Positions 1-36,660 of a DNA stretch of 36,660 bases are shown piece after piece; positions within the stretch are counted from its first letter, which is position 1; each line of letters starts with the position of its first letter. The translations under genes were made by a program, and so were the position numbers. The stretch is taken from the NCBI GenBank assembly GCA_018713115.1, contig DVFS01000052.1, positions 1 through 36,660 of the forward strand, written 5' to 3'. Below the pieces are notes generated by a model that was not told the origin of the DNA, did not search any database, and saw nothing but the letters and a program-made list of their open reading frames with translations. Origin of the DNA: Candidatus Galligastranaerophilus faecipullorum (GTDB lineage Bacteria > Cyanobacteriota > Vampirovibrionia > Gastranaerophilales > Gastranaerophilaceae).

Positions 1-43
1 CATAACCCGAAGGTCGTTGGTTCAAATCCAGCTCCCGCAACCA
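1..43 (+). tRNA. Initiator tRNA-Met (fMet), 3' part only
   Basis: The window opens exactly on the anticodon CAT. The anticodon 3' strand, variable loop, T arm (GTTGG-TTCAAAT-CCAGC) and acceptor 3' strand follow, ending in an encoded CCA at 41-43. The arrangement CATAACCCGAAGGTCGT followed by a T arm and CCCGCAACCA matches bacterial initiator tRNA as I remember the E. coli sequence. The 5' half lies outside the window, so the C1-A72 mismatch typical of initiators cannot be checked. A terminator follows within 7 bases, so the tRNA appears to be the last gene of its transcript. Confidence 0.92.
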
Positions 44-49
44 TTTTAG

Positions 50-69
50 AGTCCCGCGAGGGACTTTTT
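50..69 (+). terminator. Rho-independent terminator after tRNA-fMet
   Basis: A perfect 6-bp stem, AGTCCC (50-55) with GGGACT (60-65), is closed by the GNRA-type tetraloop GCGA and followed by TTTT. It sits 7 bases after the tRNA CCA. Its T tract reaches the stop codon of the convergent ADP-ribosyltransferase gene at 68-70. The other strand lacks a T tract, so it should act mainly on the plus-strand transcript. Confidence 0.85.
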
Positions 70-1204
70 AGTTGGATACTTTTGCTTTAATGTACCATTG
101 TGTGCCGCCGGGATGTTCTTTTGGCTTTATTTCTTGAATTTTCAGTTTAGCATTTTTTTGTAAAAGTACTTCAAGTTCCTGTCCGGTATCGGCAACGGGC
201 AGGGTTTCAAGGAATAGACCTCTGGTACCCGGTTCAGGGCTTAGTATCCAATTTACGGTATTTCGTCCCAGAAATTTATCTGATAACGATGTTGACATAA
301 ATGCCTTTTGTTCAACTTCCGGATTTTTGCTCAGCAGAGTTTCTATGGTTTCTTTAAGGTTATCTTCCTTTTGTGCTTTTTCCAGTATTTCAGCCAGATT
401 TAATGTCTGACCGTCAGAATTTTTAACTTTTTTCAAAATATCAAGACTTTCACCCCTGTATAACGTTATGGGTGCGGATATTACATGGGGCTCAATAGCT
501 TGTGATATGGCATTAATTACTTTTTGTGATTCCGGAGTTATTTCGCCGCTTATAAGGCTTTTGTTAATTTCTCTAAATCCTGCCGATTTATAATTTAGAA
601 TAGCGCGCACTTGCTCTTTTTCGGGCATTTTAATCATACTGTCTGCGGCAATATCCCATATTGCCGGATTTGCATCCGTGATTTTTTGGAATTCTTTTTG
701 AAAATCAAGACTTTGTGTTGACCAGTCCGATTTTAATCTTGTTGTCAGCATAATTGCTCTGTCCGGATTGTTATTCCAGAAGGCAAGATGTTTTTTGTTA
801 TTCCTGCAAGCAAGTTCTGTAATATCTTCTATTGTTGAGTCGGCAGCTAAACTCTCCAGCACAAAGTCGCTTGCCCCGTATTTGTTATCTATTTCACTTA
901 TTTCCGATGTGCTGAATTGATCAAAGTCTTTAAAATATTTATTATCCGCCTGTTTTGCGTAATTGTGGGAGTCAAAGTATTTTGCAAGTGTTTCTTTAAA
1001 ATCTTCTGCCGTTACTTCCAAATTGCCTTTTTGCTTTGCTTTTTTAACAATCACGTTTTTTTGCGAAGCAATGCTGTCTAATCCGAGAAAGATTTTTTCA
1101 CTTCCGTCTTTAAGCGGTTTTGATGTTATGTTTATATCCGAAGCTTTTAAAAGTGCTTTTTTACCTTTATTTAATAATGATTGTGCAATTTTATTTATAT
1201 ACAT
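68..1204 (-). CDS. ADP-ribosyltransferase exoenzyme-like protein (R-S-E class)
   Basis: This predicted mono-ADP-ribosyltransferase has 378 residues. The C-terminal half carries the full catalytic signature of the C3/ExoS/VIP2-like fold (ADPrib_exo_Tox family). It has an upstream helix with GFREINKSL (209-217), Arg250 in LYRGES, the STS motif in FMSTSLS (304-306) and the bi-glutamate turn GQELEVLL with E343 and E345. The spacing from STS to ExE and the following basic beta strand fit the family. The N-terminal 190 residues are unrecognised; no signal peptide or membrane segment is visible. I place the start at the ATG at 1204, because AGGAG lies 8 bases upstream of it; a TTG six bases earlier would be only 2 bases from that site. 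In the family, NAD-derived ADP-ribose is moved onto host or rival proteins; the target here is unknown. No immunity gene is obvious beside it. Confidence 0.82.
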   Translation of the reverse strand: MYINKIAQSLLNKGKKALLKASDINITSKPLKDGSEKIFLGLDSIASQKNVIVKKAKQKGNLEVTAEDFKETLAKYFDSHNYAKQADNKYFKDFDQFSTSEISEIDNKYGASDFVLESLAADSTIEDITELACRNNKKHLAFWNNNPDRAIMLTTRLKSDWSTQSLDFQKEFQKITDANPAIWDIAADSMIKMPEKEQVRAILNYKSAGFREINKSLISGEITPESQKVINAISQAIEPHVISAPITLYRGESLDILKKVKNSDGQTLNLAEILEKAQKEDNLKETIETLLSKNPEVEQKAFMSTSLSDKFLGRNTVNWILSPEPGTRGLFLETLPVADTGQELEVLLQKNAKLKIQEIKPKEHPGGTQWYIKAKVSN

Positions 1205-1224
1205 CTGCAAAACTCCTCATATTA

Positions 1225-1252
1225 TTTATATAAAAAAATTCTTTTATATAAA
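1225..1252 (-). promoter_or_regulatory. AT-only inverted repeat upstream of the ADP-ribosyltransferase
   Basis: An 11-base arm (TTTATATAAAA, 1225-1235) is matched perfectly by TTTTATATAAA (1242-1252) across a 6-base loop. It lies 20 bases upstream of the transferase start and contains TATATAAA and TATAAA, which could serve as a -10 element. With no G or C it is too weak for a terminator; an operator or promoter element is more likely. In so AT-rich a stretch it could also arise by chance. Confidence 0.35.
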
Positions 1253-1304
1253 TTGCCATTACTTTAGAGGTATTTAAGTGATTTGCTTAAAATTTTCATT
1301 TGTC

Positions 1305-1865
1305 TTATATAGCTATTTGAATGTTAAACATCAGCCCCCAGCCGTTTCTGCCTCCTGTTCTTATTACTGTGTCAAGGAAGCAGGTTATTCTGTCGGTTAT
1401 TCTTCTTCTTATGCCTGCGCCGAACTGCGCCCAGGTGTTAAGATTCATTTTGTCTGATTCTATGCCGTTTGCAGTTGCCTTGATGTCGCTCATAACAGGT
1501 ATTACGCACCCGCCGTAGATGTAGGGTTCAAAACCTTCTTCGTTTTTGTAAGTCAGTCTTAGAGACGGCGCGATTGTAAGACCGTTCACCTGTGTCTGAT
1601 CTATGTTAACACTCTGAAAATTTACAAGATTCATAGGGTTTAAAAATGTATATGCGGTTGTTACGTTTGGCTGCAAAATAAGCCTGTTAAAAAGTTTCCA
1701 GTTGTATGCCAGTTTTAGTGCGGTACCTGCAGTGATTATCGCATAGTCATCTTTTCCTGCGCCGTATTTAATCAAAGAAGCGCTGGAGAGAATTCCTATA
1801 AAATCGCAGGAAGCAATTGTTACGGCTCTTGACCTGGCAAAAGAATTTTCATACAGGGCGGGCAC
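1305..1865 (-). pseudogene. C-terminal fragment of an autotransporter-like outer-membrane beta-barrel
   Basis: The 186-codon frame reads like the last half of an autotransporter beta-barrel. It shows alternating hydrophobic strands, GYNW-like and QPSL/AGYTF-like segments (here LAYNWKLF and LQPNVTTAYTF), a late FEPYIYGG turn and closing strands (FGAGIRRRI, WGLMFNIQIAI). The terminal residue is Ile rather than the usual aromatic. No passenger domain, signal peptide or complete barrel is present; such barrels normally need about 250-300 residues. The frame can only begin at a GTG at 1865, one base from the ATG of the divergent ATPase, which leaves no room for a ribosome site or promoter. I read it as a 5'-truncated remnant. 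About the first 40 codons overlap a reading frame of the neighbour and may not belong to the barrel. Confidence 0.6.
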
Positions 1866-1866
1866 A

Positions 1867-3165
1867 ATGTTTACAATTAATTTTGCCGTAGATTTATTCT
1901 CGACTAATGAAAAAGATCCCCAAAAAATTGCGGCACGTGCAAAGAGTATAGCCCGACAAACATTAATAAATGCGGCTATTTATCAATTGTGCGATGTTAC
2001 GGTTGAACATAATATAACAAAAGAAGCGGCGGAAACCATTAAGGATATACAAGAAAACCTTGAAAAATACCCGGAGGTTTACCATACGGTTATTAATGCC
2101 GAGCATGAATTTTTTGAAAAAGTCAATATTGACACGCTAAGTGCCGATGCGTTTACAAGACAATTTAAAAATAAAACCTTTGTGCACAATTTGGCAATAT
2201 TTTCCAATTACTGGGTAAATGAAATTTCGCAAGCCATAGTTAACAGAAACAGGGCTAAACAAGTGCGGGAAATAAATGACACTCAGAAAAAAATTAATTA
2301 TGAAAACCAAAAAGGAAAAGAAATTAAAAATATACTAAACCCTGAAGAACAAGCCGAAGTTCAAACACGGGTGGAAGAGCTTGAAGCTTTTATACACTCC
2401 CAAAAAGAATTTTACAAAAGTGAAAAAGGGTTCGGTTACGGCAGGATTGCAGGTTATGAAAATATAAAAGGCGATTTAACACAAAAATTTATTCAGCCTT
2501 TAAGTATGAAAGATACCGATTTTGGCGACATTATTCCAAACGCAATACTGTTTTTCGGACCGACAGGGGTGGGAAAAAGCGAACTTGCCCGCGCCATAAC
2601 AGAACAGGGAAAATGTTTTATGCTGAGGTTTAAAGACCCTGATGATATACAAGAACTCCAAGAAGAGCTTGATTTTATAACGCAAAAGGCTAAAGATAAA
2701 AAAGGGCACAGCGTTGCAGTTATTGACGAATTTGATGATTATGGCTCAGACCCTGAGGGGGCAAGGGTTTTCGCAGACTTTATAAAAGATTGTGCACAAA
2801 ATAATATAACCCTGCTTTTAACCACAAATAACCCTTTGGATATTGATAAAAGTATTTTAAAGCAAACAATAAATATACCCGTCGGAGTTCCCGGCAAGAA
2901 AGATATTTCAGAAGTTTTAAGATTTTATCTTAAAGATTTAAAACAAGATGAAGCGGATGAAGTTGCACATGAGATTATGCAAAAAGCACAAAACGGCGCA
3001 TTTTCAAACTCGCAGCTAAAAGAGTTGTGTGCAAGAGCGGCACGCGGGGGTGATGTAAATTTAAAAGATAATATGATACAATTGGTAAAGGCTATACCTC
3101 CTGAAATAAGCAAAAAAGAGCTTGATAAGTTCAACAGGGAAATTAAAGAAATACGGGAAATATAA
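1867..3165 (+). CDS. AAA+ ATPase, N-terminus uncertain
   Basis: The protein has 432 residues, with a helical N-terminal region and a coiled coil (about 125-185). A GYGRIAGYENIK entry segment precedes a classical AAA+ core: Walker A GPTGVGKS (231-238), Walker B VAVIDEFDD (283-291) and sensor 1 LLLTTNNP (316-323). A C-terminal lid includes NSQLKELCARA. It is a clear paralogue of the ATPase at 5452-6747, sharing the AGYE segment, TTNNP sensor and lid, but lacks the arginine-finger-like RGPKR of that protein. The ATG at 1867 has no Shine-Dalgarno sequence, and the frame stays open upstream to a TAG at 1744 with no standard start codon. The original N-terminus may therefore have been lost at the junction with the barrel remnant. 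The substrate is unknown. Confidence 0.75.
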   Translation: MFTINFAVDLFSTNEKDPQKIAARAKSIARQTLINAAIYQLCDVTVEHNITKEAAETIKDIQENLEKYPEVYHTVINAEHEFFEKVNIDTLSADAFTRQFKNKTFVHNLAIFSNYWVNEISQAIVNRNRAKQVREINDTQKKINYENQKGKEIKNILNPEEQAEVQTRVEELEAFIHSQKEFYKSEKGFGYGRIAGYENIKGDLTQKFIQPLSMKDTDFGDIIPNAILFFGPTGVGKSELARAITEQGKCFMLRFKDPDDIQELQEELDFITQKAKDKKGHSVAVIDEFDDYGSDPEGARVFADFIKDCAQNNITLLLTTNNPLDIDKSILKQTINIPVGVPGKKDISEVLRFYLKDLKQDEADEVAHEIMQKAQNGAFSNSQLKELCARAARGGDVNLKDNMIQLVKAIPPEISKKELDKFNREIKEIREI

Positions 3166-3169
3166 TCTT

Positions 3170-3484
3170 ATGAAAATTTTACCGGTTAACTCTGCAAAAA
3201 CAACAGGTTTTAAGAAAAACCCCCGGACGCTGTCTGCTCCTTTTAGTAATGAAGGCAGTTTAACAAATATACAAGCATACGGTTTAACCTGTTTATTAAC
3301 CGCAATTCCGGGTGCCGAATTTGCCAAAAAGGGTTTTAAAGATGCAAGTGCAGCAGGAAAAGCCCGAAAAATTGCAGGCGGCGCCGGAATTATGCTTGGA
3401 CTGGCAGTCCCCATTTTTGCCGTTTTAAAGTCGTTAAATATTTTGCGCAGACCGGCGGGCGAAAAAAACAATCCTGATAATTAA
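3170..3484 (+). CDS. Small hydrophobic protein linked to the AAA+ ATPase
   Basis: This 104-residue protein starts with MKILPVN, like other proteins of this window. I chose the ATG at 3170, four bases after the ATPase stop; an in-frame TTG at 3122 lies inside the ATPase gene. Two hydrophobic stretches are visible, about 36-52 (AYGLTCLLTAIPGAEF) and 69-89 (AGGAGIMLGLAVPIFAV), with a basic loop between them, so it is probably membrane-associated. Its 3' end overlaps the stop of the convergent gene by 4 bases. No known family is recognised. The tight spacing suggests co-translation and a shared role with the ATPase, perhaps as membrane partner, as the 4748-5452 protein may be for the second ATPase. 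Confidence 0.6.
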   Translation: MKILPVNSAKTTGFKKNPRTLSAPFSNEGSLTNIQAYGLTCLLTAIPGAEFAKKGFKDASAAGKARKIAGGAGIMLGLAVPIFAVLKSLNILRRPAGEKNNPDN

Positions 3485-4776
3485 ATCTTTTTAAGATAAT
3501 TTTCTATATCACATCTTAAAAGGTATGCATCTCTTTCTTTGCCTTGCATTTCGCAAATCATGGCAAGAGTTTCTTTCAGGCGTACAACTTCTCTGTAGTC
3601 GCACTTTCTTAAAGCTTTTTCAGCGAGTTCCGTGTACCAGTATTTATGTATTTCAAGCCGCTGCCAATCCATATTTGCTATAAACGGGTCAAGGTGGAGT
3701 CTCCAATCTCTCTTCTGTCCCAGTGTTAAATCATCTATATTCAGCTTTATGGGGATTCTCCTTTTATTTGTTAAAAATGCACTGTTGATACCCGAGGAAT
3801 TCAAAGTTTCAAAAACTATTGTCAATGGTTCTTTGTCTTCCGATAATGAATACAATAACGCTTTCATCTCGGCAATTGCCTCATTTGAAACTTCCGAATC
3901 TTTCAAAATACGGGAGAAGTCTTTAATAAATAAAACCGTTCTTCTGCCGTTTTTCTCATAATTTTCCCGGGCATATTGCAGTTCCGTATTTAATCTGTAC
4001 AGCGCATCCTCTTCGTCTTTTGGAAGTTCAAAAGAAACGGTACGGGCTGCAACTTCGTCCTTTAACCAGTTAAAAATCTCATCTCTTCTTTTTTGTTCTG
4101 CGCCTTCAAGCATAATTACAGTCGGAATATGTTCCGAATTGGTTTTTACCGGATTAAGAAAATTTGTTTCTAATCTGTCTTTAATTTTAGCGTTTAGCTG
4201 TTCTTTTCTAAGCCGTTCATTTCTTTCCGCCTCTTTTTTCTTTAATTGTGCCTCAAGCTGTTTTCGCTCTTCGTTCGCCTTTTTCTCTGCCAATTGTAAT
4301 TCTCTTAGCTTTTGATTATTAAGATCAATCATGGCGAGCCTTACTTTTCTTAAAATTCTTTCCGTTTCTTTTTCGGGAGCTGTTGTAAAAATATATTTAA
4401 AGCTGTTCATTTGCTTTGCAAGTTTGCCCATATGTTCGTTTTTTAAATCTGTTTCCCAGTTATCTTTACCTAAATATTTTTTTGCATACGCCATTACCTC
4501 CGACGAATAGTATTCAGATGACCCAAATGAAGCCGCAAGTGCGTACGGCAGCCCTGCATTAAGAAGTGCTTCACCTTCACCTTTACCTTGTCTATAATTT
4601 AAAAGTCCTTTGAGTATAATTGTGTTCTCATCGTCATCTGTTTTATGAAGGCGCTTTATAAATTCATCATGTCCTTGATTGGAAGTACCAAAGGAAAACC
4701 TCTGATTAAAAGATTTTTTTGTTAATGAATATTTATCTGTATTGTAATTATTTAAGTATTGCGTTGTTATTTTCAA
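3481..4776 (-). CDS. Catalytically degenerate AAA-like protein with coiled coil
   Basis: The protein has 431 residues and starts with MKI, with a FSFG motif at 27-30. An N-terminal helical domain (40-130) leads into a charged coiled coil (about 138-200) and an ATPase-like C-terminal domain. Position by position this follows the intact paralogue at 5452-6747, but the P-loop is replaced by EGAEQKRRD (224-232), with no GxxGxGK. Walker B reads VLFIKDFSR (281-289), with Lys-Asp in place of Asp-Glu, and sensor 1 reads VFETLNSSG. The segment NKRRIPIKLNI still matches RGPKRMPIKVCI of the paralogue. Nucleotide hydrolysis is therefore not expected; a structural or regulatory partner in a mixed ring is a reasonable guess. 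It is the last gene of a three-gene operon and overlaps the upstream gene by 29 bases. Confidence 0.7.
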   Translation of the reverse strand: MKITTQYLNNYNTDKYSLTKKSFNQRFSFGTSNQGHDEFIKRLHKTDDDENTIILKGLLNYRQGKGEGEALLNAGLPYALAASFGSSEYYSSEVMAYAKKYLGKDNWETDLKNEHMGKLAKQMNSFKYIFTTAPEKETERILRKVRLAMIDLNNQKLRELQLAEKKANEERKQLEAQLKKKEAERNERLRKEQLNAKIKDRLETNFLNPVKTNSEHIPTVIMLEGAEQKRRDEIFNWLKDEVAARTVSFELPKDEEDALYRLNTELQYARENYEKNGRRTVLFIKDFSRILKDSEVSNEAIAEMKALLYSLSEDKEPLTIVFETLNSSGINSAFLTNKRRIPIKLNIDDLTLGQKRDWRLHLDPFIANMDWQRLEIHKYWYTELAEKALRKCDYREVVRLKETLAMICEMQGKERDAYLLRCDIENYLKKI

Positions 4777-5452
4777 TATTTTTTCCCTTTGTCTGTTTTT
4801 TTGCGCAAAATGCTGCGGCTCCGCCGATAATTATACCGGCAAATATGCCTGCAGCGACAGCTTTTTTTGTGAAAGCAGCGCTGTATTTTGCTACTTTGCT
4901 CGTTAGATTTTCCGCATATTCCCTTAAGGGTTTTTCAACCAAATCCGTATATTTCCCCTTTAAACTTATGTTTAATTTATTTAAATGCGATTCCTGGCAT
5001 TCTTTTGCTTTAATTGTCCTGTTTAAACTTTCGTTTAATTCGGCAAGTTTTTTTGGGGAGTTTTCATTGGCTATCATATTTTCAGCATAACTTATAGAGT
5101 TTTTAAGTGTTTTTAATAACTCTTCACCGCCCTGTATATTATCGGTCATTTTTTTTACATCCGAATTTTCGTTAAATTTTTTTAACAACGCTGCTTTATA
5201 CTCTTTTATTTGTTTATCGGTGTTTTTATTTTTTATACTTTTATTTAATTGCCCGATTGTAAATCCGCCGATACCGCCTGCGGCGGTTGTTCCTGCGGGA
5301 ATCAATAAATCTCTGGCGGCAAATTGTTTTTTATTTGATTGTACGGTTTGTTCATTTGTTGCGACATTATTCCGCGCTGAAACATTGTTTTGATTACACA
5401 CAGGCGTATAGGGAATATTAAACTGCGAAAAAGGGTTATTTATTCCTGTCAT
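4748..5452 (-). CDS. Membrane/coiled-coil protein of the AAA operon
   Basis: This 234-residue protein belongs to no family I recognise. An Asn/Gln-rich N-terminus (1-45) precedes a Gly/Ala-rich hydrophobic stretch (about 49-68, LLIPAGTTAAGGIGGFTIG). A long charged helical region (70-190) follows, then a clear transmembrane helix near 197-215 (VAAGIFAGIIIGGAAAFCA) and a short polar tail. Its ATG overlaps the stop codon of the upstream ATPase (TAATG), and its own 3' end overlaps the degenerate paralogue by 29 bases, so all three genes are translationally coupled. A membrane anchor or adaptor for the ATPase pair is an inference from this arrangement. Confidence 0.65.
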   Translation of the reverse strand: MTGINNPFSQFNIPYTPVCNQNNVSARNNVATNEQTVQSNKKQFAARDLLIPAGTTAAGGIGGFTIGQLNKSIKNKNTDKQIKEYKAALLKKFNENSDVKKMTDNIQGGEELLKTLKNSISYAENMIANENSPKKLAELNESLNRTIKAKECQESHLNKLNISLKGKYTDLVEKPLREYAENLTSKVAKYSAAFTKKAVAAGIFAGIIIGGAAAFCAKKQTKGKNIENNNAILK

Positions 5453-6747
5453 TATTCATCATCCCCCACTAAAAGCTCTCTCTCCTCTTTGTATTTCATT
5501 ATATCTTCCCTATCAATACCGGGAGTTTCCCTTTTTATGTAATAAATTAAATCTTCCTGAGTTACGGTATCTAAGTTTTCAATACATTCATTACAAATAC
5601 TTTCAATTTGAGAATTGTTATAAGCTCTTTCCGGTAGTACTGAACATAATACCTGCGCAAGTTCATCAAAATTAATTCGGGTTAAATCTGCATTTTTGCA
5701 GTCTTTTAAGTAATGTTCAAACACCAGTGCGGCATTGTTTTCATCAGGCGGATCAATACATACTTTTATGGGCATTCTTTTTGGACCGCGTATTGCTGAT
5801 GGAATTTTTAAAGGATTATTTGTTGTTGCAAATACGGTGCAATGATAATCCTCGGAACAAGTTTCCAAAAATCTTTTTAATTTTGCATTAACACAAGAGT
5901 CTTCATAGGCAAATCTGTCGATTTCATCAACAAGAATAATTGTTCTTTTCCCCGTTTCCAAGAAATTTTGCTGCGCAACTTTTGCATTGGATAAGAGATT
6001 GTCATAAAAGCTCTTTTCTCTGTCGCTTTTGGTTCTTGCCGTTCTTGATGACTTTGCTTCTGCAAAATTGCAATTCGCACTATTTGCAAATGCTTTTGCA
6101 AAGCTTGTTTTCCCGTTTCCAACGGGGCCGAAAAATAATATTGAATTTGGAATTTCAACATTCTGTCCGGCTTTTTCCAGGGGCAAAAGATTTATAAAGC
6201 TATCGGTTAAAATAAATTTTTCTTTTTCATAACCTGCAATAGAATCAAAACCTTTGTGCCTGCTTTTGTTGTTTGCAATAAGTTCGGTTTTTTCTTGCTT
6301 TATACGGGTTGCAATCAAGAGTGCTTTTTTAGCTTCTTCCAATTGCTCTTCGTCTGCATTATTTTTCTTTAACAGTTCGCATTTTTCTTTAAGCAATTCC
6401 ACGACCTTGTTTTGTGTTTCAAGGGAAATCTGCTGCGCTCTCAAAAAACCGCTGATTTTATCGTCAGCCTCTTTTTGTATTCTTTCTCTTTTCTTCTTCT
6501 TAAAAAAGCCGGTTACTTCTTCCTTTTTCTGCTTGCAGGCGTCCTTAATGTTTTTTAAGCTTATTTCAAATTTTTTAGCAATATCTTCATCTTCGTCGGC
6601 TTTGCTGTTTGCATAGTCGAAATTGTCACCAGTATCAAAGTCCTTAAGGGAAACGCCTCTAAAACTGACACAATAAAGTGCATTTTTATTTTTCTGTAAA
6701 ATATGACTATTTTTTGGACTGCAATTGCTTATGGAATAAATTTTCAT
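5452..6747 (-). CDS. AAA+ ATPase with intact catalytic motifs
   Basis: The 431-residue protein begins MKIYSIS and carries VSFRG at 27-31. A charged coiled-coil region (50-160) is followed by GFDSIAGYE (166-174) and a standard AAA+ core. The core has Walker A GPVGNGKT (207-214), Walker B IILVDEIDR (270-278), sensor 1 FATTNNP (306-312) and arginine-finger candidates R320 and R324 in IRGPKRMP. The lid contains NNSQIESICNECIE. All catalytic residues are present, unlike its paralogue two genes downstream. It is the first gene of the operon. A weak AAGG lies 9 bases before the ATG and falls within an inverted repeat. Members of this fold remodel or unfold proteins; the substrate cannot be read from the sequence. 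Confidence 0.8.
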   Translation of the reverse strand: MKIYSISNCSPKNSHILQKNKNALYCVSFRGVSLKDFDTGDNFDYANSKADEDEDIAKKFEISLKNIKDACKQKKEEVTGFFKKKKRERIQKEADDKISGFLRAQQISLETQNKVVELLKEKCELLKKNNADEEQLEEAKKALLIATRIKQEKTELIANNKSRHKGFDSIAGYEKEKFILTDSFINLLPLEKAGQNVEIPNSILFFGPVGNGKTSFAKAFANSANCNFAEAKSSRTARTKSDREKSFYDNLLSNAKVAQQNFLETGKRTIILVDEIDRFAYEDSCVNAKLKRFLETCSEDYHCTVFATTNNPLKIPSAIRGPKRMPIKVCIDPPDENNAALVFEHYLKDCKNADLTRINFDELAQVLCSVLPERAYNNSQIESICNECIENLDTVTQEDLIYYIKRETPGIDREDIMKYKEERELLVGDDE

Positions 6748-6755
6748 ATTTATAT

Positions 6756-6786
6756 GCCTTTTTTATGTTTATGCATAGAAAAAGGC
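6756..6786 (-). promoter_or_regulatory. Inverted repeat enclosing the ribosome site of the AAA operon
   Basis: GCCTTTTT (6756-6763) pairs with AAAAAGGC (6779-6786), and inside these TATG (6764-6767) pairs with CATA (6774-6777), giving 12 pairs around a 6-base loop with one unpaired G at 6778. On the minus strand the distal arm holds the only Shine-Dalgarno-like AAGG before the ATG at 6747. A folded leader would therefore hide it. No T tract follows, so it is a poor terminator for the remnant genes upstream. Confidence 0.4.
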
Positions 6787-6808
6787 GTAAATAAATATTT
6801 TTGCCATT

Positions 6809-7279
6809 TTATAAAAGTTTTTTAATCTTTATTTCAACAAAATTGCACAAATCAACAAATCTGTCAGCAAAAAAGTTGCTCACACCGATTGCTCTTGCCT
6901 TACCGTCTTTACAGGCTTTTTCCATCGCCCTGTATGTTCCGTAATAATCGCCAAACGGCTGATGGATTAAAAGCAAGTCTATATAATCAGTTTGTAATTT
7001 TTTCAAAGATTCTTCAATAGATTTAGCGGCTTTTTCTTCACCTGAATTTGTTATCCAGACTTTTGTTACAAGAAAAAATTCGTCTCTTTTTATTCCTGAT
7101 TTTTTAATGGCAGCACCTACTCCTTCTTCATTGTAATAAGCCTGTGCCGTATCAATCATTCTGTAACCAACGTTAATAGCATCGCTAACACACCTTTCGC
7201 ATTCCTTAGGGTCAACAAGAAAAACCCCGTAGCCTAAAATAGGCATTTCAACACCGTTATTTAATTTCACTGTCTGCAT
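6809..7279 (-). pseudogene. Aldo/keto reductase, truncated at the C-terminus
   Basis: The 156 residues match the first half of an aldo/keto reductase of the 2,5-diketo-gluconate reductase group. The catalytic tetrad D43, Y48, K73 and H106 is visible, as is the IGVSNF segment. The family usually has 270-290 residues. Here similarity stops just after [12 protein letters not shown], and the frame ends ten residues later in unrelated [10 protein letters not shown]. Half the barrel, including the NADP phosphate site, is missing, so activity is not expected. The break lies about 80 bases from the start of the AAA operon, suggesting the downstream half was lost when that block arrived or was rearranged. 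A ribosome site (AAGGAG) still precedes the ATG. Confidence 0.8.
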
Positions 7280-7282
7280 AAT

Positions 7283-7612
7283 TTATTCTCCTTGTAAAAT
7301 ACTTTTTGCCATTCTTGCACCTGTTTTATAAGCATTTTGTAAATTCTTTGGGAATATCTCTAACCATAGCTTCTTCCATTGCAGGATATCTTTTGCCATA
7401 GGTGTTAAAATTACCCCCGGAAGAACGGCGTTAATTCTTATACCTTGCGCGGCATAATCAATTGATGCTGTTCGTGTTAAGCCTATTATTGCGTGTTTGC
7501 AGGCAATATAAGCTGCCTGTCCGGGGAAACCCGTAATGCCGCCCTGGGATGATGTATTTACAATGCACCCTTTTTCAGGCTGTTTAAGCATTTGTATGAT
7601 TTCATATTTCAT
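7283..7612 (-). pseudogene. Short-chain dehydrogenase remnant, truncated and frameshifted
   Basis: The frame holds the middle of a classical SDR: a helix (MKYEIIQMLKQ), the strand with the catalytic Ser region (IVNTSSQGG), the active site Y-x-x-x-K as YIACK, and the INAVLPGVILTPM segment after it. The NAD-binding Rossmann half is absent, and an in-frame stop stands two codons before the ATG. After TPMAKD the frame departs from the family. The expected continuation (EEAMVRDIP and so on) is found in another frame at 7326-7382, where it soon meets a stop. It therefore has a 5' deletion, a frameshift and a 3' truncation. It lies 4 bases upstream of the truncated reductase and was probably once part of an oxidoreductase operon with it. 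Confidence 0.8.
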
Positions 7613-7643
7613 ACATTATTATTTTATTATTTGATAGCAGCCA

Positions 7644-8660
7644 TCAGTCAATAGTTTCGCCTTTATAGCAAATAGCATTAACCGTTCCGAGTTTGTGAAT
7701 ATCTTCGTCTGTGCGGTTGCCGTAGATTGTGATTTTATTTAATTCGTTTTCTATATTGTTAAATTCTTCATCGGTTAAAATAACATCGGCAGCACCTAGA
7801 TTTTCAACAACTCTTTCATCTTTTCTCATACCCGGAATCGGCACTACATGCGGGTATTTGTGCAGCATCCAAGCAAGAGAAATTTGAGCGGGAGTAATTT
7901 CTTTTTTATCTGCAACTTCATGTAATAAATCCAATAGCGGCTGGTTTTTCTCAACATTTTCGGGTGTAAACCTTGTAATTACCCTTCTTACATCATCGCC
8001 TTTGTATTGGGTGTTTTTATTATATTTGCCGGATAAAAATCCGCTTGCCATAGGCGAAAACGCCACAAAACCGATATTCAATTCTTTGCATAACGGTATA
8101 ACGTCATGCTCAAACATTCTCTCCATCATTGAATATTCGCTTTGAATAGCAGTTAACGGAGTGATTGCGTGGGCTTTTTTAATCTGTTCTGGAGTGGATT
8201 GAGATTGTCCCCACGCACGGATTTTACCTTCTTTAATAAATTCGCCCATCCATCCTGCAACTTCTTCTACATTACTGTCTAAAGGCACCCTGTGTTCATA
8301 ATAGATGTCAATGTAATCGGTCTGCAGCCTTTTCAAAGAATCGTTCAGGGCATTTGTAACCCCTTTTTTACTTAATTTGCCTTCGGGAATTTCCTGCCCC
8401 GGCTGAAATACTGGTACAAACTTTGTTGTCAGAATAATTTTATCCCTGAAAGGTTTCACGGCTTTGCCTGTAAGAGTTTCGTTTGTATAAGGGCCGTAAG
8501 CTTCCGCTGTATCAAAAAGTGTGCAGCCAAGGTCATAGGCTTTGTGTATAAGCCTAATTGATTCTTCCTCGGTCGGGATTGCGCCGTAGCCGTGAGAAAA
8601 GCCCATACAGCCTATACCAACTGCCGAAACTTCAATATCTCTCAATTTTCTGTATTTCAT
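7644..8660 (-). CDS. Aldo/keto reductase family oxidoreductase
   Basis: This full-length 338-residue enzyme is of the YajO/perakine-reductase-like group, predicted to reduce aldehydes or ketones with NADPH in the cytoplasm. The N-terminal strand MKYRKLRDIEVSAVGIGCMG, tetrad D50, Y55, K80 and H123 (IYYEHR) and the late cofactor segment IPGMRKDERVVENLGAAD are all present. A strong AAGGAG stands 8 bases before the ATG. It follows the TetR-type regulator by 13 bases on the same strand, so the two are very likely co-transcribed and induced by the ligand of the regulator. The physiological substrate is not evident. Confidence 0.9.
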   Translation of the reverse strand: MKYRKLRDIEVSAVGIGCMGFSHGYGAIPTEEESIRLIHKAYDLGCTLFDTAEAYGPYTNETLTGKAVKPFRDKIILTTKFVPVFQPGQEIPEGKLSKKGVTNALNDSLKRLQTDYIDIYYEHRVPLDSNVEEVAGWMGEFIKEGKIRAWGQSQSTPEQIKKAHAITPLTAIQSEYSMMERMFEHDVIPLCKELNIGFVAFSPMASGFLSGKYNKNTQYKGDDVRRVITRFTPENVEKNQPLLDLLHEVADKKEITPAQISLAWMLHKYPHVVPIPGMRKDERVVENLGAADVILTDEEFNNIENELNKITIYGNRTDEDIHKLGTVNAICYKGETID

Positions 8661-8673
8661 ACTTAATTCTCCT

Positions 8674-9267
8674 TTATTTTAAGTAAGGCTTAAATATAGC
8701 CTTAAGTTGAACATCGCAAAATCTGTTTGTCCAGTCTAACGGTTCAAATTCTCCGTCTGACATGCACCAGCAGAGCATCATGCCGTAAAGTTCGCTGATT
8801 ATAATGTGGGTTAACAATTCAACAGGAGTATCTTTTTTAAGTTCCTTTGCGTTTTTCAGGATACTTTCAAGCATTTCACAGTCATAGAACCATTTTTTGC
8901 TGTCCATAGTGTCCGGTACATTATTAGGGTCAATAACATTTCTTATCCATTCGCGGCATACTTGAATCCCGCAAAATTCAACCTGCTCCATAAAACGGCG
9001 AAAATAATGTCTGAGTTTGTCAAATAATTCAACGTTTTCCATTTGCTCAAGTTCTTCGGCAATTTCACCAAACGGTGTTCTGCTGATTTCCATAACAATA
9101 TCTTCCTTACGTTTGAAATAAATATAGAAAGTCCCTTTTGCAACACCGGCTTTTTTTGTAATATCTTCGACATTTATTGCGTTAAAGCCTTTTTCTTTAA
9201 TGAGCTCCAACCCGGCGGATATAAGTTTTCGTTTCGTTTCAACGGCTGATTTTTGTCTTTTATTCAT
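8674..9267 (-). CDS. TetR/AcrR-family transcriptional regulator
   Basis: The 197-residue protein has an N-terminal TetR helix-turn-helix (about 8-55): TKRKLISAGLELIKEKGF, then VEDITKKAGVAKGTFYIYFKRKEDI. A helical ligand-binding domain of usual length follows. I start at the ATG at 9267, with AGGAG 5 bases upstream; the longer frame to 9318 would run across the promoter. It heads an operon with the aldo/keto reductase. Its promoter is overlapped by paired palindromes, so autorepression is the simplest model. The ligand is unknown, perhaps an electrophile or aldehyde handled by the reductase. Confidence 0.9.
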   Translation of the reverse strand: MNKRQKSAVETKRKLISAGLELIKEKGFNAINVEDITKKAGVAKGTFYIYFKRKEDIVMEISRTPFGEIAEELEQMENVELFDKLRHYFRRFMEQVEFCGIQVCREWIRNVIDPNNVPDTMDSKKWFYDCEMLESILKNAKELKKDTPVELLTHIIISELYGMMLCWCMSDGEFEPLDWTNRFCDVQLKAIFKPYLK

Positions 9268-9289
9268 AAAATACTCCTGATTATAAAAT

Positions 9290-9318
9290 ATTATAACAAA
9301 TAAATGACTATAAGTCAA
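9290..9318 (-). promoter_or_regulatory. Sigma-70-type promoter of the tetR-reductase operon
   Basis: Read on the minus strand, TTGACT (9318-9313) is followed by exactly 17 bases and a perfect TATAAT (9295-9290). The tetR start codon lies 22 bases beyond the -10 element, giving a short leader that includes the AGGAG ribosome site. This is the best promoter match I see in the window. Confidence 0.8.
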
Positions 9319-9331
9319 TGACCAATAGTCA
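9305..9331. promoter_or_regulatory. Tandem palindromic operator, likely TetR-binding
   Basis: Two 13-base imperfect palindromes lie one base apart: TGACTATAAGTCA (9305-9317) and TGACCAATAGTCA (9319-9331), consensus TGACYAWWAGTCA. The whole block is also flanked by ATGACTAT and ATAGTCAT arms. It covers the -35 element and the upstream edge of the adjacent promoter, so a bound dimer pair would block RNA polymerase. The period of 14 bases would place dimers on different faces of the helix, as in some cooperative TetR-family operators. Confidence 0.75.
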
Positions 9332-9460
9332 TATTTTTAGAATACGGCAATGATTTTACGGCAAAAATATAAAGAACGTTTATGGTATTAAAGTTGTTTT
9401 TGTGTTTGAATAAATTTATTTAATCTGCAATTTTAAAACCTGTTTTGTTTTTACAAATAT

Positions 9461-12400
9461 ATGAAAGTGAATCCTGTTTGTTTAAGTGCCATAAGCTCTA
9501 AAAGGCCAAGTAATGCGGTAAATGCACCTGTTTTTGGCGGCAGGGACAGTTTTGAACGTTCAAATAAGCATGTTCTGACTGCAGATGGCAGGACATATCC
9601 CGAACTTGATAAATGGGTTGAAGATTACCTTAAAATGCAGGGTGCATCGCTCGGGCAGATTGCTTTGCTTAAGAAGCTCTTTGAGGTTTCAACGGGCGAC
9701 AAGGACGCTTTTGCAAAAACATTGCTTGAATACAAAGGCTACGAGCCTGAGGAAATAGTAAAAGACCTCAGGGAGCACGGTCTTGAGATTCTTTCGCTGG
9801 ATGAAGAAAAACTGAAAACTTATAATAAAAATCTTGAAAATTTTAAAAATATTGAGCTTCCCGAAAGTGTGGATTTGGATTATTTCCCGCTTGTCCCGCT
9901 TCTTGATGAAGAGCAGATTAAAAGAGTCGCGCCATATTGTGATGACTATGTTTTTGACGAGTCTTTTTTTGATATATTAAATGGTGATGAAAAATATTTT
10001 AAAAGACTTAAATATGCCCGCGAATTTAAAGATAACTTTTGCGATATTGCAAGAACAAACCTGAGCGGTATTGATTTCAGGGAAATTATGCACTCCGATA
10101 TTGATGATGAGACCTTGAAAGACCGCTTTAAAATATTAACAGATTATGCAAGCCTAATGTCAAAATCTTCATTTACGGGTTTTTATGCGTCATCCGGCAG
10201 TATAAAAAACCTTGCTCTTGCATCTGAAAAAAAGTGGGAAACCGCTTTGTATTTTATAAATTTGAAAGAGAATATGAGTGAAAAAATTAATATAGTGTTT
10301 GATATGCTTGACGAGCTTTCCGATTTAGATGAAGAACAGCTTAAAAAGGCTCGCAGGTATGTTGATTTTGAAAGGTCCGGGTCATCTTACATAAATTCTT
10401 TAGATATGTTGAACATTGCAAAGCTTGATGATAAAAAGTTTGAGCGCGCACTTGATTATATGGAAAGAAACAAAGAGCACAAAATAAGTTCTCTCGGTTA
10501 TTCTTCCCCTCTTTTTACCGACAGTATAATAAAACTTACGGAACTTGATGAGAAAACAGCTGACTTTGTTTTTGACAACTGCGCTTTTTTGGATTGGGAG
10601 GAAAAGCAGGCATATGTTGATTTATACACAATGCCCGATATGCTTGATTTGCCGCTTGTAAAGCGAATAGATGCCGCTTCGCACTGTGACGGCATAAGAG
10701 ATAAATTTGAGAAACTCGGTATATCTGACCCTTATTTTGATAAAAAAGCAGCCGCCCTGCAGGCTTCGCTTATGGGAGCGGATGTCGCGCTTGATGTGCC
10801 TAAGGCCAACATACAAAAACTTTTTCATACCTTTCTTGTAAATATTCCCCAAAAAGACGGCATAAAAGGCGAATACGACCCGGCTTTGACGCAGGCTGAG
10901 AATGTGCTTGTAAATTCGGACTTTTTAATAAAATCTTTTGTTAAAAGGGGCTTGCCGCTTTGTTATTCAAGAAACGAGTATATAGAAAATCTGGATGAAA
11001 TAACTTCAAAACTGGATAAAAAACAAAAGGATTTAATTTTTTCCAAACTTGGTATAATTCCCGTTTACAAAGACAAGAAACTAAGCGGATATAACGGACT
11101 TTTGCTTCTAAAAAATCTAAATCTGAATGACAGCGTTCAAAAAAAAGTGTATGACATTACTTATAAATTCCTTTATTCAAACAGGGTTGAAACACAAAAT
11201 GAAGAATTAAATGAGGTTTTAAATTCTATAATAGCAGCATTTCCGGAATTTATAAATTCAATAGGCAAACCGCAGAACCCTACACATCGATATTCAAACG
11301 ATATTCACACGCTTGCGGTTTTAAATAACTGCCTTATGAACCCTATGTACAGGGAGTTAAGTTCTTCTTCGAAAACGGCAATAAAACTAATGGCGCTTTT
11401 TCACGACCTTGGCAAGGCAGACGGTGTTGTCGATAAGGGACACCAGAATACAAGCGCATATTATGTAAAATCAATTCTTGAAAAGCTTAATATAGGTGAA
11501 GGAATATCAGACAGGGTTTTTGAACTGGTTAAAAACCATCACTGGTTTGAAGATTATAATACCGGTGCCGTGCCGCCTGATACTCCCGCATTTATGTTTA
11601 GAAGACCCGAAGATTTCAAGGCTGCGCAGATTTTTGCGCGTGCAGACCTTCTGGGAGTGGGTGCTTCAATGTTTTATGAATATACAGATAATTTGAACCC
11701 CGAAAATATGAGCCGCATTCAGGAGAAAATAGACAATCTCTACAAAACCGGAAATGCAGTATATACAACAAATGTCATTGTACCCTCGAAAATACCTCTG
11801 GAAAAATCATCGGAGGGCAGAGAGTACCGCGTGATAAACTTTACAAAAATTCCTAATGACAAAGACCTTTATGAATACGGTTTTGCAAAAGGAACCAAAA
11901 AAGACGATATAAGGCTTCTTGTGCATATGATAGGCGATGAAGTCGACCTCAACAGAATGAGGTACCTCTCGGATATCAATAATGCAGGGGTATTGAGCGA
12001 AACGCTCATAAGTCTTGATAAGCAAAGAACGTACTGTAACAGGTGCTACGGTGTAGTATTGTCTAATATGCCATATAACGTCATACAAATGTCCGATGAA
12101 AATATCGGCTCAGGCACAAAAAAAGATTTTAAATACGCAATAAGGGCGGCACAAAACGGATTGCACAGAGATGAATTTAAAAAACTTCTGCTCGGGGAGC
12201 TTGGTCTTGAAGGCAAAGTGAGCGACGATGAGTATGCGAAATTTTATCTTAAATATTTGTCAAATAAAAATATGCTCTCGCAATTCAGTGCGGACAGGGA
12301 GTATAAAATCGGCGCCTATGCCGTTTCTTCAGATGTGCTCAGAGCTGCTGCGGCAAGGGTTATGGACGGTTTTATAGAAAGAAGTGCAGAAGCCGACACG

Positions 12401-12538
12401 CATAGTGAATTTGTTGCATACAACCCCAAAATTCGTGCAGTAATTGCCAAAGAAAACAGTCTTGATGATACTCCGCAATATCTCAAAGACTACGCTTTTG
12501 AACACAATCTTCCGATATTTTTAACCGGAAAACCTTAA
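9461..12538 (+). CDS. Large helical-repeat protein with HD phosphohydrolase domain
   Basis: The protein has 1025 residues. The N-terminus MKVNPVCL with VFGG at 24-27 fits the motif shared by several proteins here. Residues 100-430 are helical, with loosely repeated units such as LDEEQLKKARRYVDF, LDDKKFERALDYME and LDEKTADFVFDN. Residues about 605-745 form an HD domain: H616 (DIHTLAVL), H648-D649 in FHDLGK, H661, H693/H694 in KNHHW, and D729 in ARADLLG. That set fits metal-dependent hydrolysis of a phosphate ester or nucleotide. The last 280 residues are unassigned. No ribosome site is visible at the ATG; the preceding 125 bases hold only AT-rich DNA. A role in nucleotide signalling or scaffolding is possible but not shown. 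No transmembrane segment is seen. Confidence 0.7.
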   Translation: MKVNPVCLSAISSKRPSNAVNAPVFGGRDSFERSNKHVLTADGRTYPELDKWVEDYLKMQGASLGQIALLKKLFEVSTGDKDAFAKTLLEYKGYEPEEIVKDLREHGLEILSLDEEKLKTYNKNLENFKNIELPESVDLDYFPLVPLLDEEQIKRVAPYCDDYVFDESFFDILNGDEKYFKRLKYAREFKDNFCDIARTNLSGIDFREIMHSDIDDETLKDRFKILTDYASLMSKSSFTGFYASSGSIKNLALASEKKWETALYFINLKENMSEKINIVFDMLDELSDLDEEQLKKARRYVDFERSGSSYINSLDMLNIAKLDDKKFERALDYMERNKEHKISSLGYSSPLFTDSIIKLTELDEKTADFVFDNCAFLDWEEKQAYVDLYTMPDMLDLPLVKRIDAASHCDGIRDKFEKLGISDPYFDKKAAALQASLMGADVALDVPKANIQKLFHTFLVNIPQKDGIKGEYDPALTQAENVLVNSDFLIKSFVKRGLPLCYSRNEYIENLDEITSKLDKKQKDLIFSKLGIIPVYKDKKLSGYNGLLLLKNLNLNDSVQKKVYDITYKFLYSNRVETQNEELNEVLNSIIAAFPEFINSIGKPQNPTHRYSNDIHTLAVLNNCLMNPMYRELSSSSKTAIKLMALFHDLGKADGVVDKGHQNTSAYYVKSILEKLNIGEGISDRVFELVKNHHWFEDYNTGAVPPDTPAFMFRRPEDFKAAQIFARADLLGVGASMFYEYTDNLNPENMSRIQEKIDNLYKTGNAVYTTNVIVPSKIPLEKSSEGREYRVINFTKIPNDKDLYEYGFAKGTKKDDIRLLVHMIGDEVDLNRMRYLSDINNAGVLSETLISLDKQRTYCNRCYGVVLSNMPYNVIQMSDENIGSGTKKDFKYAIRAAQNGLHRDEFKKLLLGELGLEGKVSDDEYAKFYLKYLSNKNMLSQFSADREYKIGAYAVSSDVLRAAAARVMDGFIERSAEADTHSEFVAYNPKIRAVIAKENSLDDTPQYLKDYAFEHNLPIFLTGKP

Positions 12539-12539
12539 A

Positions 12540-12614
12540 ATGAAATATACTATCTATGCTTTTTTGTGTGTAGTATTATTTTATCTGGTTTTAGATATAC
12601 GGGTGCAGTTATGA
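12540..12614 (+). CDS. Possible 24-residue membrane peptide
   Basis: A short frame begins at an ATG one base after the stop of the HD protein and ends in a TGA that overlaps the ATG of the HAD phosphatase (ATGA). It encodes 24 residues, MKYTIYAFLCVVLFY and then a short polar end (DIRVQL): a positive start followed by one hydrophobic helix. It fits exactly into the gap between two co-directional genes, which argues for translational coupling. No good ribosome site is seen (GGAAAACC is the closest). It could be a chance frame in AT-rich spacer DNA. Confidence 0.35.
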   Translation: MKYTIYAFLCVVLFYLVLDIRVQL

Positions 12615-13282
12615 TATGCGTTATTTTTGATTTGGATGGGACTCTCTTGTACACTCTTGAGGATTTATGGCTCAGTACAAATTATGCACTCAAGAGTCTG
12701 GGGTATAACGAGCGCACTCTTGAAGAGGTCAGGGGTTTTGTCGGAAACGGAGTTAAAAAGCTCATAGAGCGCTCATTGCCTGACGATACGGATGAAGCTG
12801 CCGTGAATGAGTGTCTTGAAATATTCAGATGTCATTATTCAAAAAACTCAAATACTCATACACGTCCGTATGAAGGTATTTTAGATGTTTTAAAATACCT
12901 GAAAAAAGAAGGAGTTGTATCCGCGGTGAATTCAAATAAATATGACGCGGCGGTAAAAAAATTGTGCGGAGAATATTTTGGAGATTATATAGAAATTGCA
13001 CTGGGCGAGAGCCAAACGTGCCCGAGAAAGCCTTCCCCCGAAGCCGTAAACAGGATTTTAGACACTGTTTGCTGCAAAAAATCAAATGCAGTTTATGTCG
13101 GAGATTCCCTCGTTGATATAATGACGGCAAAAAATGCCGGTTTGCCTTGTATTAGTGTAAGCTGGGGATACTGCGCGCAAGAAAAACTGGTTGAAAATTC
13201 CGCCGACATTGTCCATACCCCCTTAGAGCTTTTAGCTAAGCTTGAAGCTTTTGTTAAAAAATGTAAAGATAAACAGAGCTGA
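12611..13282 (+). CDS. HAD-family phosphatase, phosphoglycolate phosphatase-like
   Basis: The 223-residue protein has the HAD motifs in order: I, FDLDGT (D7 and D9); II, a Ser in VNSNK (107); III, K140 in PRKPSPEA; and IV, GDSLVDI (D165, D169). A helical C1 cap (15-85) is of Gph/PGP type. The likely reaction is hydrolysis of a small phosphate ester such as 2-phosphoglycolate; the cap region does not fix the substrate. I chose the ATG at 12611 because motif I normally starts within ten residues of the N-terminus; the longer frame uses a GTG at 12566 with no homologous sequence. It lies downstream of the HD-domain gene and may be co-transcribed with it. Confidence 0.85.
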   Translation: MICVIFDLDGTLLYTLEDLWLSTNYALKSLGYNERTLEEVRGFVGNGVKKLIERSLPDDTDEAAVNECLEIFRCHYSKNSNTHTRPYEGILDVLKYLKKEGVVSAVNSNKYDAAVKKLCGEYFGDYIEIALGESQTCPRKPSPEAVNRILDTVCCKKSNAVYVGDSLVDIMTAKNAGLPCISVSWGYCAQEKLVENSADIVHTPLELLAKLEAFVKKCKDKQS

Positions 13283-13346
13283 TTTGTAAATTTTTCTGAG
13301 AGTATATACTTATTATATATATAGTATATTACGAAAGAAAGAAACT

Positions 13347-15263
13347 ATGGCATTTGATAAAATCAGACAATTAATGAGCGATGTACAGAACGCACTTAAC
13401 CCTGCTTCAAAAAAAGAAGCCATAAATAAAGCGTCCGGTTATGTCGACTCTGTTGATTCCGATTTGAAAGCACTTGCCGCGCAAAACGATATTAACATTT
13501 TTGCCTCGGGTGAAAATTTTAAAAATTATCTTACATCCTCAACAGGAATAGATGAATCCATATTTACAAAATCCGTAAACGAACTGCAAAATCTTGACCT
13601 TTCGGGTTTAACTGTTGAAAAACAAGCCTCTGACGAGGATTCTGAAGATGCGGGTTTTTACGGCATACTTAATGAAATATACTCTAACGAAGCATTTAAA
13701 GGTGCAATTGACACAAATGCGGATGGCACAATAAGCGATGAAGAGGCAAAAGATTTTATTCATGCGCTTAAAGGCATGGATTCAAATTCAAATGATTTCT
13801 CGCTTGATGATATAGCTTACGCAATTGATAAAATTTCCGAACAAAACAAAGAACAGGACCCGCTCGGTAAAATGTTCGACAACTTTAAAAAATCTTTTGA
13901 TAACTTTAGTGACAAAATGCTTGAGCAAATAGATAACGCCAAAGGACAGGGTGCCGTTAATCTTCCCACCGGCGGCGGTATTGCAAGCAATCCTTACATA
14001 TCTTCAAACAATGCTTCGCAATCAGGCGGTGTAAATTCCAATAACGCTGCTCAGACGGAACAGACAAAAACTCCGGAGCAAACAAAAGAAGAACTTGAAG
14101 CTAAAATAGAAGAATGCAACAAAGAAATTTCGGAAATTAATGCAGGCACCCACCCTGATGTAAAAGCTGCCGCAGAAGAGCAGGAAGCTGCAAAAGAAGA
14201 AATGGAGAATAAACTAAAGGAAGATGAAAAAGTAAATAAAGAAACAAAAGAAAAATTTACAAATGCGGTTAATGATATTGAAAAGAAAGAAAGCGAAATA
14301 TCTAAGGTTGAAACGGAAATTTCACAAACCGAATCTAACCTTGAACAGGGCAAAAATACGCTGTCCTCTCTTAAATCGGCAAAAGATTCCCTGAAAGCTC
14401 CCGAGGACGGTAATGATGACGCTAAGGCAAAATACGAAGAAAGAAAATCGGAACTTGAATCTCAGATAGAAGAGCAGCAAAAGAAAAACGAAGAGTTTGA
14501 GGAAAAGCTTAATGAACTTAAAAATAAAAAAGAATCATTAGAAAAAGAGAAAAAAGAACTTGAAACACAAAAAGCCGAACTTCAAAAAGAAATAGAAAAA
14601 AATTGTTCTGATGAAACCAAAACGGCAATTCAAAACTACGAAGACAAAAAAACTGCCGTTGAAGAAGTTAAATCCCAAAAACTTTCCGAAGTTCAGAGTG
14701 AACTCAAAGAAGCTCAGCAGCAGCTTAAAACGGTAGAAGATGAAATACAGGCATCTGAAAACAAAAAAGCCGAAAACACTTTTGATGCCGATTTTGATAA
14801 AATGCTCGGACACATTTTAGGCTCTGAAGGCGGATTTTCCGATCACCCCGCTGATAACGGAGGAGCCACAAATTACGGTATCACGGAAGAAACTTACAGA
14901 AATTACACAGGCAACCCTAATGCCGATGTAAGAAACATTACAAAAGAAGAAGTAATGGATATTTACTATAAAAACTACTATCAGGCTTCAGGCGCTGAAG
15001 AATATGCAAAAAACGGCGACAGTGCGTATGCCTTTGCGGTATTTGACGCGGCTGTAAACCACGGTGTAGGCGCCGCACAGAAGATGGATGCTCAGGCAGG
15101 CGGCGATGTGGATAAATTTATGGAAGTAAGAAAGCAAAAATATATAAATATTGTTGCAAACAACCCGTCGCAGCAGGTATTTGAAAAGGGCTGGCAAAAC
15201 AGATGGAACAGTGTATATGCCTTTATTGACCCCAGTCATCAATACGAAAATTACATAGGTTAA
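13347..15263 (+). CDS. EF-hand/coiled-coil protein with C-terminal GH108 muramidase domain
   Basis: The 638 residues show three parts. The N-terminal 200 contain an EF-hand loop, DTNADGTISDEE (122-133), with acidic ligands at D122, N124, D126, T128 and E133. Residues 245-475 are a very charged coiled coil rich in Glu, Lys and Gln. Residues 480-638 match glycoside hydrolase 108 plus its peptidoglycan-binding tail: LGSEGGFSDHPADNGG with catalytic E494, NYGITEETY, a DIYYKNYY segment, AVFDAAVNHG, and GWQNRW near the end. The predicted activity is cleavage of peptidoglycan glycan strands, perhaps controlled by calcium. There is no signal peptide, so export would need a holin-like or other route. 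The start has GAAAGAAAG upstream. The 3' end overlaps the convergent glycosyltransferase by 4 bases. Confidence 0.85.
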   Translation: MAFDKIRQLMSDVQNALNPASKKEAINKASGYVDSVDSDLKALAAQNDINIFASGENFKNYLTSSTGIDESIFTKSVNELQNLDLSGLTVEKQASDEDSEDAGFYGILNEIYSNEAFKGAIDTNADGTISDEEAKDFIHALKGMDSNSNDFSLDDIAYAIDKISEQNKEQDPLGKMFDNFKKSFDNFSDKMLEQIDNAKGQGAVNLPTGGGIASNPYISSNNASQSGGVNSNNAAQTEQTKTPEQTKEELEAKIEECNKEISEINAGTHPDVKAAAEEQEAAKEEMENKLKEDEKVNKETKEKFTNAVNDIEKKESEISKVETEISQTESNLEQGKNTLSSLKSAKDSLKAPEDGNDDAKAKYEERKSELESQIEEQQKKNEEFEEKLNELKNKKESLEKEKKELETQKAELQKEIEKNCSDETKTAIQNYEDKKTAVEEVKSQKLSEVQSELKEAQQQLKTVEDEIQASENKKAENTFDADFDKMLGHILGSEGGFSDHPADNGGATNYGITEETYRNYTGNPNADVRNITKEEVMDIYYKNYYQASGAEEYAKNGDSAYAFAVFDAAVNHGVGAAQKMDAQAGGDVDKFMEVRKQKYINIVANNPSQQVFEKGWQNRWNSVYAFIDPSHQYENYIG

Positions 15264-16393
15264 TATTTTATTACAGGTATATTAAACAAATACAGGGCAA
15301 ATTCACTTTGATTATTTCTTACTGATACAAAAGGAATGCCAAATAATCTATACACCGTTTTGTCATTTGTATATTCAATTTTAAATATTTTTTCAACTGC
15401 ACCAAGATTTCTCGGGCAGCGATATGATTTAATTTTAATTAACGGAATAAACAATAGTTTTAATTTTTTTGTCGACTTTTTATAAGGCAGATGTTTTTTA
15501 AATAATATATATTTACCGAAATTTGTCCCCTGTTCTGCAAGACGGGCAATTTCCTGTTTTATGGTTATGTCTGCTCTGGAATTCATTATGCTTTCAATTA
15601 ATGCTTTTGGTACTAAAAAAATACGCTTTGCATTAACCAGATTTTTTATGTCCGACAATTCTTTTTTAAAATGTTTTCTGATAATCTCTTCGTTTTCTAT
15701 AACTGTGTTTATTGTGTTTGAGCTGACTCCGCAATTTCTGAAATTTGTAATTGACCCGGGAATTTTTACAAAACTTGCCCCATTTAGTATAATGTCTATT
15801 ATTAAATTATAGTCTGCGGCTATTTTGTATTTTGTATCAAAAAATCCGGCTTTTATGAGCGCTTCTTTTTTTACAATCATTGATTGATGACAAAATGGTA
15901 TATAGTAGAAAAACACTTCAGGTTCGGCATAAAAAACATTTGTTATTTTGTCGTTTTCATCTACGAAATAACAATCTGAGCAAGAAAAATCCGCATCCGT
16001 TGCGCTTAAGTATTTTGCGGATATTTCAAGAGATTTTTTATCGGTGTAATAATCATCCGAGTTTAAAAAATGTACATACTCGCCGCTTGCTTTTTTAACA
16101 CCCTTGTTAAAGGCGTCGTATATGCCCTTGTCGGGTTCCGATATAACCGTTGATCGGGGCGCGATTTCTTTTATTAAATCCAGCGTTCCGTCATCTGAAG
16201 CGCCGTCAATTATTATGTGCTCAAAATTTTTATATGTCTGAGAGTATATTGACTCTATGCATTTTTTAAAAAACTTTTTTCTTCCTGCTTTAATTAAATT
16301 ATAGGTTGCCGTAATGACTGTAATTTTAGGCATTTTATCTTTAGATAATTCTTTTATGAGATTTTGCACATAGGGGGAGTGTGTTTTTTTCAT
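15260..16393 (-). CDS. Family 2 glycosyltransferase
   Basis: The 377-residue protein has a GT-A fold at residues 23-220: VITATYN (26-32), the nucleotide-binding IIDGASDDGT (61-70), EPDKGIYDAFNKG (86-98) and the metal-binding DxD-type HFLNSDD (108-114). The EPDKGIYDA(M/F)NKG motif is typical of GT2 enzymes in O-antigen, capsule or exopolysaccharide assembly that use a nucleotide sugar. No membrane segment is seen, so it probably acts at the inner face of the cytoplasmic membrane. The C-terminal 150 residues are lysine-rich and unassigned. No other polysaccharide genes flank it. Acceptor and sugar are unknown. Confidence 0.88.
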   Translation of the reverse strand: MKKTHSPYVQNLIKELSKDKMPKITVITATYNLIKAGRKKFFKKCIESIYSQTYKNFEHIIIDGASDDGTLDLIKEIAPRSTVISEPDKGIYDAFNKGVKKASGEYVHFLNSDDYYTDKKSLEISAKYLSATDADFSCSDCYFVDENDKITNVFYAEPEVFFYYIPFCHQSMIVKKEALIKAGFFDTKYKIAADYNLIIDIILNGASFVKIPGSITNFRNCGVSSNTINTVIENEEIIRKHFKKELSDIKNLVNAKRIFLVPKALIESIMNSRADITIKQEIARLAEQGTNFGKYILFKKHLPYKKSTKKLKLLFIPLIKIKSYRCPRNLGAVEKIFKIEYTNDKTVYRLFGIPFVSVRNNQSEFALYLFNIPVIKY

Positions 16394-16511
16394 TTTTTAT
16401 TCCGTTTCAATATATATAAATTATAATATCACCCACATGGGTAATGTAAAATTGTTTTTTATTGTAGTTTTTTATAAATATGATTTATACAGTTTTGTAA
16501 TCAAGGCAGAC

Positions 16512-16796
16512 ATGAAGAAGATTTCGGTTTATTTGCCTGAAGATTATTTTCCGGCAAGGGTATTATACGGGCATTTATTGGAAAAATATGAAGAAATTGA
16601 TTTTCCGGGCGGCATTGAAACGGCACGTGAATACATTGAAGCTATAGAGAAAAAACCGCTGACGCTGCTTTTATGGATTCGGGACTTGAAAATCCGCCTT
16701 TCAGTACTATAGCGAGCGCCTGAGCCTTTTGAGTTTGATAAACTTTATTTGCAAAGACAGGCGGTTCTTGAAACCTTAACGCTTTATGGAGAAAAT
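16512..16796 (+). pseudogene. Broken receiver-like reading frame upstream of the histidine kinase
   Basis: From the ATG at 16512 (AAGGCAG upstream) the frame begins MKKISVYLPEDYF and runs to a TAG at 16710. In the same frame after the stop, to 16796, the reading PEPFEFDKLYLQRQAVL resembles the KPFxFDEL end of response-regulator receivers. Between them, 16673-16720 in a second frame gives LLLMDSGLENPP, resembling the phospho-acceptor loop. Two compensating frameshifts would join the three parts into a receiver of about 100 residues ending at the kinase start. I read it as a decayed response regulator paired with the kinase, though sequencing error or a non-homologous small gene is possible. 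Confidence 0.4.
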
Positions 16797-17702
16797 ATGA
16801 AAAAGAAAATAACCTTAAAAATACTGTTTTATGTGACTATGTTTTCGGTATTTGTTTTGTTTTTAACCCTTAATAATGCACAGATACCGTTTGCAGGCAT
16901 AAAGGATATTATAATAATTCTTGTTGCTGCGGGAATTTTGCGCTCAAATTTTAAAAACAAAATGCTGTTAAAAAACACAGAACAGGAAAAAATTATAGAA
17001 ACACACAATGAAGCTTTTGCGGCAGCACTTACGCATGACCTTAAGACTCCCGTGATAGCGCAGATTCGCTCTCTTGAACTATTGCTCGGCGGTGTGTTCG
17101 GAGAGCTTAATAAAGAACAGAAAGAAATGCTTTCGGGAACTCTTGAGTCATGTAAATATATGCACACAATGATAAGCGACATATTATCCGCCTATAAATA
17201 CGAAAACGGGGATGTAAGGCTCATAAACATGGATTTTGATTTTTATGCGCTTGTTAAAGAATGCTGTGTGGAACTTACAAGCGCCGCCCAGTCCAAAGGG
17301 CAGAAAATTACTCTTAAATCTTCAAGTAAGGCGCCTTTTATTTACGGCGATAGGGCACAACTCAAACGAGCGGTTATGAATCTTATTTCAAATTCCATAT
17401 CCCATGGCTATGAAAACAGTGAAATAACGGCCGTTATAGAAGAAACAAAAGAAGGCACGGCATTTGTCTCAATAAATGAGTGTCCCGATATACCGGGCGA
17501 AATTCTCGATAAAGTATTTGAAAAATATGCAACCGGTGCCGCAAAGTTTAATAAAGTAGGCACAGGCCCCGGGCTTTATCTGTCACAGAGAATAATAAGC
17601 GCCCATCTTGGTTCAATGACGGCAAAATCGGAAAACAACCATACGACATTCGGTTTTATTGTTCCGCACAAAAAAAGGACGGATGTATTTTCGCATGTAT
17701 AA
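16797..17702 (+). CDS. Membrane sensor histidine kinase, short form
   Basis: The 301-residue protein has two N-terminal hydrophobic segments (about 8-25 and 33-49) with a very short loop between them, so no sizeable external sensor domain. HisKA follows with LTHDLKTPV (H80), then an ATPase domain with N box MNLISNSISHG (N199) and G2 box GTGPGLYLS (255-263). The usual D-x-G-x-G of the G1 box reads NECPDIPG here, with Asp to Asn and Gly to Cys changes that may weaken ATP binding. I start at the ATG at 16797 with GGAG 6 bases upstream; the longer TTG start enters the broken receiver frame. No intact regulator lies beside it. Confidence 0.85.
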   Translation: MKKKITLKILFYVTMFSVFVLFLTLNNAQIPFAGIKDIIIILVAAGILRSNFKNKMLLKNTEQEKIIETHNEAFAAALTHDLKTPVIAQIRSLELLLGGVFGELNKEQKEMLSGTLESCKYMHTMISDILSAYKYENGDVRLINMDFDFYALVKECCVELTSAAQSKGQKITLKSSSKAPFIYGDRAQLKRAVMNLISNSISHGYENSEITAVIEETKEGTAFVSINECPDIPGEILDKVFEKYATGAAKFNKVGTGPGLYLSQRIISAHLGSMTAKSENNHTTFGFIVPHKKRTDVFSHV

Positions 17703-17746
17703 TTTTTTGCTATACTTTGGCTTGGAAATAAAGGAGAAAAATATTT

Positions 17747-18295
17747 ATGCTAAATGCACAGGATTCGCTTGTTTTAATAATAGATATTCAGGATAAACTG
17801 ACAAAAATGCTCAAGGAGGATATCTGCAGCCAGATAGTTGAAAAGTCGCAAAAAATTGTTCAAGCCGCAAAGATTCTCGGTATAGATACCATTTTAACGG
17901 AACAATACCCCAGAGGGCTCGGGCAGACTATTGAAGGTATAAGAGAAATACTCGGGGAAAATTATAAACCTGTTGAAAAGACTTCTTTCAGTGTTACAAA
18001 CGAAGAAGGTTTTTCTCAAATGCTCAAGGGATACGGCAAAAAACAAATAGTAATTTGCGGTATAGAATCTCACATCTGCGTGCTGCAAAGTGCTGTTTCT
18101 CTTTTAAGTGAAGGATATGAGGTATATGTTGTAAGAGATATATGTGCTTCAAGGAAAAAATTTGAATTTGAATGCGCCATGGACTACCTCAAAAACGAAG
18201 GAGTCAAGGTTGCTTCTCTTGAAATAGTTCTTTTTGAATGGTTAAAAGGTGCAAAAAACCCTGATTTTAAAGAAGTACAGGCGCTTATAAAATAA
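17747..18295 (+). CDS. Isochorismatase-family cysteine hydrolase
   Basis: The 182-residue protein has the cysteine hydrolase fold with triad D13 (LIIDIQDK), K78 (PVEKTSFS) and C111 (GIESHICV), and the cis-peptide segment GIESH just before the Cys. Length and motif order match the YcaC/isochorismatase-like group, which includes amidases and hydrolases of unknown substrate. The ribosome site AAAGGAG stands upstream of the ATG at suitable spacing, and TATACT at 17711-17716 may be a -10 element. It follows the histidine kinase by 44 bases; a functional link is not evident. Confidence 0.88.
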   Translation: MLNAQDSLVLIIDIQDKLTKMLKEDICSQIVEKSQKIVQAAKILGIDTILTEQYPRGLGQTIEGIREILGENYKPVEKTSFSVTNEEGFSQMLKGYGKKQIVICGIESHICVLQSAVSLLSEGYEVYVVRDICASRKKFEFECAMDYLKNEGVKVASLEIVLFEWLKGAKNPDFKEVQALIK

Positions 18296-18390
18296 GTTTT
18301 ACTTAATTTTCCTTTACAAAACACCCGTTTGAAGAAATTTTCTAAAATATTCTGATAAAATGGTTTTGAGAATTTTATTGGGAGAATGTT

Positions 18391-18675
18391 ATGAAAAAGT
18401 TTTTTGCACTGCTTATGTTATCTTGCGCGCTGTCATTATCCGCTCCGTGTTTTGCGGGAACCCATGGTGTTGACGGACATATAAGCGCAAGATCCGTAGG
18501 AGCCAGCCTTTTGTCGCTTATCATATGGCCCGGGCTCGGTCAAATAGTCAATGACCAGCATGAAGACAAAGTTGTGACACATGCGCTTTTAGGTCTTACA
18601 GGCATTTTCAGGTTCTGGTCGTTTTATGACGGCTTAATCGACCGTGACGGCGGTGTATGGCATAACAGAATTTAA
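18391..18675 (+). CDS. Small exported or membrane protein
   Basis: The 94-residue protein has a clear signal peptide: basic MKK, a hydrophobic core LLMLSCALSLSAP and a likely signal peptidase I site after CFA (residues 20-22). A second hydrophobic segment with the pattern SLIIWPGLGQI (about 42-52) and a third (HALLGLTGIFRFWSFYDG) follow. The WPGLGQ pattern recalls TM2-like and other small envelope proteins, but I do not recognise a named family. GGGAG lies 6 bases before the ATG. The C-terminus ends 22 bases from the convergent permease gene. Confidence 0.65.
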   Translation: MKKFFALLMLSCALSLSAPCFAGTHGVDGHISARSVGASLLSLIIWPGLGQIVNDQHEDKVVTHALLGLTGIFRFWSFYDGLIDRDGGVWHNRI

Positions 18676-18696
18676 TTTATTTTTCGGGAGTTTTGT

Positions 18697-19794
18697 TTAA
18701 TCAAGCTGTTTATTAAACAGCCACAGGGCTCCCGAAAGTGTACATATCGCAATAAGCGCAAGCGGGATAAGGTTTAATGTGACGTCATAAATCCCCATGT
18801 CTTTAAAAATTATCCCCTTTCCTATTACCATATAAAATCTTAAAGGGTCTATAAAGGTAAGGTATTGGAAGAATGCGGGCATATCTTCTATTGGTGAAAT
18901 AAACCCGGATAGTAAAGACGCGGGTGTTTGAAATGTAAACGCACCTAAAATTGCCTGCTGCTGTGTTTTAGATAATGCTGATATAAAAAGCCCCACGCCT
19001 GTTATGGACAGAAGTGCTATTTGCGTACTTATAAAATATAAAATCAGTGAGCCGCGAAAAGGCATTTTAAAATATAAAACTGCAATAATAAGCATAAAAC
19101 CAGAAAGCCCCGTTGCAACAATCATCGGGGCGATTGTTTTGCCTGCAAGTATTTCAAAAGGCGTGCAGGGGGATACTATCAGCTGTTCGTAAGTGCCAAG
19201 CTCTCTTTCCCGTGCGATGGAAAGTGAAGTCAAAAGAAGGGTTATAACCATTGCAAGAAGTACAAGAAGCGAGCAGAGGGTATAATAAAGGTATTCAAGG
19301 TTAGGGTTATATTTGCTTCTTGTTTCAATATTAATCCCCCTGTTTTGTTTTTTGTATTCGTCTGCATAAGCGCCGGTAATCTCCTGTGCGTATCCGCCCG
19401 CTATAGCCGCGGTATTTGTCTGCCTGCCGTCGGTTATTATCTGGATGTCGGCACTTTTACCCTGTTTCAGCTTTGATGTGAAGTCGGAGTTTATCTCAAG
19501 AGCCATTTGCACCTTCTGGGTTTCTATATTTTTCTTCAGCTCCCTTTCGTTTTGTACATAAACTATTTTTCTGAACCAGCGCGAGTTTTCAAACCTTGAA
19601 ATAAGTTCTCTGCTCTCTGAGGTTTTGCTTCTGTCCAGTACTGCCATGTCGATGTTTTTTATCTCCATTGTCATGGCATGGGCGAATATAAAAAGCTGCA
19701 TAAGCGGGGGCAGTATAATAAGCATGCGGCTCTTGGGGTCGCGCCATATTATGAGAAATTCTTTTTTAATGAGAGATAAAATCCTTTTTAACAT
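18697..19794 (-). CDS. ABC-2 type permease of the efflux operon (YbhR-like)
   Basis: This 365-residue inner-membrane permease starts with a short cytoplasmic helix containing LIKKEFLIIWRDPKSRM, then one transmembrane helix and a periplasmic domain (about 45-170). Five hydrophobic helices follow in the second half (for example LYYTLCSLLVLLAMVITLL), with the ABC-2 signature around ELGTYEQLIVSPCTPFEILAGK. Its ATG overlaps the stop of the preceding permease gene (TAATG). Its architecture matches the other permease, so the two probably form a heterodimer served by the double ATPase. Substrates of such YbhFSR-type pumps include drugs and cations, but none can be assigned here. Confidence 0.88.
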   Translation of the reverse strand: MLKRILSLIKKEFLIIWRDPKSRMLIILPPLMQLFIFAHAMTMEIKNIDMAVLDRSKTSESRELISRFENSRWFRKIVYVQNERELKKNIETQKVQMALEINSDFTSKLKQGKSADIQIITDGRQTNTAAIAGGYAQEITGAYADEYKKQNRGINIETRSKYNPNLEYLYYTLCSLLVLLAMVITLLLTSLSIARERELGTYEQLIVSPCTPFEILAGKTIAPMIVATGLSGFMLIIAVLYFKMPFRGSLILYFISTQIALLSITGVGLFISALSKTQQQAILGAFTFQTPASLLSGFISPIEDMPAFFQYLTFIDPLRFYMVIGKGIIFKDMGIYDVTLNLIPLALIAICTLSGALWLFNKQLD

Positions 19795-20900
19795 TAAAAA
19801 ATCCTTGTTTTTAAGTTTTTATAAACAATAAGCGCCATTGAAACCCCTAAAATAAAAAGAAAAACCGAATTTGTCAGCACTATTTCCCAAACCGTGCCTG
19901 CAAGAAACTCACTCTGGATAAACGAAACAAAATACCTTGTAGGTACTATGATTGTAAGATTTTGCAAAATCTGCGGCATGGAATTTATAGGAAAAGTAAG
20001 CCCCGAGAGTAAAAGCGCAGGCAGGAACCCTATTGATAAAGCGCTCTGGCTTGCAAGAAACTGGTCTTTAAAGTTTGAAGAAATTAAAAGCCCTATACCG
20101 AGTGCCGAAAAAAGAAAAAGCGAGCAGACAAAAAACAGCACAAAATAATTTCCGCGAAACGGTATTTTAAAAACTGCCGTACAAATAAAGACATTAAACG
20201 CCATAGAGAGCATACCGAGAATAAAATAAGGTATGTATTTGCTTATTATGATTTCGAGTTTATTCACCCTTGTGGATAAGAGTGCTTCCATAGTACCCCT
20301 TTCCCATTCCCGCGCTATTACAAGAGTTGTTAAAAGCATCCCTATAAGGGTCATTGTGATTGCAAGAGAGCCGGGCAAAATAAAGTGATGGCTGTTAATA
20401 TCCTGATTGTACCAGTATCGGATTTGTGCATTTATCGGTTCTTTTTGCATGTCGTATTTGTAAGCGCTCTCATTAAGCCATTGTCTTATAATACTTTGCG
20501 GATAACTTTTGACATAATTTGAAAGGTTTACTTCCGAACCATCCGTTACAATCTGCACATCCGCTTTTTTCCCTCTTTGAATGTTTGATATGAAGTCATT
20601 TGGTATAACGACAAAACCGTTTAATTTGCCTTTTATCAAGTCTTTGCGCATATTTTCTCTGTCCGTGTAAAATCCCGTCCGCACATATTTGCTTGTGTCA
20701 AAAGAGCACATAAGGGTTGCAAGTTCCGGGTTTGTATCCTCAAATTTTATTCCGAGTTTTATTCTTGAGGTATCAAGATTTATGCCGTACATATAAATCA
20801 AAAGAAGCATAAGCGGCATGACAAAGGCTATCATTATGCTTGAGGGATCTCTTATTATCTGTAAAAATTCCTTTTTAATAAGCGCACTTAACTTATCCAT
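19794..20900 (-). CDS. ABC-2 type permease of the efflux operon (YbhS-like)
   Basis: The 368-residue protein starts MDKLSALIKKEFLQIIRDPSS, the usual N-terminal amphipathic segment, followed by a membrane helix, a periplasmic domain and five C-terminal helices. The motif REWERGTMEALLSTRVNKLEIIISK marks the ABC-2 family. I prefer the ATG at 20900, which overlaps the ATPase stop by 8 bases; the longer frame to 20975 lies inside the ATPase gene and adds an unrelated basic segment. The next permease gene is coupled to it by a TAATG overlap. It is the partner permease in the exporter. Confidence 0.88.
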   Translation of the reverse strand: MDKLSALIKKEFLQIIRDPSSIMIAFVMPLMLLLIYMYGINLDTSRIKLGIKFEDTNPELATLMCSFDTSKYVRTGFYTDRENMRKDLIKGKLNGFVVIPNDFISNIQRGKKADVQIVTDGSEVNLSNYVKSYPQSIIRQWLNESAYKYDMQKEPINAQIRYWYNQDINSHHFILPGSLAITMTLIGMLLTTLVIAREWERGTMEALLSTRVNKLEIIISKYIPYFILGMLSMAFNVFICTAVFKIPFRGNYFVLFFVCSLFLFSALGIGLLISSNFKDQFLASQSALSIGFLPALLLSGLTFPINSMPQILQNLTIIVPTRYFVSFIQSEFLAGTVWEIVLTNSVFLFILGVSMALIVYKNLKTRIF

Positions 20901-22407
20901 TGTTTTGCGACCTTTCAATAAGTGTTGAAAAAGCCTCTTCCATATCTTTTGCCCCGGCTTTTTCTTTGAGTTCAAAAGGTGTTCCCGTGGCTATTGTTTC
21001 GCCCTTAAAAAAGAGGCTTATTCTGTCGCAGTACTCGGCTTCATCCATAAAGTGAGTTGTCACCATAACGGTGACGCCCTTTTGTGCAAGACCTTTAATA
21101 TGCGACCAGAATTCCATTCTTGCAATAGGGTCAACGCCTGAAGTCGGCTCATCCAGAAATAATACGGGCGGTTTATGCAAAATGGCGCAGGCAAGTGCGA
21201 GTCTTTGTTTAAAACCTGCAGAGAGTTCTTTTGTATCACGTTTAAGATATGGCTCAAGTTCAAAAATTTCTATGGTTTTTTCTATCTGTTCTTTCTTTTT
21301 TGCTCCCGAAAGACCGTATACGCTTGCAAAAAAGTCCAGATTTTGTATAATATCAAGCGAACCGTAAAGAGAGAATTTTTGCGCCATATAACCTATGTAG
21401 GAGCGTGCCTTTGTCGGATTTTCACCTATATCCGTATTCATTATTCTGGCTTTTCCCGAGGTTGGTTTTATAAGACCGCACATCATTTTAAACGATGTGG
21501 ATTTTCCCGCGCCGTTAGGACCCAATAATCCGAAGATTTCACCTTTTTTTATGCAAAAAGTATTGTTTCTGACGGCATAAAAATCCCCGTATCTTTTTTC
21601 AAGATTTATTGCTTCTACGGGAAATTTTATATCATTATCTTCAAGGTCAAAATCTTTTGCGACAGGGCTATTGTGTTCCTTGTATCCGCCCATAAGTTCA
21701 ATCACACGTTTTTGAAATTCCTGTTTGTCAGGGCTTAATTCCTGCGGTTTTCCCTTGAAAATAATTTTTCCTCTGTCCATAACAACGCACATATCAAAAC
21801 TCTGCGCTTCATCCATATAAGCGGTTGACCATACGGTTGTCATATCGTTGAAAGACAGTTCTCTTACCATTTTCATAAGTTCTTTTCTTGAAATCGGGTC
21901 AACTCCGACTGACGGTTCATCAAGCACAAGAAGCTCGGGTGACCCTAAAAGCGCACAGGCAAGTCCGAGTTTTTGTTTCATCCCGCCCGAGAGTCTTCCG
22001 GCGAGTCTTTTTTGAAAAGGTTCAAGATTCGTAAAGTTAAGAAGTTTTTTAAAAATTTCTTCCTTATTTTCTTCGGGTATTTCTTTGAGGCGCGCATAAA
22101 GTTCAAGATTTTCCCTTACGCTTAAATCCTCATAAAGCCCGAATTTCTGGGGCATATAGCCGAGTTTTTTATTTATCTCGTCCCTTTTTAAAACGGGATT
22201 TAAATTCAGTGTTAATATTTTTCCGCAATCAGGCAGAATAAGCCCCGTGATACTTCTTAAGAGCGTTGTTTTTCCTGCGCTGTCGGCGCCTACTATGCCT
22301 GTGATTCTGCCTTTTTCGATATCAAGACTCAGATTGTCAAGCGCTTTAATATTTTTATCAAAAGATACACTCAGGTTTTCAATCTGTACTGCCTCTGCCA
22401 TTTTCAT
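20893..22407 (-). CDS. Double-domain ABC transporter ATPase (YbhF-like)
   Basis: This 504-residue protein fuses two nucleotide-binding domains. Domain 1 has Walker A GADSAGKT (40-47), signature LSGGM (139-143), Walker B LLVLDEP (159-165), and STAYMDEA at the H-loop, where the His is missing. As I recall, the same substitution is seen in YbhF relatives. Domain 2 has GPNGAGKS (296-303), the signature variant LSAGF (395-399), LFLDEP (416-421) and an intact H-loop, TTHFMDEA. The two domains energise the two permeases downstream. The start overlaps the adaptor gene by 29 bases, and a second ATG (residue 3) is an equal candidate. Confidence 0.92.
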   Translation of the reverse strand: MKMAEAVQIENLSVSFDKNIKALDNLSLDIEKGRITGIVGADSAGKTTLLRSITGLILPDCGKILTLNLNPVLKRDEINKKLGYMPQKFGLYEDLSVRENLELYARLKEIPEENKEEIFKKLLNFTNLEPFQKRLAGRLSGGMKQKLGLACALLGSPELLVLDEPSVGVDPISRKELMKMVRELSFNDMTTVWSTAYMDEAQSFDMCVVMDRGKIIFKGKPQELSPDKQEFQKRVIELMGGYKEHNSPVAKDFDLEDNDIKFPVEAINLEKRYGDFYAVRNNTFCIKKGEIFGLLGPNGAGKSTSFKMMCGLIKPTSGKARIMNTDIGENPTKARSYIGYMAQKFSLYGSLDIIQNLDFFASVYGLSGAKKKEQIEKTIEIFELEPYLKRDTKELSAGFKQRLALACAILHKPPVLFLDEPTSGVDPIARMEFWSHIKGLAQKGVTVMVTTHFMDEAEYCDRISLFFKGETIATGTPFELKEKAGAKDMEEAFSTLIERSQNNG

Positions 22408-23260
22408 CTTTCTGTTTTAAATCTATGATTATTGTTGTCGGCATTCCCTGACGCAGGTATTTATCTGTTTTGTCAACGTATACGCGTATTCTGTAGACAA
22501 GATCCGTTCTTAACTCTTCTGTTTGTACGGTTTTGGGGGTAAATTCGGCAACAGGGGATATATAGCCTATTCTCCCTTCGTACTTTCTTTTTTCTCCCGT
22601 GTGCGGGTCTGTTGTATCGGTCAGGACGGTAGCTTTCATATTGTATTTTATGTTTCCGAGGTTTTCCTCTCCGACATAAGCCCTTATCCAGACCGGATGA
22701 TTCAGTGAGATTGTATACACGGGATTTGCAAGACCTACAACCATGCCTTCTTCAACCACCCTTGTTGTTACTATGCCGTCATTTGGCGCATAGATTTTTG
22801 TATTATCCCAGTCGTCTTTATAAATTTTGCTCTGTTTAATTTCCGACTCAAGCATTGCCCTGCTCTCATTTTTATCTTTTAAAATTTCATCGCAGCGCTC
22901 TTTTGAAGTTGTGCCGTCCGCACACAGTGCACGGTGTCTTTTGTATATAGAATAATAGTTGGCGCTTTGGGCTTTGTAGCGTCTTATATCCGCAAGTGAT
23001 TTTTCATATTTTGCCTTATATGTAACATCATCCATCAGCGCCAGAAGTTCGCCTTTTTTTACCTCATCCCCTTCTTCTTTAAAAAGTTTTGTCACCCTGC
23101 CTTCCGCTCTGAAACTTAAATCAGCCTGTCTTATTTCTATATTGCCGAAAAGTGTCAGTTCAGAGGGGTCTTTTTTGTTAAGTTTTAAATATACAAGTAT
23201 AACGGCGAGTATTGTAAAGCCAATAGCTGCTGCTATTATGAGGTTTTTATATTTTTTCAT
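22379..23260 (-). CDS. HlyD-family periplasmic adaptor of the efflux operon (YbhG-like)
   Basis: The 293-residue membrane fusion protein has an N-terminal anchor helix (7-26, LIIAAAIGFTILAVILVYL). The split lipoyl half-motif follows: FRAEGRVTKLFKEEGDEVKKGELLALMDD, and later IYAPNDGIVTTRVVEEGMVV. A helical hairpin lies between (90-150), and a beta-barrel/membrane-proximal domain at the end. It bridges the inner-membrane pump to the outer-membrane channel. The ATG overlaps the channel gene stop as ATGA and has GGGGG upstream, so translation is coupled. Its hairpin is short, as expected for pairing with a TolC-like channel. Confidence 0.9.
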   Translation of the reverse strand: MKKYKNLIIAAAIGFTILAVILVYLKLNKKDPSELTLFGNIEIRQADLSFRAEGRVTKLFKEEGDEVKKGELLALMDDVTYKAKYEKSLADIRRYKAQSANYYSIYKRHRALCADGTTSKERCDEILKDKNESRAMLESEIKQSKIYKDDWDNTKIYAPNDGIVTTRVVEEGMVVGLANPVYTISLNHPVWIRAYVGEENLGNIKYNMKATVLTDTTDPHTGEKRKYEGRIGYISPVAEFTPKTVQTEELRTDLVYRIRVYVDKTDKYLRQGMPTTIIIDLKQKDENGRGSTD

Positions 23261-24609
23261 AAATTACCCCCGGCAGCTTTGTATAAAGATACAACATCGA
23301 CAAATTTCTGTGCTTTTTTCTCGAGTAAATTTTGATTTGAGTCTATAAAATCTATGTTTTCCTCAAGGAGTGAAATAAAATCGACCGTACCCTGCGTGAA
23401 CCTTTTTTCCTCAAGTTCAAAGTTATTCTTGTGTATAGCATATATGTTTTTTGCTTCATTATAGATTTTAATATCGTGGCGCGTCTGGTATAAGGCGTCG
23501 TTTACTTCTTTTATGGCATTCAGGTCTGTTTGTAAAAAATTTTCAAAAAGCTCATCATAGCGGGCTTTTTTAAGTCTTAAGCTTGCAATTTTTTTCCCGC
23601 CCGTAAATATATCTTGCGCTGCTCCCGCTATAAGGGCTGCAAAAGTTGAGCGCCAGGAAAAGAAGTTGCCGGGACCAAGGGTATTAAAAACATAAAAGCC
23701 GGTAATATTAAATGTCGGAAAAAAATCTTTCTTTGCAACGGTTATGTCGATTTTTGCACTTTGCAGTTTATAAAGAGCCGATTGCACATCGGGGCGGGTG
23801 AAGATTTTGTCGGATGATATTTCAAGCGGAATTAAAAGGTTTTTTGCAAAGTTGTCAATATCGCCTCTTTTAAGTTCGGATGAATTTTGTGCGCTCTGCG
23901 CAATAAGAAGCGCAAGGTTGTCAAGGAGCAAAGACCTTTGCTTTAAAAGTTCTTCAAGCTCTTCATAAGCGGTATTGTAATCTTTTATGCCGTTATTTAA
24001 CTCCGTTTTAGAGATTGTTCCGAAGTAAAATTTATTTTCGGTTCTTTTTAAAATTTCTTCTCTGTTTTTAAGCAGTTTTTCCTGCAGACTTATTGTTTTG
24101 TCAAATTTTAAAATATTTATATATGTTGTCGCAACATCGCCTGCAAGCATTATGTATGCGCTTTTTTCATCATATTTTTGCGCTTTGTGGAGTTTGTGTT
24201 TGGATTTTGTTTTATCCCTGTTTTTAAGAAGCAGGTCTGCCTCATAGTTGAATTGAAAAGGAAGAACAAAACCGTTTTTCTTAAAGGCAAAATTATCCAG
24301 CATCGGGATTTTAAGCCCCAGATAATTTGCCGCAACATTGAGCGAGGGCAGTTCGTCAGCAAAGCTTGATTTCATCTCCTGCCTGAACTGCTCGCTCTTA
24401 TATAGCGTGCTTTTTGCTTCGTGATTGTTTTTTACCGCGCAGAGGATATAATTTTTTAAATATTCATCTTCAAATTGCTCCCAGAAGGCAATATTTACAT
24501 ATTCAATCCTTTTGTTTATATCATTTTGCGGCAGTGTTTTTGAAAATGCACAGTTACCTGCCGCAAAAGTGATAAATATACCCGTTAAGAAACAAACCGT
24601 AATTCTCAT
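23257..24609 (-). CDS. TolC-family outer-membrane efflux channel
   Basis: The 450-residue protein begins with a signal peptide (about 1-23, MRITVCFLTGIFITFAAGNC, with FAAGNC as a possible lipoprotein-like end). Two repeats of long helices and short strands typical of outer-membrane factors follow, with markers such as NVAANYLGLKIP, LAGDVATTYINIL, RPDVQSALYKLQSAKIDI and FNITGFYVF. It is the first gene of the efflux operon and completes a tripartite pump with the adaptor, ATPase and permeases. No Shine-Dalgarno sequence precedes the ATG; the promoter candidate is so close that the mRNA may be almost leaderless. Confidence 0.88.
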   Translation of the reverse strand: MRITVCFLTGIFITFAAGNCAFSKTLPQNDINKRIEYVNIAFWEQFEDEYLKNYILCAVKNNHEAKSTLYKSEQFRQEMKSSFADELPSLNVAANYLGLKIPMLDNFAFKKNGFVLPFQFNYEADLLLKNRDKTKSKHKLHKAQKYDEKSAYIMLAGDVATTYINILKFDKTISLQEKLLKNREEILKRTENKFYFGTISKTELNNGIKDYNTAYEELEELLKQRSLLLDNLALLIAQSAQNSSELKRGDIDNFAKNLLIPLEISSDKIFTRPDVQSALYKLQSAKIDITVAKKDFFPTFNITGFYVFNTLGPGNFFSWRSTFAALIAGAAQDIFTGGKKIASLRLKKARYDELFENFLQTDLNAIKEVNDALYQTRHDIKIYNEAKNIYAIHKNNFELEEKRFTQGTVDFISLLEENIDFIDSNQNLLEKKAQKFVDVVSLYKAAGGNL

Positions 24610-24616
24610 TTCGGTT

Positions 24617-24648
24617 CAAATTATAATTTGACTTTTAATCGGGGTAAA
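24617..24648 (-). promoter_or_regulatory. Promoter with perfect palindrome upstream of the efflux operon
   Basis: On the minus strand TTTACC (24648-24643) lies 17 bases before TATAAT (24625-24620). The -10 element is embedded in the perfect 14-base palindrome CAAATTATAATTTG (24617-24630), a possible repressor site. Only 10 bases separate the -10 element from the channel ATG, so transcripts would start within a few bases of the start codon. Confidence 0.5.
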
Positions 24649-24661
24649 TTAGCAAAAAGGG

Positions 24662-25327
24662 TTATAGCCTGCTATCTATCAGCTTGATTGTTTCTTCCGC
24701 TACAAGCAGAGCGCAGTTCTGGTTTTGACCCGTTATTAAATTTCCGTCAATCTCGACATGTTCGCTCCATGGCTTTTCTGCTATGTAGTTTGCACCGAGT
24801 TCTATGAGTTTATCTTCAAGCAGAAACGGCATAAACTCTGTCATTTTAACTATTTCTTCCTCCCTGTCGGTAAAAGATGTAAGAGTCTTGCCTTTTACAA
24901 CAGGTTCGCCCGAGGATGTTTTTGCGCTTATAAGTCCCGCGACTCCGTGGCAGAGTGAAGAGATGATTTTATCGTTTTCATAAAAGTATTGAACCGTTCG
25001 GGCAAGTATTTTGTCATATGCAAGGTCAAACATCGGCCCGTGCCCTCCGGGCAGAAAAAGCACGTCAAAGTCTTTGATGTCTATATCTTCAAGCTTTTTT
25101 GTATCTTTTAAATTTTTGGCGGCTTCATCCCACTCCATAGGGTTTGAACAGCTCAGACTCTTTTCGTCAATAGGGCTTTTCCCGCCTTTGGGGCTGGCTG
25201 TGGTTATATCATAGCCTGTTGCATCAAAAGTCAGATACGGTACGGCAAATTCTTCTAAATATACGCCGGTTAAAATATCGTCATTAATTTTTGAAAAATT
25301 TGTCGTTACAAAAAGTATTTTTGTCAT
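24662..25327 (-). CDS. DJ-1/PfpI-family protein, class I glutamine amidotransferase-like
   Basis: The 221-residue protein matches the Hsp31/DJ-1 branch. It has the nucleophile elbow SSLCHGVAGL with C126 and H127, the acidic residue in TGVYLEEFAVPY (E25/E26) and the GGHGPMFDL segment (94-102). The family includes glutathione-independent glyoxalase III and chaperone-like proteins acting on methylglyoxal-damaged material. The combination of E-E-F-A near the start and CHG fits that subgroup. A strong AAGGAG stands 8 bases before the ATG. It lies downstream of the FtsH-like gene with a 77-base gap and probably has its own promoter. Confidence 0.85.
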   Translation of the reverse strand: MTKILFVTTNFSKINDDILTGVYLEEFAVPYLTFDATGYDITTASPKGGKSPIDEKSLSCSNPMEWDEAAKNLKDTKKLEDIDIKDFDVLFLPGGHGPMFDLAYDKILARTVQYFYENDKIISSLCHGVAGLISAKTSSGEPVVKGKTLTSFTDREEEIVKMTEFMPFLLEDKLIELGANYIAEKPWSEHVEIDGNLITGQNQNCALLVAEETIKLIDSRL

Positions 25328-25404
25328 GGTGAAATCTCCTTAAAAATTGTTTTAAAGAAATTTTCCCCAATTTTTAAAAATCTTTTATCCGCTTGTCGGG
25401 TATA

Positions 25405-28400
25405 TCAGCGTTTTACTGTTTCACCTTTTTTAGTTTTATCTATTATTTCAAGAATTTCTTTTTCAAGGTTGTTCAGTTTAGCTAAATCATCCCTGCCAAG
25501 AGTATGTTTCCAGGCTTCAAGTTCTTTTTTAAATTCGTCGGAACTTATAATGCACTCGCCCGTACCCACTTTGTCTTTGTATTTTTTACCGAATTCATCA
25601 ACAAAGCCGCCGTAAGCTTCGACAATTTTATCCGACGCTAATTCTGCGTTTTTAAGCATTATTTCAATATCGGAGTCTATTCTTTGCTTTAAATTTTCAG
25701 ATATGTCACTTGTGCCGAGAGGCCCCCTGCTGATTGAAATTCTGCCTGTATTTGGACCCATGCCCATTTTTTCGACAGCAAGTTTTGCCATATTTGTTGC
25801 CATTGACATATCCTGTGTAATGCCCCAGCTGCCGTCCATATTGTAGAATTTCTTTTCACTTGCATGTCCGCCAAAGTCGCATACAAGTTCGGAGAATACT
25901 TTTTCAAAGCTCATCTCGTCATTTTCCGAGTCTTTAGGGAACATTGCACCGCCGAAACTGCCTCTGGGGTCAAGTGTTATGAAATTTACCTGATCGGGCA
26001 GGTGCCAGGGTTTTTCTTCTTTTTTGGCTATTTCATACATAACTTCAAGTGTTATTGCATGTCCGCATTCATGTTTTGCAACAAGCTCGTCATCATGTTT
26101 TGCGCGCGCCCTTGATGAAACCCTGCCCGTTGTTGTCTGCAGAAATGCTTCCGTAAAGTCGGATTTGTCTATGGCATCTTTTCCTCTTTCGCGCGAGATG
26201 TCATCGGCTTTTTCAAGCAGGTAAATTAAATCTACGACACTAAAGTAGCTTGTAGTTTCGGAGATATTTTTTATTATTTCCGCTTTTTCATTTTCATTTT
26301 GTGCCGCTATTTTAAGACCTTTTTTGTCTATGTAATAATTCAGGATATCGCTCCTGTCTTTTACATCCTGAGGGGAGTAGATAACGATTTTATCCAGAAA
26401 TTTGTACGGTTTCATGATATTTTCGTCAAGATAATCGGGATAGTTGGTGGAGCCTACAATGATAAGGTTTATGTTTTCATTTTTCCTTACGTTTTCCATT
26501 TCCGATAAAAGCTGTGAGAACGCTTTTTGTTCATAAATGGAAGAAATGCCGTACAGCGGGTTTGAGCCGAAGTTGTCGAAGTTTTCAATATATATCATTG
26601 CGGTTTTGTTTTTATTTGCTTCCGCCTGTGTTTTTGCCGTATTTATAAGTTTTTTGATTTTAAGTTCGGAAAGATTGGCGTTTTGCGCAAGTGCGTCAAT
26701 GTCTTTAAGTGCAAAGTCGCGCGCGTTAATGGTAATCATGGGAATGCCTGCTTCCCCTGCGATTGCTTCCGCTGTATGCCTTCTGCCGCCGCCATAAGAG
26801 GAGCCGTTATCAAGAAATGTTGTATAACCTCTTGTGTAGCCTTTTCTGCCCATAAGAATCTGATTTACGATACTTTGCGCCTCGGCTTTTGTCATAGGGT
26901 TGCCTACGATATCGTCAAGTTTTTTGCCCGTGTCAAAAATAACCCTGAACTCATCCTGCGATTCTTCGCTCTTTTTGATATCGGATGTTTGTTTTTCGTA
27001 AGATTCCAAATCTTCAAGTGTTATTTCTTTTTTATCCAGATAATGAGAAGAAACTTTTTTCATATATTTAAGCGCTTTTTCGGGGTAATAGCCTTCCTGA
27101 TTGTTTGTAATGTCAATAGCGCGCTCTATGGCATCCTGTGTAAAGTCTTTTTTGATTTGCGACTTAATATATTCTCTTCCCGTATCGGCACCGAGTATTT
27201 TTTTTGTGTCAGAGGCATTAACCATAGGGATGGAAAGGGTGTTGTAATGCTCAAGATAAGGTTTCATAGTAGAATGGGGCTGGGTATTGCCGTAATACAC
27301 ATCCCTGTTTGAAATGAGCACCATTCTTATGTTTGTCGGCGCACCTTTTTTGCCCTTGTTTTCAATAAGTTTCAGCTCATTTTCATCAAGCATAATTGAT
27401 TCGCGCTTTTCTGCAAGAGTGTTCGCCTTCAGGATATCGGCAAAATTGATAATAAAAATATATGTATTGTCAGGGTCTTTTTTGGCTTCTTCCTGTGCAA
27501 ATTTTACAGTTTCAAAGATGGCTTTATCGTTAAATATTACAATTTTTGTATTTTCCGGCGTGAGAGTATTGTATTTTTGCCCCGGTTTTTTAATAAGGTT
27601 TGTAAAACTTGAAATAAGGTGATTAATTGAATCTTTGTTGTCGCCTTCATATGTTATATAAGTGTCGTTGCCGAAATCAAGATTTTTCCAGAGCTGGTCA
27701 GCTTTTTCGTCATAAAATTTCAAATGTCTTTTTTGTTTTTCAGGCTCGTCATCTATCATAATTGCTTTTTGCATTTCATATTTAAAGCTTTTCAGTTTGT
27801 TTTGCATTCTTGTATCATCAGCGCTGAATGCCGCTATAAGATAGTTTGAGTCAAGAAAAGCTTTGGTGTTGTTAATTTGCGTAGTTGCATTGTATGCAGA
27901 GTTCAATGTTGCAACGAGTTTATCGTTCATTTTCGGGCCGAGGAGCGAAGGTTTGCGCGCGCTTGAGTTTCTGATGTCATGTGCTGTTTGCTGTATTTGT
28001 TTTTTAATTATAGGCTGAACTTTTTTTCTGATTTCTTCGTTTTTAAAAATATCAAAATTGCCTATCAGTCCTTCAAAGGTTTGTGCGCTTGTATATTGTA
28101 TTTCTTCCTCGTATTTTTTTGTGCCGGCGTTTAAACTTTCCATGAATTTATACAAATCCACAAGAGTTGTGTAGAGTACATGGTCATAGGTTATCTCGGG
28201 GCTGTGAAATTTTTTTGCCGTTGCGTTGATTTCTTTCCACAGCCTGTATGCTTCGGGAGTAAAGTTCGCTTTTGCCTGTGCCAGTTTTCTCCTGTTGTTT
28301 GCTTCATAACTTCCGCCGAAATTGATGTCATAATATGCGCCGGCTGTGCCGTTTAACTGTGTCAGCGGGTGGGGGGCTGCTATATGAATTGAATTATCCG

Positions 28401-28464
28401 CTTTGTTTGTCCTAAAATGTCTTAAAGAGCTGTTATTCGCGCTCTCAACCCTTGCTATTTTCAT
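25405..28464 (-). CDS. FtsH-like M41 metalloprotease with degenerate ATPase domains
   Basis: The protein has 1019 residues. The start MKIARVES with INFGG at 47-51 fits the shared N-terminal motif. Residues about 265-470 look like a decayed AAA domain (FIINFADILK where Walker B would be, VLISNRD as sensor 1). Residues 506-780 follow the FtsH AAA module, but the P-loop is GSSYGGGRR (554-562, no Lys-Thr), Walker B is IYIENFD (624-630), and the GRFDR-like arginine finger reads YKFLDK. The peptidase domain (785-1000) is intact: HECGH (798-802), GGHASEKKFY for the GRAAE region, and D885 in the segment where FtsH has its third zinc ligand. No transmembrane helix precedes the AAA part, unlike FtsH. 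Proteolysis seems possible, ATP-driven unfolding not. The start is the ATG at 28464 with GGGG upstream. Confidence 0.8.
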   Translation of the reverse strand: MKIARVESANNSSLRHFRTNKADNSIHIAAPHPLTQLNGTAGAYYDINFGGSYEANNRRKLAQAKANFTPEAYRLWKEINATAKKFHSPEITYDHVLYTTLVDLYKFMESLNAGTKKYEEEIQYTSAQTFEGLIGNFDIFKNEEIRKKVQPIIKKQIQQTAHDIRNSSARKPSLLGPKMNDKLVATLNSAYNATTQINNTKAFLDSNYLIAAFSADDTRMQNKLKSFKYEMQKAIMIDDEPEKQKRHLKFYDEKADQLWKNLDFGNDTYITYEGDNKDSINHLISSFTNLIKKPGQKYNTLTPENTKIVIFNDKAIFETVKFAQEEAKKDPDNTYIFIINFADILKANTLAEKRESIMLDENELKLIENKGKKGAPTNIRMVLISNRDVYYGNTQPHSTMKPYLEHYNTLSIPMVNASDTKKILGADTGREYIKSQIKKDFTQDAIERAIDITNNQEGYYPEKALKYMKKVSSHYLDKKEITLEDLESYEKQTSDIKKSEESQDEFRVIFDTGKKLDDIVGNPMTKAEAQSIVNQILMGRKGYTRGYTTFLDNGSSYGGGRRHTAEAIAGEAGIPMITINARDFALKDIDALAQNANLSELKIKKLINTAKTQAEANKNKTAMIYIENFDNFGSNPLYGISSIYEQKAFSQLLSEMENVRKNENINLIIVGSTNYPDYLDENIMKPYKFLDKIVIYSPQDVKDRSDILNYYIDKKGLKIAAQNENEKAEIIKNISETTSYFSVVDLIYLLEKADDISRERGKDAIDKSDFTEAFLQTTTGRVSSRARAKHDDELVAKHECGHAITLEVMYEIAKKEEKPWHLPDQVNFITLDPRGSFGGAMFPKDSENDEMSFEKVFSELVCDFGGHASEKKFYNMDGSWGITQDMSMATNMAKLAVEKMGMGPNTGRISISRGPLGTSDISENLKQRIDSDIEIMLKNAELASDKIVEAYGGFVDEFGKKYKDKVGTGECIISSDEFKKELEAWKHTLGRDDLAKLNNLEKEILEIIDKTKKGETVKR

Positions 28465-28568
28465 ATTTTATCCCCGTTAAGTAATTTATTACCCCTACAA
28501 ATCATGCAAATTGTATTTTTTGTTATTTTGCAGAGCTTTCTTTTGTTATGTTTTACAAAAGTTAATAT

Positions 28569-28583
28569 ACCCGAGAGTCGGGT
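28569..28583. promoter_or_regulatory. Perfect palindrome upstream of the peroxiredoxin gene
   Basis: ACCCGA-GAG-TCGGGT is a perfect 6-bp inverted repeat with a 3-base centre, in the 173-base spacer between the divergent FtsH-like and peroxiredoxin genes. It is GC-rich in an AT-rich spacer and lacks a T tract, so an operator is more likely than a terminator. A TATACAT at 28607-28613 nearer the gene may be the -10 element. Confidence 0.4.
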
Positions 28584-28637
28584 GATGAAATTTCCGGACA
28601 CTTATTTTATACATTCAAAAAAAGAAAGGATATTAAC

Positions 28638-29408
28638 ATGTTTAAAAAAATATTACTTGCTGCGGGTGCTCTGGGTGCTGCGGCTTTTGGCGTAAAGGCC
28701 GTTAAAAATATGCATAAAATGCCTCTTATAGGCGACAGAGCTCCTTTTTTCAGCGCCAATACGACAAACGGTGTTGTTAATTTTCCCTGTGATTATAAGG
28801 GCAGGTGGGTTGTGTTTTTCTCTCATCCCGCTGATTTTACGCCGGTTTGTACAACGGAGTTTATGGTTTTTGAAAAGTATTACGACAGATTTAAAAAAAT
28901 AAATACCGAGCTTCTGGGGTTGTCAGTTGATAACCTTGCCTCACACAGAAGCTGGTTTATTTCAGTAAAAGACAAGATAAAGTTTGACGGCATGGAAAAC
29001 ACGGATATAACTTTTCCCGTAATTGATGATGAAAAAGGAGATATAGCAAGAAAATACGGAATGCTGCAAAATGATACAAATTCAACAAAAACTGTGCGTG
29101 CGGTATTTATTGTTGATCCCGATGCAAAAGTGAGGGCTATTTTGTATTATCCGCAGACAACGGGAAGAAATCCTGACGAAATTTTAAGGCTTGTGCAGGC
29201 CTTGCAGGTTAGCGACGGTTTTGATGTTGCGACTCCCGCAAACTGGCAGGAGGGTGATGATGTTATTGTTCCTCCTTCCAAAAAACCTTTTCAGCTAAGC
29301 GAAGAAGAACTTAAGGAGCAAAATATAACCTGCTATGACTGGTATTTGTGCACAAAAGCTCTTTCAAAAAATGAGATAGAAGATAAATTGAAAAAAACCG
29401 AATGCTAG
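28638..29408 (+). CDS. Peroxiredoxin with N-terminal membrane anchor
   Basis: The 256-residue thiol peroxidase is of the AhpC/Prx6 fold. The active-site loop HPADFTPVCTTE contains peroxidatic C71, with T68 and a downstream Arg (R154) completing the site. The C-terminal arm contains CYDWYLC (C232 and C238), the paired-Cys pattern of archaeal-type long peroxiredoxins, where the second Cys resolves the sulfenic acid. The first 25 residues (FKKILLAAGALGAAAFGVKAV) form a hydrophobic helix after a basic start, so the enzyme may be membrane-tethered or exported; soluble relatives lack this. GAAAGGA precedes the ATG. It probably detoxifies peroxides in an oxygen-sensitive cell. Confidence 0.88.
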   Translation: MFKKILLAAGALGAAAFGVKAVKNMHKMPLIGDRAPFFSANTTNGVVNFPCDYKGRWVVFFSHPADFTPVCTTEFMVFEKYYDRFKKINTELLGLSVDNLASHRSWFISVKDKIKFDGMENTDITFPVIDDEKGDIARKYGMLQNDTNSTKTVRAVFIVDPDAKVRAILYYPQTTGRNPDEILRLVQALQVSDGFDVATPANWQEGDDVIVPPSKKPFQLSEEELKEQNITCYDWYLCTKALSKNEIEDKLKKTEC

Positions 29409-29439
29409 ATTAAAATTCGGGAAAACGGTTGATTTAAAT

Positions 29440-29480
29440 AATGCCCGCCGGTAATAAAATCTATTATTATGTCGGGCGTT
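29440..29480 (+). promoter_or_regulatory. Stem-loop spanning the start codon of the metal exporter
   Basis: AATGCCCG (29440-29447) can pair with CGGGCGTT (29473-29480, one G-T pair), and TAATAA (29452-29457) with TTATTA (29463-29468) inside it. The exporter ATG (29469-29471) lies within the fold, so the structure could limit its translation. ATTTTATTT follows, so it may instead or also end the peroxiredoxin transcript. Confidence 0.4.
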
Positions 29481-30353
29481 ATTTTATTTGAAAGCTTAAA
29501 AGATGCATTTTGGGATACGCTTTTTATTATCCCTGTTTTGTTTTTGACTTTTCTTTTAATAGAAGTTGTTGAGTTTTACTTTTTTGATAAAGTATCTTCT
29601 TATGTTAAACGCTCCGGCGCCTATGCTCCGCTTCTGGGGGCGCTTGCGGCGTCTTTTCCGCAATGCGGGTTTTCAGTTATTGCAAGTGTTTTATATATCA
29701 GAGGATTTATTACAAAAGGCGCTCTGCTTGCGGTGTATCTTTCGACATCCGATGAAGCCGTTCCAGTTTTGCTCTCCATGCCCGGGCAGGCGGAGCTTGT
29801 TTTACCTGTTATACTTTTAAAAATTTTAATAGGTGTCAGTGCAGGCTATGCATTTGATTTTTTCTTCGGGCAAAAAACCCTGCCGCAAAACGGCGGTATG
29901 GATGTTTCTGCCAGAGGCTGCTGTGAGCATGCCCTTGAGGGGAAGGATAAGAAGGATTTAATTTTACACCCTGTTGTGCATACTTTTACAATAAGTACTT
30001 TTATTTTTGCAATAAGTGTGCTAATAAATATATTAATATCGCTTTTCGGCTCAGCCGAGGCTCTGGGCGGGTTGTTGATGTCTGGCTCGCCCATGCAGCC
30101 TCTAATGGCAGCGCTTTTCGGACTTATACCCAACTGTGCAATATCTGTTGCGCTTATTATGCTCTACGCCAAAGGCTCTATTGCCTTTTGTTCTCTTATT
30201 TCGGGGCTGTGCGCGAACTCGGGTCTCGGCATATGGGTAATCTTGACTAAAAACAAAAACAGGAAAGATTCGCTTTTTATAGTATCTTCCCTGTTTTTAA
30301 TAAGTGTTTTTGCAGGCATGGTCCTTTATTTTGCCTTAAAGTTTACCGGATAA
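29469..30353 (+). CDS. Putative multi-pass heavy-metal exporter (ArsP_2 family)
   Basis: This 294-residue integral membrane protein has about eight to ten hydrophobic helices in two related halves. The halves carry matching motifs PQCGFSV (64-70) and PNCAISV (221-227), each followed by a helix and a second motif, STSDEAVP (92-99) and CANSGLG (248-254). A cytoplasmic loop in the middle has potential metal ligands CCEH (151-154) and a His-rich HPVVH (167-171). This pattern belongs to the putative 10-TM metal exporter family, often labelled arsenic efflux or manganese transporter. The actual ion is not known. It lies 60 bases downstream of the peroxiredoxin and may be co-transcribed with it in a stress response. 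The 3' end overlaps the convergent flavoprotein gene by 11 bases. Confidence 0.78.
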   Translation: MSGVILFESLKDAFWDTLFIIPVLFLTFLLIEVVEFYFFDKVSSYVKRSGAYAPLLGALAASFPQCGFSVIASVLYIRGFITKGALLAVYLSTSDEAVPVLLSMPGQAELVLPVILLKILIGVSAGYAFDFFFGQKTLPQNGGMDVSARGCCEHALEGKDKKDLILHPVVHTFTISTFIFAISVLINILISLFGSAEALGGLLMSGSPMQPLMAALFGLIPNCAISVALIMLYAKGSIAFCSLISGLCANSGLGIWVILTKNKNRKDSLFIVSSLFLISVFAGMVLYFALKFTG

Positions 30354-30963
30354 AATTTGTCCAAATTTTCTTTTCGATTTGAGGTTTTTCGATTCCCGAT
30401 TTTCTGCCCGCTTCAATGCATTTTAAAATCCAGGCCATATTAAGTCCCAGTGTGCGCATAATTTGCAGCCCTTCAAGGTCGCTTTCAACTTCTTCGCTTT
30501 TGTTGCCGTGCACCATATTCCAATAGTTTGAAGATATTACGGGCATGTTGTTAATAGTAAAGTGTTTTGTTATCGCGTCAAGCGAGGCGCTTGTGCCTGC
30601 ACGTCTGGCGCTTACAACGGCGGCTGCCGGCTTGTGGGCAAATGCGCTTGAGCCGCTGTAAAATATTCTGTCCATAAAAGAGAGCAGTCTGCCCGAAGGA
30701 TGTGCATAGTAGACGGGAGAGCCGAAAATAAAGCCGTCAAAGTTTTTTGCTTTTTTTACAAAATCATTTACCATATCGTCTTTAATTACGCATTCGCCTG
30801 TTTTTTTGCATGCGCCGCAGCCCATGCAGTCTTTTATCGGGTCTTTTATTTGTATTATTTCCGTTTCGATACCCTGTTCATTAAGTGTTTTTGAAACTTC
30901 AAAAAGCGCCCTGTATGTACAGCCTTCTTTGTGCGGACTTGAATTTACAAGAAGAACTTTCAT
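30343..30963 (-). CDS. Flavodoxin-like iron-sulfur flavoprotein / NADPH-dependent FMN reductase
   Basis: The 206-residue protein has an N-terminal flavin-binding strand and loop MKVLLVNSSPHKEGCT. The compact cysteine motif CMGCGACKKTGEC (C46, C49, C52, C58) follows, then GFIFGSPVYYAHPSG for flavin contact. This arrangement is that of archaeal and clostridial iron-sulfur flavoproteins (ISF) and related NAD(P)H oxidoreductases, which move electrons between ferredoxin-type partners and FMN. A very strong AAGGAGGG lies 5 bases before the ATG. It is divergent from the sulfhydrylase gene and shares an 88-base spacer with it. Confidence 0.87.
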   Translation of the reverse strand: MKVLLVNSSPHKEGCTYRALFEVSKTLNEQGIETEIIQIKDPIKDCMGCGACKKTGECVIKDDMVNDFVKKAKNFDGFIFGSPVYYAHPSGRLLSFMDRIFYSGSSAFAHKPAAAVVSARRAGTSASLDAITKHFTINNMPVISSNYWNMVHGNKSEEVESDLEGLQIMRTLGLNMAWILKCIEAGRKSGIEKPQIEKKIWTNFIR

Positions 30964-30982
30964 TTTAACCCTCCTTTTTCTA

Positions 30983-30998
30983 TGTTATTTTCATAACA
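30983..30998. promoter_or_regulatory. Inverted repeat in the divergent flavoprotein-metY spacer
   Basis: TGTTAT (30983-30988) and ATAACA (30993-30998) are perfect arms around TTTC. The site sits just upstream of the flavoprotein ribosome site and about 50 bases before the sulfhydrylase start. A TATGAT at 31016-31021 could be the -10 element toward the sulfhydrylase. A dimeric regulator of one or both genes could bind here. Confidence 0.35.
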
Positions 30999-31051
30999 CA
31001 AAAAATATTCATGTGGTATGATTTTTAAATAAAATATTTGAGGTTTAAATT

Positions 31052-32317
31052 ATGCAAGATGAAACTAAATGCCTGCACTCGGGCTATACGCCCGAAAACG
31101 GCGGCCCGAGAGTAATGCCCATATATCAAAGTACGACTTTTCGCTATACATCCACACAGGAGATAGCGGCTGTTTTTGATGACCCTACGCGTTCGCATAT
31201 TTATTCAAGGTTTACAAACCCGACAGTAGATGTTGTTGAAAAGAAAATTGCCGATCTTGAGCACGCTGTTGCCGCTATGTGTACATCATCGGGTCAGATG
31301 GCTTCTTTAATGTCGGTATTAAATCTCTGCTCTGCGGGTGACAGTTTTATAAGTACAAGTGCAATTTATGGCGGTACGGTCAATCTTTTTGCTTATACCT
31401 TAAAGAAACTCGGCATAGAGTGCATCTTTGTAGATGTTGACGCTGACGAGGATGAGATTCAATCTAAAATTAAACCCAACACAAAGGCAATATTCGGTGA
31501 AACTCTCACCAATCCCTCTTTGCAGATTTTTGATATTGAAAAATTTGCCCGCGTTGCACATTCAAACGGGCTTCCGCTTATTGTGGACAATACTTTTGCA
31601 ACGCCTATTTTGTGCAAGCCTGTTGACTTTGGTGCAGATGTTGTAATTCACTCTACTTCAAAGTATATGGACGGACATGCACTGCAGGTGGGCGGTGTGA
31701 TTGCAGATAGCGGCAAGTTTGACTATACAAACGGTAAATTCCCCGAATTTACGGAGCCTGACGAGTCTTATCACGGCACAATTTATACAAGGGATTATGC
31801 CTTTGCGCCTTATATTATAAAGGCAAGAATGCAGTTAATGCGCGACTTCGGTGCATATCCGTCGGGCCACAGCGGTTTTCTTTTAAATATAGGTCTTGAA
31901 ACCCTTGCAATAAGAATGAAAAGGTACTGCGAAAATGCCATGACCGTTGCGGAGTATTTATCTAATCACCCAAAAGTGGAGCATGTAAATTACCCCGGCC
32001 TTAAAGATAATAAATATTACACTCTTGCGCAAAAGTACCTTCCTGACGGTCAAAGCGGTGTTATGGCGGTAACACTTAAGGGCGGTAAGGAAAGCGGCAT
32101 TAAATTTATGGACAGCCTTAAAATGGCTTCAAATGAAGTACACGTAGCCGATATAAGGACATGTGTTCTGCATCCTGCTTCTGCAACACACAGGCAGCTG
32201 AGTGATGAGCAGCTTATCGCCTGCGGGATAAGCCCGGGGCTGGTAAGACTCTCGGTCGGTCTTGAAAATGTTTATGATATCTTAAAAGATATAGACTGTG
32301 CGCTAGATAATATATAA
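31052..32317 (+). CDS. metY: O-acetylhomoserine sulfhydrylase (PLP-dependent)
   Basis: The 421-residue protein is of the Cys/Met metabolism PLP-enzyme family. It has YSRFTNPTVDVVEKKIADLE (YxR-x-NPT), SSGQMASL for phosphate contact, the IVDNTFATPI strand, and the PLP-binding lysine in HSTSKYMDGH. It ends with GISPGLVRLSVGLEN. The length, the start (TKCLHSGY) and the DNTFATP-x-L-C/x-KP pattern match O-acetylhomoserine aminocarboxypropyltransferase, which makes homocysteine from O-acetylhomoserine and sulfide in methionine synthesis. A methionine gamma-lyase-like activity cannot be ruled out by eye. GAGG stands upstream of the ATG. A strong terminator follows directly. Confidence 0.88.
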   Translation: MQDETKCLHSGYTPENGGPRVMPIYQSTTFRYTSTQEIAAVFDDPTRSHIYSRFTNPTVDVVEKKIADLEHAVAAMCTSSGQMASLMSVLNLCSAGDSFISTSAIYGGTVNLFAYTLKKLGIECIFVDVDADEDEIQSKIKPNTKAIFGETLTNPSLQIFDIEKFARVAHSNGLPLIVDNTFATPILCKPVDFGADVVIHSTSKYMDGHALQVGGVIADSGKFDYTNGKFPEFTEPDESYHGTIYTRDYAFAPYIIKARMQLMRDFGAYPSGHSGFLLNIGLETLAIRMKRYCENAMTVAEYLSNHPKVEHVNYPGLKDNKYYTLAQKYLPDGQSGVMAVTLKGGKESGIKFMDSLKMASNEVHVADIRTCVLHPASATHRQLSDEQLIACGISPGLVRLSVGLENVYDILKDIDCALDNI

Positions 32318-32320
32318 AAA

Positions 32321-32352
32321 ATAAACCCGGCTGATTTTGCCGGGTTTATTTT
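32321..32352. terminator. Bidirectional terminator between metY and the hydrogenase-like operon
   Basis: A perfect 11-bp stem, ATAAACCCGGC (32321-32331) with GCCGGGTTTAT (32339-32349), is closed by a 7-base loop. TTTT follows on the plus strand, and TTTTTATAT follows the stem on the minus strand. It ends both metY (stop at 32317) and the leftward operon (stop at 32360). Confidence 0.92.
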
Positions 32353-32359
32353 GTGAAAA

Positions 32360-33118
32360 TTATTTTCCCGAAATAAAGTTCAGTACGCCGTTTATAAAGG
32401 TCAGGGGGTGCACGGGGCAGCCGGGGATATAGAGATCTATACGGTGTTTCTCAAGAAATTCGCGGTTTAATTTTGTGCTTTTTTGAAAAACTCCGCCCGA
32501 TATGGCGCAGGCGCCGCACAGGATGACTATTTTAGGATCGGGAGTTGATTTGTAACAGTCTTCAAGCGCGTATGCCATGTTCTCTGAAATCGGTCCCGTT
32601 ATTACAAGACCGTCGGCATGGCGCGGAGAGGCGACAAAGTCTATACCGAATCTTCCCATATCAAAGTTTACGTTAGAGCAGGCATTAAGCTCCATTTCAC
32701 ATCCGTTGCAGCCTGCGGCTGATACCTGTCTTAATTTCAGGGATTTTTTGAATACGCGTTTTATTTCTTTTCTTACCTCAATTGCAATTTTTTCATACTC
32801 TTCGGGTGTCATATCTTCCGTTATGATAAGATTTTGCCTTTGGGTGGAGGATAATTTATAAAAGTTTGTAAAATCTATAGCTCCCTGTTTGCAGATATTT
32901 TTGCAGGCACCGCAGAATGTGCACTTTCCCATATCAATTGAAAAAGGTTCAAGACTGAGCGCTCCTGTCGGGCAGACGGAAAGGCACTTTTGACAGTTGC
33001 TGCAGTTTTGTTTGCAAAGTTTGGGCAATCCTCTGAACTGCTCCCGCATAGGGGCATTTTTAATGTCTTTTATAAATTGGTTTCCCTGATAAATCCTTGA
33101 TTTTAGTGTATCAAACAT
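32360..33118 (-). CDS. Fused ferredoxin and [NiFe]-hydrogenase small subunit-like protein (HyfH/HyfI-like)
   Basis: The 252-residue protein combines two parts usually encoded separately. Residues 30-80 form a two-[4Fe-4S] ferredoxin domain with C39, C42, C45, C49 and C66, C69, C72, C76 (CxxCxxCxxxCP pattern) and an extra C35. Residues 128-250 are the NuoB/HycG-type small subunit with the four ligands of the cluster nearest the catalytic site: C137 and C140 (CNGCE), C201 (LCGACA) and C234 (PGCPVHP). All clusters look intact, so electron transfer should work even if the large subunit does not bind nickel. It is the last gene of the operon, 11 bases after the large subunit, and ends at a strong terminator. 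Confidence 0.88.
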   Translation of the reverse strand: MFDTLKSRIYQGNQFIKDIKNAPMREQFRGLPKLCKQNCSNCQKCLSVCPTGALSLEPFSIDMGKCTFCGACKNICKQGAIDFTNFYKLSSTQRQNLIITEDMTPEEYEKIAIEVRKEIKRVFKKSLKLRQVSAAGCNGCEMELNACSNVNFDMGRFGIDFVASPRHADGLVITGPISENMAYALEDCYKSTPDPKIVILCGACAISGGVFQKSTKLNREFLEKHRIDLYIPGCPVHPLTFINGVLNFISGK

Positions 33119-33129
33119 AATTTTTTTCC

Positions 33130-34593
33130 TTATAAATCATTTCCGCAGTATGACAGGTTAAAACTCTTGTTGCACAGGGGAAAATCCGATACCCCGTTAT
33201 TTCTGACGGCAAGAGCCAGCCCGTACCAGTTGTTAAAAGACGGATCTTTAATTTTATACCTTGAAAGATTTGCATTCATATCGCTCAGCGCGATATGAAC
33301 CACTTCGCCCCTCCAGCCTTCAACTATTGAAATCGCCATGGAATCGGGGCTTATTTGATTGTCATTAACGGTTAAAACCTCTTCTTTATATCCGCCTTTA
33401 AGCATTTCAAGGATTCTTTTTGAAATTGAAAGCGACTCCATGGTTTCCTGATATCTCAGCTTAAACCTTGAGTTAACATCTCCTTTTCCTGTAAAAATTC
33501 TTCTGGGCAGGGCAAGATTTTTAAAACACTCATCAGGAAAGTCAAAACGCGAGTCCAAAACCACTCCGCAGGCGCGTGCCGCCAAGCCGACAAGACCTAT
33601 TTCGCGGGCTTTTTCAAGACTTACAACGCCCGTTTTTTCCAGCCTTGACATAACCGAAGAGTTTTTAAGCATGGTTTTAACCATTCTCTCAACATCTTTT
33701 TCAACTTTTGAAAGTGTTTTTAATGCACGGTCGATTTTTTTATCGTCTATATCAAAATTTACACCGCCTGTTTCGATTAATCCTCTGCCAAAACGGCTTC
33801 CCGAGAATTCAAGCATTGTGTTAATCACAAGAGTTCTTGTTGCACCAAAGACGGAAGCGCCCATAAGATAGGCAATATCTCCTGCAATGGCGCCTAAGTC
33901 GCCTATGTGGATTGCCGCACGTTCCATTTCAAGCGCAAGAGTTCTTATCAACTGTGCTCTTTTTGAAACATCTATGCCCCTCAGGCATTCCATAGCTTTT
34001 GAATATGCAAGATTATGTGCAATTACACTGTCTCCGCATATTGATTCAGCCAGTCTGTTTGACGGGTTTGTGCTCATAAGCTCCTCAACCCCTCTGTTCT
34101 GGTATCCGAGCATTATCTCAAGATGGTAAACGGTCTCTCCGTTGCACATAAATCTAAAGTGTCCGGGTTCAATAACGCCGGCATGGATAGGTCCTACCGC
34201 CACCTGATGCACTTCTTCGCCTTCCATTTCAAAGAATTTGTATTCTTTTTTATGGGAGCGCACGGGTTTGAGCCAGGGGTGATTGAGCGGCTCTATGCCG
34301 AATTGTTCGTAAAATTCTCTTTCAAATATATGAAAAGAGGGTATAACCTGCGTGAGTGATTCGTAACTTTTTTCATCCGCGCCAAATAAAGCGGATGAAA
34401 TATACAAATCACCTTTTTCATCATCTGCAAGCACCGCAAAAAGTTTTGTTGCACCCGCACCCCAGTCGGAGCCAAAAAAGCCGACAGGACGCAAATTCAG
34501 GTTTATTATCTCTTCTCTTAAAGTGTTGATATCGAGGTTTGGGATATCATTTAAGTTAACTTTGGTATTATTTTTTGTTTTAATCCAGTTCAT
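33130..34593 (-). CDS. Hydrogenase large subunit-like protein, NuoC-NuoD fusion lacking the CxxC metal ligands
   Basis: The 487-residue protein joins a NuoC/HycE N-terminal domain (about 1-115, with REFYEQFGIEPLNHPWLKP) to a NuoD/large-subunit domain (VGPIHAGVIEPGHFRF, GYQNRGVEEL, DSVIAHNLAYSKAMEC). In true [NiFe] enzymes two CxxC pairs hold the metal. Here the first is C186-G-D-S189, and the C-terminal region reads NKSFNLSYCGNDL with single Cys at 474 and 483, with no second pair and no cleavable extension. The Ni-Fe site is therefore not expected. This matches energy-converting hydrogenase-related (Ehr) complexes. GAGGAT lies 7 bases before the ATG. The partner proteins on either side are intact. 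Confidence 0.88.
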   Translation of the reverse strand: MNWIKTKNNTKVNLNDIPNLDINTLREEIINLNLRPVGFFGSDWGAGATKLFAVLADDEKGDLYISSALFGADEKSYESLTQVIPSFHIFEREFYEQFGIEPLNHPWLKPVRSHKKEYKFFEMEGEEVHQVAVGPIHAGVIEPGHFRFMCNGETVYHLEIMLGYQNRGVEELMSTNPSNRLAESICGDSVIAHNLAYSKAMECLRGIDVSKRAQLIRTLALEMERAAIHIGDLGAIAGDIAYLMGASVFGATRTLVINTMLEFSGSRFGRGLIETGGVNFDIDDKKIDRALKTLSKVEKDVERMVKTMLKNSSVMSRLEKTGVVSLEKAREIGLVGLAARACGVVLDSRFDFPDECFKNLALPRRIFTGKGDVNSRFKLRYQETMESLSISKRILEMLKGGYKEEVLTVNDNQISPDSMAISIVEGWRGEVVHIALSDMNANLSRYKIKDPSFNNWYGLALAVRNNGVSDFPLCNKSFNLSYCGNDL

Positions 34594-34604
34594 TTTATTA
34601 TCCT

Positions 34605-36035
34605 CTAAAATCCTGCAATCGTGCAGTTAATTATATTGTTTAAAAAGGGCGGAATATATACGCCGAGCACAAAAACAATTAAAAGCATTATTATTTGCGG
34701 CAGCACCATTAAAGCGCTGATTTTACTTTTATTTTCAAGCACACTTTGTGCCTTATCTTCGCTTAGTTTGTTAAATGCCATTTTTATTACCGCTTTTCCC
34801 ATACCCCAAAGAACTATGGTCAAAAGCAGTACAAACAGTGTACACAGCACATAGTGTTTTTCAATTATCATTGTTTTTATCATGATAAACTCGCTGATAA
34901 AAAGCACTGATGTCGGGAAGGCGCAAATTGCAAGGAATGAAAATATCCACAGCCACCCTGTTTTTTTGTCTGCTTCCATAAGCCCGTGAACCGATTTAAT
35001 TCTTTTTGTGGAGAACAGCTCAAGTATGTTTCCCGAAGTCAAAAAGAACGAAGCTTTTGCAAGAGAGTGCCCTATAAGGTGCAGAATAACCGCATACAAA
35101 GCGCTGCCGCCAAGAGCTGTGCCGATTGCAAGAATACCCATATTTTCAATCGAAGAGTATGCAAGCATTCTTTTGTAGTTTTTGATGTGATATACAAAAA
35201 CTGCCGTTACAAAAAGCGAGATAAAGCCTGTAATAAGGAGCATTATCCTTGCCCAGGAGTCACATTGGGCAATATCCAGAACTTTAAATACTCTTACTAT
35301 TACAAGAAAAGCGGAATTTAACAAAGTCGCCGACAAAAGTGCCGAAATGGGCGAGGGCGCTTCCGAGTGTGCGTCGGGAAGCCAGAAATGTACAGGCGCA
35401 AGACCCATTTTTGTACCGAAACCAAAGAGCATAAATACAAAAGACAATTTGAGCCAGAAGGGGTCAAAAAGCGCCGCGTTTTTGTATAGTTGTGCAAAAT
35501 CAAGAGTATTTATATCTCCCTGTGCAATGTTTAAAAATATTATTCCGACAAAAGCCAGTGCAATACCTATTGAGCAGATAAATACATATTTCCACGCAGC
35601 TTCAATAGAGTGTTTTGTTTTGTTAAAGTATATCAGGTATGCGCTTGAGAGTGTTGTAGCTTCTACAAAAATCCACGCTATACCCAGATTGCTCGATAAA
35701 ATCGTACCTGTCATTGCAAGTACAAAAACCATTATCATAAACGAATAATGTCCGATTTTTTTATCACTGCAGTCAAGGGTTTTTATATAGCCCGAGTTGT
35801 AAATTGCAACCATAAGAAAAACAACGGATAAAATAATTAAAAATATCAGATTTGTATTATCTGCCGTAAAGTAGGGTATGTTTCCGTTTCTGCCTATGCC
35901 CAGAGCCAGAAGTATTGTTGATACAAAATGTACAACTGCATACAAATTAAGCATGGCACAGTCGAAAACTTTTTTCTTTACAATTGCCATTAAGATGCAG
36001 GCAATAACCGGAAATATCAAAATTGCATTAATCAT
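34605..36035 (-). CDS. HyfF-like proton/cation-translocating membrane subunit (NuoL/M/N family)
   Basis: The 476-residue protein has about 14 transmembrane helices. Conserved residues of the Mrp-antiporter-like family are present: E125 in WIFVEATTLSS (helix 5 Glu), K209 in GTKMGLAPVHFWLPDAHSEAPSPISALLS and a later Lys in the AYSSIENMGI region. These form the half-channel that pumps protons or sodium in complex I and group 4 hydrogenases. It would couple electron flow through the adjacent soluble subunits to an ion gradient. It overlaps the HyfE-like gene by 8 bases and lies 11 bases before the large subunit gene. Confidence 0.9.
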   Translation of the reverse strand: MINAILIFPVIACILMAIVKKKVFDCAMLNLYAVVHFVSTILLALGIGRNGNIPYFTADNTNLIFLIILSVVFLMVAIYNSGYIKTLDCSDKKIGHYSFMIMVFVLAMTGTILSSNLGIAWIFVEATTLSSAYLIYFNKTKHSIEAAWKYVFICSIGIALAFVGIIFLNIAQGDINTLDFAQLYKNAALFDPFWLKLSFVFMLFGFGTKMGLAPVHFWLPDAHSEAPSPISALLSATLLNSAFLVIVRVFKVLDIAQCDSWARIMLLITGFISLFVTAVFVYHIKNYKRMLAYSSIENMGILAIGTALGGSALYAVILHLIGHSLAKASFFLTSGNILELFSTKRIKSVHGLMEADKKTGWLWIFSFLAICAFPTSVLFISEFIMIKTMIIEKHYVLCTLFVLLLTIVLWGMGKAVIKMAFNKLSEDKAQSVLENKSKISALMVLPQIIMLLIVFVLGVYIPPFLNNIINCTIAGF

Positions 36036-36660
36036 TGCTGTAATCCTTTAAATCTGACAGGTTTGAAACTTCAAGGTCTTTAAACTCTCTGTTTATTTCA
36101 TTGATGAAAAGTCCGAGAATGTAAATCGCTATAAATACATCAAGTAACACGCCCATATTTACAAGAACGGGCATTTCTTTTGCAACGGATAATGACAGGA
36201 GAAATATGCCGTTTTCCATTGTAATAAATTCTATAACATTTGAAATGATTTTGTGCTTAATTGTGATAAGCCACAGGCTTATTATTATCGTTGCAACCGA
36301 CACGCCGAAGTATATGGGAGAAATCATCTTCATTGTACCGGAGTTTATAAAGTAGTTGGGAACAAGGAATCCCGCCAGAAGGATAATACTTGCAATTACA
36401 AGGCAGTAAAAATGCGGAATATTCGCTCCTATATCGCGGTTAGCACGTGTTTTTTTCACCACTTTAAACAAAAACCAGGGAATAACAATTGATTTTACAA
36501 TAAGTGTTTCAACGGTTAAAAATGCTATATTTAGTGCATTCTGGTGGTGAAAGTTGCAGGCGCATATTAAAAATAAAAGCACACCCTGAATTACAAGCAG
36601 TCTGAGGTGGGCTGCTATCCTGCTTGTAGCGGCAAGATAGAGCATTGTAAGCCCGAAAAG
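36028..36660 (-). CDS. HyfE-like membrane subunit, 5' end outside the window
   Basis: At least 210 residues are visible, with six or seven transmembrane helices and a NuoK-like core including VITMENGIFLLSLSVAKEMPVLVNMGVLLDVF. That segment corresponds to the Glu-bearing helices of HyfE/NuoK (M-E-N-G). The reading frame stays open to the window edge with residues (LFGLTMLY) that fit the first helix of HyfE, so an internal ATG at 36645 is unlikely to be the true start. It is probably preceded by HyfB/HyfC-like genes beyond the window. Confidence 0.88.
   Translation of the reverse strand, partial: LFGLTMLYLAATSRIAAHLRLLVIQGVLLFLICACNFHHQNALNIAFLTVETLIVKSIVIPWFLFKVVKKTRANRDIGANIPHFYCLVIASIILLAGFLVPNYFINSGTMKMISPIYFGVSVATIIISLWLITIKHKIISNVIEFITMENGIFLLSLSVAKEMPVLVNMGVLLDVFIAIYILGLFINEINREFKDLEVSNLSDLKDYSND

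Follow-up and report, generated by a model that had tools for sequence, protein, structure and literature searches.

FtsH has been described as a protease driven by ATP and stands with the i-AAA and m-AAA proteins among the ATP-dependent M41 enzymes, while Hsp100 proteins (i.e. ClpA/B/C and Hsp104) carry an N-domain followed by a D1 AAA domain. Forms with disabled parts have been described as well. LonC (MtaLonC) is reported to have no ATPase activity, to form a hexamer with six bound nucleotides and to degrade unfolded but not folded proteins (PMC3391209); chloroplast FtsHi1, 2, 4 and 5 are reported to lack HExxH (PMC9020784). The ingredients discussed below, i.e. M41, Hsp100, degenerate AAA proteases (LonC) and half-dead FtsH relatives (FTSHI), are already known.

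The window, i.e. the whole stretch of 36,660 nucleotides analysed here, comes from Candidatus Galligastranaerophilus faecipullorum, a member of the Gastranaerophilales, which are animal-gut, non-photosynthetic relatives of the cyanobacteria. It corresponds to contig C7 in a genome of 1.79 Mb estimated to be 92.84 % complete. On its reverse strand (25405..28464), a whole gene encodes a 1019-aa protein that is, by sequence and predicted fold, a chimera in which an Hsp100 N-domain and D1 domain are fused to an FtsH AAA domain and an M41 peptidase. In sequence, its two motors are both dead, whereas the protease site is retained.

The chimera differs from FtsH, i-AAA and m-AAA proteins in having neither membrane helix, Walker lysine, Walker B D-E pair, arginine finger nor FVG pore loop, and in possessing an Hsp100-type N-half. 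According to profile and predicted structure, its residues 55-500 are like the N-domain and D1 of Hsp100 in fold and order, whereas its D1 P-loop is dead and its second AAA domain is of FtsH type with a built-in M41 protease. With LonC it shares a bacterial origin, a degenerate AAA module and a retained protease domain (PMC3391209). However, LonC has the Ser-Lys protease fold of Lon, to which the zinc-dependent M41 domain is unrelated, and the ATP independence of LonC was assayed, whereas that of the chimera would follow from its sequence. FTSHI proteins are also FtsH relatives with one half disabled (8xku and 8xqw are among the structural matches of the chimera), but as a mirror image: they lack HExxH, whereas the chimera keeps HECGH and has lost its motor. 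Among the matches listed, in a literature search that covered few subscription papers, there was no published M41 protein with a dead AAA domain and no Hsp100-FtsH fusion.

Domain architecture and motifs of the chimera

The relatives considered were the best 80 of 117 confirmed stretches, corresponding to 79 distinct loci, and most of the named loci with the closest relatives are titled Candidatus Gastranaerophilales. The alignment (A3) holds 73 of the 79 named loci and the window protein, i.e. 74 rows; left out were L078 and L134 (both truncated at contig ends), L066 (a deletion inside the gene or a frame break), L111 (whose first ATG lies 151 codons in), L107 (a near copy of L106) and L133 (broken frame). 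Features of the gene are collected in Table 1.

Table 1. Features of the chimera gene, in window coordinates
Feature	Residues	Position	Strand	Evidence
Disordered N-terminal tail with F-x-G motif (INFGG)	1-54	28303..28464	-	pLDDT <50 at 1-51
Clp/Hsp100-type N-domain	about 55-240	27745..28302	-	profile A4 and structural matches
Hsp100 D1-type AAA domain, dead	about 241-500	26965..27744	-	
Site of D1 P-loop, without GxxGxGK	272-284	27613..27651	-	74-row alignment
FtsH-type AAA domain, dead	about 512-780	26125..26931	-	PF00004; structural matches 3kds_E, 1iy2
Altered P-loop GSSYGGGRR, R561 replacing Walker A lysine	554-562	26779..26805	-	74-row alignment
Rebuilt pore-loop region, without F-V-G	584-596	26677..26715	-	alignment; pLDDT <50 at 590-592
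Altered Walker B IYIENFD	624-630	26575..26595	-	E627 60/74, N628 69/74
Arginine-finger stretch, now KPYKFLDK	685-692	26389..26412	-	K685 69/74, K688 65/74
M41 zinc peptidase domain	about 781-1000	25465..26124	-	PF01434 60.1 bits, cut-off 29.9
HECGH zinc-binding and catalytic motif	798-802	26059..26073	-	H798, E799, G801, H802 each 74/74
D885, expected third zinc ligand	885	25810..25812	-	74/74; aligned with D of FtsH ND[LI]

A profile of the N-half of the dead chimera (A4, built from 37 of the 74 aligned rows) matches the N-domains of ClpC and Hsp104, and the PDB matches listed for the predicted structure of this half are all Hsp104 or ClpA/B/C chains (50/50). Some of the structural matches (e.g. 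9rai_d, 1ksf and 5vy9_A) extend from model residue 8-17 onward, with a high overall rmsd. Pfam hardly detects this half (Clp_N weakly in two of 13 members, best E 0.019; AAA_lid_9 in one of 13 dead members, E 0.02, and in two of seven cousins, best 1.2e-4), so that profile and fold comparison were needed, and hhalign of A4 against the two Hsp100 proteins of the host genome, a two-sequence template, gave a probability of 35.5. The protein thus has the Hsp100/Clp order of an N-domain followed by a D1 AAA domain of Hsp100 fold, the single domains scoring weakly in sequence. Functional Walker motifs are missing from D1, since a classic Walker A occurs in none of the 74 rows. Upstream, F49 of the tail is present in 70 of them.

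The second AAA domain is not of the Hsp100 D2 type: its best scores are with FtsH models and FtsH chains. Where all four canonical FtsH proteins have a lysine, all 74 dead homologues have R561, and lysine is also found in every cousin row from which a P-loop was recovered (L148 and L150 yielded none). The arginine-finger stretch reads RPGRFDRQ in the host's own FtsH, and the sensor-1 asparagine is kept in only 38 of 74 rows. In place of the Walker A, Walker B and arginine finger that mark FtsH, the protein shows R561, IENFD and KPYKFLDK, and it scores 130.6 bits with the NCBIfam FtsH_fam equivalog TIGR01241, whose cut-off is 600.

The C-terminal domain belongs to the M41 superfamily by Pfam gathering score and fold, and carries the HExGH motif and third-ligand aspartate of the FtsH peptidase; we take D885 to be this ligand from its counterpart in FtsH. 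HExGH was read in 78 of the 79 named loci, the exception being L133, because its frame stops earlier. Judged by Kyte-Doolittle hydropathy only, a membrane helix (>1.6) is found in 0/74 rows. The AlphaFold2 model of the full 1019-aa chimera has a mean pLDDT of 85.1 and a pTM of 0.54, so the mutual placement of the two halves is not fixed. In a scan for promoters and terminators, shuffled sequences scored as well as the real ones.

The first-pass annotation of this gene had claimed an intact zinc site, the loss of Walker A, Walker B and arginine finger, and the absence of membrane helices; the alignment bears out all of these, and the pore loop proves to be gone too. It had also seen a decayed AAA-like domain ahead of the FtsH part, which is indeed dead but whose Hsp100 D1 identity escaped it: structure prediction of the two AAA-like domains points to an Hsp100-like first and an FtsH-type second domain. 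Its picture of a decayed FtsH was right as to a motor-dead M41 protease, but missed that the N-half is Hsp100-like, hence a chimera of two machines. The ATP independence that it supposed would follow from the motif losses; for the separate AAA+ ATPases of the genome, on which it thought the protease might rely, gene neighbourhoods gave no support (see below).

Distribution, conservation and gene context

Of the 374 genomes of the order with a completeness of 85 % or more, 121 gave a match at E at most 1e-33. Three of these matches (G031, G038 and G047) are live or half-dead cousins, i.e. soluble relatives whose motor motifs are wholly or partly kept, and that in G007 is a fragment; by score, 117 genomes of the order carry the dead form, some as fragments. 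All 45 matches in a phylum sample of 292 genomes lie within the window's own family, one being the G031 cousin, and outside this family the dead form was found only in G041 and G046 (family f7). Both genome-wide counts (374 and 292) are by score, with two candidates per genome, motifs having been read only where these overlap the aligned set. One orthologue inside the Gastranaerophilales clade (L088) comes from a record titled Clostridiaceae bacterium, a title that is probably wrong.

Across the 16 genomes of the host's own genus, the gene looks whole in 10 and is split across two contigs in G012. The orthologue is broken in G003 (L010/L133), reduced to a 141-aa frame in G007 (L029), and has its middle lacking or out of frame in G010 (L016/L066); G009 (99 % complete) and G001 (83 % complete) do not have the gene. 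It can therefore be lost.

Open frames of 949-1051 aa nevertheless occur in 73 of the 79 named loci. A tree was built from the window protein, 30 dead rows out of the 73 named ones, 15 cousins and four FtsH; in it, the 31 dead rows (out of the 74 aligned) fall into a single clade (support 100/100). Among the 12 closest pairs listed, dN/dS of the dead FtsH-type AAA domain is 0.013-0.083, lower than that of the M41 domain in 11 (Nei-Gojobori; per-domain numbers are small and three pairs share sequences, i.e. L109, L110 and L121). These values show purifying selection on this dead domain. The loss of the Walker lysine is thus conserved (74/74) rather than a local decay, and orthologues with intact Walker motifs, which the earlier annotation had named as evidence against its reading, are absent from the 74 rows, such motifs being found only in separate cousin groups.

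Within 8 kb, no neighbour family occurs in more than 16 of 80 loci besides the gene itself (many loci end at contig ends), and an operon partner was rejected on this ground. Families found in 10-15 loci and also in the window include ABC-2 exporter parts and a peroxiredoxin; the locus shows partial local synteny, without a constant partner.

Other genes of the window were also inspected. A 431-aa protein (3481-4776, reverse strand) has an F-x-G-like tail (RFSFGTS) and no Pfam match; it possibly contains an AAA domain without P-loop lysine, which would be the second dead AAA in the window. Several proteins of this genome start with a tail ending in F-x-G (SFRG, VFGG, INFGG, ISFTG), i.e. those at 5452-6747 (reverse), 9461-12538 (forward) and 25405-28464 (reverse) and L034; such tails could serve for sorting or binding throughout the lineage. 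A 380-aa protein at 68-1210 (reverse) has an ADP-ribosyltransferase exoenzyme domain (PF03496, E 3.3e-20).

Live and half-dead cousins and the order of motor loss

The same order encodes 17 distinct live soluble FtsH-like cousins (L022, L024, L025, L027, L028 and L151-L162), all of which retain GxPGTGKT and D-E. By simple patterns, the pore loop was recognised in 15 of 17 (not in L154 and L159) and the arginine finger in 16 (not in L154). Like the chimera, the soluble cousins combine AAA and M41 without a membrane-like segment, and L022, L024 and L027 have the D1 region too; they differ by their intact motor motifs, and the alignment of L022-L028 contains no counterpart of the Clp N-domain. 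The live soluble FtsH-like proteins L149 and L151-L162 (725-778 aa; genera g6, g17 and g21) have an N-part that does not look like Hsp100.

Two half-dead proteins of family f3 (L023 and L026) keep GSGK[TS] and the zinc site, with an altered Walker B (DD, ND) and neither arginine finger nor pore loop; they group with the dead clade (support 96/93). The D1 region is common to both and to the live L022, L024 and L027, which makes the fusion older than the death of the FtsH motor. A profile of the N-half of these five cousins (A6) matched A4 with a probability of 99.2 (E 2.4e-19) and the two Hsp100 proteins with a probability of 62.8 (E 7.1e-5). Searched against PDB profiles, A6 found no Clp chain, only two unrelated matches (E 0.87 and 1), so the cousins' link to Hsp100 comes from the A6-A4 and A6-Hsp100 comparisons. 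A stepwise history is suggested: fusion, then death of D1, then loss of arginine finger, pore loop and Walker B, and finally loss of the Walker A lysine. We grade this order as a moderate inference, since the tree contains long branches and is rooted on four FtsH of the same order, and since a topology that unites all 15 cousins is rejected by a narrow margin (p-AU 0.047).

Forty genomes were examined for their M41 proteins. The dead form is present in 36, and 12 combine canonical, live soluble and dead proteins, i.e. 11 of the 21 genomes of genus g6 and G335; mixed rings would be allowed in these. Nine of the other 10 g6 genomes pair canonical FtsH with the dead form, which in G196 (85 % complete) is accompanied by a fragment. 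The host genome has two M41 proteins only and no live soluble cousin; like four others of its genus, it carries just canonical FtsH and the dead form.

Possible modes of action

With a probability of roughly 0.55, we favour the reading that this fused soluble Hsp100-FtsH M41 zinc protease, its motors dead, acts as a cytosolic, ATP-independent degradation chamber. Its M41 domains would form an FtsH-type hexameric ring, on which the two dead AAA layers would be stacked as an immobile collar, keeping the ring together and restricting entry. The Clp-type N-domain and F-x-G tail would serve substrate recruitment or location; only unfolded or loose polypeptides would diffuse in, to be cut by HECGH without ATP, as in LonC. 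Nucleotide may remain bound as a structural ligand, possibly held by R561, by analogy with LonC, which binds six without hydrolysis. Against the chamber, proteolysis by a motorless M41 ring is itself presumed, and the dead collar could block entry. Moreover, R561 is no less constant than the zinc ligands; this hints at some function, e.g. nucleotide binding, for which the chamber does not account.

That constancy, together with the low dN/dS of the dead AAA domain, would fit an unlikely but serious alternative, in which HECGH performs limited proteolysis (e.g. one processing cut) and the dead AAA part is a scaffold or nucleotide sensor. Loss of the pore loop, which makes processive feeding unlikely, agrees with this, but nothing points to a specific substrate, and the M41 ring architecture, by analogy with FtsH, would be that of a degrading chamber. 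It is likewise doubtful that the dead chimera is a protease ring powered in trans, i.e. fed by a separate live AAA+ protein through stacking or mixed rings. Candidate feeders are ClpC and ClpB, as which the two Hsp100 proteins of the host are putatively identified by reading their sequences rather than by family search; a soluble AAA+ protein in a 507-codon frame at G000:C46, with live motifs (GEPGTGKS, FIDEFD) and an F-x-G tail (ISFTG) like that of the chimera; and, for genus g6, its live soluble cousin. Such feeding would suit the 12 genomes with all three M41 forms, and the strictly kept dead AAA surfaces could serve docking. However, no link between the host's candidates and the chimera was found, no neighbour gene is widely conserved, and the live soluble cousin is missing from the host and from the other 24 of the 36 genomes with the dead form. 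In addition, the fused dead layers would separate partner from protease, and the arginine finger needed to aid ATP hydrolysis by a live neighbour is lost. About as doubtful is a passive M41 chamber, with a two-layer dead collar of mixed ancestry, into which another cellular AAA+ protein could plug.

Residual ATP binding and slow hydrolysis by the AAA layer, in a site rebuilt from R561 and E627/N628, is very unlikely: R561 is constant and E627 present in 60 of 74 rows, but the Walker A lysine has been lost along with the Walker B D-E pair, the arginine finger and the pore loop, and the sensor-1 asparagine is poorly kept. A decaying pseudogene is hardly credible. The disrupted or incomplete copies in G003, G007 and G010 and the absences from G009 and G001 would be expected of one, but open frames, a single clade and purifying selection contradict it; on these grounds and the residues constant in 74/74 rows, a local pseudogene was rejected for the clade.

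If the plug-in arrangement were true, motor and M41 protease, one chain in FtsH, would have become separate, exchangeable parts like ClpC and ClpP. On the chamber reading, the chimera would be to M41 what LonC is to Lon, and the mirror of plant FTSHI. In its lineage, nature offers a way to ask whether protein degradation by an M41 ring needs ATP and what an AAA ring does once it is no motor; with a live, half-dead and dead series within one bacterial order, the succession of motor losses is accessible to study.
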